Shown here piece after piece: positions 1-64,000 of a stretch of DNA of 64,000 bases (positions are counted from its first letter, which is position 1; every line of letters begins with the position of its first letter). The DNA is from Planctomycetota bacterium. GTDB lineage: Bacteria; Planctomycetota; SZUA-567; H5-PLA8. Both the position numbers and the translations under genes were made by a program. The notes under the pieces are model-generated. The model was not told where the DNA came from, made no database searches, and worked only from the letters and a program-made list of their open reading frames with translations. Where the stretch lies: NCBI GenBank assembly GCA_016200135.1, contig JACQFI010000066.1:1-64000 (forward strand), written 5' to 3'.

Positions 1-1
1 G

Positions 2-2092
2 ACCCCTGTCGCGCACGCGCTCTTTTATACTGTAGCTGCGAGCCTCCTTGTTATCGTCGGCACGCGGGCCGCGGATGCGGTCACCGACCCCGATCCGATG
101 AAGACGCACGGCGCACCGGGCTTTCCGCTGCGCAACGCCATCGACAGCTACGTCCTCGCCAAGATCAACGATGCCAAACTCGCGCCTTCGCGGAAGTGCA
201 CGGACGACGAGTTCGTCCGCCGCGCGTACCTCGACGTGATCGGCGTGATCCCTTCGCCCGAGGCGGTCAAGCTGTACCTCACCGATCCGCGCTCGGACAA
301 GCGCGAGCGCCTGATCGACAGCCTGCTGGCCAACGAGCGCTACGGTGCGCACTGGGCGATCATCTGGGGCGACTTGCTGCGCGAACACTCGCAGACGCGG
401 CAGGAAGAAGGCAGCTATCCGGGCTCGTACCGGAACTGGGTCCGCGACGCGCTGAACGCCAACATGCCCTACGACAAGTTCATGACCACGCTGGTAACGT
501 CGAGCGGCCGCGCGGACCAGTCGGGCGCGGTGAACTTCTACCTGCGCGACGGCAACAACCGCGTCGAGACGGCGAACTCGATCTCTTCGGCCTTCATGGG
601 CACGCGCATGGCCTGCGCGCAGTGCCACGACCACCCGTTCGATAAGTGGGAACAGAAGGACTTCCACAGCCTGATGGCCTTCATCGCGCCGCGCGTGAAC
701 GTCCGCACCGACGACCAGTCCGAGGGTCTGCTGAAGGAACGCGACGCGTGGGACGCCGCGAAGGAGAAGGAGACGGGCGTCAAGCCCGACCTCAGGGAAG
801 GCAACGGCGGGCGCCGGCGCAAAGGCGGCGAGCAGGCCGGCGACCCCAAGGGCGGCGATAAGCCGGCCGACAAAGGCGGCGCCGATCCGCACGCCAAGGC
901 CGCCGAACTGGTCAAGCAGATGCGTGCCGCGGTAGCCACGCTGGGACAGGACAAGACCGAGCGCTTCAACCAGTTCTTCGGCAACATGCGCGTCAATCTG
1001 GTTCGCGAGAACGGCGGCGGCGATTACCACATGCCGGCCGAAGGCGACGGCTCCGTGAACGGCAAAGGCGCGGATCTGGTCGAGCCCATCTTCCCCTGGG
1101 ACCCGAGCAAAAAGGCCGAAGGCGGTTCGCGCCGCGAGTCGCTGGCAAAGTTCATCGCCGGGCATCCGCAGTTCGCGCTGGTGCAAGCCAACCGCCTGTG
1201 GGCCGCGCTGATGGGCCGCGGGCTGGTGGAACCACTCGACGACTTCCGCCCCAAGAACCCGGCCACACATCCGGAACTGCTCAAGTTCCTCGCCGACGAA
1301 CTGGTGAATGCGAAGTTCGACAGCAAGCATGTCCTGCGCCTGATCCTGAACTCGAGCGCCTACGACCGCTCGTCCAAGCCGGAGACCGCGAACAAGGACG
1401 ACAAGACGCTCTTTTCGCACCGCCAGCTCCGCCGCATGACCGCCGAGCAGCTCTTCGATTCGATCCTGGTCGCCACGGGCCAGGCCGACCCGAAGGTGTC
1501 CATGGTCCAGGAAGTGAAGGCGCCGGACCTGAAGAAGCCGGAAGTTCCGCCGAGCCGCGCGATGTCGGGCTCGGGGCTCTCCAGTTCGACCGGCAGCGCC
1601 GCGTCTACGCCGCCGCCCGGCCCGGCCAAGGAGAGCGGGTCCACCGGAGGCAGCATGGGTGGAAACATGGGCGGCGGGATGATGGGGATGATGGGCCCAG
1701 CCGGCAACGACAGCGGCATGTGGGCCTTCGACCAGCCCACGCCTGCGAACCTGGGCTCGTTCATGAACTCGTTCAATCAGCCGTCGCGCGAAGAGTTCCA
1801 TGCAACCCGCGACGCCAGCGCCACGATCACGCAGGCGCTGGAGCTCTTCAACGGCCGGCCGATCAACGATGCCGTGAAGAAGGACAAGAACATGTTCGTG
1901 CAGGGCCTGATCGACAAGAAGCTGAACATCGTCCAAATCGTGCAGGAGCTGTACCTCGCAACGCTCTCGCGCTTGCCCACCGGCATGGAGCAGCAGGTCG
2001 CGGTCGGCTACGTGGGCTCGAACGCCCGCAACAAGCTCGAAGACCTGCACTGGGCGCTCATGAATACGCGTGAGTTTATGTTTATTAAATAG
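2..2092 (+). CDS. DUF1549/DUF1553 secreted protein (5' end outside window)
   Basis: The reading frame is open to the left edge with no start codon before the ATG at 98. The 32 codons upstream of that ATG encode a hydrophobic stretch ending in an Ala-Asp-Ala-like cleavage site, so they look like an export signal and the true start lies before the window. Numbering from the ATG at 98, a DUF1549 domain fills roughly residues 10-220 and ends in a C173-x-x-C-H motif followed by HPFDKW; DUF1553 fills roughly 345-664. Between them is a charged linker. A Gly/Ser/Met-rich insert, about residues 505-550, interrupts DUF1553. In planctomycetes this protein type is normally encoded beside a DUF1501 gene, as here, 51 bp upstream. 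The function is not established; the CxxCH could bind heme or metal, but that is inference. Confidence 0.9.
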   Translation, partial: TPVAHALFYTVAASLLVIVGTRAADAVTDPDPMKTHGAPGFPLRNAIDSYVLAKINDAKLAPSRKCTDDEFVRRAYLDVIGVIPSPEAVKLYLTDPRSDKRERLIDSLLANERYGAHWAIIWGDLLREHSQTRQEEGSYPGSYRNWVRDALNANMPYDKFMTTLVTSSGRADQSGAVNFYLRDGNNRVETANSISSAFMGTRMACAQCHDHPFDKWEQKDFHSLMAFIAPRVNVRTDDQSEGLLKERDAWDAAKEKETGVKPDLREGNGGRRRKGGEQAGDPKGGDKPADKGGADPHAKAAELVKQMRAAVATLGQDKTERFNQFFGNMRVNLVRENGGGDYHMPAEGDGSVNGKGADLVEPIFPWDPSKKAEGGSRRESLAKFIAGHPQFALVQANRLWAALMGRGLVEPLDDFRPKNPATHPELLKFLADELVNAKFDSKHVLRLILNSSAYDRSSKPETANKDDKTLFSHRQLRRMTAEQLFDSILVATGQADPKVSMVQEVKAPDLKKPEVPPSRAMSGSGLSSSTGSAASTPPPGPAKESGSTGGSMGGNMGGGMMGMMGPAGNDSGMWAFDQPTPANLGSFMNSFNQPSREEFHATRDASATITQALELFNGRPINDAVKKDKNMFVQGLIDKKLNIVQIVQELYLATLSRLPTGMEQQVAVGYVGSNARNKLEDLHWALMNTREFMFIK

Positions 2093-2143
2093 GGGCCAGG
2101 CTTCAGGATTAGGTTTCAAGGGACAGGATTAAGGAGGCTCGTC

Positions 2144-3451
2144 ATGGCTAAGATTCAACCGACCGGCAAGCAGAACGGCTGCATCGACTGCGACGGCCGC
2201 AACGGGGTCAATCGCCGGAGCTTCCTCAAGACCGGGGCCTTCAGTTTCATGGGCCTGAGCATGCTCGACCTGATGCGCGCGACGCTCATGGCCGAAGGCG
2301 CGGCCGGATCCACCTGCGACTCGGTGATCCTGGTTTGGCTCGCGGGCGGACCCAGCCACATCGACACCTTCGACCCCAAGCCGGGGCAGCCTACGGCAGG
2401 TCCGTTCAAGGCCATCGACACCGCCGCCGACGGCATCCAGCTCTGCGAACACCTGCCCTTGCTCGCCAAGCAGATGAAGAACGCTTCGCTGGTCCGCTCG
2501 CTCACCAGCAAGGAAGGCAGCCACGAACGCGCGACCTACGAGATGCACACCGGCTACAAGCCGCTCGGCAGCATCACCCACCCAAGCCTGGGCTCGCTGG
2601 TGATTAAGACCAAGGGGCGCAAGAACGAGGAGATCCCCGGCTACGTGAGCATCGGCGGCACGAGCTTCGGGGCCGGGTTCCTGGGTGCGCAGGTGGCGCC
2701 GTTCTACATCGGCGACCCGAACAACCCGACCCGCAACCTCGCCTTCGACCGCGAAGTAACCGAAGGCCGCTTCCGCTCGCGCGTGGAACTGCTCAAGAAC
2801 CTCGACATGGGCTTCGCGGCCGAGAAGCGCAGCGACGTGATCGAGGAGTACGCGGTGCAGTTCCGCGAGGCCGTGCAGATGATGTACTCGAAGTCCGTCG
2901 AGGCCTTTGACCTCAAGAAGGAGAGCCCCGAGAAGATCAAGAAGTACGGCGACAACGGCTTCGGCAAGAGCATGCTGATCGCGAAACGGCTGGTCGAGAA
3001 GGGCGTGCGCTTCGTGGAGTGCTCGCTGGGCGGCTGGGACACGCACAACGACGTGGCGAAGAACGTCGCGGGCAACTGCGCGACGCTCGACCCGGCGCTC
3101 TCGAGCCTGCTCGACGAGATGAACGCCAGCGGGCAGCTCAAACGCACCCTGGTGATCTGCACCGGCGAGTTCGGCCGCACGCCGAAGATGAACGGCACCG
3201 GCGGGCGCGACCACTTCCCGCGCGTCTGGACGGCCGTGGTGGCCGGCGGCGGCGTGAAGACCGGCATCGCCTACGGCTCCAGCGACGCGACCGGCTCGGA
3301 ACCCAAAGACAACCCCGTCCGCCCCGGTGACCTGCACGCGACCATGTTCGACCTGCTCGGCATCGACTTCACCAAGGAACACCAGACCGAGCAGGGCCGT
3401 CCGATCAAGGTCGTGAACGAAGGCAAGCCGATCAAGGGCCTGCTGGCGTAA
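2144..3451 (+). CDS. DUF1501 family protein with twin-arginine signal
   Basis: A 435-residue protein of normal length for DUF1501, a family distantly related to the sulfatase/alkaline phosphatase fold. Near the N-terminus is N-R-R-S-F-L-K followed by a hydrophobic stretch, a good twin-arginine export signal, so the folded protein is probably exported. Typical family blocks are visible: LVWLAGGPSHIDTFDPKP, GGWDTHN and GEFGRTPKMN. The start is set by a strong AAGGAGG seven bases before the ATG. It follows the DUF1549/DUF1553 gene closely on the same strand, and the two are probably co-transcribed and act together, as the family pairing elsewhere suggests. A strong terminator follows. The substrate is unknown. 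Confidence 0.92.
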   Translation: MAKIQPTGKQNGCIDCDGRNGVNRRSFLKTGAFSFMGLSMLDLMRATLMAEGAAGSTCDSVILVWLAGGPSHIDTFDPKPGQPTAGPFKAIDTAADGIQLCEHLPLLAKQMKNASLVRSLTSKEGSHERATYEMHTGYKPLGSITHPSLGSLVIKTKGRKNEEIPGYVSIGGTSFGAGFLGAQVAPFYIGDPNNPTRNLAFDREVTEGRFRSRVELLKNLDMGFAAEKRSDVIEEYAVQFREAVQMMYSKSVEAFDLKKESPEKIKKYGDNGFGKSMLIAKRLVEKGVRFVECSLGGWDTHNDVAKNVAGNCATLDPALSSLLDEMNASGQLKRTLVICTGEFGRTPKMNGTGGRDHFPRVWTAVVAGGGVKTGIAYGSSDATGSEPKDNPVRPGDLHATMFDLLGIDFTKEHQTEQGRPIKVVNEGKPIKGLLA

Positions 3452-3480
3452 CGCCCGTTCGCAGCACACCGCAGCATCCA

Positions 3481-3514
3481 GCGGGAGATGGGCGGCCATC
3501 TCCCGCTTTTTTTT
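3481..3514 (+). terminator. Rho-independent terminator after the DUF1501 gene
   Basis: An 11-bp perfect stem (GCGGGAGATGG / CCATCTCCCGC) with a 4-nt loop is followed by eight T. It lies 30 bp after the stop codon and ends the DUF1549-DUF1501 transcript. Confidence 0.9.
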
Positions 3515-3667
3515 GTCCCATCTCGCCTGCCGCAACCAGTAGAAGTGGAACATCTTGCACAACTAAAATCATACGCACACACATAAAAAACGGTGTACCC
3601 CAAAGGATCGGACTACGAGGGATACTCTATCCTCTGAGATAGATGGAATTCAAAAGAGGAGCTGTCT

Positions 3668-5707
3668 ATGCATCTCAAGAAGGCCGTTCTTTCCATCGGC
3701 GTACTCGTATGCGCAACGAGCGCGGTGGGAGCCGAGGTGCCCGCAGCCGTGGGCTGGCGCGGGGACGGCAACGGCCGCTATCCGCAGGCCACGCCGCCGC
3801 TGCATTGGAGCCGCGTCTCCAAGAGCGTGCTTGGGCTGGCCGCGCAGGCCGCCAAGCCCAAGTCGCCAGATGCCGCGCCTGCGGCGGGCACGCAGATCCC
3901 GGACGGCACCATTCACAAGTGGCTCGTACTGGGCCCGCTGCCGCTGGCCGACGACAAGAAACTCGACGACGAGACGCTGGCGAACGAGGCCGCGGTCTCA
4001 CCCGACGAGAACGAGAAGGCCGGCGAGCTCGCGTGGAAGGCCGTAGCCTTTGATGACAACGCGGTGGACTTCAACGGAACCTTCAACCTGCCGGGCAAGA
4101 AACCGAAGGCCGTCGCCTACGCCCACACGTACCTCTATTCGGCCGACGGCAAGCCACTCTCGGTGAACTTCATGTACGAAAGCTTTGCCAAAGTCTGGCT
4201 GAACGGCAAGCCGGCCTTCTCCCACCCGAACGGCGGGAACCTCGCGAACCGCTTCAACCTGGCCGTGGCCAAGGGCTGGAACCGGATCCTGATCAAGAGC
4301 CAGACCAGCGTGGACAACTGGTACGTCCGCGCGACGCTCTTCGGCCCGGACCCGAACGAAGTTGATGCGAAGGGCATCGTCTGGATTACGCGCATGCCGA
4401 ATCTCGGCTACAGCAGCCCGATCGTCGTGGGCGACAAAATCTTCGCCACCATCGAGACCGGCGGCCTCTGCTGCATGAACAAGGCCGACGGCAAGATCCT
4501 CTGGGTGCGCTCCGCCACGTATTACGACACCGCAAGCGACGAAGAACGGAAGGCCAACGCGCAGGCGTTCACGGAGATGGACGCGCTGGCCGCGCAATTG
4601 AAGCAGGCGGACGACGCCACCGTGAACGGCGCGGCCAAGAAGACGGACGACGAGCGCGCGAAGCTCGAGGACCAGCTCAACAAGGCCATGGCCAAGGTCG
4701 ACAAGAAGTACCGGCCCGCGCCGCGCGGCGAAGCCGGGTTCACCGCGCCGAATCCGGTGAGCGACGGCGAGCGCGTCTACGTCGCCTACGGCACCGGCGT
4801 CACCGTCTGCTACGACCTGGCCGGCAACAAGAAATGGAGCGATCTCTCGAGCCACCCCGATCTCGAACACGGCTACAATTCGTCGCCGCTGCTCGCGGAC
4901 GGCAAGCTCATCATCTACATGGGCGAATGCCGCGCGCTGGATCCGAAGACGGGCAAACTGCTCTGGGAGAGTCCCCGGTTTCTGCCCGAGAACAACCGCA
5001 CCTACTACCATTTCCACGGATCAGGCTGCGTGCTGTCCGCCGGCACCGAGAAGGTCGCCTTCTTCCTGAACGGCGAGTTCGTGCGGCTGAGCGACGGCAA
5101 GAACGTCTACGCCGATTTCTGGAAGCTCGGCGACAGCCGCTACAGCGCGCCGGTAGTCGATCGCGGCATGGCCTACAAGGTCCAGTCGGGAACCGGCGGC
5201 GTGGTCGCGTTCAAGCCCTCGGCCATCTCCGGCGACAAGCTCACGCCGGAGATCGTCAACGAGGTGAAGTTCGACACCAACAAGTACCCCAAGTTCTATC
5301 TCAAGTTCTACAACGCCGCGCCGCTCTACCACGAAGGGCTGCTCTACTGCATCGACGAGGACGCCGTGCTGACGGTCGTCGACATGGAGAAGGGCGAGGT
5401 CGCGTATCAGAAGCTGCTCGACCTGGATCTGTACATGCACCACAACTTCGGCGCCGGGCGCGGCGGCGCCGCGGCCAGCCCGACGCTGGCGGGCAAGTAC
5501 ATCTACCTCTTCGGTAATCAGGGCTCGAGCGTGGTGATCGAACCGGGCCGGACCTTCAAGCAGGTCGCGAAGAATCGTCTGGAACAGATCGTCCACGGCG
5601 CATATTCGGACCGGCAGGAGGTCACGATCACCTGCCCGGTCTTCGAGGGCGCGCGGATGTACTACCGCGGCGAGCAGTACCTGTACTGCATTGAGGAAAA
5701 GAAATAG
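3668..5707 (+). CDS. Secreted PQQ-binding-like beta-propeller protein
   Basis: A 679-residue protein beginning with a signal peptide (hydrophobic residues 5-20, likely cleaved after AVGA). Residues about 75-225 look like a ligand-binding beta-sandwich module (the IHKWLVLGPLPL opening is often seen in planctomycete PA14-like domains). From about 230 onward are PQQ/WD-like propeller blades with repeated motifs of the type G-x-I-L-W, A-L-D-P-K-T-G-K-L-L-W and YCIDEDAVLTVVDMEKGEV, as in BamB-like proteins and PQQ dehydrogenases. A charged helical insert (about 280-345) interrupts the blades. No catalytic residue set was recognised, so enzymatic activity is not claimed. The start is supported by AGAGGAG seven bases upstream. 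It follows a terminator and is probably its own transcription unit, acting outside the cytoplasm. Confidence 0.82.
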   Translation: MHLKKAVLSIGVLVCATSAVGAEVPAAVGWRGDGNGRYPQATPPLHWSRVSKSVLGLAAQAAKPKSPDAAPAAGTQIPDGTIHKWLVLGPLPLADDKKLDDETLANEAAVSPDENEKAGELAWKAVAFDDNAVDFNGTFNLPGKKPKAVAYAHTYLYSADGKPLSVNFMYESFAKVWLNGKPAFSHPNGGNLANRFNLAVAKGWNRILIKSQTSVDNWYVRATLFGPDPNEVDAKGIVWITRMPNLGYSSPIVVGDKIFATIETGGLCCMNKADGKILWVRSATYYDTASDEERKANAQAFTEMDALAAQLKQADDATVNGAAKKTDDERAKLEDQLNKAMAKVDKKYRPAPRGEAGFTAPNPVSDGERVYVAYGTGVTVCYDLAGNKKWSDLSSHPDLEHGYNSSPLLADGKLIIYMGECRALDPKTGKLLWESPRFLPENNRTYYHFHGSGCVLSAGTEKVAFFLNGEFVRLSDGKNVYADFWKLGDSRYSAPVVDRGMAYKVQSGTGGVVAFKPSAISGDKLTPEIVNEVKFDTNKYPKFYLKFYNAAPLYHEGLLYCIDEDAVLTVVDMEKGEVAYQKLLDLDLYMHHNFGAGRGGAAASPTLAGKYIYLFGNQGSSVVIEPGRTFKQVAKNRLEQIVHGAYSDRQEVTITCPVFEGARMYYRGEQYLYCIEEKK

Positions 5708-5719
5708 CGGAACGGCAAA

Positions 5720-5890
5720 TCCGAATATCGAAATCCGGAATAGTGCGGCTTCGCGGCTCTCCGCAACGAGTGTTCTAAAATCAAACAGTACGGGAACTCT
5801 GTAACCTGAGTTTAAACCGGAGCATAGACGAGCGTCCGGCGCCCTTCATGGCCGCTCCACGTTTCTCATTCCAAATCCGGATTATCGAGT
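5720..5890. repeat. Gene-free spacer with repeat remnants
   Basis: The 267-bp space between the propeller gene and the next gene holds no convincing reading frame. It carries two copies of an AAATCCGAATATCGAAATCC-like phrase: one full near 5718-5738 and the short CCAAATCCGG near 5871-5880. Similar phrases (TTCGATATTCGAA) reappear in the spacers near 16.8 kb and 19.3 kb. Confidence 0.35.
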
Positions 5891-5974
5891 GGAAGGTTGA
5901 GGTAAGCCTGATATAGCTTGCACAGCTTCAAGACGAAAAATGTGGCACGCAGACCCTTTTAGAAAGGATTGCTC

Positions 5975-6289
5975 ATGGCAACCATTAAGAAACCCGACGC
6001 GAATCCGATAATCGCGGCATTGCTCACTTGGTTTGTGCTGGGTACGGGGCACTTACTCATCAACGGTCAGCAGAAGAAGTGGATCTATATCCTCGTCTGT
6101 CAGTTGATTGGTATTGTCCTTTGTTTCTTACCTAGCATTGTGGTCGGCGTGTTTAGCATCATCGACGCTTATCAGACCGCCGAACGGTTGCAGAAGGGCG
6201 AAGAGCTCGACGAGAACGAGTACACCTTCGGCTTGCTTTACAAGATCGTCAGCATACTCGATAAGACGGCGGTCTATAAGGGCAGCTAA
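5975..6289 (+). CDS. TM2-like small membrane protein
   Basis: A 104-residue protein with two strongly hydrophobic helices (about 10-27 and 34-58) joined by a short loop with G-T-G-H-L-L-I-N-G, the pattern of the TM2/small membrane family, and a hydrophilic C-terminal tail. The ATG is preceded by AGAAAGGA six bases upstream; a TTG two codons earlier is less likely. The role is unknown. Base composition is somewhat less GC-rich than in the neighbours. The gene stands alone between a long spacer and a strong hairpin terminator. The 14 bases around its start (GGATTGCTCATGGC) recur exactly at the start of the SBP-OmpA gene at 59.8 kb. Confidence 0.75.
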   Translation: MATIKKPDANPIIAALLTWFVLGTGHLLINGQQKKWIYILVCQLIGIVLCFLPSIVVGVFSIIDAYQTAERLQKGEELDENEYTFGLLYKIVSILDKTAVYKGS

Positions 6290-6316
6290 GCGGTTTGCGC
6301 TGATTAACGAGGCCAG

Positions 6317-6367
6317 GAACCGGCCGCGAAGTTGGGTGAACGCCCGCTTCGCGGCCGGTTCTGTTTT
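6317..6367 (+). terminator. Rho-independent terminator
   Basis: A perfect 15-bp inverted repeat (GAACCGGCCGCGAAG and its complement) with a 15-nt loop, followed by TGTTTT. It lies 28 bp past the TM2-like gene and separates it from the aconitase gene. Confidence 0.85.
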
Positions 6368-6477
6368 CGCGCCGCCCGATTCCTCGCGTTGAAAATCATG
6401 CCGCCGTGCTTCATTCTAGAGCTGGCCTGAAGAGGCGCGATTCGCGCCGCTAAGCACACCGCGGAGGCTCCCGACCC

Positions 6478-9138
6478 ATGCTCGAATTCGACCTCGTGAA
6501 GAAGATGTACGACGCCCTCCCCGGACGCATCGACCGCGTCCGCCGCAAACTCGGCCGGCACCTGACCCAGGCCGAGAAGATCCTCTACACGCACCTCGAC
6601 GACATCGAAGGCCAGGCCCTCGAGCGCAACAAGAGCTTCCTGATGCTGCGCCCCGACCGCGTCGCCATGCAGGACGCGACGGCGCAGATGGCCATCCTCC
6701 AGTTCATCTCCTCGGGCCGCAAGAAGACCGCCGTGCCCACGACCGTCCACTGCGACCACCTGATCATGGCGCGCAAGGGCTCCGGGCCCGACATGGAAGT
6801 CGCGCTGAAGGAAAACCAGGAGGTCTTCGATTTCCTGAGTACCTCGGCGAAGAAGTACGGCATGGGCTTCTGGCGCCCGGGCTCGGGGATCATCCACCAG
6901 GTCGTCCTCGAAAACTACGCCTTCCCCGGCGGCCTGATGATCGGCACCGACAGCCACACGCCCAATGCCGGCGGCATGGGCATGGTGGCCGTGGGCGTCG
7001 GCGGCGCGGACGCCGTGGACGTGATGGTCGGCATGCCCTGGGAACTGCTCTGCCCCAAGCTCATCGGCGTGCGCCTCACCGGCAAGCTCGGCGGCTGGTC
7101 CGCGCCCAAGGACGTGATCCTAAAGATGCTGGAGATCCTCACCTGCGCCGGCGGCACGAACAAGATCGTCGAATACTTCGGGCCGGGCGTCGAAAGCATC
7201 AGCCTGACCGGGCGCGGCACGATCACCAACATGGGCGCGGAACTCGGCGCGACCACCAGCCTCTTCCCCTACGACATCCGTTCGGCCGCGTACCTGCGCG
7301 CTACGCGGCGCGGGCTCGTCGCCGACTGGGCCGACCTGCACGTCCACCACGTCAACGCCGACCCCGAAGTTCAGGAGAATCCCGAGAAGTACTACGACGA
7401 ACTGCTCGAGATTGATCTGGACAAGCTCGAACCGATCCTCGTCGGCCCGCACACCCCGGATCTCGCTCACTCGGCCTCGAAGATGCAGGCCGACGCCGAG
7501 AAGGAGCACTACCCCGAAGAGATCAAGGTCTGCCTGATCGGCTCCTGCACGAACAGCTCGTACGAAGACATCGGCCGCGCCGCGCACGTCGCCCGCCAGG
7601 CCGAAGCGAAGGGCCTCAAGAAGTTCCGCGTCCCGCTGCTCGTCTCGCCGGGCTCCGACCAGGTCTACGCGACGCTCGAACGCGATGGGCAGCTTGCGAC
7701 GCTCAAGAAGATGGGCGCGACGGTGCTCGCCAACGCCTGCGGCCCGTGCATCGGGCAGTGGAAGCGCGACGACGTGAAGGCGGAAGACGAGGCCAGCGGC
7801 ACGCCGAACGTGATCGTGACCAGCTTCAACCGCAACTTCCGCGGGCGCAACGACAGCTTCAAGAGCACGCTCGCGTTCATCGGCTCGCCGGAACTCGTCG
7901 TCGCCAAGGCCCTCAGCGGGCGGCTCTCGTTCAATCCCAACGTCGAGAAGGTGAAGAACGACCAGGGCCAGGAGGTCAGCCTCGATCCGCCCGAAGCGCC
8001 GGACCTGCCCGCGAACGGATACGTCTTCAACGATAAAGGCTTCCAGGCCCCGGCCGGCGATCCGAATTCGGTGCCGCTCTCGGTCGCGCCGACCTCCGAC
8101 CGGCTGCAACTGCTCGAACCGTTCAAGCCGTGGGATGGGAAGGACATCAACGGCGCGCGCGTGCTCATGAAGGCCAAGGGAAAGTGCACCACCGATCACA
8201 TCTCCGCCGCGGGCAAGTGGCTCAAGTACCGCGGGCACCTCGACAACATCTCCAACAACCTCTTTATCGGCGCGATCAACGCGTTCACGGGCGAGACCGG
8301 CGCCGGAACGAACCTGCGGACGGGCGAAAAGGGCAAGCTCTACCCCGAGATCGCGCGCGACTACAAGGCCCACGGCATCTCCTGGATCGCCGTCGGCGAC
8401 GCGAACTACGGCGAAGGCTCCAGCCGCGAGCACGCGGCGCTCGAACCGCGCTTCCTGGGCGGGCGCGCGGTGGTGGTGCGCAGCTTCGCGCGCATCCACG
8501 AGACCAACCTCAAGAAACAGGGCATGCTCGCGCTGACGTTCGCCAACCCCGCCGATTACGACAAGATCCGCGCGGACGACGAGGTGGGCATCGCGGGCCT
8601 GAAGGACTTCGCGCCCGGCAAGCCGCTTACGGTGGTGGTGCAGCACGCGGACGGCAGCCAGGACTCGCTTAAAGTGAACCACACGTACAACGCCGAACAG
8701 ATCGAATGGTTCCGCGCCGGCAGCGCGCTCAACATCATCCGCGCCAACCAGTCCAAGGGCGCATCGGGCAAGGGCGCCAAGGCCGCGCAGAACGTGGCGC
8801 AGGCGCTGGCACAGCCCGCGCGCGAACGAACGGCGCGGGGCGAATCCACGCCCGTGCGGGCGGAAGCGCGCGAAGGCGCAGTCGCCAAACCTAAAGTAAA
8901 GAGCGCAAGGAAGGGCAACGGCCAGGGCGCGACGAAAGCCAAGGCGAAGAATACCAAAAAGGAGAAGTCCCGCATGAACATGCGACCCCGCTCGTTGAAC
9001 GCCAAGGCCGCCTCGCGCGTAAAGGCGTACAAGTCCAAGCCGCGCGGCAAGAGCGCCAAGGTGCTGCCAAAGGGCAGCGGTACCTCCCAAAAAGTGCGCC
9101 GGGACCGCTACGCCGGGAAGAGGGGCAAGGCGCGGTAA
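6478..9138 (+). CDS. acn: Aconitate hydratase, mitochondrial-type, with basic C-terminal tail
   Basis: Catalyses citrate-isocitrate interconversion in the TCA cycle using a [4Fe-4S] cluster. The three cluster cysteines are C357 (in G-S-C-T-N-S), C421 and C424 (in C-G-P-C-I-G), matching the positions in animal mitochondrial aconitase. TDSHTPNAGGMGM, the substrate-binding Arg region (SFNRNFRGRND) and the swivel-domain GEGSSREHAALEPR block are intact. The enzyme core ends near residue 757. The last 130 residues are not part of the family: they are rich in Lys, Arg, Ala and Gly and end in KRGKAR. Inside this tail, a GGAGAAG precedes an in-frame ATG at 8974, so a separate 54-residue basic product could also be made. 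The gene is monocistronic between a terminator and an unrelated gene. Confidence 0.96.
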   Translation: MLEFDLVKKMYDALPGRIDRVRRKLGRHLTQAEKILYTHLDDIEGQALERNKSFLMLRPDRVAMQDATAQMAILQFISSGRKKTAVPTTVHCDHLIMARKGSGPDMEVALKENQEVFDFLSTSAKKYGMGFWRPGSGIIHQVVLENYAFPGGLMIGTDSHTPNAGGMGMVAVGVGGADAVDVMVGMPWELLCPKLIGVRLTGKLGGWSAPKDVILKMLEILTCAGGTNKIVEYFGPGVESISLTGRGTITNMGAELGATTSLFPYDIRSAAYLRATRRGLVADWADLHVHHVNADPEVQENPEKYYDELLEIDLDKLEPILVGPHTPDLAHSASKMQADAEKEHYPEEIKVCLIGSCTNSSYEDIGRAAHVARQAEAKGLKKFRVPLLVSPGSDQVYATLERDGQLATLKKMGATVLANACGPCIGQWKRDDVKAEDEASGTPNVIVTSFNRNFRGRNDSFKSTLAFIGSPELVVAKALSGRLSFNPNVEKVKNDQGQEVSLDPPEAPDLPANGYVFNDKGFQAPAGDPNSVPLSVAPTSDRLQLLEPFKPWDGKDINGARVLMKAKGKCTTDHISAAGKWLKYRGHLDNISNNLFIGAINAFTGETGAGTNLRTGEKGKLYPEIARDYKAHGISWIAVGDANYGEGSSREHAALEPRFLGGRAVVVRSFARIHETNLKKQGMLALTFANPADYDKIRADDEVGIAGLKDFAPGKPLTVVVQHADGSQDSLKVNHTYNAEQIEWFRAGSALNIIRANQSKGASGKGAKAAQNVAQALAQPARERTARGESTPVRAEAREGAVAKPKVKSARKGNGQGATKAKAKNTKKEKSRMNMRPRSLNAKAASRVKAYKSKPRGKSAKVLPKGSGTSQKVRRDRYAGKRGKAR

Positions 9139-9232
9139 GAGAAAAGCATTGCGGTTGGGGTCGCGGCATGCGGCCTCAGTCGTATAAACGGCGAAGCACC
9201 AAAGATACCATTTTATCGCGCTAAAGAGGTCT

Positions 9233-10684
9233 ATGAACGCTCCCGACGACGACCTGCGCTCGCTGGCGGCCTGGTATCTCCACGACAATCATCGGCTTTT
9301 TTGGAACGTGCCGATTGCCCTTTCCGGCGTGCTATTGCTCCTGGCCTTCGTACTCGCCCAAGATGCTGCGGACCCGGCAAAGGATGCGACCGCGAATCTG
9401 ACAGAACTCGAATCGTTGCGTCCTCCTCGTATAGCGGACGATGAAAATGCGGCTAAGGATTACACCCGGGCCATCGAATCGCGGGACAAGGAATCGCTGA
9501 AGGCGTTCTACAAGCGCTTTACTTCCTATCAACCGGCAACTGGCTCGGGCGCTGGGCTCGATGCCAAAGAACTGCTGCAATACCTGGACAAGCATCGAGA
9601 TTGCAGAGAACACCTGTTTTCAGCCGTGGGCAAGGCAAAGATCCGCTGGGAGCTGGGGTATGCGGACGGGATGCAGATGCAACTCAAACACTTGTCGCCG
9701 ATGCGAGAAATGGCGCGCATGCTGGCGCTTTATTCTCGCGTCTGCGCGCACAATAGCGACCACCTCGAAGCTGCGCATGCGCTCGGCGCGATATACAGGA
9801 TGTCCCGGCATCTTGAAGAAGAACCTATTCTGACTGGCTACTTGGTTTCCTGTGCATTGCAATCCGTCGCGGACCGCGCGCTTGAGGCCATTCTTTACTT
9901 CGATACGCCGCGGGCTCAGGCAGCCTTGGATGCATATAAGAAGAACCTGCGTCGCGACCGCGATACGCTTCCCAAGTTGAAAAAAGTATTGCGAAGCGAG
10001 CAGGCTTTTTTCGAACGCATGCTTGTACAGTTAGGCACGGGAACTCATTCCATCGAGGATATAAGTATGCTTTCCGAAACGTCAACTCGGAGTGCCGGAG
10101 ACATTCGAATCGCTGCGCTTGCCCCGCTCTGGTATGGCTCGGAAAAGAGAGCTGCCGCGGCGGGCTATCGATATCTAATCGAGGCGTCAGAACAATGGGA
10201 AACCATAGATGCCGATGTTCTCCGACTAAAGTTGTTTCAGGAAACGAAGGGGCCGTTTCTATGCGGTCAACTGATGCTGCCCGTTTTGGCCGAAGTATCG
10301 AACTCCTTCAAGCGGGTGGAGGCGGACGGACAGGCAGCCGCACTGGAACTTGCCCTGCTGAGTTTTCGTGTGCGCACAGGGAAATATCCCGACACACTTA
10401 ATCAATTGGTTCCCACCGAGGCGGACAAGTTGCCGCTTGACCCATGGCATCAAAAACCTTGGGCCCTGCAATACCGCCACGAAGGTTGGAAGGAAGTTCC
10501 CGAAGGGACTTCACGCATTCGTGAATTGGGCTCGGTTCACTTGCGCCTTTATTGCTTTGGCAAGAATGGCATGGATGACGGCGGGAAATGTTCCTGGGTC
10601 GACGTGGCTGAGCAGATTAACACCAACAACGCGGACGATGCCGCGTTTCGGCTCCCCTGCGATTTGTCAGGGGAACAAAAGTGA
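9233..10684 (+). CDS. Membrane-anchored protein of unknown function
   Basis: A 483-residue protein with a short cytoplasmic N-terminus, one membrane helix (about residues 24-43, IALSGVLLLLAFVLA) and a large, mostly helical domain predicted outside. The last 100 residues contain a segment LALLSFRVRTGKYPDTLNQL followed by LPLDPWHQKPWALQY. That resembles the pseudopilin-like endings seen in many planctomycete membrane proteins, where a peptide of the form RxxxGxYPxxLxxL is common. No catalytic motif is recognised. AAAGAGG precedes the ATG. Its stop codon overlaps the GTG start of the next gene, so the two are translationally coupled and likely act together. The base composition is slightly lower in GC than that of the flanking core genes. 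Confidence 0.7.
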   Translation: MNAPDDDLRSLAAWYLHDNHRLFWNVPIALSGVLLLLAFVLAQDAADPAKDATANLTELESLRPPRIADDENAAKDYTRAIESRDKESLKAFYKRFTSYQPATGSGAGLDAKELLQYLDKHRDCREHLFSAVGKAKIRWELGYADGMQMQLKHLSPMREMARMLALYSRVCAHNSDHLEAAHALGAIYRMSRHLEEEPILTGYLVSCALQSVADRALEAILYFDTPRAQAALDAYKKNLRRDRDTLPKLKKVLRSEQAFFERMLVQLGTGTHSIEDISMLSETSTRSAGDIRIAALAPLWYGSEKRAAAAGYRYLIEASEQWETIDADVLRLKLFQETKGPFLCGQLMLPVLAEVSNSFKRVEADGQAAALELALLSFRVRTGKYPDTLNQLVPTEADKLPLDPWHQKPWALQYRHEGWKEVPEGTSRIRELGSVHLRLYCFGKNGMDDGGKCSWVDVAEQINTNNADDAAFRLPCDLSGEQK

Positions 10685-11367
10685 ACCTCTCGCGTCTGCT
10701 CTCCTGGATCGTACCTGCCCGCAGCATGAAAGAGGGGCGGTGGAGGGGTCCCGCCGCCGATAGCGCATGGCTGCGCTGGATTGCATCGTTGGCCGTTGTG
10801 GGGATGGCTACAAACGTCTTTCTTTTTTCTTCACTGAGCCTTTGGGCAGCGGCGGCGAACGCGCTCGCGGGCCTGCTCGTGGCGGCCTACTTTGCGCGCC
10901 TCTTTTTCTATCGGCTCGCGGACGATCGTTTCAGTCGCGTGGCGGTGGGAGGAACCACGCTCGGAATGTGCGCCGCGTTTCTCTCCATTCCGGGCGTGTC
11001 CAGTAACGCTATTTTCCTTTCCTTATCCCCATGGCTATGGGTCGTATTCCTTTACTCCGCAACTCTTGGCGCCGTTCAGGCCCGCCTGCTCGGCCACCGA
11101 AGCCAAGGTATTTTCCTCGCGTTTTGGGCCGCTAATGTGGCCGGAATTTTGGCGCCAGCACTTTTTTTGTTGGGATTTTGCCTGCTAATCATTTCTCAGG
11201 TAAAACAAAAGGTACTTGGGTTGAGCGATGAGGCCTTATTCTTTCTCGTTCCCGGTGTACTGGGCCTTGGCTTGCGAGTAATCCTTTCAATTGCAGTGGG
11301 CGCGGTTGCAAGGAAGATTCTGCTACCCGACCGACCAACAGACCCAATTATGATCAATGAACCTTGA
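10681..11367 (+). CDS. Polytopic membrane protein of unknown function
   Basis: A 228-residue protein with about six hydrophobic segments (roughly 35-55, 58-78, 92-110, 115-135, 148-170 and 185-210) and short polar loops. It starts with GTG, sharing the four bases GTGA with the stop of the preceding gene. The arrangement is reminiscent of Yip1-type membrane proteins, but there is no diagnostic motif and the family is not claimed. It probably forms a complex with the anchored protein encoded upstream. GC content is lower than average here, with several T-rich codon runs. Confidence 0.65.
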   Translation: MNLSRLLSWIVPARSMKEGRWRGPAADSAWLRWIASLAVVGMATNVFLFSSLSLWAAAANALAGLLVAAYFARLFFYRLADDRFSRVAVGGTTLGMCAAFLSIPGVSSNAIFLSLSPWLWVVFLYSATLGAVQARLLGHRSQGIFLAFWAANVAGILAPALFLLGFCLLIISQVKQKVLGLSDEALFFLVPGVLGLGLRVILSIAVGAVARKILLPDRPTDPIMINEP

Positions 11368-11489
11368 GCATTTGGTGTATCAGAATCTCTCGTGCTTCTC
11401 ATCGACTGCTCCGTGGCAATAGCTTCATTCGCAAATTCCACATCTTTGGTGTATTTATCGATTGCCTAGGATTCATACTGGAGACTCCC

Positions 11490-13031
11490 ATGCAACTGCG
11501 CACCGCTCTCTTTCTCTGTCTGTTCCTGCTCACGGCCGTTTCCGCCCGCGCGGAGGTCTCGCTTAACGGCGTCTTTGGCGAGAACATGGTTCTGCAGCGG
11601 GGCGTCAAGATCCCGGTGTGGGGCAAAGCCGAAGCGGGCGATGAGGTCACCGTCACGTTCAGCAAGCAGAGCGTGAAGGCCACCGCGGACAAGGACGGCA
11701 AGTGGAAGGCCGAGTTGGAGCCGCTCGAAGCGGGCGGGCCGTTCGAGCTCACCGTGGCCGGCAAGAACACGCTCACGCTCAAGAACGTCCTCGTCGGCGA
11801 CGTCTGGATCTGTTCGGGCCAGTCGAACATGGAATTTGCCATGAGCGGCGCGATCAATGCCGCAGATGAGGCCGCCAAGGCGGACTTCCCGCAGATTCGC
11901 CACATCAAAGTGCCGCGCGTGACCGCTCTTGAACCGAAGGACAACATCCCGACCGCCAAGTGGGACGTCTGCACGCCGCAGACGGTGCCGAACTTCACGG
12001 CCGTGGGCTACTTCTTCGCGCGCGAGCTGCACCAGGAACTGAAAGTGCCCATCGGCTTGATCCACACGTCCTGGGGCGGCACGCCGGCGGAAGCTTGGAC
12101 GAGCCGCGAGGCGCTCGAGGCCGAGGCGGACCTGAAGATTTACAACGAACGCGCCGACAAGATGGCCGAGGATTTCCCGAAGCAGAAGGAAAACTACGAG
12201 AAGGTCCTCGAGAAGTGGAAAGCCGCCGCCGAGAAGGCCAAGGCCGACGGCAAGCCCGAACCGAAGAAGCCCACTGCTCCGGCCGAACCCGACAAGAACC
12301 CGCACCGCGCCTCGGTGCTTTACAACGGCATGCTCAAGCCGCTCGTGCCCGGCGCCTTTAAAGGCGTGATCTGGTACCAAGGCGAATCCAACGCGGGCCG
12401 CTCGTACCAGTACCGCAAGCTCTTCCCCACGATGATCCAGGACTGGCGCAAGCAGTGGGGTGCGGGCGACTTCCCGTTCCTGTTCGTGCAGTTGGCCAAC
12501 TTCATGGCGCGCAAACCCGAGCCCGCCGAGAGCGGCTGGGCGGAACTGCGCGAGGCCCAGACGATGACGCTGAGCCTGCCGAAGACCGGCATGGCCGTGA
12601 TCATCGACATCGGCGATGAGAAGGACATCCACCCGAAGAACAAGCAGGACGTCGGCAAGCGCCTGGCGCTCGCGGCGCAGGCCATCGCGTACGGCAAGGA
12701 CCTCGAGTTCTCCGGGCCGCTGTACGATTCGATGGCCGTCGAGAACAATGCAATCCGCCTGAAGTTCAAGCATCTCGGCGGCGGTCTGGAGGCCAAGGGC
12801 GGTGACTTGAAGGGCTTCCAGATCGCGGGCGAAGATAAGAAGTGGGCGTGGGCGCAGGCGAAGATCGACGGCGAGACCATCGTGGTCTCGAACGAGAAGG
12901 TCGAGAAGCCCGCGGCCGTGCGCTACGCCTGGGCCGACAACCCGGAGTGCAACCTCTACAACAAAGCCGGCCTGCCCGCCTCGCCCTTCCGCACCGACGA
13001 CTGGGACGGTGTGACGAAGAACGCGAAGTAG
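11490..13031 (+). CDS. Secreted sialate O-acetylesterase (SASA family)
   Basis: A 513-residue protein starting with a signal peptide that ends in SARAE. The SGNH-type esterase blocks are clear: I-C-S-G-Q-S-N-M-E with the nucleophile Ser112, H-T-S-W-G-G-T-P-A-E-A-W, and VIWYQGESNAGR. The family removes O-acetyl groups from sialic acids or other acetylated sugars, here outside the cytoplasm. An N-terminal beta domain (about 20-95) precedes the catalytic domain. Residues about 230-275 form a Lys/Glu/Pro-rich insert. The ATG is chosen because the signal peptide begins exactly there and GGAG lies seven bases upstream; the frame is open further upstream without a sensible start. Context with other glycan-acting secreted proteins fits polysaccharide or glycoprotein use. 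Confidence 0.9.
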   Translation: MQLRTALFLCLFLLTAVSARAEVSLNGVFGENMVLQRGVKIPVWGKAEAGDEVTVTFSKQSVKATADKDGKWKAELEPLEAGGPFELTVAGKNTLTLKNVLVGDVWICSGQSNMEFAMSGAINAADEAAKADFPQIRHIKVPRVTALEPKDNIPTAKWDVCTPQTVPNFTAVGYFFARELHQELKVPIGLIHTSWGGTPAEAWTSREALEAEADLKIYNERADKMAEDFPKQKENYEKVLEKWKAAAEKAKADGKPEPKKPTAPAEPDKNPHRASVLYNGMLKPLVPGAFKGVIWYQGESNAGRSYQYRKLFPTMIQDWRKQWGAGDFPFLFVQLANFMARKPEPAESGWAELREAQTMTLSLPKTGMAVIIDIGDEKDIHPKNKQDVGKRLALAAQAIAYGKDLEFSGPLYDSMAVENNAIRLKFKHLGGGLEAKGGDLKGFQIAGEDKKWAWAQAKIDGETIVVSNEKVEKPAAVRYAWADNPECNLYNKAGLPASPFRTDDWDGVTKNAK

Positions 13032-13045
13032 ACCGGGCTTGGCTC

Positions 13046-13117
13046 GTGCCACTGGCAGCTTGCCCGCCAGTGCAGTCCACCCATGATGCTCACTGGCGGG
13101 CAAGCCGCCAGTGGCAC
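13046..13117. repeat. Long palindromic intergenic repeat (family C)
   Basis: Two 27-bp arms with one mismatch (left arm GTGCCACTGGCAGCTTGCCC..., right arm its complement) flank an 18-nt loop. It sits 14 bp after the esterase gene and could fold as a transcript-ending hairpin, though no T-run follows. A related GTGCCACTGGC phrase occurs near 23.2 kb. Confidence 0.85.
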
Positions 13118-13204
13118 AACTCACGCAGCCGTTCAATCCCGCTCGCGTTTTCGCCGCGCCTTCGCTAGACTCTCCGCCTGCCCAATCCCATAGGAGATTT
13201 CCGC

Positions 13205-14782
13205 ATGCGCTGGTTTGTGCGCGGCGATGTGGACGGCTTCTTCGGCCTCGCGCTGGACAACCTCGTCCAGATGCTGCTCATCGACAACCTGTGCCGCTTC
13301 GTCCTCGGTTTTCCCGACGCGCTGATCTACGGTTCCGTTCTTCCCGGCGCGGCGGTCTCGCTGGTCGTCGGCAACCTCTTTTACGCCTGGCAGGCCAAGC
13401 GCCTCGCCGACAAGACCGGGCGCACCGACGTCTGCGCGCTGCCCTACGGCATCAACACGCCCTCGCTCATTGCGTACGTCTTTCTGGTGATGCTGCCCGC
13501 CAAGCTCGAAGCGCTTAAAGCCGGCCTGAGCCCCGAGGCGGCGGCACACGCGGCCTGGATCGCAGGACTCGTCGCGTGCCTGGGCTCGGGGCTGATTGAG
13601 TTCGCGGGCTCGTTCGTGGCCGAGCGCGTCCGCAAGGCCACGCCGCGGGCCGCGCTGCTCTCCACGCTCGCGGGCATCGCCCTCGGGTACATCTCGCTGG
13701 GCTTCTTCTTCCGCGCCTTCGCCGACCCCATCGTGGGTTTCGTGACGCTCGCCATTATCTTGCTCACGTATTTTGGAGGCGTGCGCTTTAAAGGCGGGCT
13801 GCCGGGCGGGCTCGTGGCCATCGCCTGCGGCACGGGGCTCTACTGGCTGCTCGTTAAAATGGGTCATATCCAGCACACGCGCGAGTTCAGCACGACGACC
13901 GTCGGTTTCTATCCGCCCCTGCCCGTCATCGGCGAACTCATCGAAGGCTTCCGCGGCGGCTACGCCGTGCAGTATCTCTCCGTGATTCTGCCGATGGGCA
14001 TCTTTAACGTGATCGGTTCGCTGCAGAATGTCGAGTCCGCCGAAGCGGCGGGGGACTCGTTCGAGACCGCGCCCAGCCTGGCCGTGAACGGCATCAGCAC
14101 CATCGCGGCGGCGCTCTTCGGCTCCTGCTTCCCCACCACGATCTACATCGGCCACCCGGGCTGGAAGGCGCTGGGCGCGCGCGCGGGGTACTCGATCCTG
14201 AACGCGGTCTTCGCCACGCTGGTCTGCCTGAGCGGCTCGCTGGCTTTGATCGCGTGGGCCGTGCCCATCGATGCCGGCATGGCGATCGTCATCTGGATCG
14301 GCATCGTGATCACCGCGCAGGCGTTCCAGGCGGTGCCACTCAAGCACGCGCCCGCGGCCGTGCTGGGCATCTTGCCGGGCGTAGCGGCGTGGGGCGCGCT
14401 GCTGATCAAGACGGCCCTGCGCGTCACCGGCATGGGCATGCCGGGCGGAAAACCGTTCGGCCCGGAACTGCTCCCCGCCTTTGATGGCAACGAACTCTTC
14501 GCGCACGGCGCATTCGCGCTGGAGCAGGGCTTCATCTTCACCGCGATGATCTGGGCCGCGGCGACGGTGGAGATCATCGAGAAACGCTACCGGCGCGCCG
14601 CCGCGTGGTGCCTGAGCGCCGCGGCGCTTAGCGCTTGCGGGCTGATGCACTCGTACCAGTGGACCTTCGGCGACACCGCCATAGACTTGCACCCGGCGTG
14701 GCCGTGGGCCATCGGCTACGCGGGCATGGCCGTCATCTTTCTGGCCGCGCCGTACATCACCGAGCCCGGTGAACAACACTGA
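13205..14782 (+). CDS. NCS2/AzgA-type nucleobase permease
   Basis: A 525-residue polytopic protein with about twelve to fourteen hydrophobic segments. The opening (F-F-G-L-A-L-D-N-L-V-Q-M), the ADKTGRTDVCALPYGINTPS block in the first third, and a central SLQNVESAEAAGDSF followed by PSLAVNGISTIAAALFGSCF are characteristic of xanthine/uracil/guanine permeases of the AGZA branch. It is expected to import purines or related bases through the inner membrane by proton symport; the exact substrate cannot be read from the sequence. AGGAG lies eight bases before the ATG. No purine-catabolic genes are next to it, so its pathway context is open. Confidence 0.85.
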   Translation: MRWFVRGDVDGFFGLALDNLVQMLLIDNLCRFVLGFPDALIYGSVLPGAAVSLVVGNLFYAWQAKRLADKTGRTDVCALPYGINTPSLIAYVFLVMLPAKLEALKAGLSPEAAAHAAWIAGLVACLGSGLIEFAGSFVAERVRKATPRAALLSTLAGIALGYISLGFFFRAFADPIVGFVTLAIILLTYFGGVRFKGGLPGGLVAIACGTGLYWLLVKMGHIQHTREFSTTTVGFYPPLPVIGELIEGFRGGYAVQYLSVILPMGIFNVIGSLQNVESAEAAGDSFETAPSLAVNGISTIAAALFGSCFPTTIYIGHPGWKALGARAGYSILNAVFATLVCLSGSLALIAWAVPIDAGMAIVIWIGIVITAQAFQAVPLKHAPAAVLGILPGVAAWGALLIKTALRVTGMGMPGGKPFGPELLPAFDGNELFAHGAFALEQGFIFTAMIWAAATVEIIEKRYRRAAAWCLSAAALSACGLMHSYQWTFGDTAIDLHPAWPWAIGYAGMAVIFLAAPYITEPGEQH

Positions 14783-14798
14783 AACACCGCACAAATCG

Positions 14799-14880
14799 AA
14801 CCGCCAAGACGCCAAAGCGCCAGGCGTTTTAGAGCGTCTCTATTAGGATCTTTTCTTGGCGCTTTGGCCTCTTGGCGGTT
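14799..14880. repeat. Paired-arm repeat, family A copy 1
   Basis: A 24-bp left arm, AACCGCCAAGACGCCAAAGC plus GCCA, is matched with one mismatch by the right arm TGGCGCTTTGGCCTCTTGGC plus GGTT, with a loop of about 34 nt. The same arms recur at 24.1, 28.8 and 38.6 kb. It fills most of the spacer between the permease and methyltransferase genes. Confidence 0.85.
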
Positions 14881-14914
14881 AATCCATTCTGTCAGGATTC
14901 TACTGGAGGTGCTC

Positions 14915-15517
14915 ATGCCCAACGAGATCGAAGACCGCGAACATTTTGTGAAGGCGTATGCGACGGGCCAGAAGCCGTGGGACTCAGGGTTGCCCAGCCC
15001 CGAACTCGTCCGCGTGCTCGACGCGGGCCTGCTGCCGGGAAAGACGCTGCTCGAGATCGGCTGCGGCACGGGGACGAACGCGCTCGAGCTCGCCAGGCGC
15101 GGCTACACCGTGACCGCGTTCGACTATGTGGAACAGGCCGTCGAAGCCGCGCGCGCCAAGAGCAAGGCCGCGGGCGTGAAGATCGAGCTCAAGGTGGGCG
15201 ACGCGACCAAAGACAACCACGGCGGCCCGTACGACGTGATCTTCGACCGCGGCGTGTACCACCACGTCCGGCGCATGAACCTGAAGGGCTTCCTCACCAC
15301 GGTGGAACACGCGTCGCGCAAGGGCACGCGCTGGCTCTCGCTGGCCGGCAACGCGAAGGAGAAGCACGAGTACGGCCCGCCCACGGTAAGTGAGAAAGAT
15401 CTGCGCGCGGAGCTGGAGCCGCTCTTCAAGATAATCGACCTGCGCGAGTTCCGCTTCGGGACGGACAAGGAAGAGTTTCGCCCGCTCGCGTGGTCGATCC
15501 TGATGGAACGGAAGTAA
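14915..15517 (+). CDS. Class I SAM-dependent methyltransferase
   Basis: A 200-residue protein with the glycine-rich SAM motif LLEIGCGTGTNALELARRG at about residues 45-63, an acidic residue at the end of strand 2 (FDYVEQAV) and motif GPYDVIFDRGVYHHV. The overall length and the early PWDSG sequence resemble the thiopurine/TehB-like methyltransferases, but the substrate is unknown. GGAGG five bases upstream fixes the ATG; an earlier in-frame ATG at 14864 would begin inside the intergenic repeat and is rejected. Probably a single-gene unit, flanked on both sides by palindromic repeats. Confidence 0.82.
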   Translation: MPNEIEDREHFVKAYATGQKPWDSGLPSPELVRVLDAGLLPGKTLLEIGCGTGTNALELARRGYTVTAFDYVEQAVEAARAKSKAAGVKIELKVGDATKDNHGGPYDVIFDRGVYHHVRRMNLKGFLTTVEHASRKGTRWLSLAGNAKEKHEYGPPTVSEKDLRAELEPLFKIIDLREFRFGTDKEEFRPLAWSILMERK

Positions 15518-15527
15518 CGGCGAACGC

Positions 15528-15626
15528 AACCACAGATGAACACGGATAAACACAGATATTCATAAAGAAACACCGCCGCAAATTGCTTGGGGCGTATCGG
15601 TGTCCATCTCTGTTTATCTGTGGTTT
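15528..15626. repeat. Paired-arm repeat, family B
   Basis: A left arm AACCACAGATGAACACGGAT continuing AAACACAGAT is imperfectly complemented by the right arm TCTGTTTATCTGTGGTTT. It fills the spacer between the methyltransferase gene and the convergent membrane gene and reaches into the latter's stop codon. Confidence 0.7.
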
Positions 15627-16095
15627 ACGCTTGCGTGGGTTTCGCGGCTGCGTCGAGCGCCTCTTTGCGCAGCTTCCAGACGAGTTGCAGGTATTGGAGC
15701 TGGACGATGAGCGAGTAAATAAGAATGCACGGAATTAAATTGCCGGCGACATATGAGATCGCAAAGTAAAGGCCCTTCCTTTCGCCGCAATCTCCCACGT
15801 CCGTACGGCCAATGGATGCAAAGTATTTCTTGAACGAGCGCGAGAGCTTTGGATAGACGAGAAAATGCCAGGCAAAATTCAGGCACGGGACCACCGTTAC
15901 CCATGAATGCCACGCGTCCACTTCGTGGAACTTGACCGGGATGGATTCAAAGCACTTTGCCAGCATCCACGCGATGAGAATTTGAATAATGAGCATCAGG
16001 CAACTGCCCACAGCCGTAACGATGGCCATGCGCCAAAGGGCATCCTGCAGGATCTGAAGCTGTTGGGGATCGTTAAGCAGGCCCGAGAGATCCAT
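15625..16095 (-). CDS. Membrane protein of unknown function
   Basis: A 156-residue protein with three to four hydrophobic helices (about 25-50, 66-82, 112-135) and a short basic C-terminal tail. It begins one base after the stop of the PIN-domain toxin gene, so the toxin-antitoxin pair and this gene form one tight minus-strand unit. It has no resemblance to a known toxin-antitoxin component that I recognise; it may simply be co-transcribed. GC content is near 50 %, lower than in the core genes and similar to the toxin-antitoxin genes, which suggests joint acquisition. Confidence 0.65.
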   Translation of the reverse strand: MDLSGLLNDPQQLQILQDALWRMAIVTAVGSCLMLIIQILIAWMLAKCFESIPVKFHEVDAWHSWVTVVPCLNFAWHFLVYPKLSRSFKKYFASIGRTDVGDCGERKGLYFAISYVAGNLIPCILIYSLIVQLQYLQLVWKLRKEALDAAAKPTQA

Positions 16096-16096
16096 G

Positions 16097-16504
16097 TTAC
16101 GCCCCGTTCTCCGCCCAGTCCTGCACGCGGAGCCCGGGCACGTGGCGGAAGTGCTTGCTGTTGTGGGTCACGAGCGTGAGCTTGTGGGTGAGCGCGGTGG
16201 CGGCGATGAGCAGATCGAACTGGGACATTGGTTTTCCTGCGATCTTGAGCCGCACTTTCATGCGCGCATACGTATCTTGAATGCGCGGATCGACAGGAAT
16301 GACGGGAATGTCCCGGATGAATTCACGCAAGGATCGCAAACGTCGAAAAGGGTAAGGGTGGAGATATGCCCAAACCAGCAATTCGGTCTCGGTGGGCCAG
16401 GAAATAAAAACGCGCCGGTCATGCCGCTTGACGATTGAAACGTTCAGGCCGTATACGCCGCGAAGAGCAAACGATGCGATGTCCGTATCGAGCAGATAGA
16501 CCAT
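16097..16504 (-). CDS. vapC: PIN-domain ribonuclease toxin (VapC-like)
   Basis: A 135-residue PIN domain. The acidic catalytic set is visible: D6 in Y-L-L-D-T-D, E39/E41 in W-P-T-E-T-E-L, D97 in QFDLLIAATAL, and T113-H-N in the last strand. Length fits VapC toxins, which cut tRNA or rRNA when the antitoxin is lost. It starts one base after the stop of the small upstream gene that is the likely antitoxin. Target RNA cannot be predicted. Confidence 0.88.
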   Translation of the reverse strand: MVYLLDTDIASFALRGVYGLNVSIVKRHDRRVFISWPTETELLVWAYLHPYPFRRLRSLREFIRDIPVIPVDPRIQDTYARMKVRLKIAGKPMSQFDLLIAATALTHKLTLVTHNSKHFRHVPGLRVQDWAENGA

Positions 16505-16505
16505 G

Positions 16506-16706
16506 TCAGGCTCGATACCTTCGGCGGTCGTTCAAGATCCATTCCATATCGCGCTCCGCCGTGGCATCGTCCTTCAAAGAGCCGACCCACTTTTTGACGC
16601 GCAGTCCCCACTCCTTCTTGGACATCTTACGCACGCTCTCGGGCGTGGCGCGCTTGATGCCCGCGAACGGATGAACATTCTTGCGGCGCGAGCTTTTCGA
16701 CTTCAT
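16506..16706 (-). CDS. Putative antitoxin partner of the PIN toxin
   Basis: A 66-residue, very basic protein directly upstream of the PIN gene, with a one-base gap. The position is that of a VapB antitoxin. I do not recognise an AbrB, ribbon-helix-helix or Phd DNA-binding signature; the C-terminal half (about 25-66: R-K-M-S-K-K-E-W-G-L and AERDMEWILNDRRR) is helical and may wrap the toxin. GGAGG eight bases upstream supports this ATG over an earlier one 17 codons upstream. The function rests on gene order. Confidence 0.6.
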   Translation of the reverse strand: MKSKSSRRKNVHPFAGIKRATPESVRKMSKKEWGLRVKKWVGSLKDDATAERDMEWILNDRRRYRA

Positions 16707-16843
16707 AACTAAACCTCCAGCCGGACAAAAGAATAACCCAACAAACGGAAAAGACAATACAGCGGCGCTAGCGGACGCGCGGTGAGATTATGCGTTGCAG
16801 TTCGAATCTTTCTGATTTCGTGCTTCGATATTCGAACTTGTTT

Positions 16844-17823
16844 TTAAACGTATTTCTTCTCGCGGAACCACGCCACGGCGCGGGCGAGCGGTTCCTCCGG
16901 CGGCGTCTGCGGCAGCGAGAGCTCGCGGATCGCTTTCGCGCAGTCCACGAACATGCGCTTCTTCGCCATCTTCACGCCTTCCAGGCTGATGCCCGGCGTC
17001 TTCCCGAACGCGAGCGAGAACTTAGTGCTGAACCACGCGGCCGTGTAGGCCACGGCGTAGGGCAAATGGATCGTCGGTGCCGGCAGCCCGCTCACTTTGC
17101 TCAGCACCTTGCAGATATCCAGCAGCGTCAGATTCTTGCAGCCGAGAATGTAGCGCTCGCCCGTGCGCCCGCGCAGCGCCGCGCGCAGGTGCCCTTCGGC
17201 GCAGTCGCGCACGTCGATCAGGTTCAGGCCCGTGTCGATCACCGCCGGCATCTTGCGCTTGAGAAAGCGCACGATCATCTCGCCCGTGGGCGTGGGCTTG
17301 ATGTCCATCTCGCCGACCGGCGCGGTGGGATTCACCACCACGATCGGCAGGCCCTTCTTGGCCAGCTCCAGAGCAACTTGCTCGGCCTGGAATTTCGTGC
17401 GCTTGTACGTGCCGATCATCTTCTCGAGCGCGATCGGCGTGTCCTCCGTGCCAAGCGCTCCGCTGTCGGGGATGCCGATGCAGCCGACGGTGGACGTATA
17501 CACCATGCGCGAGACCCCCGCCTGGCCGGCGGCCTCGAGCAGGTTGCGCGTGCCTCGACGTTGCTCTTGTACATCTCGTCGGGATCGCTGACGTCGAAGC
17601 GGTAGTCCGCGGCGACGTGAAAGAGCATGCTGCAGCCCTTCACGGCGCGCTCGAGCGAAGCCTTGTCGCGCAGGTCGGCCTCGGTCTTCTCGACGTTCAT
17701 GCCTTCCAGCGAAGCCAGGTTGCTGCTCTTGCGCACGCTTACGCGCACGGTCTCGCCGCGCTCCAGCAGTTGCCGGGCGACGTGATTGCCGAGGAATCCG
17801 GTGGCGCCAGTGACGAGAATCAT
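16844..17823 (-). pseudogene. hpnA: HpnA-like NAD-dependent sugar epimerase, one-base frameshift
   Basis: The first part (from 17823) has the Rossmann motif V-T-G-A-T-G-F-L-G-N-H-V and FHVAADYRFDVSDPDEMYKS, typical of the hopanoid-associated epimerase HpnA. The second part, in another frame, continues with MVYTSTVGC, the catalytic Y-K-R-T-K and the rest of the fold to the normal C-terminus. The frames join perfectly if one G is restored to the GGG run (plus-strand CC at 17553-17554), giving N-V-E-G-T-R-N-L-L-E-A-A. Everything else is intact, so this is either a very recent inactivation or a sequencing/assembly error in a homopolymer. No other hopanoid genes are nearby, so the specific HpnA role is inferred from similarity only. 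Confidence 0.85.
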
Positions 17824-17907
17824 ACGGGTAAAAGCATTATTCCGATTCGCGCCGCGCGCGCAAGGTTAACCGCGCTAAGATGTGCAGATAACCTCGAGTC
17901 CGCCCGC

Positions 17908-19317
17908 ATGGATGAAACGGCTCAGACGCCCTCTGGCGCTCCGCCCCGGAGAACCTCCGCGGCCATTGGCTTCGCGTTGCCGGCCGCGGCGGTCCTGATC
18001 GTCATCCTGCCCTTCTGTTTCGACGGCTGCGGCCCGGACCCGGACGCTTGGCGCGTCTGGCTCTCCGCGCGATATCTCTGGCTCTCCGGCACGTACATGC
18101 CCTCGCGCTTTCCTGGTTTTCCCATGCAGGAATTCCTCTGCGCGCCGCTCACGCCCTTCGGCTTCGCCGCGCTCAACCTGGCCACGGCCTGTTTTACTGC
18201 CGCCGCCGCGGGATTCCTGGCCGTCCTGTTTCGAGGGCTCGGCGCGCGGCAAGGTTTCTTCGCCGCGTTGGCGCTGGCCTTCACGCCCGTCCTCGCGATC
18301 GCGGGTTGCTCCTCGATCGACTACGCCTGGGCGCTCGCCTTCCTGCTGGCCGCGCTTTGCGCCGCGCAGAGCAACCGCCCGCTCCTGGCCGGAATCTTGC
18401 TCGGATTGGGAACCGGTTGCCGGATCACGACGATCCTCTATGCGCCCGTGCTTGCGCTGCTGCTTTGGAATGCGGACGGCGCAGAGCGGCGCATCCCGCG
18501 CCTGCGGCGGCTGGCGTTCGCGGGGGCTGGCGCGGCGGCGCTCTGCTACCTGCCGCCGCTGCTCAAGTTCGGTCCCGGTTTCTTGCGCCACTACCCCTTT
18601 CAATACCCAGAAACGACAGTGGTCTTGCGGCGCGGTTCCGAGGAAGTCTTTGGCCGCATCGGTCTGCTCGGAATCCTGCTCGCCGGAATCGTGAGCGGAT
18701 TCCGGCGCATCACCTCCGCGCGCGTGGCACCGGCGGTGCTTTCAGGCGCGCCGCCCTGGCCTTGGCTTGCAGGTCTGGACATCGCGTACGCAGCCTATCT
18801 ATGGATTCCCATGGAAGCCGGGTACCTCGTGCCCGCCGTGCCGTTCGTCCTGCTGCTCGCTGCGAGCGCGCTGGACGCGTGGCCTTTCCGGGGCTTCTGC
18901 GCGCTGCTTGCGCTTTCCGCATTTCTGACCTTCGGGCGCTTCGGCGTCTACGAAGGCCCGCTGCTCCTCGACCGCAGCCTGCGCCGTTACCAGACGGCTG
19001 AAGCGGACCGGGCGCTCGAGCGCATCGCAGCGCTGGACAAGCCCGCGATCGTCGTCTGCGCCGGATGGCTACAGGTCTTGCTGGGCCATCTGCCCGACGC
19101 CCGTTTCCACGAGGTCTACGATCCCGAACGTAACGAGCGCAAGGAGCCACTCGCGCTCGGGGGCGTGGAGTTGATCTACGTTTTAAGACCTGATGACGTG
19201 AACCGCATCCTTTCCGAGGGCCGCGCGGTCTATTTCATGCCGGGTCAGGATAAGAACAATCGGGACATCAACGGCGTGGACCTGCACGCTTTGCACGCCC
19301 AACCTTTGGTTCCGTAA
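17908..19317 (+). CDS. Polytopic membrane protein, possible GT-C-type glycosyltransferase
   Basis: A 469-residue protein with a short cytoplasmic start, about ten hydrophobic helices through residue 350, and a C-terminal soluble part of about 110 residues. The arrangement, including the acidic loop after the first helix (C-G-P-D-P-D-A-W) and the following LSARYLWLSGTYMPSRFPGFP, resembles dolichyl-phosphate-mannose type (GT-C) sugar transferases found in planctomycetes, which glycosylate lipids or proteins on the outer face of the inner membrane. The assignment is tentative. The ATG at 17908 is the first sensible start after the divergent epimerase gene; the frame is open far upstream but overlaps that gene. 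No good ribosome-binding site is seen. Confidence 0.7.
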   Translation: MDETAQTPSGAPPRRTSAAIGFALPAAAVLIVILPFCFDGCGPDPDAWRVWLSARYLWLSGTYMPSRFPGFPMQEFLCAPLTPFGFAALNLATACFTAAAAGFLAVLFRGLGARQGFFAALALAFTPVLAIAGCSSIDYAWALAFLLAALCAAQSNRPLLAGILLGLGTGCRITTILYAPVLALLLWNADGAERRIPRLRRLAFAGAGAAALCYLPPLLKFGPGFLRHYPFQYPETTVVLRRGSEEVFGRIGLLGILLAGIVSGFRRITSARVAPAVLSGAPPWPWLAGLDIAYAAYLWIPMEAGYLVPAVPFVLLLAASALDAWPFRGFCALLALSAFLTFGRFGVYEGPLLLDRSLRRYQTAEADRALERIAALDKPAIVVCAGWLQVLLGHLPDARFHEVYDPERNERKEPLALGGVELIYVLRPDDVNRILSEGRAVYFMPGQDKNNRDINGVDLHALHAQPLVP

Positions 19318-19471
19318 TATCAAATCCAAAGCACTGTGTTTCGGATTTCGAATTTGCCGTAAAAAGCACTTGTGCCTATGCGTTTCTTGGGGATTTCGCG
19401 GAACGGAAACCTTTTGCCTGCCGTTTATAGGGATAGGTCGGCCGTCCCCCTTTCTCGAAAGGCGGGCCCGT

Positions 19472-20407
19472 ATGAGCACCTCCAGTCTTCAGGCGCTTCC
19501 TCAAGCTCAACCCGCCGAACCAGAACAACCCGCACCAGCGGAAACGCCCTCGCGCAGAGCGCGGCCCAAAGTTCACTCGGAAGTCCGGGCGCGCATTCGC
19601 CCGGGCCGGCCCGTGGGCAAGCTGCTCGGCGGGGTGCTCGCGGCGCTGGGCCTCGGCTACAGCCTCGCGGTGGTGCTCGCCGGGCCGGACCTGATCCCGT
19701 GGTACTGGGCGCCCAATGCGCCGGAGTTCAACGCGCTGGCGGGCGGGTTCCTGCTGGCCGCGGGCATCCTCGTGCTGCTCTGGCGCTTCTCGATCCGGCT
19801 GCTGATGCTCCTGATCTTTCTGGCTGGCGCGTTCGGGCTGGTGGGCCAGCAGGTGGGCCGGCGCACGCCGCTCTTCCACCGCACCAACATTGCCTCGCAC
19901 GACACGGCCATGCTCGAGCACCTCTTCAACGCGGGCATCGCGGGCACGCTGGCCGAGCGCGGCGTCTTCGACCCGGCCAACCCGCCCTTCCGCGCGTACT
20001 ACGACTTTCAGAAGCGGCTCTGCGTGGAGATCTACCCGCACGCCGATCCGCGCATGTGGCGCATGCCGCAGGCCATCGAGACCTTCGTCTTTAAAATGGA
20101 AGGCGTGGACAGCATGGGCCGCTACAAGGACCCGTGGTCCGGCACGCGGGCAACCGACTGCCTGGACGCGGTGTCCTATCTTCAAGCCACGCTAGCCAAG
20201 CGCTTCGGTGAGGAAAACGCGCACGCCGTGATTGCGCGCTGCGCGGAGCTGATCACCGACGAGACCTTGCGGGACGTCTTCCGCAAAGCCGCGGGCATCC
20301 CCGATCCCCCGCTCGCCGCGGACGACCTCGCGCAACCCAACCAGAGCCCGGTGCCTGGTAACAATGTCCCCGAACCCGCCAATCCCGCCAACGTGCCGGA
20401 CGAATGA
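19472..20407 (+). CDS. Hypothetical protein with two membrane helices
   Basis: A 311-residue protein: a Pro/Ala/Glu-rich N-terminal 40 residues, two hydrophobic helices (about 50-72 and 83-110, the second very Leu-rich), then a soluble domain with conserved-looking aromatic and charged residues (FRAYYDFQKRLCVEIYPHAD), and a Pro/Asn-rich tail. I do not recognise the family. The ATG was chosen because it begins a polar region before the first helix; GAAAGGCGGG upstream is a weak ribosome-binding site. It converges with the vWA gene and shares a hairpin with it. Confidence 0.65.
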   Translation: MSTSSLQALPQAQPAEPEQPAPAETPSRRARPKVHSEVRARIRPGRPVGKLLGGVLAALGLGYSLAVVLAGPDLIPWYWAPNAPEFNALAGGFLLAAGILVLLWRFSIRLLMLLIFLAGAFGLVGQQVGRRTPLFHRTNIASHDTAMLEHLFNAGIAGTLAERGVFDPANPPFRAYYDFQKRLCVEIYPHADPRMWRMPQAIETFVFKMEGVDSMGRYKDPWSGTRATDCLDAVSYLQATLAKRFGEENAHAVIARCAELITDETLRDVFRKAAGIPDPPLAADDLAQPNQSPVPGNNVPEPANPANVPDE

Positions 20408-20426
20408 AAAAAGCCTGCGTTACAAA

Positions 20427-20456
20427 CAGAACGGGCGCCTTACGGCGCCCGTTCTG
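20427..20456. terminator. Hairpin between convergent genes
   Basis: A perfect 13-bp stem (CAGAACGGGCGCC and complement) with a 4-nt loop lies midway between two converging genes. T-rich sequence follows only on the minus-strand side, and not directly, so it is a likely but not classic terminator. Confidence 0.6.
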
Positions 20457-20477
20457 CGCTCCGGCATGGGCTTTCGT

Positions 20478-23159
20478 TTACGGAAGATCGTTCGCCGGCG
20501 GCTGGCCTTTCACGGCCTTCTCCGCCTTCTTGATCAGCTCGAGGAACTCCGCGCGGTAGCCGTTCGCGTCGGCGCCCTTGGCTTCGGCCGCGAGTTCGTA
20601 CACCAGCGCCCAGTTGCTCAGGCCCTTGAACTGGCTGCCGCGCAGCACCATGCCGTAGGCGGCGACGGCCGACGCGAAGCGGTAGTCCTTGGTGGAATCC
20701 TTCCACGTCTTGCCGCTGTCCTTCACGGGGAACTCGAGCAGCTTGCTGGCCTGGCCGTCCGGCGCCTTGTAGCGGAGCTTCAGCGTCAGGAGTTCGCCGT
20801 TGGCCGCCGCCGCCGTCGGGCGCGCTTCCGCCTGGTACTTGAGCGGCTCGGTCTCCACGGGCAACTGCTGCTTGAGCGCGGCGATCTGCTTGCGGAGCGC
20901 CTCGATCTTTTCATGCAGCGCCTGCGACTCGGGCGTCGGCTTGGCGGTCGGGACGTCCTGTTTCAGGAGTTCCTCCAGGTCCGCATCCAGCTTCTTGAGC
21001 TGCTCCTTTACTTCTGCGTTCTTCGATTCCTGGTCGGCGACCAGTTCCGCGGGCACGACCTCGTACAGCGCCGTCACCGTGTGCCCCGCGCCGATCTCGC
21101 CCGCGTCCTTCTTATCGTCGTTGAAGTCCTCGCGCGCCAGCAGGCGGTTCTCGTAGCCGATCAGGCGGTACGCGCCGGCCGCCGCGGGGTTGAACTCGAC
21201 CTGGATCTTCACGTCCTTGGCGATGGTCACCAGCGTTCCGCTGAGCTGCTCGACGAACATCTTCTTGGCTTCCTTGGCGGTATCGATGTAGCCGTAGTGC
21301 CCGTTGCCCTTGTCGGCGAGCTGTTCCATCGTAGCGTCCTTGAGGTTGCCCATGCCGAAGCCGAGCACGCTTAAGAAAACGCCGCTCTTGGCTTTCTCCT
21401 CGATCAGCCGCGTCAGATCGCCCTGGTTGGTGACGCCGACGTTCCAGTCGCCGTCGGTGCAGAGGATCACGCGGTTCACGCCGCCCTTGATGAACGCGTC
21501 CGTGGCCGTCTTGTAGGCGAGCATGATGCCTTCGCCGCCGTTGGTGCTGCCGCCCGCGGCGAGGCCGTCGAGCACGTCCAGGATCTTATGTTTGTTGTTG
21601 CCGTTCGTGGAGGGCAGCACGAGGCCGCTGTTGCCCGCGTAGACGACGATGGCCACCTTGTCGTTCTCGCCGAGCTGGCCCACCAGCATGCGCAGCGATT
21701 CCTGCACCAGCGGGAGCTTGTTGGGCTCGTTCATGGAGCCGCTCACGTCGATCAGGAAGACCAGGTTCGTCGCCGGGCGCTTGTCCTTCTCGACGGTCCG
21801 GCCCTTCAAGCCCACCCGCACGAGCCGGTGCGCAGGGTCCCAGGGGCACTCGGCCACTTCGATGTTCGAACTGAACGGCACGTCGTCGGTGGGCGGCGCG
21901 TAGTCGTAATCGAAGTAGTTGACTAGCTCTTCAATGCGCACGGCATCCGGCGGCGGCAGGAAGCCCTGGTTCAGGTAGCGCCGCGTGTTGCTGTAGCTCG
22001 CGGTGTCCACGTCGATGCTGAAGGTCGAGACCGCGTCCTCGCCGCGCACGGCCTTGAACGGGTTCTCGACGATGCGGTTGTACTGCTCGGTGTTGAACTC
22101 GGGGTCGACCTCCTGCAGCGACGCGATCAGGCCCTTGGCTTCCGCCTGGTCGTTCAAGTTCCTCCAGGTGACGGTCTTCTTTTTGAGGTCGGCTACTTTG
22201 CCCTTGAGTGCCACGAACGCATCGTTGATGTTCGCGACCTCTTTTCCGGTCAGCATGCGCACGCGATTCGAGTTCAGCTTGAACCAGCCCGCTTTGAGGT
22301 CGGCGTTCTGATCGCCAACGTTTGGCATTGGGTTATGGAGTTTTGAAGTGGGAACCGGACCGTCGACCACTCCCGGAGCCGGGGGGCCGTAGTGGCTCTC
22401 CATTTTTTCCACTTCTACGCTCATTATTCTAATGCTTGATGACCCCGACGAGCTCGTCATCCCGCCGCCGGACGTGCCGGAAGAGGACGACGTGCCAACA
22501 TAACCGACGAAAGGCGCGGCCGTGGTGGTATCCGGACGTACGGTCTCAAAGTAGTCGCCCAATTCGCCCTTGGCAGGAGGCGACAGCTTCATCCAACCGC
22601 CCGGCGCCTTGCGCTTCGGATCATTCTTTCCGCTGTCGTAACCAAACCCGCCCGCATCAATGCCTTGCGTATTATCAAATCCAGACTCCGGCGGCTTCTT
22701 GGTCTCTTTCGGAGTGGGATTGTAGGGTACCTCATCTTGCGGTCTTGCCAGATTGGTCACACTCGCCGATCTGGGAGCGCTCAGGTACGCGAACCCCAGC
22801 GTCACCGTCGCCAGCACCGCCGCGGCGAAGCCCACGATGCCCCACGGCAGCCAGGAAGATTGAGGATGGCGGGCACGGAGGCCCGCCCCACCGGCCTTTC
22901 CAGAGCCGCTTACAATCACCGCCGCGCCCGCCAGGCCGCCGATCTTCTCTTTCTGCGCGTCGGTCAGTCCGGGCGCGCTGGCGTTCTCCTTAGCGAGTTC
23001 CCCCGCGAGCGAGGCGCCGAAGGCGCGCGTCTCTTCGACGAACGCGCGCGCGGCCTCGTCACCCTTCAGGAGCTTCTCGATCGCGGAGGCTTCGGCCGGC
23101 GGGAGTTCGCCCAGCGCATACGCCGTCAGTTTGGGATCGTCGAGGTTCAGCTTGGACAT
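20478..23159 (-). CDS. vWA/YfbK-type protein with anti-sigma-like N-terminus
   Basis: An 893-residue protein. Residues 1-60 (LTAYALGELPPAEASAIEKL) resemble the N-terminal domain of anti-sigma factors, without the zinc-binding cysteines. A membrane helix lies at about 104-128, then a Gly/Ser-rich linker. A vWA_N-type region with FSIDVDTASYSNTRRYL (about 370-400) leads to the vWA domain with a perfect MIDAS, D471-V-S-G-S, and later ILCTDGDWNVGV. A YfbK-like C-terminal domain follows, interrupted by a coiled-coil insert (about 720-780). The gene lies behind an ECF sigma gene on the same strand. Together they look like a sigma/anti-sigma circuit in which the vWA part senses something outside the cytoplasm; this role is inference. 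A dispersed repeat element lies in frame near residue 93. Confidence 0.85.
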   Translation of the reverse strand: MSKLNLDDPKLTAYALGELPPAEASAIEKLLKGDEAARAFVEETRAFGASLAGELAKENASAPGLTDAQKEKIGGLAGAAVIVSGSGKAGGAGLRARHPQSSWLPWGIVGFAAAVLATVTLGFAYLSAPRSASVTNLARPQDEVPYNPTPKETKKPPESGFDNTQGIDAGGFGYDSGKNDPKRKAPGGWMKLSPPAKGELGDYFETVRPDTTTAAPFVGYVGTSSSSGTSGGGMTSSSGSSSIRIMSVEVEKMESHYGPPAPGVVDGPVPTSKLHNPMPNVGDQNADLKAGWFKLNSNRVRMLTGKEVANINDAFVALKGKVADLKKKTVTWRNLNDQAEAKGLIASLQEVDPEFNTEQYNRIVENPFKAVRGEDAVSTFSIDVDTASYSNTRRYLNQGFLPPPDAVRIEELVNYFDYDYAPPTDDVPFSSNIEVAECPWDPAHRLVRVGLKGRTVEKDKRPATNLVFLIDVSGSMNEPNKLPLVQESLRMLVGQLGENDKVAIVVYAGNSGLVLPSTNGNNKHKILDVLDGLAAGGSTNGGEGIMLAYKTATDAFIKGGVNRVILCTDGDWNVGVTNQGDLTRLIEEKAKSGVFLSVLGFGMGNLKDATMEQLADKGNGHYGYIDTAKEAKKMFVEQLSGTLVTIAKDVKIQVEFNPAAAGAYRLIGYENRLLAREDFNDDKKDAGEIGAGHTVTALYEVVPAELVADQESKNAEVKEQLKKLDADLEELLKQDVPTAKPTPESQALHEKIEALRKQIAALKQQLPVETEPLKYQAEARPTAAAANGELLTLKLRYKAPDGQASKLLEFPVKDSGKTWKDSTKDYRFASAVAAYGMVLRGSQFKGLSNWALVYELAAEAKGADANGYRAEFLELIKKAEKAVKGQPPANDLP
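22868..22887. repeat. REP-like element inside the vWA gene
   Basis: GGCGGGC-ACGGAG-GCCCGCC, a 7-bp stem with a 6-nt loop, lies in frame and encodes part of G-G-A-G-L-R-A-R-H-P just before the membrane helix. The phrase is like intergenic palindromes common in this group of bacteria. Confidence 0.55.
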
Positions 23160-23189
23160 CGCAGGACTCCTTTATCTTTTATCTGGTGC

Positions 23190-23217
23190 CACTGGCTGCT
23201 GTTGTTTGCAGCCAGTG
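23190..23217. repeat. Hairpin between sigma and vWA genes (family C relative)
   Basis: A perfect 10-bp stem (CACTGGCTGC / GCAGCCAGTG) with an 8-nt loop, preceded by GGTGC as in the palindrome at 13.0 kb. It lies in the 117-bp gap between the sigma gene and the vWA gene and could attenuate or process their joint transcript. Confidence 0.6.
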
Positions 23218-23276
23218 ATTCCGTTCGCCCTCACACGGGCCGCGAACAGCCGCAGCCGATGGCCCTACCGACTGCT

Positions 23277-23804
23277 TCACGCCTTCAACTGCCCTTCGGC
23301 CACGCGTGCGCGCAGCGTCTTCAAACCGTGGTGGATCAAAACGCCGACGTGCGAGATCGAGCGTTCCGTGATCGCGGCGATCTCCTTGTACGAGCGCCCG
23401 TGCTGGAACTTGAGGCGGAGCACTTCCTGCTGGTCCTCGGGCAGTTCGTCGAGCATGCGCAGCGCCTCGCCGGCCGCCTCCTTCCGTTCCAGCGCTTCGG
23501 TGGGCGTCGGCTGCGGGCTGGATTTGCTGGCCGCGGGAGATTCGTTTAGCGCGAGCATGCGTCGTTCCTTTCGGCGGATATCGAGCGCGTAATTCCGGCA
23601 GACCGTATAGAGCCACTCCGCGAGATGCGATTCGACTTCGCTGTGCGGCTGCGAACACAGACGCAGAAAGGTCTCCTGCACCACGTCGCGCGCGCGCTCG
23701 GCGTCGCCGGTCAGGCGCGCGGCGTAGAGCGTCAGCGGGCCCTCAAAGCGGGCCACCGCTTCCCGGATCCAGGCCCCGTCACGGGCCCCCGCGCCGTCGC
23801 TCAT
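23277..23804 (-). CDS. ECF-type RNA polymerase sigma factor
   Basis: A 175-residue protein with region 2 (residues about 20-85; ARDVVQETFLRLC and EWLYTVCRNYALDIRRKE) and region 4 (about 115-170; LDELPEDQQEVLRLKFQHGR followed by S-Y-K-E-I-A-A-I-T-E-R-S). It would direct RNA polymerase to stress-type promoters. AAGGCGG precedes the ATG by about six bases; a GTG two codons earlier is possible. The vWA protein encoded 117 bp downstream on the same strand has an anti-sigma-like N-terminus and is the likely regulator. The promoter is not clear; the upstream region is AT-richer between 23900 and 23970. Confidence 0.92.
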   Translation of the reverse strand: MSDGAGARDGAWIREAVARFEGPLTLYAARLTGDAERARDVVQETFLRLCSQPHSEVESHLAEWLYTVCRNYALDIRRKERRMLALNESPAASKSSPQPTPTEALERKEAAGEALRMLDELPEDQQEVLRLKFQHGRSYKEIAAITERSISHVGVLIHHGLKTLRARVAEGQLKA

Positions 23805-23987
23805 CCGCACCGCCTTCTGTCGCGTATGTACGTCCTGGTTCCAATAGACCCACGTTCGAGTAGACCGGTTCTTACCGAATATTGGAGGGAAACGAGAAAG
23901 GACAGACCGGGATTAGGCGGGGTCATATAGGAACACCTATAGATAATAGATTTAACAGGTTATACGCTCATTCGGCGCCGTTGAAAT

Positions 23988-24070
23988 CCCCTCCTTATGT
24001 AAGGAGGGGTTAGGGGAGGTTTAGAAAACGCAGGCATTAACCCCCTGTATCCCCCCTTACTTAAGGGGGG
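23988..24070. repeat. Double-hairpin repeat (family E)
   Basis: Two tight hairpins, CCCCTCCTTA-TG-TAAGGAGGGG and CCCCCCTTA-CT-TAAGGGGGG, separated by 41 nt. The arms also pair with each other. It is part of a 365-bp gene-free stretch (23805-24169) that otherwise holds the sigma-gene upstream region and one arm of family A. Confidence 0.8.
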
Positions 24071-24128
24071 AATTCTCGACGCACCGCGGGTTTTCAACAG
24101 AGCGACAAATGATTATACGCGTGCTGTT

Positions 24129-24154
24129 CTTGGCGCTTTGGCGTCTTGGCGGTT
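24129..24154. repeat. Family A repeat, single arm
   Basis: CTTGGCGCTTTGGCGTCTTG plus GCGGTT, the right arm of the family A element, without a matching left arm within 150 bp. It ends 16 bp from the stop of the next gene. Confidence 0.75.
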
Positions 24155-24169
24155 CAATCAACGGGCCAT

Positions 24170-24814
24170 TTACTCGTCGCTATCCGTCGAGATCACCGGC
24201 TGGTCGAGCAAGTAGCTGACGGCCGTGGCGAGCAGCTTCTCTTCGGCGCGCTTGCGCGTCTTCCAATCTTTGATGCGCTTCTTCTCTTCCTGGGCTTCGG
24301 TGGCGAGGACCGCGGCTTCCTTCTTGAGCCGCTCGATCTGCGCCTCGCACTCGGCGATTTTGCGGTGGCGCAGCACGTCGCGCGCGTCGAGCTTCGCGCG
24401 CAGCGAGGCCTCGAAGGCGTCCAGCGCCTGGTCGCGCGAGACCGCGTCCTTCACGACCTCCTCCGCGGGAACCTGCGCTTCGACCAGCTTGGCGTGCAGC
24501 ATCTTCTGCGCGGTCAGGCGGTCCATGCTCTTGAACGGCTCTTTCTCCACCAGTTCTTTGATGGTGAAGATGGTCCAGCCGCCCTCGCCGGGCTTGATCC
24601 CCGCGGCCTCGTAGACCTTCTCGAAGGGAACAGAGAGTTCCTCCGGCAGGCCCGCCAGCGCGCGGATCTCCTCGGCGCGGATCTCGCCGGTGAGTTCCGC
24701 CAGCGTCACCGAGCGCGTCGGCGTCTTCTCGGGCTGCGCCGCGGGCAGGATGCGCACGGATTGGACGATGCGGAGCTTGCTGCCCAGGTTCTTCAGGCCG
24801 TCGATCAGGCCCAT
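24170..24814 (-). CDS. Coiled-coil protein of unknown function
   Basis: A 214-residue soluble protein. The N-terminal half (about 35-110) is mixed alpha/beta with a helix-hairpin-like part (FTIKELVEKEPFKSMDRLTA). The C-terminal half (about 120-200) is a long charged helix with heptad pattern (AECEAQIERLKKEAAVLATE), predicted to form a coiled coil. It starts one base after the stop of the second coiled-coil gene, so the two are one operon. I do not recognise the family. Similarity of composition to envelope-stress proteins such as PspA is noted only as a possibility. Confidence 0.72.
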   Translation of the reverse strand: MGLIDGLKNLGSKLRIVQSVRILPAAQPEKTPTRSVTLAELTGEIRAEEIRALAGLPEELSVPFEKVYEAAGIKPGEGGWTIFTIKELVEKEPFKSMDRLTAQKMLHAKLVEAQVPAEEVVKDAVSRDQALDAFEASLRAKLDARDVLRHRKIAECEAQIERLKKEAAVLATEAQEEKKRIKDWKTRKRAEEKLLATAVSYLLDQPVISTDSDE

Positions 24815-24815
24815 G

Positions 24816-25679
24816 TCAGTTTCCCCCTTCCACGGCGGTGTTCAGCGAGATCGGCGGCGACTCGACGAGGATGTCTTCCACCTGCCCGTAGATCGCCTGC
24901 TGGTCCTTGATGAACTGGTTGGTGCCGCCTAGCGTGGCCGTCACCTGGTCGATACGCTGCGAGACCATCTCGGGATTGGCCGAGAGCGCGCTCTGTTCGC
25001 GAATCAGTTCCACCTGTTCCTGAATGCGGATCAGCTCGGCCTCCATGAACGAGAACTTCTGCCGCGCCGCCGCGCGGGCTTCGAGGCGCTGCTTGAGGAT
25101 ATCCACCTGGCTGGTGAGGCTCTTCTTCAGGTCCTCGGCGATGTTGGGCTCCGTGAGCAGCTTCTGCAGGTTGGCGATGCGCTGTTCGAGGTCGCGGACG
25201 CTCTCGCCTTCCTTCTCGTCCTGGTCCACGATGCGACGGATCGACTGCCGCGTGATCAGGAGCTTGAGGTAGATCCAGAGCAGGCGTTCGAGGCCTTCGC
25301 GCTGCGCCGAGACGGCTTCCTTGGGCGCGCTGGTGCGGGTCTGCTGTTCGAGGATCGCGCGGCAGCGATTGGCCAGGTTCTCGTAGCGGCGGCGGTCCTC
25401 CAGTTCGAGCGGCGCGATCAGCTTGTAGGTCTGGTTCTGCATCTGCTGGAGCGTCTGATTGTTCATCTGCGCATCGACGATCTTGCGGAAGCGCGGGTTG
25501 TTGGTGAGCGCGTAAAGGTACGCGAGCTCCAGGCCGGCGCCCAGCAGCCAGAAGCCCGGATTGATGACGAATCCGAGCAGACCCATAAAGCCCAAGCCAA
25601 CCCAGTTCGGCGGCACGAACATCCCGATCGGGCGCGCGTTGAAGGCGGCTTTGAGATAGTCCCACAGGCCAGCTTTCAT
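24816..25679 (-). CDS. Membrane-associated coiled-coil protein
   Basis: A 287-residue protein with a hydrophobic hairpin near the N-terminus (about 22-55; VGLGFMGLLGFVINPGFWLL) and then about 220 residues of charged helix with strong heptads (IANLQKLLTEPNIAEDLKKS and the Arg/Glu/Gln-rich stretch after it). The N-terminal ATG is chosen because the frame upstream is in the AT-rich spacer and not protein-like. It is encoded just before another coiled-coil protein. The pair lies on the same strand as the ABC genes at 27.1-28.8 kb, separated from them only by the AT-rich HNH island, so they may once have been one operon. Function unknown. Confidence 0.72.
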   Translation of the reverse strand: MKAGLWDYLKAAFNARPIGMFVPPNWVGLGFMGLLGFVINPGFWLLGAGLELAYLYALTNNPRFRKIVDAQMNNQTLQQMQNQTYKLIAPLELEDRRRYENLANRCRAILEQQTRTSAPKEAVSAQREGLERLLWIYLKLLITRQSIRRIVDQDEKEGESVRDLEQRIANLQKLLTEPNIAEDLKKSLTSQVDILKQRLEARAAARQKFSFMEAELIRIQEQVELIREQSALSANPEMVSQRIDQVTATLGGTNQFIKDQQAIYGQVEDILVESPPISLNTAVEGGN

Positions 25680-25810
25680 AGTTCCCCGCGATTCTATTAA
25701 GCGCGGCCCGAAACGGCTATCGGCAAACCGGGGGAAGACCTGATCGATTGCATTTGTGTAAGGTAACTTATGGGACAGCCTAGCTTTATGCCAATAGAAA
25801 CCCGTTTGTA

Positions 25811-26203
25811 TCATTCAATCCTTTTTTTTAGTGATTCTTGGCGAACACGCATTCTTAGGGCTTCAATACAAGCCATCAAACATTCAAAAGAGTGCTTTTT
25901 GAGCTCCTGCTTCAGTTGTCCTAATGTTGGTGGTGGTATCAATTGACCTTTTTGTTTCAGAATAGATATCCCGTCCTTACAAGTCGAACAAAGGGTTCTC
26001 CAATCTGATAATTTAAAAATTCCCTTGGCCGAAGAAAATCCCCGATTGTCTAGCATTAGGCTAATATGCTCCCCTGGCATGTATGGATCGGTATCGAAAG
26101 GTCCAGCGCCACACATTTGGCAAACAAGTCGATCCCTCGCAAGAACTTTCATCACGAACTCTACATTCAAAGAATCGTCTCTTCGATTTTTAGGCTTTGC
26201 CAT
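25811..26203 (-). CDS. Small HNH nuclease-like protein
   Basis: A 130-residue protein with an HNH/zinc-finger arrangement: C28-x2-C31 (VLARDRLVCQMCG), E45-H46-I, N53, and C72-x2-C75. E replaces the more usual D before the histidine. Such domains cut DNA or, more rarely, only bind it. The region is AT-rich (near 42 % GC) while the neighbours on both sides are near 65 %. The gene is divergent from the controller gene across a 77-bp spacer that holds a C-box; in many restriction systems this position is held by the methyltransferase gene. AGGAG ten bases upstream supports the ATG. Activity is predicted, not shown. Confidence 0.7.
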   Translation of the reverse strand: MAKPKNRRDDSLNVEFVMKVLARDRLVCQMCGAGPFDTDPYMPGEHISLMLDNRGFSSAKGIFKLSDWRTLCSTCKDGISILKQKGQLIPPPTLGQLKQELKKHSFECLMACIEALRMRVRQESLKKRIE

Positions 26204-26234
26204 GGGAATGCCGCTCCTGATCAATAGGTCTGTA

Positions 26235-26244
26235 GACTATAGTC
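26235..26244. promoter_or_regulatory. C-box operator for the controller protein
   Basis: The perfect palindrome GACTATAGTC, followed by CCGAGGA, lies 37 bp before the controller ATG. Known C-protein operators share the form GACT-N-ATAGTCCG-TG-GA; the first half matches closely, the second half-site (near 26249-26259) is weak, as is usual for the lower-affinity repressing site. Confidence 0.65.
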
Positions 26245-26245
26245 C

Positions 26246-26274
26246 GAGGACGAAATCGCAACCTCCCTTAACAT
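26246..26274 (+). promoter_or_regulatory. Possible promoter of the controller gene
   Basis: TAACAT at 26269-26274 ends six bases before the ATG, with GAGGAC 17 bp further upstream overlapping the weak operator half. No ribosome-binding site precedes the ATG, so the transcript may be leaderless, as is common for C genes. Confidence 0.3.
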
Positions 26275-26280
26275 TAATTT

Positions 26281-26493
26281 ATGTCATTCGGCACAGAACT
26301 GAAAAAGGCAAGAACCCTTGCGGGGTTGAGCCAAGAAAAGCTGGCGTTTGAAGCAGAGGTGGATCGAACTTACATCAGTCTGCTCGAGCGTGGGAAAAAA
26401 TGTCCGACGTTGGAAGTTTATTTTAGGATTTGCCGAGCACTGAAAATGTCACCAACAACCATGATGGCAAGGCTTGAAAAATCCTTGAGATGA
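26281..26493 (+). CDS. Restriction controller (C) protein, XRE-type
   Basis: A 70-residue helix-turn-helix protein. The pattern FGTELKKARTLAGLSQEKLA followed by E-V-D-R-T-Y-I-S-L-L-E-R-G-K-K-C-P-T-L is that of C.AhdI/C.PvuII-type controller proteins, which form dimers and time restriction gene expression. Its size and the tandem position, 9 bp ahead of an HNH nuclease gene, fit the C-R order of type II restriction systems. The upstream C-box supports self-regulation. It could also be an ordinary XRE repressor, but the operator match makes a C protein more likely. The gene is AT-rich compared with the chromosome. Confidence 0.82.
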   Translation: MSFGTELKKARTLAGLSQEKLAFEAEVDRTYISLLERGKKCPTLEVYFRICRALKMSPTTMMARLEKSLR

Positions 26494-26502
26494 GGGCATC
26501 TG

Positions 26503-27060
26503 GTGCCAAAGGGACAGAAAAGCAAAGCTGATATTTCTAATACCGCCATCCGAGTTTTTTTGCAGATGGTAGGTATTTCCTATGATGAAGCTCGTGGGTT
26601 AGAACCATTCAAACCATCAAGAGAACAATGCAAAGAGGTGCTTGAGTTTTTTAACTCCTGTTGTTGCTATTGTGATATGAAAATTGGCTTGGAAGAGTTC
26701 ACTTCCGATCACTTAATACCAGTCAATAAATCGTTTTTAGGCTTACATGCATGGGGTAACGTAGTTCCATGTTGCGGAAAATGTAATAAGGCAAAACACA
26801 ATCAACCGTGGCGTGATTTTATTATAGGTGCGCATAAGGGGAAGGAGGGCAAAGCTCGAACCAAGAGAATAGAAGATTTTATTTTCCATTATAGATATAA
26901 ACCAACAATTGATCTCCAACAGATTGCTACCAACCTTTATCAAGATGTTGGCGAAGTTGCCTGGACACTAATTCAATTGAGATTTCAACAAGCGAAAACT
27001 TCTATTGAAAAAATTCATGGCGTAGAAAGTTCTGAGAAAAACAATTTATTAAACCCATAA
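26503..27060 (+). CDS. HNH endonuclease (restriction-enzyme-like)
   Basis: A 185-residue protein with an HNH core: zinc cysteines C54-x2-C57, catalytic D69-H70 in TSDHLIPVNKS, N86, and a second pair C91-x2-C94 in V-P-C-C-G-K-C-N-K-A-K-H-N. The start is a GTG preceded by GAGGG, overlapping the end of the controller gene region. The tandem arrangement with the controller gene predicts that it is the restriction nuclease of the pair. GC content is about 40 %, the lowest in the window, so it was probably acquired horizontally. No DNA methyltransferase is encoded within the island or near it, so how the host is protected is unclear. The recognition sequence is unknown. Confidence 0.8.
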   Translation: MPKGQKSKADISNTAIRVFLQMVGISYDEARGLEPFKPSREQCKEVLEFFNSCCCYCDMKIGLEEFTSDHLIPVNKSFLGLHAWGNVVPCCGKCNKAKHNQPWRDFIIGAHKGKEGKARTKRIEDFIFHYRYKPTIDLQQIATNLYQDVGEVAWTLIQLRFQQAKTSIEKIHGVESSEKNNLLNP

Positions 27061-27096
27061 TCTCAGCAAAAAACTATTTTTAGTAGCTCCTACTAA

Positions 27097-27933
27097 TTAC
27101 CCCAACTCCACCTTCTTCCCGTCCGCGCGCTGGGTTACGCGGCGGAAGGCTTCGGTGACCGCGCGCACGGCGTCTTTGAACTCGGTGCGCTCCTGGGCTT
27201 CCAACGGTTTGATGCCGCGCGACGGCGGGATGCCTTCGCGGATGTCGTAGCCGATCTGCCCCGGCGCCGAGGTGAAGATCCAGACGCGCTCGCCCAGGTA
27301 CACCGCCTCCGCGATGCTGTGCGTGATGCAGAAGATGGTGGGATGGATGCGGTACCACAATTCCACGAGCAGTTCCTGCATCTCCAGGCGCGTGGGTTCG
27401 TCCAGCGCCGAGAAGGGCTCGTCCATGAGCAGAATGCGCGGCTCGATCGCCAGCGAGCGCGCGATCGCCACGCGCTGCTGCTGGCCGCCGGAGAGCTGGT
27501 GCGGGTACTTGTCCTCGTGGCCGAGCAGGCCCACGTGCTTGATCAGTTCCATGGCCTTCTCGCGGCGCTGTTCGTGCGAGAGCCCCATCTCGGCGGCGTT
27601 GATGTTCAGCCCGAAGAGCACGTTCTTGAGGATGGTCAGGTGCGGGAACGAGCTGTACTGCTGGAAGATCATGCCGCGCTCGCGGCCGGGGCCTTCCACG
27701 CGCCGGCCGCGCACGAGCACGTCGCCGGAAGTGGGCTGGAGAAACCCGGCGATGAGATTCAGGAGCGTGCTCTTGCCGCAGCCGGAAGGTCCGATGATCG
27801 AGATGAACTCGCCCTTGTCCGGCACGTCCGCGATCTTGAACGAGACGTCGTTGAGCGCCACGAAGTTCCCGAACCGCAGCACGACGTTGCGGAACTCCAC
27901 AACCAACGGCAGGTCCTGCTCGGAGGCGCTCAC
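27097..27933 (-). CDS. ABC transporter ATP-binding protein, NitT/TauT type
   Basis: A 278-residue ATPase with Walker A GPSGCGKST at about residues 48-56, Q-loop (MIFQQYSSF), signature LSGGQQQR, Walker B RILLMDEP and the switch His in ITHS. It is closest in pattern to SsuB/TauB/NrtD-type importers of sulfonates, taurine, nitrate or similar small molecules. I take the GTG whose GTGA overlaps the permease stop, with GGAG nine bases upstream; a TTG 16 codons earlier lies inside the permease gene. It acts on the cytoplasmic side with the permease encoded just upstream. No binding-protein gene is adjacent. Confidence 0.9.
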   Translation of the reverse strand: MSASEQDLPLVVEFRNVVLRFGNFVALNDVSFKIADVPDKGEFISIIGPSGCGKSTLLNLIAGFLQPTSGDVLVRGRRVEGPGRERGMIFQQYSSFPHLTILKNVLFGLNINAAEMGLSHEQRREKAMELIKHVGLLGHEDKYPHQLSGGQQQRVAIARSLAIEPRILLMDEPFSALDEPTRLEMQELLVELWYRIHPTIFCITHSIAEAVYLGERVWIFTSAPGQIGYDIREGIPPSRGIKPLEAQERTEFKDAVRAVTEAFRRVTQRADGKKVELG

Positions 27934-28754
27934 CGTTGCGTGCTCCGGTAGGGGAAGAGCAACTTGCCCGCCTGGTTCCAAGCAAGGTCAGCGATCCAGG
28001 CGATCAGGGTGATGATCAGAATCGCGAGCCAGACGCGCCCCGGCAGCGCACGCCGCCGGGCGGTATCGATCAGATCTCCAAGGCCGCCTTCCTTCACTAC
28101 CACCTCGGCCAGCACGAGGTACGTCCAGCCGACGCCGAAGGCCAGACGCATAGAGTGCCAGATATCCGGCAGCGCCACCGGCACCAGAACGCCAAAGACG
28201 GTCTGGAATCGCGTGGCGCCGAGCGTGTACGCGGTGCGGAGATAGACGTCGGGCACGCCGTCGATGGCGCGCACGATCAACGGCAGCAGGTAGATCGCAA
28301 AGGCCAGCGCGAGGAAGATGATGCGCTGCTTTTCGCCCGAACCGAAGAGCGAGATCGTGAGCGGCACGAGCGCGGCGATGGGGATGTAGCCGCTCGCCGT
28401 GGCCAGCGGCAGGAACGTCGCGCGCACGCTCCCGAACGCGCCCATGGCAATCCCGAACGGCAGCGTGACCGCCAGCGCCAGCAGAAAGCCCACCAAGACC
28501 CGGAATAGGCTCAATTCGACATGCTGAACGAGCGACCGCCCCTGCTGGTCGTTCTCATGCAGGAGTTCGGGAACGCTCGCTACGACTTCGTGCGGGCTCG
28601 GCAGGATCAACGGGCTGATGACGCGCTCTTCGGCATCGCCGGCAGTAATGAACCACCAGATCAGCAGGAGCAGCAGCACCGGCACGAGGCCAAAGAGGAC
28701 CGCCGCCTTTTTGGGCGCCTTGCCTCGTATCTCGAGAAACCACGCTGGAAACAT
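27930..28754 (-). CDS. ABC transporter permease, NitT/TauT type
   Basis: A 274-residue membrane protein with about six helices and a BPD_transp_1 core; the EAA-like loop is seen around R-T-A-Y-T-L-G-A-T-R-F-Q-T-V-F-G-V-L-V-P. The pattern matches SsuC/TauC-type permeases. AAGG lies eight bases before the ATG. It is coupled by a 4-nt overlap to the ATPase gene. The substrate is unknown; a NMT1-type binding protein fused to OmpA at 59.8 kb is a possible partner. Confidence 0.9.
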   Translation of the reverse strand: MFPAWFLEIRGKAPKKAAVLFGLVPVLLLLLIWWFITAGDAEERVISPLILPSPHEVVASVPELLHENDQQGRSLVQHVELSLFRVLVGFLLALAVTLPFGIAMGAFGSVRATFLPLATASGYIPIAALVPLTISLFGSGEKQRIIFLALAFAIYLLPLIVRAIDGVPDVYLRTAYTLGATRFQTVFGVLVPVALPDIWHSMRLAFGVGWTYLVLAEVVVKEGGLGDLIDTARRRALPGRVWLAILIITLIAWIADLAWNQAGKLLFPYRSTQR

Positions 28755-28818
28755 GTCGTTACCTTACGCGAAATCCGGAACGGCTGTCAAACGCCGGGTT
28801 TGCAACCGCGGGCGCTTT

Positions 28819-28898
28819 AACCGCCAAGGCGTCACAGCGCCAAAGCCGCACCTGCTCGTAAATATCCGTGCTCTTTGCGCTTTGGCGTCTTGGCGGTT
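28819..28898. repeat. Paired-arm repeat, family A copy 3
   Basis: Left arm AACCGCCAAGGCGTCACAGC... and right arm ...GCGCTTTGGCGTCTTGGCGG pair with about four mismatches. It lies within the 415-bp gene-free stretch between the ABC operon start and the next sigma gene; the rest of that stretch (28900-29169) has only short hairpins such as CCCCTTTCAAGGGG and no visible gene. Confidence 0.75.
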
Positions 28899-29169
28899 CA
28901 TTTTGGAATCAGTCTAACCTCTTTTCTCCCGGTGGGTTAACGCAGCACTAAATTCACCAGGAGCCCCGTATTTACGGGAATAGTTACGTTCCTTTTGAGA
29001 TTTAGGAGCAAGGGAAAAGGATGCCCCTTTCAAGGGGGAAAGGCTGGCCTATGAGAGCTCGCTCGAATGCGGGAGGGCGGTTGCCTTGAAAACAGCGCAA
29101 CGGACCTTACCGTGGCATCCATCGCTCTGGCAGTGTTGCCGGAGTTTGGCCAAAGCCACGGGTAAACTT

Positions 29170-29811
29170 ATGGGAAACACCGAATCCACCAGTCGCCCCG
29201 CGGTGCATGCGCTTTCGCCCGCGGCCTTGGCGGAACGGCGCGCGGCGTTCGAAGCCGTCGCCATGCCGCTCGCCGATATCCTCTACGCGTCCGCCTATCG
29301 CATGCTTGGAAACTCGGCCAAGGCCGAGGACCTCGTCCAAGAGACCTACATCCGCGCCTGGAAGAACTTCGACCGCTTCGAAACGGGCACGAACTTCAAG
29401 GCCTGGATCTTCAAGATCATGATCTTCGTGAACCGCAACGACCGCCGCAATCCGCGCTCGCGCGACATCAACGTGGACTTCTCGGCCTACGAACACCCCG
29501 TTGCGGCCGCGCCGGAACCGGATCCGGTGGCCGCGGGCCGCGTGAACTGGGAGGCGCTGTACGGCGAGCTGGTCGAAGACGAATTCAAACGCGCCCTTGA
29601 ACACCTGGACGAAGACCAGCGCACGGTGCTGATGATGGTCACGCTGGGCGAGCTCTCGTATCAGGAAGTCTCCGACACGCTGGGCGTGCCGATCGGCACC
29701 GTGATGTCGCGGCTCTTCCGCGCCCGCAAGCGCCTGCAGGAAGAGCTCCACGACTACGCCAAAGAGCGCGGTCTGCTCCGCAAGGCCGGCAAAGAGGAGG
29801 CCGCGGGATGA
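29170..29811 (+). CDS. ECF-type RNA polymerase sigma factor
   Basis: A 213-residue sigma factor. Region 2 spans about residues 30-100 (YRMLGNSAKAEDLVQETYIR and FKAWIFKIMIFVNRNDRRNP), region 4 about 145-200 (LGELSYQEVSDTLGVPIGTV). Its TGA overlaps the ATG of the following anti-sigma-like gene (ATGA), so the two are translationally coupled, as is typical of sigma/anti-sigma pairs. The ATG at 29170 has no clear ribosome-binding site; a TTG at 29086 would add 28 residues of unlikely sequence. Confidence 0.9.
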   Translation: MGNTESTSRPAVHALSPAALAERRAAFEAVAMPLADILYASAYRMLGNSAKAEDLVQETYIRAWKNFDRFETGTNFKAWIFKIMIFVNRNDRRNPRSRDINVDFSAYEHPVAAAPEPDPVAAGRVNWEALYGELVEDEFKRALEHLDEDQRTVLMMVTLGELSYQEVSDTLGVPIGTVMSRLFRARKRLQEELHDYAKERGLLRKAGKEEAAG

Positions 29812-30890
29812 GCCAGCCCCCGGCGCCCGACGCTTTCGACGCCTTCGTAAAGAAGGCCGGAGGATCGCCTAAGCCTCCGCCGGGCCTGCGCGACCGCATT
29901 CGCGCGCGGCTCGACGCGGCCGACGCCGAGATGGGCGCCGACCTCGAGCGCCAGGAACTTCATGCCTTCCTCGACCGCCAGTTGCCGCCGGAGCGCGCGG
30001 CCAAGGTTGAAGCGAAGCTCTCCCAGGACCCCAAGGCGGCGCAGGCCGCGGAAGAGGAGCGCGCGTTTCTGGCGCTGGTGAAGAAAGCCAGCGCCCGAAG
30101 CTCCGCGCCCCCGGGGTTTCGGGAGCGGCTTGCGGCCAAGCTGAACGCCACGGAACTCGACGCGCAGCCTGCCGAGGCCGCGCAAGCGGGCGCTCCTGCC
30201 ACCCTGGAAGCCCAGCGAACTCCGCCGCCGGAAAGAGCGCGCGTCGTGCGCGGCTTCTTCGGCAGCCGCGCGCGCATCCTCGCCTCGTCGCTGGCGGCGA
30301 GCGTGCTCGCGGTGGTGGGCCTGTACGTTTACTTCACCCGGATGGCGGAGTGCCCGTACATGCTCGGCTGCGTCGAACAGCACCGCGCGATCCTGGAAGG
30401 CAAGGAGAAACTCGCGGTGGCCCAGGGCGACCCGGAGGCCATCGCCGCGTTCGTGCGCGAAAAGGCCGAGAAGAACCTGGGCGCGCTGCCCGACTTCAGC
30501 CGCTTCAACCTGGCCCCCGCCGGCGCCGGCGTGGCGAGTTTCTCGAACCTGCCCAGCGACTGGAAAGCACCCCAGGGCGCGTTCGTAAAGCTTACCGGCG
30601 CCCAAGGCGAAGTCGCCACGCTCATCTTTCATCCATGGATCGAAGAAGAGCCGATGGAGACGAACCTCAAGCTGATCGATGGGAAGAAATTCTGGCTCAT
30701 GGACCACCAGGGCTACCGGGCCGCAAGCTGGAAGCTCTGCGACGGCGTGCTCTGCACGTTCATCAGCAAGCGCTCCATGGACGACGTGCGGAAGCTGGCC
30801 GTGGACGTCTGCAACCAGATCCAGCTCCGCACCGTCCGCGCCCCGCTCCGCACGAACACTCGCGAAACGCTCCTCTGCCGCGCGCCGTGA
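29808..30890 (+). CDS. Membrane anti-sigma factor-like protein
   Basis: A 360-residue protein. The cytoplasmic part carries two similar segments of the form PPGLRDRIRARL (about 24-35) and PPGFRERLAAKL (about 103-114), with a helical stretch FLDRQLPPERAAKVEAKLSQ between them that is the anti-sigma-like core. A membrane helix lies at about 160-178. The extracytoplasmic domain contains four cysteines (about C187, C191, C309, C314) that may form disulfides. It overlaps the sigma gene and should hold that sigma factor at the membrane until a signal arrives. The zinc-binding His-x3-Cys-x2-Cys motif is absent, so this is not a zinc-binding anti-sigma factor. Confidence 0.78.
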   Translation: MSQPPAPDAFDAFVKKAGGSPKPPPGLRDRIRARLDAADAEMGADLERQELHAFLDRQLPPERAAKVEAKLSQDPKAAQAAEEERAFLALVKKASARSSAPPGFRERLAAKLNATELDAQPAEAAQAGAPATLEAQRTPPPERARVVRGFFGSRARILASSLAASVLAVVGLYVYFTRMAECPYMLGCVEQHRAILEGKEKLAVAQGDPEAIAAFVREKAEKNLGALPDFSRFNLAPAGAGVASFSNLPSDWKAPQGAFVKLTGAQGEVATLIFHPWIEEEPMETNLKLIDGKKFWLMDHQGYRAASWKLCDGVLCTFISKRSMDDVRKLAVDVCNQIQLRTVRAPLRTNTRETLLCRAP

Positions 30891-31100
30891 TACCCCCATC
30901 GGCCTCCTGAAATAACCCAAGTCTTGGCCTAAGTCGATCTGCCGTATCGCGATCCGTCGATCAAGCTATTTTGCATATTAATGCAGGGAAGCCCGCGCCT
31001 CGCGCCGTGTGATTATGGACGGAGGAAGCGACGGCCGATGCAGACAAAGGTGTTAGGCCGGGTTCGGTCCCGGGTTGCCCCCAAGGAGCAGCATTCCTCC

Positions 31101-33053
31101 ATGCCCAACGACGCCGACTTGATGGCGCGATACGTGAAGGACGGTGACGCACTTGCCTTTGGCGCGCTCGTCGAACGCCACGCGGGCATGGTGTACGGCG
31201 TCTGCCGGCGCATCCTGGGCGACGCGCACGCCGCCGAGGACGCGGGACAGGCGGTCTTTCTGCTTCTCACACGCAAGGCGGCAGGCCTCAAACCGCAGGT
31301 GTCCCTGACCGGCTGGCTCTATCGCGCCGCGGTGCTGGCGGCGTGTGAGGCGCGGCGGAACCGGGCCACACGTGAACGGCACGAACGGGAGGCAGCGACC
31401 ATGCGGGCTCAAGAGGACAGTCCGGACGCCGGAGCAGCGCTGCGAAACTGGGAGCAGATCGCTCCGAATCTCGACGCGATGCTCGAACGGCTGCCTTCCG
31501 ACCAGCGCGACGCGCTAGTCCTGCGGTACCTCTCGGGCCTCAGCGAAGCCGATGCGGCACGTGAGCTCGACTGTCCGGTCGGCACGCTCTCGGCGCGCGT
31601 CTCGCGAGGCCTCGAACGCCTCCGGGTGCTCTTCGGTGGCGGTACGGTGCTGCCGGCGGGCGCGCTCGCGGCGGCGCTGGCTTCGCACGGTTCGCCCTCC
31701 GCGCCGGCGGCCTTCGCCTCCTCCGTCCAGTCGGTCTGTCTTGGAAAAGCGGCCGCCACCGCCATCACCCTTGCCATCACGGAGGCCGTCATGAAGACGA
31801 TGTTCTGGATTAAAGTGAAATTCGCGGCTGCTTGCGTCGCGCTCGCGCTTGTGCTGGGTGCCGGCGCGCCTCTGGCGTACCGCGCGCTGGCCTCGGAAGC
31901 CGCTCCGTCGGCCGTTCCGCCGCCGAAAACCGGCGAGGCCGCCGCCCAAGCACCCGCTCCGGAATCCGTGCCCGAGAAAGTCCGCTTTACGCCCGGCTAC
32001 ACGACCGCCAATCTTCAGTACGAGCGCATCTCGCGGACGGAACTCAAACGCGACAAGGAGACCCTGACCGAGGTCGAGACCTACTTCATGGACAAGTTCA
32101 TGGACTATCAGATCTACGACCTGAAAATCGAGAAGGACGTTATGGACAAACGCCTGTCCTTCTCCTGCAACAAGGTTACCGGCGTGATCGACCAGGCCGG
32201 CTTCGCCAGGGCCACTGGCCAAGCCGCCGATCCCGACCACGCCCGCGATACGCTCGTCATTACCTTCGACAAGTTCGAGAACAACCAGAAACTGTCGACG
32301 TTCTGGAACCTGGTAAAAGACCAGCGGATCGAACTCAAGAATACCGAACTCCAGTTCGTGCCCATCGGCAATGCGTTCATCGGGATGGGCTTCATGTCGC
32401 TGGATATGGGCTTTTCCGGGCCGGTCTGCATCGCCGGCGATCAGCCGCGCGCGGTCGGCGATTCCTGGAAGATTCCCGTGGTTCTGCCAAGGCAGGAAAA
32501 GAAGGAGCCGGATCTGCGCACGTTCCACCTAGCCAAGCTTGAACGCAACGGCGGCGTGCTTCTTGCCACGGTGAAGGTGGACAAGGACACCTTCAAGGTC
32601 AAGGACCCGAAGATGCTCCCGGGTAAGATTAAGCTCCTGGGGCACGACTTCGACTATACGCTCGGCGTCGAAGTCGAGGGAGAGACCAGCGGTGAGTACC
32701 TCGTAGACGTGGAGCGCGGCGTCGTTCTGAAGGGCGCGGAGACCATGGATTGCAAAATGAACCTCACGATCAAGCTGGCCGACGATGCGCCGGAGCAGAT
32801 CAAGAACTTCGTCGGCAAGGGCATCGTGGGCCACTTGGTCGTTCAGAACCAGGACCGGCTGCTGGAGGCTGAAGAGGGCCACGCGCTTTCCGGCGAACCC
32901 GCAAAGCCGGAGGCCATCGCCGAATTGCGCAAGCGCTGGCAGCCGCTGACGCAGGCCAAAGACGACGCCTTCATGGTGGCGCTGGCTCAGAATATTCTCA
33001 GCAAGCTCGACATCGTGGCCAAACAGAAACCAGCCAAGCCTGACGACTTCTAA
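31101..33053 (+). CDS. Membrane-tethered ECF sigma factor with large extracytoplasmic domain
   Basis: A 650-residue fusion. Residues about 1-95 are sigma region 2 (YVKDGDALAFGALVERHAGM, RRILGDAHAAEDAGQAVFLL), about 125-180 region 4 (SDQRDALVLRYLSGLSEADA). A membrane helix follows at about 235-258, then a Pro/Ala-rich linker and a roughly 350-residue domain of unknown fold. Planctomycetes are known for such sigma factors with C-terminal extensions, thought to be their own sensors. The ATG at 31101 has AAGGAG 12 bases upstream; an ATG at 31038 also follows a GGAGG. A stand-alone signal-peptide-like M-K-T-M-F-W-I-K begins the membrane part, as if a secreted protein had been joined to the sigma factor. 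Confidence 0.85.
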   Translation: MPNDADLMARYVKDGDALAFGALVERHAGMVYGVCRRILGDAHAAEDAGQAVFLLLTRKAAGLKPQVSLTGWLYRAAVLAACEARRNRATRERHEREAATMRAQEDSPDAGAALRNWEQIAPNLDAMLERLPSDQRDALVLRYLSGLSEADAARELDCPVGTLSARVSRGLERLRVLFGGGTVLPAGALAAALASHGSPSAPAAFASSVQSVCLGKAAATAITLAITEAVMKTMFWIKVKFAAACVALALVLGAGAPLAYRALASEAAPSAVPPPKTGEAAAQAPAPESVPEKVRFTPGYTTANLQYERISRTELKRDKETLTEVETYFMDKFMDYQIYDLKIEKDVMDKRLSFSCNKVTGVIDQAGFARATGQAADPDHARDTLVITFDKFENNQKLSTFWNLVKDQRIELKNTELQFVPIGNAFIGMGFMSLDMGFSGPVCIAGDQPRAVGDSWKIPVVLPRQEKKEPDLRTFHLAKLERNGGVLLATVKVDKDTFKVKDPKMLPGKIKLLGHDFDYTLGVEVEGETSGEYLVDVERGVVLKGAETMDCKMNLTIKLADDAPEQIKNFVGKGIVGHLVVQNQDRLLEAEEGHALSGEPAKPEAIAELRKRWQPLTQAKDDAFMVALAQNILSKLDIVAKQKPAKPDDF

Positions 33054-33165
33054 ATCCTAGGCGAGCGTAGCGAACGCGGGGCGAGAGTGCGTCCTAGAGT
33101 TGCCGGGAGCCACGCACCCCGAATCGTCTGCGGAGTTTCCGCGCGCTTCGGTTAACCTTTCGCGG

Positions 33166-34440
33166 ATGAACAACGCCAGCCAGAGACGCATTCTCTTTGC
33201 CGTCACGCTGCTGCACGGCGCGACGCATCTGTACACCATTTTCTTGAGCCCGCTCAACCCCGAGCTCCAGCGCTTCTTTGGCCTCGAGAACGACCGCGGC
33301 GTCACGTTCTTCCAGACGGTCTACCTGGCGGTGTACGCGCTCAGCAATCTGGTCGCGGGGCTGCTCGTCACGAGGTACTCGCCGCGCGCACTGCTGACCG
33401 CGGGTCCGCTGCTCAACGGGCTTGGCGTATTAGGCATGTCGCTGCTTGGGCCTCAGCATTATACGGGCATGTGCCTGATGACGGCGCTCGGCGCGGCCGG
33501 CGGTGGGCTCTACCATCCGGTTGCAAATGTGCTGCTCACCAGCACGTTCCCGCACGAGAAGGGCCGCGTGCTCGGCATCGCGGGCATCGGCGCGAGTCTC
33601 GCGTTCATGATCGGCCCGTACGGTTCGGGCGAACTCGTCCATTCGCTGGGCTGGACTTGGCAGGGCGTGACGCTGCTCTTTGGTTCTGCCGGCATCGTCT
33701 GTTCGATCCTGGCCTTTTTCTTTGTGCCGTCAGGAGCGGGACATCAGACCGATGGCGCGAGCCCCCTCCGGCCCGCGGGTTCGGACGTGGAAGCGCGCCT
33801 GCGGACGGTGCTCTACTTCGCCGCCTTCGCCATGCTGGTGATGGGCGCGCGCGAGGTCGTCGCGTGGGGCTCGACGAACATCACGGCGCTCTTCCTGAAG
33901 AATGTGCATGGCGACAACAGCCGCGCGGGCTTCTTGCTGGCCATGATCTTCACGCCGGGCCTGGTCGTCCAACCACTGGCGGGCCGCTGGAGCGACAGCA
34001 TCGGCCGCGAGCGCGTCCTCTTCGTCTCGATGGTGCTGCTGGCGCTCGCGGCGTACCTGATCCCGCTCACGCCCAGCGAATGGCTCATCGCGCCCTACCT
34101 GCTCTTTGGCACGGCTATGCTCGCGACCATCCCAACCTTTGAAGCCCTCGTCGCGGACCGCACGCCCGTCGCGCTGCGCGGGCTGGTCTTCGGGATCATC
34201 ATCACCGCGGGCATCGGCATCGGATCTGTCGGGCCGTATCTCGCCGGCGCCGTGGCCGACGCGGGCGGCAAGACGCCCGAGGCCTACCGCAATGTGTTCT
34301 GGGTGCTGGCCGCGCTCTCCGCCGGTGGCGCGGCCGTCTCGCTCGGGCTCAAGCCCGTCGCGTGCGCGCTCGGCTTGGTTGCGAAGAATTCCGAGCCCGC
34401 CGAGCCCAATGTCATCCCCTTGCCGGCGGCGGATGTGTGA
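33166..34440 (+). CDS. MFS transporter
   Basis: A 424-residue polytopic protein with about twelve hydrophobic helices and an enlarged loop in the middle (about 190-210). The opening HGATHLYTIFLSPLNPELQR and G-R-W-S-D-S-I-G-R-E-R in the second half (motif A-like) mark a major facilitator of the drug-efflux type, somewhat like fosmidomycin exporters. The substrate is not known. The ATG is the first one at the beginning of the fold; ribosome-binding signal is weak. Stands alone between a sigma gene and a nucleotidyltransferase-like gene. Confidence 0.82.
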   Translation: MNNASQRRILFAVTLLHGATHLYTIFLSPLNPELQRFFGLENDRGVTFFQTVYLAVYALSNLVAGLLVTRYSPRALLTAGPLLNGLGVLGMSLLGPQHYTGMCLMTALGAAGGGLYHPVANVLLTSTFPHEKGRVLGIAGIGASLAFMIGPYGSGELVHSLGWTWQGVTLLFGSAGIVCSILAFFFVPSGAGHQTDGASPLRPAGSDVEARLRTVLYFAAFAMLVMGAREVVAWGSTNITALFLKNVHGDNSRAGFLLAMIFTPGLVVQPLAGRWSDSIGRERVLFVSMVLLALAAYLIPLTPSEWLIAPYLLFGTAMLATIPTFEALVADRTPVALRGLVFGIIITAGIGIGSVGPYLAGAVADAGGKTPEAYRNVFWVLAALSAGGAAVSLGLKPVACALGLVAKNSEPAEPNVIPLPAADV

Positions 34441-34476
34441 CCTCGTATCCCTGTCCAGGACTCCCATTCGTGTGGT

Positions 34477-35133
34477 ATGATGCCCTTCGAACAAGTGCGG
34501 GGGTGTTTGCGTGTGGACCTCTTGGTGACCGATCCCGTGACTGGGCGAAAGACCGGACTTACCGCCACCGTTCGGCGCACATTGAAGGCCTTGGCGAAGG
34601 CCCGATTCCCCTATTGCGTCATTGGAGCCACCGCGCTGGCCGTCCGTGGCCTGCCGCGTATGACTCGCGATCTCGATATTGCCGTCGTCATCGACGATCA
34701 GCGCCGCGCCGTGGATGTCCTGCGTTCGTCGGGACTGCGCGCCCGGACGCCCGTCGGTTCCGAGGACGATCCCGAACCGATGGTGGTCTTTGTCGATCCT
34801 GCGACGGGCGTCGAAGTGGACCTGCTCGCGGCCAATGGCAACCCCGAGACCACCGTGATCCGCGAAGCGCGGCCCGCGACGGTCTTTGGCGCTCGAGCTC
34901 CGGTCGCCTCGCTCGAACACCTGCTGCTCCTCTACCTCTATTCCAACCAGCCGCGGCACCTCGGCGACTTTGCCTCCATTGTTCAATCCGGAAAGGCCGA
35001 TCTCAAGAAGGCCGGGCGGCTGCTGCGAGAGATGCATCGCGAGATGGTTCCAGACTGGAACCGCCGCGTGAAGCAGGCGCTCTCCACGCCGCCCGCTCCG
35101 CCGCGCCCCAAGAACGGCCGCGCTCATCCCTAG
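34477..35133 (+). CDS. Nucleotidyltransferase-like protein
   Basis: A 218-residue protein. YCVIGATALAVRGLPRMTRD followed by L-D-I-A-V-V-I-D has the G-[GA]-x-A-x10-D-x-D pattern of the MNT/AbiEii-like nucleotidyltransferase fold, and V-E-V-D-L-L-A gives the third acidic residue. Such proteins transfer nucleotides to proteins or RNA and include toxins, but no antitoxin-like partner is encoded next to it. The start is uncertain: ATG at 34477 has no ribosome-binding site and a GTG at 34513 is an alternative. The stop overlaps the stop of the convergent AHSA1 gene in the shared sequence CTAG. Confidence 0.75.
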   Translation: MMPFEQVRGCLRVDLLVTDPVTGRKTGLTATVRRTLKALAKARFPYCVIGATALAVRGLPRMTRDLDIAVVIDDQRRAVDVLRSSGLRARTPVGSEDDPEPMVVFVDPATGVEVDLLAANGNPETTVIREARPATVFGARAPVASLEHLLLLYLYSNQPRHLGDFASIVQSGKADLKKAGRLLREMHREMVPDWNRRVKQALSTPPAPPRPKNGRAHP

Positions 35134-35552
35134 CCCGGAATCTTCATCCCCTTCCCGGTCTCCAGCATCGTCTTTAAGCTGGAGAAGAAGACCGGCCAGC
35201 CGCCCGCGATCCCCGCGCGGCAACGTGGCTCGATGCCGTAGTGCGAGAGCGTAAGCCGCACCGTCGCGCCCATCTTTTCAATCTCGAAGACGACGCGTGA
35301 CGAACGCTTCTGATAGCCCATGATTTGAAAAGTGTACGAGAGCAGTTTGGGCGGGTCGTACTTCAGGACTTTTCCATTCCAGTCCAGCCTATCGTTGCGC
35401 GAGAAGGTCTGCACCTTCGCGCCGCGCTTCCAAGTCGATTGGATCTTCGCGTGCCAGTACTTCAGCATAAAGTTCCCGCGCGTCAGCGCACGCCACAGTT
35501 TCTGGGGCGTCGTCTTAATGTAGGTGACGTACACGAAATTCGGAGCGTTCAT
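35130..35552 (-). CDS. AHSA1/SRPBCC-domain protein
   Basis: A 140-residue protein with the START-like SRPBCC fold: FVYVTYIKTTPQKLWRALTR at the start, KYDPPKLLSYTF in the middle and a C-terminal amphipathic helix (GGWPVFFSSLKTMLETGKG). The fold binds hydrophobic ligands. It is coupled by a 4-nt ATGA overlap to an ArsR-family regulator gene upstream, the standard arrangement for this family. The ligand is not known. Confidence 0.88.
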   Translation of the reverse strand: MNAPNFVYVTYIKTTPQKLWRALTRGNFMLKYWHAKIQSTWKRGAKVQTFSRNDRLDWNGKVLKYDPPKLLSYTFQIMGYQKRSSRVVFEIEKMGATVRLTLSHYGIEPRCRAGIAGGWPVFFSSLKTMLETGKGMKIPG

Positions 35553-35875
35553 CGCTTCTTCCTTTCCAGTTCGGTTTTCAGCTCGTCCAGAGCCTGTAAA
35601 CGGCTGAGCTCGTACTTGGCGATCCAGCGCGCCTGAATCTCGTGGATCGGCACCGGGTTCAGGTAATGCAGCTTCTCCCGGCCCTGCCAGTGCGTGACCA
35701 CGAGACGCGCGCCTTCCAGGAGCGCCAGATGCTTGGAGACCGCCTGCCGCGTCATCTTCATGTGCGCGCACAACTCGCCCAGGGTCTGCCCATTCTTCGC
35801 GCACAGCTTGTCGAGCAGCTTGCGGCGGCTGCCGTCGGCTAACGCGTTAAACACGCGGTCTTCGTTCCGGCTCAT
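35549..35875 (-). CDS. ArsR-family transcriptional regulator
   Basis: A 108-residue winged-helix protein: NALADGSRRKLLDKLCAKNG, then the recognition helix part MTRQAVSKHLALLEGARLVV, then the wing W-Q-G-R-E-K-L-H-Y-L-N. The metal-binding E-L-C-V-C-D motif of ArsR/SmtB sensors is absent; one cysteine (ELCAHM) sits near that place. It is of the type that controls AHSA1 genes. A perfect 8-bp dyad lies 11 bp upstream of its ATG and is the probable operator for autoregulation. Confidence 0.92.
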   Translation of the reverse strand: MSRNEDRVFNALADGSRRKLLDKLCAKNGQTLGELCAHMKMTRQAVSKHLALLEGARLVVTHWQGREKLHYLNPVPIHEIQARWIAKYELSRLQALDELKTELERKKR

Positions 35876-35886
35876 CTGAAACCATT

Positions 35887-35906
35887 ATGCAACCTTATGG
35901 TTGCAT
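35887..35906. promoter_or_regulatory. Operator dyad upstream of the ArsR gene
   Basis: ATGCAACC-TTAT-GGTTGCAT is a perfect 8-bp inverted repeat with a 4-nt centre, 11 bp before the ArsR start codon. Size and symmetry fit a dimeric winged-helix repressor. Confidence 0.75.
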
Positions 35907-35988
35907 GTCAAGGACTCCTTGTACGAATGACTCGATTTTCCAATGTGCCCCGCACGGAGGGATCATGTTCCGTAAGAAACTGTTTTGT

Positions 35989-37122
35989 TTACTGGTCGGT
36001 ATGAGGGTCGCGGGTCGCATCCGCGCGGTAAGGTTTCCATCGCGGCCACCAGTTGCGCACGGCCGCGGCGTAGCGGACGTAATCTTCACCGAAGACGCGC
36101 GCGAGTTCCTCTTTTTCCCAGGCGTTCATAAAGAGCAGGATGATCACGAGGTCCAGCGCGTAAAACGCGAGGTACCAGGATTCGAACGCAATCGCGAGCA
36201 CAATAGCGACGCCGACACCGGAGAGCTGCATCGGATTGCGGACGTAGGCGTACGGTCCGGTCATCACGAGTTTGCGCGTAGGATCGAGAGGAAGCGGAGT
36301 GCCGGAGCCTTTGCGGAAGAGTTCGAGCGCCGCCCACGCGCCGACGAAAGTTAAGATGAGTAACTCGAGGTTTTCATAACTTCGGTAAATTTCAATTGAT
36401 CGATAACTATGGTCACTAACGAAGTAGTTTAACCTAACAACAAACGTGCCAGGTTCGATGTATGCCTGATGACCATCTCCCATTTGCACGACCAAGAAGG
36501 GAATAAAAAGGTAAAAAGCCACGGCGTATAGCACCGCGTAGACGACCGAGCGCAGCCACAGCGCCTTGTTCTCCTTCACGAGCCAGAACCAAGTGACGGT
36601 GGCGAGCGGCAAGACCGCGAGCAGTGCGAGGTCCCACTGCCACCAAGGTTCCAGCGGGCTGCGTCCAAAAAGCGGAACAGAGGACTCAACAGCCAGAACG
36701 AAATCCGGATGCGCGACAATGCCCGAGTACGTGACGATAGCAAGGTCCCAAGCGAATGTAAGCAACACGACGGCGATGTAAAAGACCAGGCGCTTCCATC
36801 CTCGCAGCCGTTCCCAGACGAGACAGAAGCCCGCGCCCCACAGGCAGGCCCACGCGAGATGCAGGTCGGCGGGGACCTCCAGGAAAAGCCCGCGCATGTT
36901 GTAGGCATACGCACCAAAATTGACGAGTAGCACATCGGCGCTGAACGAGAGGAAGAAGTGGACGATGCCCGCCGCCGCCGCCGCGCGCTTGATGCGGTTC
37001 TCCAGCGGCGAGCCGCGCCAGAGCACGACCGTAATGCCGATGCAGGTGCAGACGAACGCGAAGCGCGCGTGATCGACCGCGCCAAGTGGGCCGAGCGTGC
37101 CGAACCGCTCCGCGAAATTCAC
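35989..37122 (-). CDS. Integral membrane protein with ICMT/PEMT-like methyltransferase domain
   Basis: A 377-residue protein with about nine to ten hydrophobic helices. The last 120 residues carry the isoprenylcysteine/phospholipid methyltransferase pattern: KLVMTGPYAYVRNPMQLSGV, then E-K-E-E-L-A-R-V-F-G-E-D-Y. The N-terminal 240 residues are a membrane region of unknown family. The protein would methylate a lipid or lipid-linked thiol or amine at the membrane. Its ATG overlaps the stop of the upstream SRPBCC-membrane gene (ATGA), and a third small membrane gene lies before that. Confidence 0.78.
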   Translation of the reverse strand: MNFAERFGTLGPLGAVDHARFAFVCTCIGITVVLWRGSPLENRIKRAAAAAGIVHFFLSFSADVLLVNFGAYAYNMRGLFLEVPADLHLAWACLWGAGFCLVWERLRGWKRLVFYIAVVLLTFAWDLAIVTYSGIVAHPDFVLAVESSVPLFGRSPLEPWWQWDLALLAVLPLATVTWFWLVKENKALWLRSVVYAVLYAVAFYLFIPFLVVQMGDGHQAYIEPGTFVVRLNYFVSDHSYRSIEIYRSYENLELLILTFVGAWAALELFRKGSGTPLPLDPTRKLVMTGPYAYVRNPMQLSGVGVAIVLAIAFESWYLAFYALDLVIILLFMNAWEKEELARVFGEDYVRYAAAVRNWWPRWKPYRADATRDPHTDQ

Positions 37123-38132
37123 CGCGCACCCTCGCGGAGCTCTCCGGCGAGCACGTCATGCATGGCCGCGATGCCGGCATCCATCAGCGTCTCGTAATAA
37201 AGGGCAGGCCCGAGCTTGCGGCGGTACCTCGTGGTGAGCGTCACGCGGGTACGCCCGCCATTGGCATCGCTCGCAGCGTCTTCAAGCTCCACGCGCGTCT
37301 CGATCAATTCGAGCCAGCCGCCGATGCGCGTCTCGTTGCGCGTGCATACAAAGACGGCGCGGCGGCCCGGGTCCCATGCGGCCACGCGAAAGACCATGCG
37401 CCCGCGCGGCCGGTCGGCATCGTCGCCGTTCACGGGCGCGCCGAAGTCCACAAAGCGGATTGCGCCCGCGCCCTGCGCGCCAAAGGCATAGCGCTCGGGC
37501 AGAGGCATGGCAAAGAGCCACGCCGGCAGCGGTATGGTGGGCGGACGGTCGAAGCTGAGCGCGCGCCAGACGGTCTCGCGCGGCGCGGCGATCTCGTACG
37601 TGTTCGCAACCGTGCGCTCGGGCGCGCCGAGCGCCAGGACGCGTGCGTCCCACGCGGCATACCCGAGCAGCGCGCCCGCAACCAGCACGATCGTCCAGCG
37701 CCTTGGGTTGGCAGGTTTATCCGACCCAAAGCGCGCCGAACGTGCCAGGCACGCGCCGAGCCAGGTCATGCCCATGAACAGCGGCGAGGCCATCAGCACG
37801 CAGATGAAGCCTTCGCCTAGAAAGAAGAAACTCGCCGCGCCATTGAAGAGCATGCTGAGGAAGCACGTGCTCATGATGTGTTCGCGCCGCGAGACCAGGT
37901 TCGCGACGAGCAGCGAGGAGAAGAACGGGAGCACGAGAAAGAGGAGCGCCGAGCCCGAGATGCGCGTGAGGACCAGCAGCAGATACACCAGCACGAACAA
38001 GCCCGTGCCCGCGAACATGGCCGCGACGCGCGGGCGGTCCCATTCGAGCGCCGCGGCGCGCGCGCGCCGATTGCGCTCGAACTCGTCGTGCACGAACTCG
38101 GCGCTGCCGGGTGAACCCTGAACTAGCGCCAT
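37119..38132 (-). CDS. Membrane protein with C-terminal SRPBCC domain
   Basis: A 337-residue protein: four to five helices in residues about 35-165, then a soluble SRPBCC/START-like domain from about 180 (T-Y-E-I-A-A-P-R-E-T-V-W-R-A-L) to the end (YYETLMDAGIAAMHDVLAGE). Membrane helices fused to a lipid-binding-type domain suggest a role with a membrane lipid. The start overlaps the end of the small upstream gene by 10 nt, and the stop overlaps the methyltransferase gene, so the three genes form one operon. Function is inferred only from the domains. Confidence 0.72.
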   Translation of the reverse strand: MALVQGSPGSAEFVHDEFERNRRARAAALEWDRPRVAAMFAGTGLFVLVYLLLVLTRISGSALLFLVLPFFSSLLVANLVSRREHIMSTCFLSMLFNGAASFFFLGEGFICVLMASPLFMGMTWLGACLARSARFGSDKPANPRRWTIVLVAGALLGYAAWDARVLALGAPERTVANTYEIAAPRETVWRALSFDRPPTIPLPAWLFAMPLPERYAFGAQGAGAIRFVDFGAPVNGDDADRPRGRMVFRVAAWDPGRRAVFVCTRNETRIGGWLELIETRVELEDAASDANGGRTRVTLTTRYRRKLGPALYYETLMDAGIAAMHDVLAGELREGAR

Positions 38133-38479
38133 CGCGTGATCTCCTGGGCCGCGACGACAATCCACAGAAGAAAGCCCGAGGCCGCAGCCAGGATGAGCAG
38201 CGAACTGAGGCGCACGCGCCAGACGATCAGGATCGCGGCGATCAGCAGCACGCAGCCGAGCGAGGCCACGAGCGGGCAGGTCTGCGAGAGCGGCTGGATA
38301 CCGCCGATTTGGATCGAGAGGCCGAGGCGGCGCGTGACGGAGAGATGCAGCGCGAAGAGATAGACTACCATCCCGAGCAGGCCCAGCCACACGCCGAGCA
38401 GCGCGCGGCCGCGGCTCAGCGGCGGGCCTTCAGGCGCGGGCGGACGTTCGTCGAGCGCTGCCTGCGGCGTTTCATCCAT
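38123..38479 (-). CDS. Small membrane protein, first gene of a three-gene operon
   Basis: A 118-residue protein with a Pro-rich cytoplasmic start and three hydrophobic helices (about 27-48, 68-86 and 90-110). No family is recognised. It overlaps the SRPBCC-membrane gene by 10 nt. Confidence 0.65.
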   Translation of the reverse strand: MDETPQAALDERPPAPEGPPLSRGRALLGVWLGLLGMVVYLFALHLSVTRRLGLSIQIGGIQPLSQTCPLVASLGCVLLIAAILIVWRVRLSSLLILAAASGFLLWIVVAAQEITRWR

Positions 38480-38600
38480 AGGGCCGTCCTGTGCAAATAG
38501 GGTGGCCTAGTGTACGCGATTCTATTCGAGCAGGAAACGTTTCTTGGATTTCAAAGGCTTCGAATCGTTCGATGAACTCAGAATACAAAACAGATCGTTT

Positions 38601-38686
38601 GGCCACCAAGACGCCAAACGCGCCAAGAACGGATCACACGCAGAAAACCCTCACATTTCTTGGCGTGCTTGGCGCCTTGGCGGTTC
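38601..38686. repeat. Paired-arm repeat, family A copy 4
   Basis: Left arm GGCCACCAAGACGCCAAACG plus CGCCAAGAA and right arm TTCTTGGCGTGCTTGGCGCC plus TTGGCGGTT pair imperfectly. It ends 9 bp from the stop of the oxidoreductase gene and could end its transcript. Confidence 0.75.
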
Positions 38687-38694
38687 AATTCGCC

Positions 38695-39774
38695 TCACTT
38701 GATACCGAGGTACGCCCTGTAGATCGTCTCGAAAGCGCGGACGTCGAAGAGCGTGTCTTCGCCGCTGGAGCGGAACGGCGCGCCGCTGCGGACCTGTGCG
38801 ACGAAGTGCGCGGCCTCGCGCTGATAGCTCCAGCTCCAGCGTTCGTTGGGATCGGCCGGCAGCGCCTGCGTGATCTGCTGCGTCTTGCCCGCCTTGTAGA
38901 TCTCGGCGCTGGCGGCGACGTTCTTCAGCAGCAGCGGCGGGGCCTCGGTGCGCACCCAGCCGTCGCGGAAGTAGACCTGCGTATGCTCGTCCCAGCCCCA
39001 GTGCGACATCGAGCCGCTCTCGATCACCGCGCGCACGCCGCCGACCTCGAGGATCGCCACGCCCTGGTAACCGTTCTCGGCGTCGAAATCGACCGCGCGC
39101 ACCTTTACGTCGCCGGCGTCCATCAGCCAGCGCATGAGGTTGAGGTTGTGCGTGTATTGCTGGAGGTAATTCAGATAGCCGTCGGCATTCTTCGTCGGCA
39201 GCCAGTCGGGCAGGTTCGAACCGCCGGGGCCCGCGGGCGGCTTCTCGTCGGTGCTGAAGATGCTCGCCGAGTTGCCCGCGGTCCACTGCTGCCCGCAGAA
39301 GCCGTGCGTGCGGATGAACGTCACGGGCCCGAGCTCGCCTGTGCGGCGAAACTCGTCGACGGCTTTCTTCACCAGCTCATTACCGGAATCGTAACGCTTC
39401 ATGTATGCGACCATCAGGCGCGCCTTGCCCTGCTTGGCCGCGGCGAGCATCTTCTCGCCTTGCACGACGCTGACGGCCATCGGCTTTTCCATGAAGACGT
39501 GCTTGCCCGCGCGCAGCAGGTCGCAGGCGATCTCGGCCTGGGTCTCGAACGGCGCCGAGACGCCCACCGCGTCGATCTCCTTGTCCTCGCAGAGCTGCTT
39601 GTGCGCGTCGTACTGCTTCTTGATGCCGTACTTCGCGGCCACGAGCCCGCGCAGCTTGGGCCGGACCTCCGCGATGGCCTCCAGCCGCGCGTTGGGCAGC
39701 GCACTCAGGTTGGGGATGTGAATCGTCTGCGCGACAAAGCCGCAGCCGACGTAGCCGAGACGGACGGTTTCCAT
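38695..39774 (-). CDS. Gfo/Idh/MocA-family oxidoreductase
   Basis: A 359-residue NAD(P)-dependent dehydrogenase. The Rossmann motif V-G-C-G-F-V-A at residues about 9-15 and the E-K-P motif (KHVFMEKPMAV) are intact, as is a substrate-side Tyr/His region (YLQQYTHNLNLMRWL). The family oxidises or isomerises sugars and inositols. It is encoded behind a ThuA-domain gene on the same strand with a 92-bp spacer, a frequent pairing in sugar-catabolic loci. The exact sugar cannot be told. Confidence 0.92.
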   Translation of the reverse strand: METVRLGYVGCGFVAQTIHIPNLSALPNARLEAIAEVRPKLRGLVAAKYGIKKQYDAHKQLCEDKEIDAVGVSAPFETQAEIACDLLRAGKHVFMEKPMAVSVVQGEKMLAAAKQGKARLMVAYMKRYDSGNELVKKAVDEFRRTGELGPVTFIRTHGFCGQQWTAGNSASIFSTDEKPPAGPGGSNLPDWLPTKNADGYLNYLQQYTHNLNLMRWLMDAGDVKVRAVDFDAENGYQGVAILEVGGVRAVIESGSMSHWGWDEHTQVYFRDGWVRTEAPPLLLKNVAASAEIYKAGKTQQITQALPADPNERWSWSYQREAAHFVAQVRSGAPFRSSGEDTLFDVRAFETIYRAYLGIK

Positions 39775-39802
39775 GCTGGCATCCTCTAGAAAGTGCGTAA
39801 CT

Positions 39803-39854
39803 GAAGTAATCAGTAATCAGTGGTCGTTCCGCCAAAGCTGTTACTGATTACTTC
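39803..39854. repeat. Inverted repeat (family F)
   Basis: GAAGTAATCAGTAA and its exact complement flank a 24-nt loop in the spacer between the ThuA and MocA genes. A perfect 14-bp stem. Confidence 0.8.
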
Positions 39855-39866
39855 CGTTCCTGATTT

Positions 39867-40604
39867 TCACCCTTTGACGATCGGCACGAGTGGCTTGTGG
39901 TTGCCGTAGAACTGCTTTTGCGGAAACGCGGGCGCGGCCCAGCGCGCGGCGTTCGCGATCACCTTCTGGACGTTAGCATCGTAGTAGGTCGGGTAGGTCT
40001 CGTGGCCGGGGCGGAAGTAAAAGATCTTGCCCGCGCCGCGCTTCCACGTACAGCCGCTGCGAAAGACTTCACCGCCCGCGAACCAGGAGATGAAGATCGT
40101 CTCTTCGGCCTCGGGGATGTCGAAGTGCTCGCCGTACATCTCCTCGCGCTCGAGCACGAAATGATCGCCCAGGCCTTCCGCGATCGGGTGGCCGGGCTTG
40201 CAGACCCAGAAGATCTCTTTTTCGTCGGCCTCGCGCCACTTCAGGTTGCAGGTGGTGCCCATCAGCGCCTTGAAGATTTTCGAAAAGTGCCCGGAGTGGA
40301 GCACGATCAGGCCCATGCCGCCGAGCACGCGGTTCTGCACGCGCTTGACGATCTCGTCCTTCACGTCGCCGTGGGCGGTGTGGCCCCACCAGGTCAGCAC
40401 GTCGGTCTCGTCGAGGACCTTCTCGGTGAGGCCGTGCTCGGGCTCGTCGAGCGTGACCGTGCGGACATCGAGCCCGCCGGCCTTGCGCAGGCCGTCGGCG
40501 ATCGCCTCGTGCATGCCCTTGGGGTAGATCTCCGCGACCTTGGCGTTCTTCTTCTCGTGGCGGTACTCGCCCCAGACCGTGACGCGGACCTTGGCGCTGC
40601 TCAT
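39867..40604 (-). CDS. ThuA-domain protein (trehalose utilization family)
   Basis: A 245-residue protein with the class I amidotransferase-like ThuA fold: [20 protein letters not shown] at the start, [33 protein letters not shown] and [20 protein letters not shown]. ThuA domains occur with sugar dehydrogenases and probably act on sugar or keto-sugar intermediates. AGGAG eight bases before the ATG fixes the start. It precedes the MocA gene in what is probably one unit. Confidence 0.9.
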
Positions 40605-40724
40605 GACGTCGTCTCCTAGGGATCGTGGGAAGGGTTCGGGAACAGAGAAAACGCTACCGCAGGCCGCGGGCGTGGCAAGGGCAGCGCGAAAGGTGCCCAG
40701 TTGCCCCAAAGGCAATATCAAAAG

Positions 40725-40743
40725 GCTGTAAACACGCTGTAAA
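40725..40743. promoter_or_regulatory. Tandem direct repeat upstream of the ThuA gene
   Basis: GCTGTAAA occurs twice, 11 bp apart (one helical turn), in the 231-bp divergent spacer between the ThuA gene and the secreted protein gene; a partial inverted copy (CACAGC) follows. It could be an operator or lie near the minus-strand promoter. Confidence 0.35.
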
Positions 40744-40835
40744 TCACAGCTTTTTTGATTTTTCCCCAGCTTTGCCGCGTCAGAATAACAGGCTCTAAAT
40801 GCAACGTTCGGCATGCTTGGTGGAGCGTTCGCGAA

Positions 40836-42764
40836 ATGACAGTGCGCGGTCAAAGATATGGTGGGCGCGCCAGCTTGCGTGCCGTGCTGTTCGCGCTCGC
40901 TCTGGCAGCGGCGTGGCGGCTGGGCGCCGCGGAACCGGACGGGCAGGTGGTCCGGTACGTGACCTTCCGCGACGGCGCGGTGCTGAAAGTTACGCTGCCC
41001 GACACCGAGTTGAAGGGCGAGCGTGTGGATGCGGACGGCACGAGCAAGCCCTCGGCCTGGAAGCTCTCACGCACCGAAACGCTCGACTTCGCGGCGCAAC
41101 CGGACCTGAAGATTTATACCGCTGCGCTGAAGCTGATCGCAAAACTGGGCGACGATGAGTTCGGCGTGCGCGAGCAAGCCGCGAAGGAACTGGAGAAGCT
41201 CGCGCCGAAGATGCGCGGGGAACTCGCCAAGGCCTACACCGGCGCAGAGGACACGGAGGTCCGCAACCGCCTGGCGCAGATCCTGGCTCAGGCGCCGGCG
41301 GGCCACGGAGAGCGCCTGACCGACGAGCTCATTGCGGACGGTAACGGCGCGCCGGAGCATGGCGTCGTCGCCGACTGGAAGCTGACCGCCGATGCCGGCG
41401 GCGCTGCGGTGGACCTCGACCGCGCGCACGTGCTGCGCCTCTCCGCTCAGCCTTTCAAACACACCGAGATTCTGGGCAAGGACGACGGCGATGCGACCAA
41501 GCGCCTCGAGAACGACGACGAGGCCACGTTTGGTCCCGGCGCGACGCGGATCGACTTCGAGAAGGCCCCGGACGGCACGGCGCTCACGCCGGGCATGGAC
41601 GTGGGCCGGACGTTCGTGCCGAAGGGCTTCACCATCTCCACTTCGGCCGCGGGCGCGATTGTCTCGGTGAACAACTACGATGTTCAAGGGCGCAGCCGGG
41701 GGAACTCCTGCGCGACGCACCAGCCGCTCTGGGAAGGCGAGCTCACCATCCGCTTCTGCGCGCCGGGGCGGCCCGACGTGCCCGCCTGCGTGACGCGCGT
41801 GGGCTTCTGGATCGCGGCGGTGCAACCCGACGGCACGGCGCTCGAAGCGTACGACTCGAAGGGCAAGCGCATCGCGGAGATCAAGACGACGAAGAACCCC
41901 AACGAGTTCCTGGGCGTGCGCAGCCGCACGCCGATCGCCTACATTAGAGTGGTGCCAAACGTCGCGATCGACCCGAACTACACCATCGACGACCTCGTCT
42001 TCGATGCGCCGCGCCCGCTCGAAGAGTACGGCCACGCCGAACTGGCCACGCTCTGGCTCCCCGGCGAACGCATTCTCTGCAAGAGCGCGCGCTTGAAGGA
42101 CGGCCGCTGGGAACTCGAAGGCCTCTCCTGCGGCATCGCGAAACTCGCGCGCACCGCGGAGCCCGGTTCGAGCCTGCTGACTTCTTTGAAGAGCCAGAAG
42201 GACCCGCCCGCCGACGCCTGCTGCTGGGCGCGGCTGCCTGACGGTTCGGTGCTGCGCGCGTCAGGGCGGGCCGCGGCGGACGCGCCGGACAGAGAGGGCC
42301 TCTACAGCATTCGCTTCGCGACGTTCAAGCTTGAGCCGGCCGAGTTGGTCTCGATCTGCGGGAGTGAAAAGGAATATCGCGAGCCGCCGCCGAAAGCGCT
42401 GGACACAAAGCCTGAAGGCGCAAAGACGCCGGCGTGGACGCCGGTCGAAGGCGAGGAGAAATTCAACCCGTGGCTGGACGCGCGCTTCAGCGCCAAGGGA
42501 CTGGACCTGGACTCAGGCAAGGAGAAGACCGCTTTCCCCTACGAGAGCGCGCCGCCGGTCTTCTTCCGTCCTTTGGTGAAGCCGAAGCGGCTCGCAGGCA
42601 AGATCGCGTTAACTTCGGGCGAGACACTGATGCTGAAGGGCGTGAACAACCCGGACGCGACGTTCGAACTCGCCGCCCTCGGACCCGACGGCGCGACCGT
42701 GAAGCAGGGCGCGAACGAGGTCCGGATCCCCGTGGAAGATCTGATGAGCGTCACCGCTCCTTAA
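40836..42764 (+). CDS. Secreted protein with helical repeat and beta domains
   Basis: A 642-residue protein with a signal peptide (about residues 15-30, ending LGAAE). Residues about 75-145 look like HEAT-type helices ([20 protein letters not shown]). The middle (about 230-340) is a beta-sandwich-like region with FVPKGFTIS and [20 protein letters not shown]. The final half is beta-rich and has no recognised family. It is probably periplasmic or surface-bound. GGAGCG before the ATG is a weak ribosome-binding site. Confidence 0.75.
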
Positions 42765-42800
42765 TACAACACGGCCGCATGTTGAGGGGATAAAATGGCC

Positions 42801-42827
42801 CGTGGCCGCATTGCGCGGCCACGGGTT
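42801..42827. terminator. Hairpin terminator between convergent genes
   Basis: A perfect 11-bp stem (CCCGTGGCCGC and complement), 5-nt loop, followed by TTTGT. It lies between the ends of two converging genes. Confidence 0.75.
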
Positions 42828-42849
42828 TGTATCTTGCCTGATTAAGCCG

Positions 42850-43209
42850 TTACTTTTCCATTGCCTTAGGTTGTTCCTTAGGAGTCGTTTCTTTCTTTAT
42901 CTTATTGCCACCCTTCGACCCCTTCTCTTCCACCGTTCTGACCTTCAGTTGTTTCTGCGGATTGAATTCGCCGTGAATGACCACGGTCTTGCCATCTAGA
43001 GGAGCAAGCTGTCCACGGCTGATGTCGTCCAGCACAACCGTGTACCGAACTCCGCTTGCATTGACGATCTCGATGGTTTTGGCTTCCTTATCGACCTTGG
43101 TTACAGTAACCGTCCCTTCGATGACCTCATCGTCGGCCAAGGCTGGAACGCTCACGCAGCCGATTGCAAAACAGGAAGCCACCAGAACAGATAACAATGC
43201 GCGATTCAT
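42850..43209 (-). CDS. Small exported protein
   Basis: A 119-residue protein with a signal sequence; either signal peptidase I cleavage after ALA-D at about 26 or a lipobox A-I-G-C at C18 is possible. The mature part is a small beta-barrel-like domain (EGTVTVTKVDKEAKTIEIVN; GKTVVIHGEFNPQKQLKV), OB-fold-like, with a Lys-rich tail. AGGAGG lies seven bases upstream. GC is lower (about 50 %). Function unknown. Confidence 0.75.
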   Translation of the reverse strand: MNRALLSVLVASCFAIGCVSVPALADDEVIEGTVTVTKVDKEAKTIEIVNASGVRYTVVLDDISRGQLAPLDGKTVVIHGEFNPQKQLKVRTVEEKGSKGGNKIKKETTPKEQPKAMEK

Positions 43210-43366
43210 AAAACCTCCTTTTTATTCCCTCCAATCAAACAGACCGCAATAACAGTACGTCCACCGCCCATCTACCAATGGGACTCTTTTAAGACGCTGA
43301 TCCTTCACGAAAAACGATTCCGGCGTTACCCGGTCTGAAAGAACCTTATTTTTGAGAATCTTGCTT

Positions 43367-45001
43367 TCACTTCTGCGCCTCCGCCTTTTTTTCTTGCGCA
43401 GGTATTTGATCGATTCGTGCCGCCACATCGATGGTGAATTCGGGCACCGGCACATACAGCGTATTCTGCGGCGTCGAGAGCTCTTCCTCTTTAAGCACGT
43501 TGCCCGTCGCGGGCTCGATCCACTTCACGTGGAACTTGCCGGCGCCGGTCCAGACCTGGAGCGGGTCTTTCAGTTTCACGGGCTGCTCGTGGTTGCGGAA
43601 GTGGTGGACGTAGAGCACGGCCGTCCTGCCGTCGCCGAGCGCCCAGCTCTGCACGGGCTGCTCGCTGGTGAACCCCGGCGTGATGGGCCGCAGCGTGACC
43701 GGCAGGTCGCGGGTGAATTCGGCGAGGACCTGGAACCCTTTGCGCGACTCGGAGCCAAGCCACGTATTCACCGGACCGCCCTTGTCTTTGGGCTTAACGC
43801 GCCGTCCGGACATGTTCCAGACGCCGATCCCGCATTCGTTCATGAAAGCCGTCCAGTTCGCGACGCGCCACTTCACGTCGTCCACGTTACCGCAGCAGGC
43901 CTGGTTGCCGAATTCGGTGTAGAGCACCGGCTTGTTGTAGCTCTTGAGGCGCGCGAACTCCTTGCAGAGATGCCCGGGCACTTCGTTCGCCGGATTGCCC
44001 ATGTACTCGTGCACCGAAAGGATCTCGCACCATGGCTCGGTGGGCCGCTCGTAGTTGGTCATGAGCGGATGCGCGTACGGGTCGGCCTCGCGCACGACCT
44101 TGGCCAGATGCGCGAGGTAATCGTTCGGCGAGTACGAGTCCTCGTTGTAGAGCTCCCAGACATCGACGTAGGCCGACCAGCGCGCCACGACGTAGCGCAG
44201 GTAGCGGTCGATCTCGGGCAGATGCGGATTGGCGAGCGTCTTGTACGCGGTCAGATCGCGAACGTCGCCGAAGGCCGTCTTGCCATTACCCCAGAGGGAC
44301 ATGTCCTGGAAGGGAATCATGATCTGCGCCCAGCCGTACTGCTTCAGCGTCTTGCAGGACTCGTCGAGCTTGGCGCAGTTCTCAAAGTCGTAGCGGTCGA
44401 GGCCGTCCTTGCCGGTGAGGATCTGCAGGGCCACACCGGCGCTGGTGCCGCAGCCCAACTGGCTGCGCATCAGATTCGTCGCGCCGGTGAAGGCCTTCAT
44501 GAAGGTCTCGCGGTCCGCGCTCTTCCACTGGCCGTCGTCCTCGGCGTCGAAGCCGGTCTTGGGCGGAATGCCCCAGCCGACCTGCTGGCCGATGGGATAG
44601 AACGGCGTGCCGTCGTCGTACTCAAAGCGATACGCATTGCGCTTCGAGACGCGCACGAAGCCGTGGCTTTTGGATGCGACGCATTCGAACGCGCCCGTAA
44701 CGCTCTTCGGTTCGCCTTTGCCTTTCAGCTCAAGGGCGTAACTCCACGCGCCGGGCTTGCCGGGCACGAAGCGGACCTTCCACTGGTTCTCCTGGAAGTA
44801 GAAACCGTCGAGTTCCACCGTTTTCTGGTCCGGCCCGGTGAACTTAGCGCGGACCTGCGCCTCAGTGAACGGATTCTCGAACTTCTCGTCCGAAGTGACC
44901 GTGGCCTCGTACACGCCAAAGCACTCGACCTTGTCCTCGGCGGAAGCGTTTGCGCAAAGCGCAAGCAGCAGCAGCCAAAATATCAGCGCGGCGGACTTCA
45001 T
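43367..45001 (-). CDS. Secreted glycoside hydrolase, DUF5060 plus TIM barrel
   Basis: A 544-residue protein: signal peptide ending ANASAE, DUF5060 immunoglobulin-like domain (about 25-115), then a clan GH-A-like barrel. The acid/base is predicted at E287 (W-E-L-Y-N-E-D) and the nucleophile at E363 (V-L-Y-T-E-F-G). A C-terminal beta domain follows from about 450. This domain order is found in enzymes attacking plant or algal polysaccharides. The protein would act outside the cytoplasm. The start is the ATG just before the signal peptide; an ATG 21 codons upstream is rejected. Confidence 0.85.
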   Translation of the reverse strand: MKSAALIFWLLLLALCANASAEDKVECFGVYEATVTSDEKFENPFTEAQVRAKFTGPDQKTVELDGFYFQENQWKVRFVPGKPGAWSYALELKGKGEPKSVTGAFECVASKSHGFVRVSKRNAYRFEYDDGTPFYPIGQQVGWGIPPKTGFDAEDDGQWKSADRETFMKAFTGATNLMRSQLGCGTSAGVALQILTGKDGLDRYDFENCAKLDESCKTLKQYGWAQIMIPFQDMSLWGNGKTAFGDVRDLTAYKTLANPHLPEIDRYLRYVVARWSAYVDVWELYNEDSYSPNDYLAHLAKVVREADPYAHPLMTNYERPTEPWCEILSVHEYMGNPANEVPGHLCKEFARLKSYNKPVLYTEFGNQACCGNVDDVKWRVANWTAFMNECGIGVWNMSGRRVKPKDKGGPVNTWLGSESRKGFQVLAEFTRDLPVTLRPITPGFTSEQPVQSWALGDGRTAVLYVHHFRNHEQPVKLKDPLQVWTGAGKFHVKWIEPATGNVLKEEELSTPQNTLYVPVPEFTIDVAARIDQIPAQEKKAEAQK

Positions 45002-45148
45002 GCGTGAGTCTCCCGGGAAAAGGAAACGTGCGGGCAGAAGAGCATTGGGGAACGTTTTCTTCACATTAAATAATAGCGCTGATGAATGGAAAGGGTGCTG
45101 AATTACCGCGAGCGGTGAAGCGACATTGAATCTTTAGATATTAGCACC

Positions 45149-46327
45149 CTACGGGCGCTTAGGCGGAATGGACGGCGCGGCGGCAGTGCGCGGCTTGAAC
45201 GTAATCGCCTCGTCGTTGCTCATCAGCGTACCGGTCCACGGCGCGGCCTGCAGGTTCTCCAGGCCCTTTCCCGTCTGCGTGCTGATGTAGAAGATCGAGA
45301 TCACGTAATCGCCGTCGAGCCCGCCCAGTTCGGGATGGTCCTTGGCATCGAAGTGCAGCTCCTTCGAGTACGTGGCCTTGGTGGCGATCGTGGAGAAGTC
45401 GCCCTCGTCCACCAGGCCGAGCGTCGCCTGATCCACGGGGCCCGTGAGTGCCTTGTTCGTCGCGCGGATCACGATCGTCTTTTCGACGGGATCGCCCTTG
45501 CGGCGCAGGCGCGCGCCGAAGCCGCTCAACAGCCCGTCGTAAAAAGCCTGGTCGTAGCTGCGGCTGTTCTCGAAGCGCGCGGTGGCGTCGAAGCTGTTGT
45601 CGCCGCGCACGCTGGCGCGCGGGCGGAGCACTTTCAACGTCAGGCCGCTTTCCAGGTTTCCCGCGGCCATGGTCTTGAGCGCTTCGTCGTCCTTGCGCTG
45701 GTCGAGGCGCTTGGCCATCTCCTGGTCCCATTCGCGCAGGTAGCGGCGGCTGTCCTCGGGGCGCCGCCGCGAGAGCACCAGCTTGACTTCGGGCGCCAGC
45801 GCGACGTCGTAGACGCATTGCGGGTGCCCGGTCTTGTAGCGGATGGGAAAGTCCTTCGTCGGCGCGGCGCGGTCCCAGAGGATAAAGAGCCACTGCGTGC
45901 CCTTCTCGGGCAGCGGGACCTTCTCCGCGCGCAGGATGGCGATCTTGGGCAGCGCGGCGATGGGATCCTCGCCGATCGCCGGCGTGGTCTTGGGGTTCTT
46001 GACGGCGGCCTCGCGGGCGTCGGCTTCGCGCTTGAGGAGTTCGTCGGCGCGCTTCAGGCGATCGGCGGCGTTCATCTGGCCCAGCAGTTCGTCGGGCGGG
46101 CCTTTGAGCATCTGCAGCACTTTGAGCTGCGTGCCGTCCGGCGTGGATTCGCCGACTTCCGCGGTCAGGATCGTCTCGCCCTGCGCGAGCAAGTCCGCGA
46201 CGGAGTAGATCTTGATGCCTTCCGGAGCGGCGGGCGCGGGCTTGACGGGCGTTTCTGGCGCTGGTTCCGCCGCGCGGGCCATACCAGCACAGAGTATCGC
46301 GGCCACTGCCAGGCACAACGCACGCAT
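45149..46327 (-). CDS. Secreted protein of unknown function
   Basis: A 392-residue protein with a clear signal peptide (MRALCLAVAAILCAGMARA) and a Pro/Ala-rich segment after it. The rest is mixed alpha/beta with many charged residues; no family is recognised. The ATG three codons inside the longest frame is preferred because AGGAG then stands nine bases upstream rather than touching the start codon. It may share a transcript with the small winged-helix gene 39 bp upstream. Confidence 0.7.
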   Translation of the reverse strand: MRALCLAVAAILCAGMARAAEPAPETPVKPAPAAPEGIKIYSVADLLAQGETILTAEVGESTPDGTQLKVLQMLKGPPDELLGQMNAADRLKRADELLKREADAREAAVKNPKTTPAIGEDPIAALPKIAILRAEKVPLPEKGTQWLFILWDRAAPTKDFPIRYKTGHPQCVYDVALAPEVKLVLSRRRPEDSRRYLREWDQEMAKRLDQRKDDEALKTMAAGNLESGLTLKVLRPRASVRGDNSFDATARFENSRSYDQAFYDGLLSGFGARLRRKGDPVEKTIVIRATNKALTGPVDQATLGLVDEGDFSTIATKATYSKELHFDAKDHPELGGLDGDYVISIFYISTQTGKGLENLQAAPWTGTLMSNDEAITFKPRTAAAPSIPPKRP

Positions 46328-46365
46328 CGGGGGCATCTCCTGTACGGGAATCGCGACCGGCGGTC

Positions 46366-46569
46366 TCAGGACTTCAAGCCGATCTTGATGGTTCCCTTTT
46401 CGTCGGTGGTGAAGGTCAGCTTGCCTTCACGGGCGAGCCAGCCGATGCCGCGATCCAGTTCCGAAGCCTTGAGCCCCGTTGCCCGGCCTAACGCGCTCGC
46501 CGACTGAGCGCCTTTGTCCTTCAAGCTCTGCCAGATCTTGCCTGCGTTACCGCCAATAATGCTTTCCAT
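46366..46569 (-). CDS. Small winged-helix protein (DUF2582-like)
   Basis: A 67-residue protein. KIWQSLKDKGAQSASALGRA followed by T-G-L-K-A-S-E-L-D-R-G-I-G-W-L-A-R-E-G-K is a winged-helix fold as in the DUF2582 family of short stand-alone domains. It may bind DNA or act in protein contacts. AAGGAGG-like bases (TAAGGAGG near 46598-46605) lie too far upstream to be its ribosome-binding site; GAGGACG is closer. Confidence 0.82.
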   Translation of the reverse strand: MESIIGGNAGKIWQSLKDKGAQSASALGRATGLKASELDRGIGWLAREGKLTFTTDEKGTIKIGLKS

Positions 46570-46697
46570 CTAAGGACGTCCTCCACGCATCTATAAGGAG
46601 GTTAAAAGGAAGGGCTTATCTTAATTGCACCGTGCATCAAATCAATCCTGGAGTACCGAAAATATCCTGAACTGAATTCCACACCATTCACAACCTA

Positions 46698-46726
46698 TTG
46701 ATATAATTAAGATTATGTGATGACAA
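46698..46726 (-). promoter_or_regulatory. Possible promoter of the winged-helix gene
   Basis: On the minus strand TTGTCA and TATCAA are separated by 17 bp in an AT-rich spacer, about 130 bp before the winged-helix start codon. Confidence 0.3.
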
Positions 46727-46736
46727 TGCATACGTG

Positions 46737-47495
46737 TTACAAGGCGTTTTCTAACACGGCGGCCTTTTCTTTGAGGACCTTTGCCCACTGGGCCGCGCGC
46801 AGCGCGGACATCTCCGCGTTGTCACAGACAAGCCCCAAGGTTCCCGCGAGCCGGCGCGGTCTGCTGTGCGGATCGAAGACCGGCACCGCCACGCGCGCGT
46901 TGCCCGAGCGCCCCGCAGAGCCAATCTGCATGGCCCACGCGTAACCCAGACTCCGCCAGCGCTGCATGCGCTCCGGCAGACCTGCTGGAAGGCTCTCCCC
47001 GAGCGCGGCGGCATGTTGAACGTAGCGTTCGAAGCGCTTCGTACCGTCGAAGGCGAGAAAGCAGAGCCCGTGCGCGACACCATGCTCGAGCTTGAAGTTC
47101 AGCCCGGGACGCGAGAGCACCTTCACCGGCGTGCCTTCGGCCTGCCAGACGTCGAGCATCACCAGGTTCCACGGCGCGACGGCCACGGCGAGTTCGCTCA
47201 TGAGATGCGTGGCGCGCGCCAAATCGCGGAGGACTTCCTGCGCGGCGCGGACCAGCGGCGAGGCGTTGCGCGCGGCGAACCCGAGTTTCTGGAGCCCGAA
47301 CCCGAGCCGGTAGCGGCCACTCACGGGATCCCGCGCGATCCACCCGGCCTCGCCGAGCACGCCCACCAAGCGGAAGAACGAAGCGCGCGGCACGCCCATG
47401 GCCTTCTGCAGGTCCTTCGCGCGCAGGCCTTGCACCCCTGCGCCCTCCAGGCGGCGGAGCGCCTTGATGGCGCGTTCGAGTGCCGGCACGCCCAC
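46737..47495 (-). CDS. IclR-family transcriptional regulator
   Basis: A 252-residue regulator: N-terminal winged helix (ALERAIKALRRLEGAGVQGL, PRASFFRLVGVLGEAGWIA) and a C-terminal GAF-like ligand domain (about 80-250; MSELAVAVAPWNLVMLDVWQ). I prefer the GTG with GGAG eight bases upstream; an ATG 12 codons earlier lies inside a perfect palindrome. The gene is divergent from two phytanoyl-CoA dioxygenase-like genes, which it probably controls. The effector is not known. Confidence 0.88.
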   Translation of the reverse strand: MGVPALERAIKALRRLEGAGVQGLRAKDLQKAMGVPRASFFRLVGVLGEAGWIARDPVSGRYRLGFGLQKLGFAARNASPLVRAAQEVLRDLARATHLMSELAVAVAPWNLVMLDVWQAEGTPVKVLSRPGLNFKLEHGVAHGLCFLAFDGTKRFERYVQHAAALGESLPAGLPERMQRWRSLGYAWAMQIGSAGRSGNARVAVPVFDPHSRPRRLAGTLGLVCDNAEMSALRAAQWAKVLKEKAAVLENAL

Positions 47496-47524
47496 CGGGG
47501 GGCTCCCATGGAAATGAGCCGATG

Positions 47525-47540
47525 GTCTCATATATGAGAC
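47525..47540. promoter_or_regulatory. 16-bp perfect palindrome, likely IclR operator
   Basis: GTCTCATATATGAGAC lies 30 bp before the preferred IclR start and 117 bp before the first dioxygenase gene. A second palindrome, TGACCGGTCA at 47604-47613, is closer to the dioxygenase gene. Confidence 0.7.
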
Positions 47541-47656
47541 ACTTTAATACCCGCGCATGGCCGCGTCCAGCGGCGGCGGGTACTAACGTTCATCGGCCGG
47601 GATTGACCGGTCAGGTACCCGAAGCCGGATACGCGACTCAAAGAAAGGAACGAAGC

Positions 47657-48433
47657 ATGAACAGCCTCACTGCCACGCCCACCTTGAGCGCCGCCGAGAA
47701 GCGCTTCTTCGAGGAAAACGGATACCTCGGGCCGTACACGCTCTGTGCGCCGGAGGAGATGGCCGTCATCCGCGGGCAGATCGAGCACGAGGTCCTCGCC
47801 AAGCCGCCAGTCGCATTCAAGGCCGCGGCCTGCCAGTCGCGCCACCTGGACTGCCGCGTGGTCTACGACCTCTGTGCGCACCCGGCCGTGGTGGAACGCA
47901 TGGCGGGCCTCTTCGGGCCGGACCTCGTGCTCTGGCGCTCGAACTTCTTCACCAAGGAGCCCGGTTCGAAAGAGATCCCCTGGCACCAGGACTGGAACTA
48001 CTGGCCCATCGAACCCTTGATCAACATCTCGGCCTGGCTGGCCATCGATCCGGCTACCAAGGAGAACTCCTGCGTGCAGCTCCTGCCGGGCACGCACAAA
48101 CGGGAGATCAAGCACGTGAAGTCCGTCGGCGCGATGGACTTTGGCGAGATGGCCGACGTCGCGGGCATCGACACGAGCAAGGCCGTGGACATGGAGCTCC
48201 AGCCGGGCCAATTCTTCCTCTTCAACGAGCGCACGCTGCATCACTCGAACCCGAACCGTTCGAACAAGCGCCGCATCGGCCTGGCGATCCGCGTAACCGT
48301 CCCGAGCGTGAAGGTCCACCACGACAAGCTGTACGAAGGCCATCGCGTGATCCTGATTCGCGGCGAGGACCGCCAGAAGCTCAACCGCGTGGCGGCCCCG
48401 CCCGAAGCGCTGGCCGTCGGCGCGGCGAACTGA
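47657..48433 (+). CDS. Phytanoyl-CoA dioxygenase-family protein
   Basis: A 258-residue Fe(II)/2-oxoglutarate oxygenase-like protein. The iron ligands are visible: H110-x-D112 (I-P-W-H-Q-D-W-N-Y-W) and H195 or H196 (E-R-T-L-H-H-S-N-P-N); the 2-oxoglutarate arginine is likely in the R-R-I-G-L-A-I-R block that follows. Such enzymes hydroxylate many small metabolites; substrate is unknown. AAAGGAA is seven bases before the ATG. It is the first of two such genes behind the IclR operator. Confidence 0.9.
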   Translation: MNSLTATPTLSAAEKRFFEENGYLGPYTLCAPEEMAVIRGQIEHEVLAKPPVAFKAAACQSRHLDCRVVYDLCAHPAVVERMAGLFGPDLVLWRSNFFTKEPGSKEIPWHQDWNYWPIEPLINISAWLAIDPATKENSCVQLLPGTHKREIKHVKSVGAMDFGEMADVAGIDTSKAVDMELQPGQFFLFNERTLHHSNPNRSNKRRIGLAIRVTVPSVKVHHDKLYEGHRVILIRGEDRQKLNRVAAPPEALAVGAAN

Positions 48434-48491
48434 GTCGAAGAAACGCTTCAGGAGAACAAACACGCTCACGGCAAAGACGCTGCAACCGACG

Positions 48492-49268
48492 GTGGTGCTC
48501 ACGGACGAACAGATCGCGTTCTTCCGGCGCGAGGGGTACCTGACGATCCCGGCGATCACGACGCCGGACGAGCTGGCGCGGATGCGCGCGCTCTACGACC
48601 GGCTCTTCGCCTCCAAGGCCGGGCGCGCGGACGGCAACCAGTTCGACCTCGGCGGCGCCGACGAGGACGGCAAGGAGGCCGTGCTCCCGCAGATCCTCGG
48701 TCCTGTTAAGTACGCGCCGGAACTGGCTGAAACGCTTTACCGCGCAAACGCAACAGCCATCGCGAGGCAGCTCCTTGGCGCAACGGCCGCGTACAAGGGC
48801 GAGCATATGATCTTCAAGCCCGCGCGCACCGGTGTCGCGACGCTCTGGCACCAGGACCAGGCGTATCACGACCCGAAGCTCGATTACGACAACGTGAACG
48901 TGTGGCTGCCGCTCCAGGACGCGACGCTCGAAAATGGTTGCATGCAGTTCGTGCCGCGCAGCCACACGTGGGACGTGTTGCCGCACCATCCCATCGGCCA
49001 CGATCCGCGCGTGCACGGCTTGGAGGTTGATGAGCCGGAGCGCTTCGCGCAGCAAGCGGTGGCGTGCCCGCTTCCGGCCGGCAGCGCGTGCTTCAATCGC
49101 AGCTACATGCTGCACTACGCGGGCGCGAACCGTTCAGACATCCCGCGCCGCGCGTACATCCTGGTCTTCTCGAACCCGCCCAAGCCCGCGACAAGAACCC
49201 GGGCGTTCCCCTGGCAGAACCGCGAGACGGCGTGCCAGGCGCGGCTGAAGACCCAGGCACGAATGTAA
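48492..49268 (+). CDS. Second phytanoyl-CoA dioxygenase-family protein
   Basis: A 258-residue protein of the same family, clearly different in sequence from its neighbour. Iron ligands H120-x-D122 (L-W-H-Q-D-Q-A-Y-H-D) and H208 (Y-M-L-H-Y-A-G-A-N-R-S) with an Arg nearby (DIPRRAYILVF). It starts with GTG-GTG; no earlier in-frame start exists, and the closest good ribosome-binding site (GGAG) is 38 bases away, so translation may depend on the first gene. The pair could act in succession on one compound. Confidence 0.88.
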   Translation: MVLTDEQIAFFRREGYLTIPAITTPDELARMRALYDRLFASKAGRADGNQFDLGGADEDGKEAVLPQILGPVKYAPELAETLYRANATAIARQLLGATAAYKGEHMIFKPARTGVATLWHQDQAYHDPKLDYDNVNVWLPLQDATLENGCMQFVPRSHTWDVLPHHPIGHDPRVHGLEVDEPERFAQQAVACPLPAGSACFNRSYMLHYAGANRSDIPRRAYILVFSNPPKPATRTRAFPWQNRETACQARLKTQARM

Positions 49269-49293
49269 GCGCGTACGCCAAGCGGTCCGTAAC

Positions 49294-52200
49294 CTACTCC
49301 CATGACATCCAGAACATCCGCGCTTCGGCGCGGACGCGGTCCACGGTCTGGCGGATCGTGCGGTTCATGCGCGATTCGAAGAGGCAACCGACCGCGACCA
49401 CCGCGAGGCCAATTCCCATGCCGAGCACCGGCATGAAGACCTGGCGGTGCGCGGCCCACTGTGCGGTCTTCACCAGCGTCCCGAGCAGCACGGCGGCGCT
49501 CCCGCCAAGCAACGGGATCTTGCGGCGCGTGAGCATCGCGCCGGCGACCATGGCCAGCCCCGCAAGCACCAGCACGTAGTAATGGACCAGCGCTTCATCC
49601 GAGAACGGCAGCGCCTGGATCAGCGGTGGCAGCAGCGCCGCGGTACTCGCCAGGCTGAGCAAGATCGCGACTTCGGACTTCGCGGAGCCGGTTGCGTGAA
49701 GGGCAGTTTCCGCCTCGTCCGCCTTGCTGCGCGCCCAGGCAAAGAGCAGCACCGCAGCGGGCAGCGAGTACCACTCCCATGCCTGTGGATGGATCGTCCA
49801 GATGTAGAGCGCGTAGCCGCCCAGCGCGAGCACCGGCGCGAGGTACTCGCCCACGGCGAAGGCCAGCCAGCGCCGCGCGGCCACGCAGACCCCCGACGCG
49901 AGCAGCAGCGCAACGACGAAGGCCTCGAAGCGCGCCTCGTTAGCGACATGCAGGTAGTGCGCCTGTGAGCCGTACCGCGCGAGCTCGAGCAGCGCGCCTG
50001 CGAGCGCCGCAAAGGCCAGCCAGAAACCGAACTCACCCGCAAGGCTGCGGCCGCGCGCGTCGGTTTCCCACTTGGACAGGCCTCCTGCAAAGATAAATCC
50101 GAGACCCAGCGCGGCCATCGAGGGCCATTCCCAAACGCCCGTCTCCAGCAATCCGAACGCAGGATCGCCCGCAAGGCCGCGCACGGCGTAGAAAGCCGCG
50201 GCCGACCCGGCGGCCAAAGCCGCGAAGGCGTACGCGCGCCGTTCAGGACCGCGGTTCGCCCAGCGGGCAAGCAGGGCCAGCAGCGCGAGCGTGGCGTAGG
50301 TAGCGCAGGGCACGGCCGCGAGGCGCTCGGGGTTGCTCGCATAGGAGAGCACGATGGAACCGAGGCCCACCAGCAGTGCGCCGATGCGCGCGAGCGCCGC
50401 TTGAGTCTCGTACTTCTCGCGCTGGAGGAAGTTGGCCGCGAGCAGTTGCGCCGGCGCCAGCGCCAGGAACCAGAGCGCGCCCCAGCTACTTCCGGTCGCG
50501 TGCGCCTTTAAGAGGCAAAGGTAACCCGCGGGGATGAGGACTAGGTACGAGGCCGCCGTCGAGGCCGTGCGGCCCGCGCGCCGGCCGGTCTCGTCGGCGC
50601 TCCAGCCAGCCATGCTGGCGTACGCCGCGAGCAGGCCGGCGCCGATAACCGTGCGCCAGGTGGTTTGGACCGCCGGGAGTGTGAACGCGTGCCCTGCACT
50701 GAAGGCCCAGAGGACGCCGATGGCCGCCAGGCCCAGCGCTGCGAGGTGGCGCGATTCGAGGAAGGCCACGGGCGCCTTGGCGCGCCGTTCGGCCGGGATC
50801 GCCGCACCGGCCAGCGCTTCCGCCGCCATACCGAGCGCGAAGATCATCGCGGCGAAGAGTTCGCACGCAGGCGAATCGAAGAGATAATCCAGGCCCGCCG
50901 CATGCGCCGCAAAACTCAGCCCCACGAGCAGCAGCGACCACGCGCCGAGTTCCAGGCCAACCAGCCCGAGGCCGGGCGCGCGTTCGTTCTCGCGCCGGGC
51001 GATCAGCGCGAGCGCGGCGAAGTAGACCGCTTCAAGCAGAAGCGTGGCGCTCCAGGTTTCGAGATGCCCCGCCGTCCAACCGAACGCGCCGAGCACGAAC
51101 GCGGACATGGCCGTCATCAGCGCCGCAGCGAAGACGCCGCCGGCGCGGACATGGGCGCGCGAAGGCGCCGGACCGTTCAGCGCGGCCTTGATGGACGAAG
51201 CGGCTTCCGCGGGCGCGAGCGGCTGGGGCTCTTCGGCTTCCTCCTGAGCCCGCGCGTCCTCTTCCGCTGCGCGATCGGCGCGCAGGACGAACTCGCGCGC
51301 CAGCAGCAACAATAGTACGGAGCCGATCAATCCCGGGCCGAACTGGCTGTAGTCGAGGCCCGCCCAGCGCAGCGCGTGGCATCCGCCCAGCACTGCGGCG
51401 CAACTCGCCGCCCACGCCGCAACGCTCGAGTGTTTTCCGTTCTCGTTGCCGGAAGCGCGCCAGAGTCCTGCGGCCAGCAGCACCCACGCTGCCAGCGCAT
51501 ACGTGTGTCCGGCTCCGGCAGGCCAGACGGCCAAACCGTAGATCAAGTGCCCAGCGCCCAGCGATCCCGCTGCGCCGGCGGCAAGCACAAAGGCCGCGGC
51601 CTGGCCTGGATGCCGGCCTTCGCGTCTCGCCCATTCGCCGAGCGCGCTCAAACCGCACGCCGACAGCACACAGGCGAGCCCGAAGCTCTCCGGCGGCAGC
51701 GGCCACGCGCCGTAGGCGCAGCCGAAGAGGCCCAGAACCGCCAGCGCGCCGGCGACCGGCGCCACCGCGCGCCGCTGCAGCCAACCCGCCGCGACGGATC
51801 CGAGCAGCGTCACAACGAAAAAGAGCGCACAGGCGGCGCGCAGATCGGGCGGGCAGCTCGCGAGCCAGAATTCCGCGAAGAGCGCCTCGATGGACGCCAG
51901 CAGAAAGAGCAGCCCCGCGAGAATACTCCCAAGCAGTGAGGTAATGGTCGCCTGGCCGCGCCGCTGCACGTCCATCTCGGGGCGCAAGCACAGGAAGAGT
52001 GGCACCAGCGCCGCGGCCCAGGTGGCGTCCAGCAGTTCGGGCGCGATGTGGAACAGGCCAAGGCCGTGGGCGGGCACAACCATGGCACCGAGCAGCTTGA
52101 GACCCGCAAAGAATGCGAGCAACAGCGCAGCGACCGCGCCGGAGGTCCGGAAAGGCCGTTCGTCCGTGCTTGAACCCGGCCACGCGGCCGGCGAGAGCGC

Positions 52201-54975
52201 CTCGCCGAGCATCGAGAGCAGCAGCGCACCCGCCGCGAGCAGGCTCAACGCCATCGGCCAGGCGCGGCCCGTCACCTCTAGCCACTGCGCGCCGTTCCAG
52301 CCCGCGCCCGCGAACAACCCGAGCGAGGCGAACTCCGCGAGCAGCGCCCACTTGAGGTCGGGGTGTTCGCGGCGGCGCTGGAGAATGGCCGCCAGCGCCA
52401 TCGAGAGGCCGGACAGCGCGAGCGAGAGGGCCGCAGCGTCATGCGCGCCGCCGTGCGACTGCACGATGCCCAGGATCACGGCGTGGGATAGAATCGCAAG
52501 CGCGCCGGAGCCGACCGCGTCGCGCAGGCGCTCCGACTTTCCGAAGACAAGCCACGCGCAGGCCTGCACGCCCAGCGAGAGCAGCGCGAGCCACGGTGCC
52601 GCGGCCTCCAACGGCAGACCGGACCAATAGAGCGCGCTCGCGAGCAACGGCGAAAGCGCGACGGCGGCGAGACCTGCGCGCGCTTCACGGCCGTTTCGAT
52701 CCATGGCGGCCGTTGCGGCAAGATAGAGCGCGAGCGCGCCCCAACCGGCGCAAGAGGAATCCAACGAGGTCGGCGGCAACGTCCAGCGGATAATTTCGAG
52801 CCCCAGCAGACCCAACACAGGGCCACACGCGTACAGATCGGCCGAGTTCCGTCCGTGTCGCGCCAGCGCCGGCTCGGGCGCGGCATATTTCCAGAATACA
52901 TACCAGACGAGCGCTAAGGCAAAGCCGGCAGCAGGCCACCACTCAAAGGATATGTTCCATGCGTCGAACGCAGTCCAAGACATGAATGCAGCGCCGAACC
53001 AGCTTTGCCAGACGCCCCACGCGGAACGTTCGAGCAGCGCCAAAGCAAGTCCCATCGCCAGCAGGGCGCCGGCGGTCCATGCTGCGTGTGCGGCGCTTAA
53101 ACTGTCCAGACAACGCGCGCTGACGGCCCACACCGCGCCAAACGTCGTCGCGCTCCCTCCCCAAGCGGCCAGCAGCGCGGTGACGGTCTCCTTCATTCGC
53201 TCCGGTCCGACGCCTTCCGTCCCGTCCAGACAGACGCGGCGATAACTGATGGCCAACAGCGCCAACACCGCGCCGGGCAGCGCGAACGCGACGCACCACT
53301 GTTCGAGCGGCCAGGCGAACGCAAAAGCGTAGAGCGGCGCGAGGGCGAGCAGGAGCGCGGAGCCGAGATGCGCGGACAGAATCGTCCCGCGGCGGCGGCT
53401 CTCGATGAGCATGCCCGCGCCGAGCGCGAAGATCGCCGCGGCATGCCAGCCGAACTGCGCGGCCAGGTCGGCGCGGCCGGAGTAGACCGCGGCGGCGGGC
53501 ACGAGGAACGCGAGCAGGCCCGCGCCCATGCGCCAGGCGCTGTCCATCCACCACCAGAGCGTCCAGCGACGCCAGCCGCCGGTCGAGAGCCGCGCAGAAT
53601 GGCGCGCGTCCGTCTCCGGCACGGCGGAGCGCGCGCGCAGCCCTTCGGCCAGAATGCCGCAGCCGGCCAGCACGGGCACATACGCGGCAGGCAGCATCCA
53701 CCAGCGTTCGCCCGCGGCTCCGGTGACGCCCATAAAGATCGCGCCCGCGCCGTACGCGGCCATGCCGCCAAAGAAGGTGAAGGCTTCGAACAACGCTTCA
53801 TCCAGCTTGCGCGCCTGCCACCACGCGCTGCCGGTGAAGAGCAGCATCGAGATCATCCAGAGCGAGGACGGCGCCCACGGATAGATCGGCGCCAGACCGT
53901 GGCCTTGGTGCACCAGCGCGGCGTACGTATCGAGCACGATCGAGAGCTGCCCGAGGATCAGGAAACCAAGGCCGGTGATGCGCAGCGAGGTCCAGCGCCG
54001 CAGGGCGTAACCCACGCCCGAACAGAGCGCCGTGCCGGCGAGCAGGATGCTCATCTGCTGCCAAGCCGACGAGCCCTCCCACATGTTCATCTTCACGAAC
54101 GCGACGGCGGAGATGAAGATGATCCCGATGCCGAGGCTCTGCAGGATGCGCACGTTCTCGGGCGTGAAGAGGCGTTCGGCGAGCGTCTTCTTCGGCACAG
54201 CGGGAAGCGCGGGCACGGAACTCTTTTTATCCAGGCGCGGTTTCTCCGGAAGCGCCGCCTGAACGGGCTCGTGCGGGACCTCCGGGGCCGGCGCCACCCG
54301 TTCGAGAAGCTCCTGGCCGGCGCGCGCCTCCTCGCGCACCGGGGCTGGCGTCTCGAGGACGACAAACGAAAGGTCCCGGGCCGGCGGAGCCGCCTCGGGT
54401 TCGGGTGGCGCCGGCGCTTCCGCATCGGCGTGAAGTTTAGCGATCATCCTGCGCAGGGACTCGGGATCGCGTTCAGACTTGGCGGGTTCGAGCGCGGGCG
54501 GAGTCTCGGCCTGCGGCACGAGCAATACTGCAATCTCGGGCTCAGGAGCGACTTCGGGCTGCGTTTCCGGCTGGACCATCTCTTGCTCGGAAAACTGCGT
54601 CGTTTCGGGTGCGGCTGGAATGGGAACAAGCGCAGGCGCGGGAACCGGCTGCGGCGCAGCGGCGGGCAGCCGGGCGCGCTCGGCGCTCAGGTATTCGAAG
54701 AGTTCCTTGCGCGCGGGCTCGCTCAGTTTGTCCGCGCGGATGGCCCGGCGGATTTCAGCGTCGACAATTTGCAGTGTCTGGGCGCGGTTGAGCGCCAGCG
54801 GGCCGTTCGACCGCGCGGGTAAGGGCGGCGGCACAGGCACGGGGCGCATGTGAACGGGGTACGGCTTCGGCTTAGGCGGATCGAAGAACAGCGCGCCGAT
54901 CAGTTTGAAGAAGAGATAGAGCGCCGAGACGACGCCGAGCAGGAAGAAACCGAGAACCAAGAGGATCCATGGCAT
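49294..54975 (-). CDS. Very large polytopic membrane protein (1893 residues)
   Basis: An N-terminal membrane helix (about 3-30) is followed by a Pro/Ala/Glu-rich cytoplasmic stretch to about residue 250, then an almost continuous series of several dozen hydrophobic helices to the C-terminus, with only short loops. One helix-turn carries FTPENVRILQSLGIGIIFIS. Layout is like DUF2339/DUF2157 membrane proteins, but roughly twice their length, and no enzyme motif is seen. Many helices have similar Ala/Leu/Gly composition with Trp at the ends, suggesting internal duplication. The frame is unbroken for 5.7 kb. Role unknown; it could be a transport or scaffold protein of the inner membrane. Confidence 0.8.
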   Translation of the reverse strand: MPWILLVLGFFLLGVVSALYLFFKLIGALFFDPPKPKPYPVHMRPVPVPPPLPARSNGPLALNRAQTLQIVDAEIRRAIRADKLSEPARKELFEYLSAERARLPAAAPQPVPAPALVPIPAAPETTQFSEQEMVQPETQPEVAPEPEIAVLLVPQAETPPALEPAKSERDPESLRRMIAKLHADAEAPAPPEPEAAPPARDLSFVVLETPAPVREEARAGQELLERVAPAPEVPHEPVQAALPEKPRLDKKSSVPALPAVPKKTLAERLFTPENVRILQSLGIGIIFISAVAFVKMNMWEGSSAWQQMSILLAGTALCSGVGYALRRWTSLRITGLGFLILGQLSIVLDTYAALVHQGHGLAPIYPWAPSSLWMISMLLFTGSAWWQARKLDEALFEAFTFFGGMAAYGAGAIFMGVTGAAGERWWMLPAAYVPVLAGCGILAEGLRARSAVPETDARHSARLSTGGWRRWTLWWWMDSAWRMGAGLLAFLVPAAAVYSGRADLAAQFGWHAAAIFALGAGMLIESRRRGTILSAHLGSALLLALAPLYAFAFAWPLEQWCVAFALPGAVLALLAISYRRVCLDGTEGVGPERMKETVTALLAAWGGSATTFGAVWAVSARCLDSLSAAHAAWTAGALLAMGLALALLERSAWGVWQSWFGAAFMSWTAFDAWNISFEWWPAAGFALALVWYVFWKYAAPEPALARHGRNSADLYACGPVLGLLGLEIIRWTLPPTSLDSSCAGWGALALYLAATAAMDRNGREARAGLAAVALSPLLASALYWSGLPLEAAAPWLALLSLGVQACAWLVFGKSERLRDAVGSGALAILSHAVILGIVQSHGGAHDAAALSLALSGLSMALAAILQRRREHPDLKWALLAEFASLGLFAGAGWNGAQWLEVTGRAWPMALSLLAAGALLLSMLGEALSPAAWPGSSTDERPFRTSGAVAALLLAFFAGLKLLGAMVVPAHGLGLFHIAPELLDATWAAALVPLFLCLRPEMDVQRRGQATITSLLGSILAGLLFLLASIEALFAEFWLASCPPDLRAACALFFVVTLLGSVAAGWLQRRAVAPVAGALAVLGLFGCAYGAWPLPPESFGLACVLSACGLSALGEWARREGRHPGQAAAFVLAAGAAGSLGAGHLIYGLAVWPAGAGHTYALAAWVLLAAGLWRASGNENGKHSSVAAWAASCAAVLGGCHALRWAGLDYSQFGPGLIGSVLLLLLAREFVLRADRAAEEDARAQEEAEEPQPLAPAEAASSIKAALNGPAPSRAHVRAGGVFAAALMTAMSAFVLGAFGWTAGHLETWSATLLLEAVYFAALALIARRENERAPGLGLVGLELGAWSLLLVGLSFAAHAAGLDYLFDSPACELFAAMIFALGMAAEALAGAAIPAERRAKAPVAFLESRHLAALGLAAIGVLWAFSAGHAFTLPAVQTTWRTVIGAGLLAAYASMAGWSADETGRRAGRTASTAASYLVLIPAGYLCLLKAHATGSSWGALWFLALAPAQLLAANFLQREKYETQAALARIGALLVGLGSIVLSYASNPERLAAVPCATYATLALLALLARWANRGPERRAYAFAALAAGSAAAFYAVRGLAGDPAFGLLETGVWEWPSMAALGLGFIFAGGLSKWETDARGRSLAGEFGFWLAFAALAGALLELARYGSQAHYLHVANEARFEAFVVALLLASGVCVAARRWLAFAVGEYLAPVLALGGYALYIWTIHPQAWEWYSLPAAVLLFAWARSKADEAETALHATGSAKSEVAILLSLASTAALLPPLIQALPFSDEALVHYYVLVLAGLAMVAGAMLTRRKIPLLGGSAAVLLGTLVKTAQWAAHRQVFMPVLGMGIGLAVVAVGCLFESRMNRTIRQTVDRVRAEARMFWMSWE

Positions 54976-55041
54976 GGTCAGGCCCTCCGCGGACGCGTGT
55001 GCCGTCCGCCTTCAGATTACAGAGAACCGTGTATTTACATT

Positions 55042-55080
55042 ATTGATTGTTTATCAAAGTATTATCACTATCATTGATTG
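55042..55080. promoter_or_regulatory. AT-rich divergent control region with direct repeats
   Basis: ATTGATTG occurs twice, 31 bp apart (three helical turns), between TTATCAAAGTATTATCAC-like sequence, in the 123-bp spacer between the giant membrane gene and the LysR gene. A likely LysR binding region. Confidence 0.45.
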
Positions 55081-55098
55081 ATCTGCAGGGAGATTGCC

Positions 55099-56025
55099 AT
55101 GGCCACGCTGCGGCTTCACCAGCTCGAAGGGTTTTTCTTCGTCGCGCGCATGGGCAGCTACACCAAGGCGGCGCAAGCCTTTCCGTATCCGATCGGACAG
55201 CCGGCGGTCTACCAGCAGGTGAAGGGCCTGCAGGAAGACCTGGGCGTCACGCTGGTACAGCAGGCCGGTCCGCGCCGGACGGTGCTCACCCCGGAAGGCC
55301 GGGCGCTGTACGAATTCCTCGCGCCGTTCTTCGACGGACTGCCCAGGCTGGCGGAGCGCATCCGGCAGGCGGAGTTCGCGCCGCTGGTGATGGGCGCGGA
55401 CCAATTGCTGGCGATGGAAGCGCTGCCGCCCGCGCTTATAAAAGCCCGCGCCGAACGCCCGGACTTTCGCGTGCGCGTGGAAGAGTTGCCGACGGGCGAG
55501 ATCGTCGAGCGTATCGCGGCGGGCGCAGTCGACGTGGGCCTCGTGCATCTGCCCGGCGTGCCGCGGGGCCTGCGCTGGGAGGCGCTCGGGCGCATCGGCA
55601 TCGCGCTGCTGATCCCCAACGGCCACCCGCTGGCCAAGCTCGACCGCGCGCCGGCGCCCGAGGAAGTCGCGCGGCACCCGCTGATTCTGTACGAGCCCAA
55701 CGCGCCCGGGCGCATGCTGGCGGAGCGGCTGTTCCGGGCGCTCGGAGTGAATTTGAAGGTAGCCGCGGAAGTGACCTTCGCGCAGACCATGCGCTCACTC
55801 GTCCGCGCGGGCCTCGCGCCGGCCTTCGTGCCGTATCTGCTTACCGGAAAAAAAGGCCTGCCCGAAGCAGAAGACCTGCCGCGTATGCCGCAGACGGCCG
55901 TGTACGAGATGACGGCGAAACTGCGCGCCGGTCCGCTGCCGTTCGGGTTGCTCTACCGCGCGGGGATGGACGAGAGCCCGGCGTTCCGGCTGCTGGCGCA
56001 ATGCCTGCGGGAACGCTGGGGGTAA
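55099..56025 (+). CDS. LysR-family transcriptional regulator
   Basis: A 308-residue regulator with an N-terminal helix-turn-helix (about 4-60; GSYTKAAQAFPYPIGQPAVY, EDLGVTLVQQAGPRRTVLTP) and a C-terminal periplasmic-binding-like effector domain (about 90-300). AGGGAGA five to eleven bases upstream fixes the ATG. It is divergent from the giant membrane gene, its most likely target. The effector is unknown. Confidence 0.92.
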   Translation: MATLRLHQLEGFFFVARMGSYTKAAQAFPYPIGQPAVYQQVKGLQEDLGVTLVQQAGPRRTVLTPEGRALYEFLAPFFDGLPRLAERIRQAEFAPLVMGADQLLAMEALPPALIKARAERPDFRVRVEELPTGEIVERIAAGAVDVGLVHLPGVPRGLRWEALGRIGIALLIPNGHPLAKLDRAPAPEEVARHPLILYEPNAPGRMLAERLFRALGVNLKVAAEVTFAQTMRSLVRAGLAPAFVPYLLTGKKGLPEAEDLPRMPQTAVYEMTAKLRAGPLPFGLLYRAGMDESPAFRLLAQCLRERWG

Positions 56026-56152
56026 TCCATTTTAGATTTTGGATTTCCGCTTTTCGATTCAACGGCAAGGGGCGCAAAAAAATGCGCCACCTCAAGAGGA
56101 CTGGGGCGGCGCACGGGCTTTCGATTTGAGAACTATTGCGAGACGGGCTGAA

Positions 56153-57382
56153 CTACGGCTTGGCCTCGTCCTTCGGCTGCTGGACGGGCGGCTGTGCGAC
56201 CGTGGTGGGGCCGGTCTTGGGCACGGGTGGCGCGGCGACGCCGCCGATGTGCTGGATATCCGGGCGGACCTTGTTGATGTTCCACCAGGAGAGCCAGTCG
56301 TCGTAGTTGTCGTACTTCTCGCCCGTGACGACCTGCAGCGTGTCCATCGCGGTCTTACGGACCTCGGGGTTGTCCTCGTTGGTGCAATCGACGAGGAACT
56401 CGATCGCTTCGAAATACTTGAACTTCGCGAGCGTGCCGATCAGGCGCGCGCGGCCTTCGCGGTAGCGCTGGTAGGCGCGCAGCACGTAACTCACCGTCCG
56501 CGGTTCGCCGATGAGCGAGAGCGCCTGCGCGCTGGTGTAGCGGAGCTGGTCCCAGCGGTCGCTGAGGATGCCGTCGAGCAGCGCGCCGAGGGCGCGTTCG
56601 TCCTTGGCGCGCAACTGGCCCAGTGCGAACGCCGCGGCCACGCAAGCGTTCTCGTCGTTGCTTTCCTTCAGCAGCGTGGTCAGCGGGTTGACCGCTTTGG
56701 GGTCGTTGAGGTATCCCAACGCCAAGGCAATACCGTCGAGATTCTCGTGTTTCTTGGTATCCAGGCTGTCGATCAGGTCCTGACAGGTCGCGGGGCCCGC
56801 GAGCGACGCGACGGTCTTGGCGGCCTGCGCACGCACGGCCATGTGGCGGTCGTCGAGCATCAGCTTGACCGAGCGCGTAACGGTGTCGGTCTTGTCGCCG
56901 ATCTGAAGAATGGCGTCGAGGATGCCCTTGCGCTTGATCTCGTTCTCTTCCTCAATCTTTTCTAACAAGTACGGGACGATGGCCTTGCCTTCGCGCAAGA
57001 GCGCACGCATCATCGCACCGTACTCCTGTTCGGTGCCGTTGACGCACATATTCAGGAAGCGCACGACCATCTCGCGCAGCCGCGTCTGGCCCTTGTTGGC
57101 CTCGGCGATAACGATCTTGAGCAGTTTGTCGATGTCCGCCTGGGGCATGTTGCCTTCTTTGGCGGCTTTGGAGATCTCGACGACTTCGGAGGAGGAGTAC
57201 ACGAACTGGGTGGTCGAGGCTTTGATCATGTCCTCGATGACCGAGAGCGAGATGCCGGCCTTCAGCACTTCTTTGAGCTTGGCGTTGTCGAGGAACTCGC
57301 CGGCTTGCGCATTTCGCGTAAGCAAGGCAGCGCCTGCCAATACCAAAGCGCACCCGAATATCGCCAAGCGCCTGTCGTTCAC
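56153..57382 (-). CDS. Exported HEAT-repeat protein
   Basis: A 409-residue protein with a signal peptide (ending RNAQA-G) and HEAT-like helical repeats from about residue 130 to 350 (RHMAVRAQAAKTVASLAGPA; ALALGYLNDPKAVNPLTTLL; EARGALLDGIL-like blocks). A DUF-like helical domain lies between, and the tail is Pro/Val-rich. HEAT repeats hold other proteins; partners are not known. The GTG start has AAGGAGG six bases upstream, better than an ATG 21 codons earlier. Confidence 0.8.
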   Translation of the reverse strand: MNDRRLAIFGCALVLAGAALLTRNAQAGEFLDNAKLKEVLKAGISLSVIEDMIKASTTQFVYSSSEVVEISKAAKEGNMPQADIDKLLKIVIAEANKGQTRLREMVVRFLNMCVNGTEQEYGAMMRALLREGKAIVPYLLEKIEEENEIKRKGILDAILQIGDKTDTVTRSVKLMLDDRHMAVRAQAAKTVASLAGPATCQDLIDSLDTKKHENLDGIALALGYLNDPKAVNPLTTLLKESNDENACVAAAFALGQLRAKDERALGALLDGILSDRWDQLRYTSAQALSLIGEPRTVSYVLRAYQRYREGRARLIGTLAKFKYFEAIEFLVDCTNEDNPEVRKTAMDTLQVVTGEKYDNYDDWLSWWNINKVRPDIQHIGGVAAPPVPKTGPTTVAQPPVQQPKDEAKP

Positions 57383-57629
57383 CTTCGGCCTCCTTGGAGT
57401 AGAATCCTTGCGGGTTGCAAGAAACCCGAATCTAACACATCCCAATCTTGCTTGAAAGCGTTTTACGGACGGGTCTAAGACCAGTCCGGATACCCTAAAA
57501 AGAGCGTCGTGCGGCTCCCCCTTAAAGACGGATCAAAGAGCCTTTGACTACCCAAAAAAATGGCATAGAATCCGCCCACTTTGCCGCACCCAACCGCACG
57601 GTTGCCATCAACTTGATGCCAGACCTTCG

Positions 57630-57977
57630 TGTGAATTAGGTGTGGAGAACTGCCGTTAAACGGTCCCTTAACCTTTGAATAGGATTTCGGCGGCGCTTGG
57701 AGCCAGGGCACTTTTTTCCACAGTCCTCCACAAACCTGGTCTTCGTGCTCGTTCGATTCAGGCATCCCTAAGATGACCCAGCACAACTCGAACAATGGTG
57801 CTGTGAACTTCGCGCAATCGCAACAGGTTGACTTTGCTGTCACCGAAGTCCTTCACTCCTTCCACATCCACACAAAACGTTGTACTGACCTTGTTCACAT
57901 GTGCTTTCAACACCGCGTTTCGGCTGTAATACATTAGGTGGAATGGCATTAGCTCCTGCTTAACGGAGTTTTTCACA
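57630..57977. other. Candidate replication origin region (DnaA-box-like cluster)
   Basis: The 686-bp gene-free stretch 57383-58068 is less GC-rich than its surroundings and lies just upstream of dnaN. Against TTWTNCACA two perfect sites are seen (TTTTCCACA at 57714-57722, TTTTTCACA at 57969-57977) and three with one mismatch (57630-57638 minus, 57641-57649 minus, 57891-57899 plus). dnaA is not in the window. All complete genes to the right point away from this region. This is a candidate only. Confidence 0.45.
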
Positions 57978-58068
57978 GACGTGGTCGTTCCTGATGTTGA
58001 TGATGATGACTGTTAAGAAGGTAACATCAAAGAACGTCTTTCAAAGACACAAGACAAAGAGGTGAGTC

Positions 58069-59190
58069 ATGAAACTGGTGGTCAAGCGCGAACCCTTCTT
58101 GAACGCACTCGATGCGGCGTCCGCGGTCGTACCGCTGCGCAGCGTGCGGCCGAATCTCAAGAACGCATTGCTGGTTGCGAGCAAAGACGGCGACCTCGAG
58201 ATCCGCGCCACGGACCTTGAAGTGGGCCTGCGTTACAAGCTCAAGGCCGAGTCCGTAAAAGACGCCGCATCGCTCTGCTTGCCCTGCGGAACGCTCGCGG
58301 GTTTGCTCAAAGAGTGCACCGAGGACGTGGTGACGCTCGAGACCGAAGGGTCTAAGGGTATTCTCAAGATCGGGCGCGACCGGTTCGAGATTCTTGGGCA
58401 GGAGTCGTCCGACTTTCCTGAAGTGCCGGACTTAGGGGAAGGCCCCAGCGTGAGCGTGCCCGCCGCGGACCTGGGACAGATGATCGACCGCACGATCTTT
58501 GCCGCGGCGCGCGAACAGGGCCGCTACGCCATCAACGGCGTCTTCGTGCTCTACAAAGACAAGCTGCTCGAACTCGTCGCGACCGACGGCCGGCGCCTCG
58601 CGTACTGCAAGCGCAAGCTGAAGGCCGGCGGTGGTATTGACGAGGGCGTGATCGTCCCGATCAAGATGATGCAGGAGATCCGCAAACTCTGCGGACGTCT
58701 GCCGGACGGGGAGAACGTGGAACTGGCCGTGCGGGGGCGCTCGGTGCTCGTCCGCGGCGGCAAGGAAGATTCCAAGACCACGCTCTCGAGTCTCGTCGTG
58801 GAAGGCATCTTCCCCAAGTACCAGCAGGTGATTCCCAAAGACAGTGACCGCGAGGCCACATTCAAGCGCGAGGCCGTGCTGCAGGCGCTGCGCAAGGCCG
58901 CGTACCTCACCAGCGACGACACGCGCACGGTCTCGCTGACGTTCACGCCCGGCACGCTGCTCATCGAGGCCCGCAGCCCGGACAAGGGCGTCGCCGCGGT
59001 GACGGTGGAAGTCGAGTTCGCCGGCGACAAGGTCTCCATCGCCTTCAACCCGCAGTACGTGCAGGACGCCTTGAAGGTGCTCAACGAGGAGACGCTGCGC
59101 TTTGAAATGAAAGACGGCGCGCGCCCCGGCGTGGTCCGCGAAGGCAGCGATTTCCTATACGTGCTGATGCCGGTGAGCGCGAAGGACTGA
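58069..59190 (+). CDS. dnaN: DNA polymerase III sliding clamp (beta subunit)
   Basis: A 373-residue protein of normal beta-clamp length with three similar domains. VKREPFLNALDAASAVVPLR at the start, the second-domain Y-A-I-N-G-V-F-V and VATDGRRLAYCKRKL, and the C-terminal F-L-Y-V-L-M-P-V ending are all typical. It forms a ring on DNA that holds the replicative polymerase and other enzymes. GAGGTGA lies before the ATG. A DciA gene follows after a terminator. dnaA, usually next to it in many bacteria, is missing here. Confidence 0.97.
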   Translation: MKLVVKREPFLNALDAASAVVPLRSVRPNLKNALLVASKDGDLEIRATDLEVGLRYKLKAESVKDAASLCLPCGTLAGLLKECTEDVVTLETEGSKGILKIGRDRFEILGQESSDFPEVPDLGEGPSVSVPAADLGQMIDRTIFAAAREQGRYAINGVFVLYKDKLLELVATDGRRLAYCKRKLKAGGGIDEGVIVPIKMMQEIRKLCGRLPDGENVELAVRGRSVLVRGGKEDSKTTLSSLVVEGIFPKYQQVIPKDSDREATFKREAVLQALRKAAYLTSDDTRTVSLTFTPGTLLIEARSPDKGVAAVTVEVEFAGDKVSIAFNPQYVQDALKVLNEETLRFEMKDGARPGVVREGSDFLYVLMPVSAKD

Positions 59191-59233
59191 ACGAAACAAT
59201 TAAAACGTAAAGAGTAAATCGTAAGAACGGCTT

Positions 59234-59275
59234 GGGCGGCGCGAGACCCCTGGGGATTGCGCCGCCCTTTTTCTT
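59234..59275 (+). terminator. Rho-independent terminator after dnaN
   Basis: A 9-bp stem (GGGCGGCGC / GCGCCGCCC) with a 16-nt loop is followed by TTTTTCTTT. Outer arms of the type TAAAACGTAAA on both sides also pair, making a longer nested structure. Confidence 0.85.
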
Positions 59276-59312
59276 TATTACGTTTTATGTTTTTACGTTT
59301 TAGTCTGTCCCC

Positions 59313-59645
59313 ATGAGCCTCCCCGGCCCGCGCAAACCCGGTACTCCCCCACCCGTCTCCTCCATCGGCGATATCCTCGGCCAGGTCATCCGCAAGGAAG
59401 GCCTGGGCAAGAAGGAACTCAAAGGCCGTCGGCTGGCACAGAAGGCGCTCACGGAGGTCCTCGGCAACGAACTCGTCCAGCACGCTCAAGTGGTCAGCGT
59501 CAAGACCGGCGTAGCCACGGTAGCGGCCGACTCCGCGGCGCTTTTTCAGGAGTTGGAAGGCTTCCGCCGCGAGGAACTGCTTGAGGCCTTCCGCAAGGCG
59601 GGCCTTAAAGTCCGCGAACTGCGCGTGCGCCTGAAGCAAGGCTGA
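59313..59645 (+). CDS. dciA: DciA-family helicase-loading protein (DUF721)
   Basis: A 110-residue protein with the DUF721 pattern: SIGDILGQVIRKEGLGKKEL, then VLGNELVQHAQVVSVKTGVA and the end F-R-K-A-G-L-K-V-R-E-L-R-V-R-L. DciA loads the replicative helicase in bacteria that lack DnaC or DnaI. Its place behind dnaN, near a candidate origin, fits. A Pro-rich N-terminal segment precedes the domain. Confidence 0.85.
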   Translation: MSLPGPRKPGTPPPVSSIGDILGQVIRKEGLGKKELKGRRLAQKALTEVLGNELVQHAQVVSVKTGVATVAADSAALFQELEGFRREELLEAFRKAGLKVRELRVRLKQG

Positions 59646-59745
59646 GAGCGCGGCACCGATTTACCTCCGGTTTCCCGAAAGAAAGCGCAGCGGACGCTGA
59701 AACAGGGGGCGTGGTTACGGGCCTATTGGGGTGGCCCGAACCTGC

Positions 59746-59774
59746 TTGTGAAGCGCTGTCCAATTTACTAAACT
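59746..59774 (+). promoter_or_regulatory. Possible promoter of the SBP-OmpA gene
   Basis: TTGTGA and TAAACT are separated by 17 bp, 33 bp before the start codon of the SBP-OmpA gene. Confidence 0.35.
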
Positions 59775-59807
59775 CCGCGCAAACCCAAATGCGAGAGGGG
59801 ATTGCTC

Positions 59808-61565
59808 ATGGCGGACGAACAGACCACCCAACTGACGCCTATCGGTAAGATTATCTCGATCCTGCTGATCCTGGGCCTGATCGGCGCGGGCGTATTTCTG
59901 GTCATGCGCCGCGGCCAGGAGACGGCCCAGAACGGCCCTCAAGGACCGGGCAAAGGCCCCGGGCCCGGAGGGACGCCGAGCAGCAGCGGCGCGGAATCCG
60001 GCAGCGGTGCCGAAGCGCCCGACCTGACCGGCGTAACGATGCAGAAGGACTACAAGTTCGTGCCGGCCGAACGCCTGCCAGCGGTGAAAGGCGTCAGCGC
60101 CTACAAGTGGGACGAGAAAGAGAAGGTCCTGCGCTTCGCCTACAACGTCTGGGCCGGCTGGCTGCCGGTGATCGCGGCCAACAAGGGCACGGCGCCGAAC
60201 GCGGAGAGCATCTTCTTCAAAAAGTACGGCTTTAAAGTGGAACTCAAGCAGATTGACGATCCCGTAATGGCCCGCGACCAGTTCGCCGCGGGGGAACTCC
60301 ACACCTGCTGGGGCACGGTGGACATGATGACGCTCTTCGCCCCCGAGCTCATCAAGGACTCGCGCACGGCGCCGCGCATCGTCCAGCAGATCGACTGGTC
60401 GAACGGCGGCGACGGCATCGTGGTGCGGAAGCACATCAAGAGCGTCGCGGACCTGAAGGGCAAGACCGTCGCGCTCGCCCAGAACTCCCCCAGCGAGTAC
60501 TACCTCACCTCGCTCATGTTCTCGGCGGGTCTGAGCCTGAAGGACGTGAACAAGAAATACACGGGTTCGGCCTTCGAAGCCTCCGCGGCGTTCGTGGCCG
60601 ACAAGTCCATCGACGCCTGCGTCTCGTGGTCGCCGGACATCTACAACATCCCCGACAAGGTCGCGAACACGCGCATTCTTTCCAGCACCAAGGACGCCAA
60701 CAAGCTGATCTCCGACGTATACGCGGTGCGCGCGGACTTCATGCGCGACCATCCGGATATCGTGGAAGGCCTGGTGGCGGGCATCTTCGAGGGCATGGAC
60801 TACGCGAAGGAGCACCCCGAAGAAGCGTGCAAGTGGATGGCGGCCGCGTTCAACCTCAAGCCCGAGGACGCCATGGGCATGCGCGAGGACGCGCACGCGA
60901 CGAACTTCGCCGAGAATCTGCAGTTCTTCATGAACGCGCAGAACCCGACCAACTTCGAGCGCACCTGGAAGAACGCGGGTTACGTGTACCAGAAGCTGGG
61001 CAGCATCACGCAGGCGGTGCCGTTCGACCAGGTGATGGACTTCTCCGTGCTGCAAGCACTGCAGAAGAAGGGCGCGTTCGCGCACCAGAAGGACGAGAGC
61101 ATCACCTCGTTCACGCCGGCGAACGTGAAGCAGATCCAGGCCGAAGCGCCGATCCTGACGCAGACGATCCGGATCAACTTCTTTCCCAACAGCAGCAATC
61201 CGTACGAGCCCGCGCGCGACCCGAACGGCATGGTCATCAACGGCAAGCTCTACGATCCCAACGTCGACGCGACGCTGGAGCGCGTGGCGGCCCTTTCGGG
61301 GCAGTTCGCGCGCGCGGTGATCCTGATCGTGGGGCACACGGACAGCAGCATGAAGGGCAAGGTGCCGGTCAACGCCGTGAAGCAGCTCAGCCAGGAGCGC
61401 GCGGAGGCCATCAAGCGCGCGCTGATCGACAAGTACAAGTTCGACCCGAACAAGTTCTCGATCGACAGCAAGGGCTGGGACGAGCCCTTCGACGCGAACG
61501 ACCCCGACAACCATGCGCTGAACCGCCGCGTGGAGATCGGCGTGTACCCGCCGGAGCAGAAATAA
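59808..61565 (+). CDS. NMT1/THI5-type substrate-binding protein fused to OmpA domain
   Basis: A 585-residue protein. A membrane helix at about 10-32 anchors it, then a Gly/Pro-rich linker. Residues about 80-385 are a binding-protein fold of the NMT1/nitrate-sulfonate kind (VWAGWLPVIAANKG; GKTVALAQNSPSEYYLTSLM). Residues about 440-585 are an OmpA-like peptidoglycan-binding domain (VILIVGHTDSS; QERAEAIKRALI; NHALNRRVEIGV). Fusion of a solute-binding fold to a cell-wall anchor is unusual for an importer part and suggests an envelope sensor. GAGAGGGG precedes the ATG; a TTG two codons earlier is less likely. It is followed one base later by a vWA gene. The NitT/TauT-type ABC pair at 27-29 kb lacks such a partner. 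Confidence 0.85.
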   Translation: MADEQTTQLTPIGKIISILLILGLIGAGVFLVMRRGQETAQNGPQGPGKGPGPGGTPSSSGAESGSGAEAPDLTGVTMQKDYKFVPAERLPAVKGVSAYKWDEKEKVLRFAYNVWAGWLPVIAANKGTAPNAESIFFKKYGFKVELKQIDDPVMARDQFAAGELHTCWGTVDMMTLFAPELIKDSRTAPRIVQQIDWSNGGDGIVVRKHIKSVADLKGKTVALAQNSPSEYYLTSLMFSAGLSLKDVNKKYTGSAFEASAAFVADKSIDACVSWSPDIYNIPDKVANTRILSSTKDANKLISDVYAVRADFMRDHPDIVEGLVAGIFEGMDYAKEHPEEACKWMAAAFNLKPEDAMGMREDAHATNFAENLQFFMNAQNPTNFERTWKNAGYVYQKLGSITQAVPFDQVMDFSVLQALQKKGAFAHQKDESITSFTPANVKQIQAEAPILTQTIRINFFPNSSNPYEPARDPNGMVINGKLYDPNVDATLERVAALSGQFARAVILIVGHTDSSMKGKVPVNAVKQLSQERAEAIKRALIDKYKFDPNKFSIDSKGWDEPFDANDPDNHALNRRVEIGVYPPEQK

Positions 61566-61566
61566 A

Positions 61567-62427
61567 ATGTCGCGCGAGCGGGGGCCTGCATTTGCCTTTG
61601 GCTGCGGCAGGTTCCTGCTCGTCGTCTGCATCCTATTGTTTATCCTCATCATGAGAATCAGTGCGCCGGCGAAGCCCCGGCCCACGCCCAGCGGACAGGG
61701 CTCTTCCGGGTCCATAGGCGTCACGGGGTCCGGAACGCCCGCGGGCGCCATGCCGGGGAACAATCCCATCGCGGAACTGCTGGCCGAAGGCGCCGCGGCG
61801 CCTGAAAAGGACGGCATCGCCGTCAGTGTGCTCATAGATACTTCGGGCAGCATGCGGAGCCCGGTTAAGGACACGGACGGCTCGCTAAGGCCGAAGATCG
61901 AGATCGCCCGCCGCGCCGTCCTGGACATCATCCGCCTGGCCGCGGACTACCGGAAGAAGAACCCCGCGCTGCCGCTCTGCGTGGGCATTCATGAGTTCAG
62001 CGCGCGCGGCGACCAGCCGAACGTCCGCCTTGTGCTGCCCTCGGCGGAACCCGACCCGGAGCAGGCGGAGGCGGCGCTCGCGCGGCTCAGGCCGTCCGGC
62101 GGAACGCCCATCGGCGATGCCATGATCGAAGGTAAGCGGGACCTCGACAAACTCTCTCTGAAGAAGATGCATCTGGTGGTCGTCACCGACGGCGAGAACA
62201 CGCATGGCTACCGGCCGGGCGACGTGGCCGAGGCGCTCGCCGCGCTGCCGGAAGAGAAGCGCGCGTCCGTGTATTTCGTGGCTTTCGACACCGACGCCAA
62301 GGCCTTCGAGCCCGTGCGCAACGCCGGCGGGCTCGTAATGAGCGCCGCGAACGCGCAGGAGCTTCACGACACGCTGCAGTATGTCTTTACGGGCAAGATC
62401 CTGGTCGAACAGCCCATAGCGCCTTGA
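61567..62427 (+). CDS. Membrane-anchored vWA-domain protein
   Basis: A 286-residue protein: N-terminal membrane helix (about 14-32), Gly/Ser/Pro-rich linker, then a vWA domain from about 83. The MIDAS is complete: D-T-S-G-S-M, the Thr in GGTPIGDAM and VVVTDGENTHG. vWA domains bind proteins in a metal-dependent way. It is tightly linked to the SBP-OmpA gene (one base apart), so the two probably form one envelope complex. Confidence 0.87.
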   Translation: MSRERGPAFAFGCGRFLLVVCILLFILIMRISAPAKPRPTPSGQGSSGSIGVTGSGTPAGAMPGNNPIAELLAEGAAAPEKDGIAVSVLIDTSGSMRSPVKDTDGSLRPKIEIARRAVLDIIRLAADYRKKNPALPLCVGIHEFSARGDQPNVRLVLPSAEPDPEQAEAALARLRPSGGTPIGDAMIEGKRDLDKLSLKKMHLVVVTDGENTHGYRPGDVAEALAALPEEKRASVYFVAFDTDAKAFEPVRNAGGLVMSAANAQELHDTLQYVFTGKILVEQPIAP

Positions 62428-62510
62428 GCCGTGCGGCGGTAGGATGTCGCGGACCCAACATTTCGAAATCAGGCGGCTGCACGCAGGCCGCTATTGCAAA
62501 CGGTGCGCCC

Positions 62511-63029
62511 ATGACCGATTTCAAACTCGCCTTCGACAAGGTCGAACTCCTGCTCGAGAAGCGCTACGGCATCGAGGTCAACATCAGCGACGTGCTCGAC
62601 CCGAACACCGGGGACCTCGACGGCGAACGCATCAAGCTGGATTACTCGCTGGACCTCGAGACCGCGCTCTTCGTGCTGCTGCATCTCTTCGGGCACACGG
62701 TCCAGTGGAACATCTCGGAGGAGTACCGCACGATCGGCTTGGACCTCGCGCCGGGCAAGGACGATGCGACCATGGCGAAGATTCTGGACTACGAGCGCAA
62801 CGCCACGCGCTACAGCCTGACGCTGCTGCACGAAGTCGGCGTGACCGACCTTGACCCGTGGGTCGCGGACATGTTCGCTGCGGACTGGGCTTTTCTGGAG
62901 CACTACTACCGCACCGGCGAGAAACTGGACTACAAGCAGCTCTACCGTCCGGGCACGGGCGCGCCGCTGACGCCGCTGGAGATCCCGGCGTTCCGTCCGC
63001 ACCGTTGGGTCTCGCGCTGGTCGTTTTAA
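62511..63029 (+). CDS. Protein of unknown function with H-x3-H motif
   Basis: A 172-residue soluble protein. The segment ETALFVLLHLFGHTVQWNIS resembles the zinc helix of ImmA/IrrE-like metallopeptidases (HExxH), but Leu stands where the catalytic Glu should be; further on are acidic and His residues (DPWVADMFAADWAFLEHYYR). It may be a degenerate or altered metalloprotein. The ATG at 62511 is chosen as the first after the vWA gene; the ribosome-binding site is poor. Confidence 0.65.
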   Translation: MTDFKLAFDKVELLLEKRYGIEVNISDVLDPNTGDLDGERIKLDYSLDLETALFVLLHLFGHTVQWNISEEYRTIGLDLAPGKDDATMAKILDYERNATRYSLTLLHEVGVTDLDPWVADMFAADWAFLEHYYRTGEKLDYKQLYRPGTGAPLTPLEIPAFRPHRWVSRWSF

Positions 63030-63043
63030 GAAAGGAGCCGTTC

Positions 63044-63883
63044 ATGCGGTCTTACCTCGCGTTGTTTTCGGCCATGGTCCTGACGCTTGCGCTCTCGGGC
63101 TGCAAGGAAGGCGACGGCGATGCGGAGAAGGAGCCCGCAAAGAAGAACCCCGCGAAGCAGGAGCCAGGGAAGAAGACACCCGCGCCGCCCGCCTACAAGG
63201 ACCGGCCCGCGGTGCTCGTGCCGAAGATTTCCAAAGGGCCCATGATCGACGGCAAGCTGGACGACTCCGTCTGGAAGAAGGCGCCGGTGCTGCGTTTCAA
63301 GTACACCGACGGCCGGGCGGACCCGCCCAAACACGATACCGAGGCGCGCGTGCTGGCCAGCAAGGACGCGTTCTTCGTCGCTTTCCGCTGCGCGGACTCC
63401 GAGCTGAAGAACCTGAAGGCGGAGAAGCGCGACCGCGACACGGAGATCTGGGAGGACGACAGCGTCGAGATCTTCCTGGCCTCCAGCGAGAGCGCCGAGG
63501 AGCCTTACCATCAGGTGATCGTGAACGCGGTGGGCTCGATCTACGACGGCTACATGAAGGGCGAGGGCTGGGAGTGCAAGAACCTGAAGGTCGTGACCGG
63601 TCGCGAGGAGAAGGCGTGGACCGTGGAAGTCGAGATCCCGTTCGCCAGCCTGAACCTGCCCGAGCATGCTGAGGAAATGGCCAAAGGCTGGCGTCTGAAC
63701 CTCAACCGCACCCGTCCCAAGCGCGACGATCAGGACGGGCAAGACACCGCGTGGTCGCCTACCGAGGGAACAAGCAACCACGTGCCCGAAAAGTTCGGAT
63801 ACGCGTTCTTTGAGGTCTTCAAAGGCAAGCTGCCGGTGCCGCCCAAGCCGGGCGCAGAAGCCAAGAAGACCGCGGAGAAGTAG
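63044..63883 (+). CDS. Lipoprotein with CBM9-like domain
   Basis: A 279-residue protein. The lipobox L-A-L-S-G-C gives a lipidated Cys20. A Lys/Pro-rich linker leads to a CBM9-like beta-sandwich (about 60-250: GPMIDGKLDDSVWKKAPVLR; E-I-W-E-D-D-S-V-E-I-F-L; W-T-V-E-V-E-I-P-F-A-S-L). Such domains bind sugars, or in some proteins cytochrome-like redox partners. AGGAG eight bases before the ATG fixes the start. Confidence 0.88.
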   Translation: MRSYLALFSAMVLTLALSGCKEGDGDAEKEPAKKNPAKQEPGKKTPAPPAYKDRPAVLVPKISKGPMIDGKLDDSVWKKAPVLRFKYTDGRADPPKHDTEARVLASKDAFFVAFRCADSELKNLKAEKRDRDTEIWEDDSVEIFLASSESAEEPYHQVIVNAVGSIYDGYMKGEGWECKNLKVVTGREEKAWTVEVEIPFASLNLPEHAEEMAKGWRLNLNRTRPKRDDQDGQDTAWSPTEGTSNHVPEKFGYAFFEVFKGKLPVPPKPGAEAKKTAEK

Positions 63884-63890
63884 GCCGGCT

Positions 63891-64000
63891 TTACGGTTTC
63901 TCGAGGACGATCAGGCAGCGGCTGTTGAACGGATTGGCGCCATTCAGCGCGCAGGTGTTCACCACGCGCCAGCCTTTCGCCAGCAGCGCGTTTAAATCGT
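63891..64000 (-). CDS. C-terminal end of a gene running off the window
   Basis: The minus strand is open from the right edge to a TAA at 63891-63893 and encodes D-L-N-A-L-L-A-K-G-W-R-V-V-N-T-C and then about 20 more residues ending V-L-E-K-P. The L-L-A-x-G-W-R-V-V pattern is like DUF4177-type small proteins. Only the last 35 residues are visible; it converges with the lipoprotein gene, 7 bp apart. Confidence 0.55.
   Translation of the reverse strand, partial: DLNALLAKGWRVVNTCALNGANPFNSRCLIVLEKP

Follow-up and report, generated by a model that had tools for sequence, protein, structure and literature searches.

An AT-rich island with a C-protein-type controller, a C-box, and an HNH gene but no linked methyltransferase in a Planctomycetota bacterium

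An AT-rich island of three genes between two core genes

The window, a 64,000-nucleotide stretch of a draft genome from a Planctomycetota bacterium, carries a short AT-rich insertion between two core genes. Three genes (here designated A, B, and C) and one predicted operator lie within the insertion or island, as follows.

24816-25679: left neighbor of the island, a core gene
about 25735-27095 (edges approximate), no strand: AT-rich insertion of 1.36 kb, delimited by GC content and empty-site comparison
25811-26203, minus strand: gene A, encoding a truncated protein of 130 amino acids that is related to type II HNH restriction enzymes linked to methyltransferases, identified by tblastn
26231-26251, plus strand: predicted C-box operator (TG-TA-GAC-TATA-GTC-CGAG-GAC) between genes A and B
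26281-26493, plus strand: gene B, encoding a controller (C) protein of 70 amino acids, identified by HTH_3, PADLOC, and likeness to C.BclI
26503-27060, plus strand: gene C, encoding an HNH protein of 185 amino acids with a GTG start (PF01844)
27097-27981: right neighbor of the island, an ABC-transporter ATPase gene

The composition of the island departs sharply from that of its surroundings. GC content is 42% for the kilobase from 26001 to 27000, compared with approximately 62 to 65% in the flanks within the window. Genes A, B, and C have GC contents of 42%, 46%, and 38%, and their GC3 values (37%, 49%, and 32%, respectively) contrast with 88% in an adjoining gene. The two flanking genes directly adjoin each other in G056 and G156, both from the same family, which constitutes an empty site. 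The empty-site gap in L016 spans roughly 60 to 70 bases, with window positions 25679 and 27121 corresponding to L016 positions 2346 and 2417. In G110, a genome of the same genus, similarity to the window extends to approximately position 25731, beyond which the sequences differ. The island edges at approximately 25735 and 27095 therefore derive from the adjacency in G056 and G156 together with the break in G110. Only short, chance-like repeats were found at the island termini, and a scan of the island for sigma-70 promoters gave no more matches than shuffled sequences did. The island, inserted into an otherwise empty site, is probably horizontally acquired DNA, an origin that its sequence supports.

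An earlier, sequence-only reading of this DNA had described an AT-rich island (about 40 to 42% GC in 65% GC surroundings) with three genes arranged as in a type II restriction-modification system. The GC values given above bear this description out. All three open reading frames are present, with that of gene A backed by homology, and the controller, C-box, downstream nuclease gene, and divergent third gene are all seen in the expected order.

The controller and its predicted operator

The protein encoded by gene B matches HTH_3 in a Pfam search (E = 2e-14) and retrieves PADLOC control-protein models with E values down to 4e-13. Its best solved relatives are the controllers C.BclI (2b5a; 9e-10) and C.AhdI (3e-8). 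The C-box decamer, GACTATAGTC, lies at 26235-26244 and has one match in 64 kb, compared with 0.01 expected; when combined with the CCGNGGAC extension, it is the sole exact match in the 6.1-Mb genome. The optimal C.Esp1396I site is GAC-TATA-GTC with TG outside (PMC3758141), and C.PvuII-like proteins use GACT-tat-AGTC (PMC4824078). The restriction-type controller and C-box that had been proposed for this locus were thus both recovered, with B nearest to C.BclI and C.AhdI and a canonical C-box 5' of B. Binding of the C-box by the controller would set expression of a B-C operon.

Several characters of type II systems are present together, namely, a controller of the C.BclI/C.AhdI type, a predicted C-box upstream of it, and a co-directional adjoining nuclease gene with an intact motif. 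The island shares with the C-regulated systems PvuII, AhdI, BclI, and Esp1396I the C-box and controller, the position of the controller directly 5' of the nuclease gene, a divergent third gene, and residence in an acquired AT-rich island. Unlike these systems, the island contains no methyltransferase, and the product of its divergent gene is a truncated HNH protein whose active site has been lost.

Protein A is HNH-like by descent

The open reading frame of gene A occupies 25811-26224 on the minus strand, with a likely ATG start at 26203 and AGGAG ten bases upstream. No Pfam match was obtained for protein A. In a tblastn search of the island with the L004 restriction enzyme, protein A was aligned over 112 amino acids (E = 4e-11). 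We treat gene A as real because of this protein homology; the length of the open reading frame is in itself no proof, as 28 of 300 shuffled islands contained a stop-free run of at least 131 codons.

The relatives of protein A are proteins of 190 to 220 amino acids encoded beside a DNA methyltransferase, for example, WP_219616922.1, which adjoins a DNA cytosine methyltransferase on the Acidithiobacillus plasmid pGT2. Close relatives were defined by a profile score above 170 bits (n = 26, including genomic and viral loci); some of these are near-identical copies, and the number of independent cases is lower than 26. A C5 or amino methyltransferase directly adjoins 25 of the 26, and the remaining relative (L079) lies at a contig end. 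The catalytic His is kept in all 26 (as GH, once as AH), as is the Asn.

Protein A resembles these enzymes over approximately 112 residues, including both Cys pairs, but differs from them in that the first ∼80 residues are missing, the catalytic His, the Asn, and the final Asn have been replaced, and no methyltransferase adjoins its gene. In the best alignment, GHI is changed to DNR, SNL to SDW, and CNQG to CKDG (i.e., H to N, N to D, and N to K). No remnant of the missing N-terminal part was found in the island. As judged from homology, protein A is a truncated descendant of known type II HNH restriction enzymes, HNH-like by descent and not by active site. Having lost the three HNH residues along with ∼80 residues at the N terminus, protein A is probably not a nuclease, a loss of activity that is read from one diverged sequence. 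On the same grounds, we rejected A as a second active nuclease, and the two HNH nuclease-like genes of the sequence-only reading reduce to one, with A retaining the likeness through ancestry only.

We note that A's restriction-enzyme family also occurs in many viral contigs (L075-L090), paired with methyltransferases and, in some cases, with an additional Vsr-like gene.

Protein C and its mostly solitary relatives

Gene C starts 9 bases past the end of gene B, and a GAGGG motif overlaps the stop codon of B. Its product matches the HNH family PF01844 (E = 2.7e-7) and retains an intact motif (D69 H70, N86, and C91 C94 N95 K98) that is invariant in the family alignment. The assignment of an HNH nuclease gene to the position just after the controller is upheld by this match and these active-site residues. 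The structural model of protein C (pLDDT of 85) has as its nearest solved folds the HNH domains of Cas9 and the Gme HNH nickase. The HNH core is alike in sequence and fold to the Gme and Cas9/IscB-type HNH domains; in contrast to these, protein C has no guide-RNA domains and possesses its own helical flanks. From the intact HNH motif, we infer that protein C is a working nuclease.

Relatives of protein C were sought with short peptides in 84,980 genomes. Thirteen were found in several phyla, eleven of them at 43 to 55% identity over most of the protein. Full-length relatives (45 to 55% identity) are encoded in Vibrio, Colwellia, Planctomicrobium, Burkholderiaceae, Neomarinimicrobiota, Nitrospinota, Geothrix, and Shimia. 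The family is rare, with one clear case (that of the window itself) among 392 genomes of the phylum, and support was too low to place the window's protein C among its relatives in a tree. At the eight loci of the full-length relatives named above (L021-L028), the C gene lies beside unrelated genes; neither a controller nor an A-type gene accompanies it, and no methyltransferase resembling any of three query methyltransferases is present. With eight of eight loci devoid of a similar linked methyltransferase, the C family does not appear to need one. The C genes are often AT-rich relative to their own loci (GC of 0.49 versus 0.67 at L027 and 0.42 versus 0.54 at L024), which fits gene transfer.

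Three more divergent relatives, one of which is a fragment, lie within a few kilobases of C5 methyltransferases (L029, L030, and L033); thus, members of the C family may cleave unmodified sites and depend on protection. L029 and L033 also contain a Vsr-like gene. Solitary relatives (L021-L028, L031, and L040) are distributed over several phyla and one viral contig, and the gene at L031 is frameshifted. Integron cassettes were considered as carriers of the solitary relatives. A strict scan for RYYYAAC...GTTRRRY found no attC sites around them; attC-like motifs are visible by eye, and the scan is blind to degenerate sites.

Methyltransferases in the genome

As the sequence-only reading had stated, the island lacks a methyltransferase: none is encoded among its open reading frames, and query methyltransferases had no meaningful match in the island or in window positions 20000 to 33000. 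The METHYLTRANSFERASES families PF00145, PF01555, and PF02384 were searched in the genome, a draft that is 91% complete. PF00145 (C5 methyltransferase) had no match in this 91% complete draft, and 10 of 14 control genomes were matched. The genome contains one PF01555 match (M.PvuII-like) and three PF02384 matches (N6-type). The M.PvuII-like gene (L034:8532-9578, minus strand, on contig C56 of the genome, G000) encodes a close relative of M.PvuII (1boo; E = 4e-137) and is located 237 bases from the contig end, beside a gene that we take to be infB. Upstream of it, the end of an open reading frame cut by the contig end is visible.

A check for an orphan methyltransferase elsewhere in the genome, suggested by the same reading, thus had a mixed outcome. 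Candidates are present in the form of the M.PvuII-like gene and the three PF02384 matches, but the first of these is distributed differently from protein C, and the genome has no other copy of the C-box. No link between the methyltransferases of the genome and the island was found.

Occurrence of the arrangement and comparison with known systems

The three-gene arrangement was found in no other genome examined, where the collection-wide search used protein C only. Searches of the phylum with A (294 genomes) and C (392 genomes) likewise failed to recover it, as did those of the viral and plasmid collections, of the class of Colwellia with C (369 genomes), and of its phylum by A-type alignment (399 genomes). 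The profile check proposed earlier for the same three genes elsewhere therefore returned no second case, and the arrangement is a single copy among the genomes examined, which limits what can be built on it.

A known defense system of the A-C type was rejected, as there was no full-length PADLOC or NCBIfam match. Septu (PtuA-PtuB) was also rejected; PtuB matched at the HNH core only, and the island has no ATPase gene. Solitary restriction genes are common and fall into separated, fragmentary, and unexplained classes (PMC3488263). Like these solitary endonucleases, gene C has no linked methyltransferase, and the explanations offered for them (a separated system, a fragment, or altered function) are all applicable here. 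The island differs in that its nuclease gene is accompanied by an intact controller and C-box and in that members of the C family stand alone in most of the genomes examined.

What is new at this locus is the retention of the controller and C-box, together with the absence of a methyltransferase, whose usual divergent position is occupied by an HNH relative with a dead active site.

Possible origin and function of the island

Our tentative preference is to regard the island as a rearranged C-protein-controlled restriction module in which C is a working nuclease and A is a relic or pseudo-enzyme. The present island would be a horizontally acquired, rearranged descendant of such a module. Under control of B, protein C would probably act as a restriction enzyme on incoming DNA with no methyltransferase linked to it. 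In such systems, the divergent position is often that of the methyltransferase; here, it is taken by A, which, being truncated and dead at the active site, is probably a relic or a noncatalytic pseudo-enzyme. Several counterpoints apply. The divergent C relatives near C5 methyltransferases suggest that the family may require protection, the cognate methyltransferase may be missing from the 91% complete draft or be among those found, and the good Shine-Dalgarno sequence and open frame of A are more than a dead relic needs. If C is active, an intact controller and C-box drive a nuclease without a linked methyltransferase, which raises the question of how the host survives, and an HNH family that is mostly solitary in several phyla becomes a candidate stand-alone defense nuclease.

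We consider it unlikely, albeit with some points in its favor, that C is a sequence-specific enzyme of a separated type II system whose cognate methyltransferase lies elsewhere, with the M.PvuII-like gene of contig C56 as the foremost candidate. That gene has 45% GC in a 65% GC contig and so also appears acquired, and a PvuII-type restriction enzyme was not found (PF09225 had no match in the genome, and no control genome was matched either). The three PF02384 matches offer further candidates, and a distant methyltransferase was predicted for 57 of 272 solitary restriction enzymes (PMC3488263). However, the M.PvuII-like match is absent from 9 of the 10 other genomes with protein C, and that in the tenth is partial and weak (E = 4.5e-7; 61 amino acids). 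Moreover, no second C-box that might govern a distant methyltransferase rose above the reversed-pattern control in the whole genome, and the truncated open reading frame upstream of the M.PvuII-like gene could be its own partner.

Decay of the whole island, such that it is restriction debris with C unexpressed or inactive, would accommodate the truncated, active-site-dead A and the missing methyltransferase, and 99 of 272 solitary restriction genes were judged to be fragments (PMC3488263). In that event, the locus would be an ordinary case of restriction-module decay. We judge this quite unlikely given that B, the C-box, and C are intact and that C keeps every family-invariant catalytic residue. 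Furthermore, the frame of C is open over 185 codons, a length reached by a stop-free run in only 1 of 300 shuffled islands.

A modification-dependent (type IV-like) activity of C, which would leave unmodified host DNA alone, is improbable. Its solitary, methyltransferase-free occurrence in several phyla and the helical N- and C-terminal parts that flank the HNH core in the model would suit such an enzyme. Nevertheless, neither a Pfam search nor structure comparison recognized a modified-base-binding or reader domain, and control by a C protein is typical of conventional type II systems. Divergent relatives also lie near C5 methyltransferases, a setting that an enzyme dependent on 5mC should not tolerate.

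Least probable, to the point of being very doubtful, is a nuclease/inhibitor pair, an addiction-like module under C-protein control in which the dead HNH protein A would restrain C and thereby give the protection otherwise due to a methyltransferase. In its favor, gene A has a ribosome site of its own and diverges from gene B across the C-box that they share, and the kept Cys pairs and lost active site of protein A form the pattern expected of a repurposed fold. Against it, the A-C pair occurs in no other genome examined, the eight C relatives with readable surroundings are solitary (so C does not generally need A), and the two proteins have no detectable kinship apart from a faint HNH trace. 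The weak best solved folds for A (E of 0.06 and above) include DotN, a secretion-system protein with an HNH fold and a nonnuclease role, but the model of A is poor (pLDDT of 65), too poor to interpret.

Two further groups of HNH proteins were noted during this work. The genome encodes a second HNH protein of 202 amino acids (L002:1348-1956, on contig C45 of G000) that differs in type from protein C. Another solitary HNH subfamily, more remotely related to protein C and with members that start with MAIYNTASDAANTAVRA, is present in three genomes (L039:1483-2043, L055:1486-2040, and L056:1486-2043).
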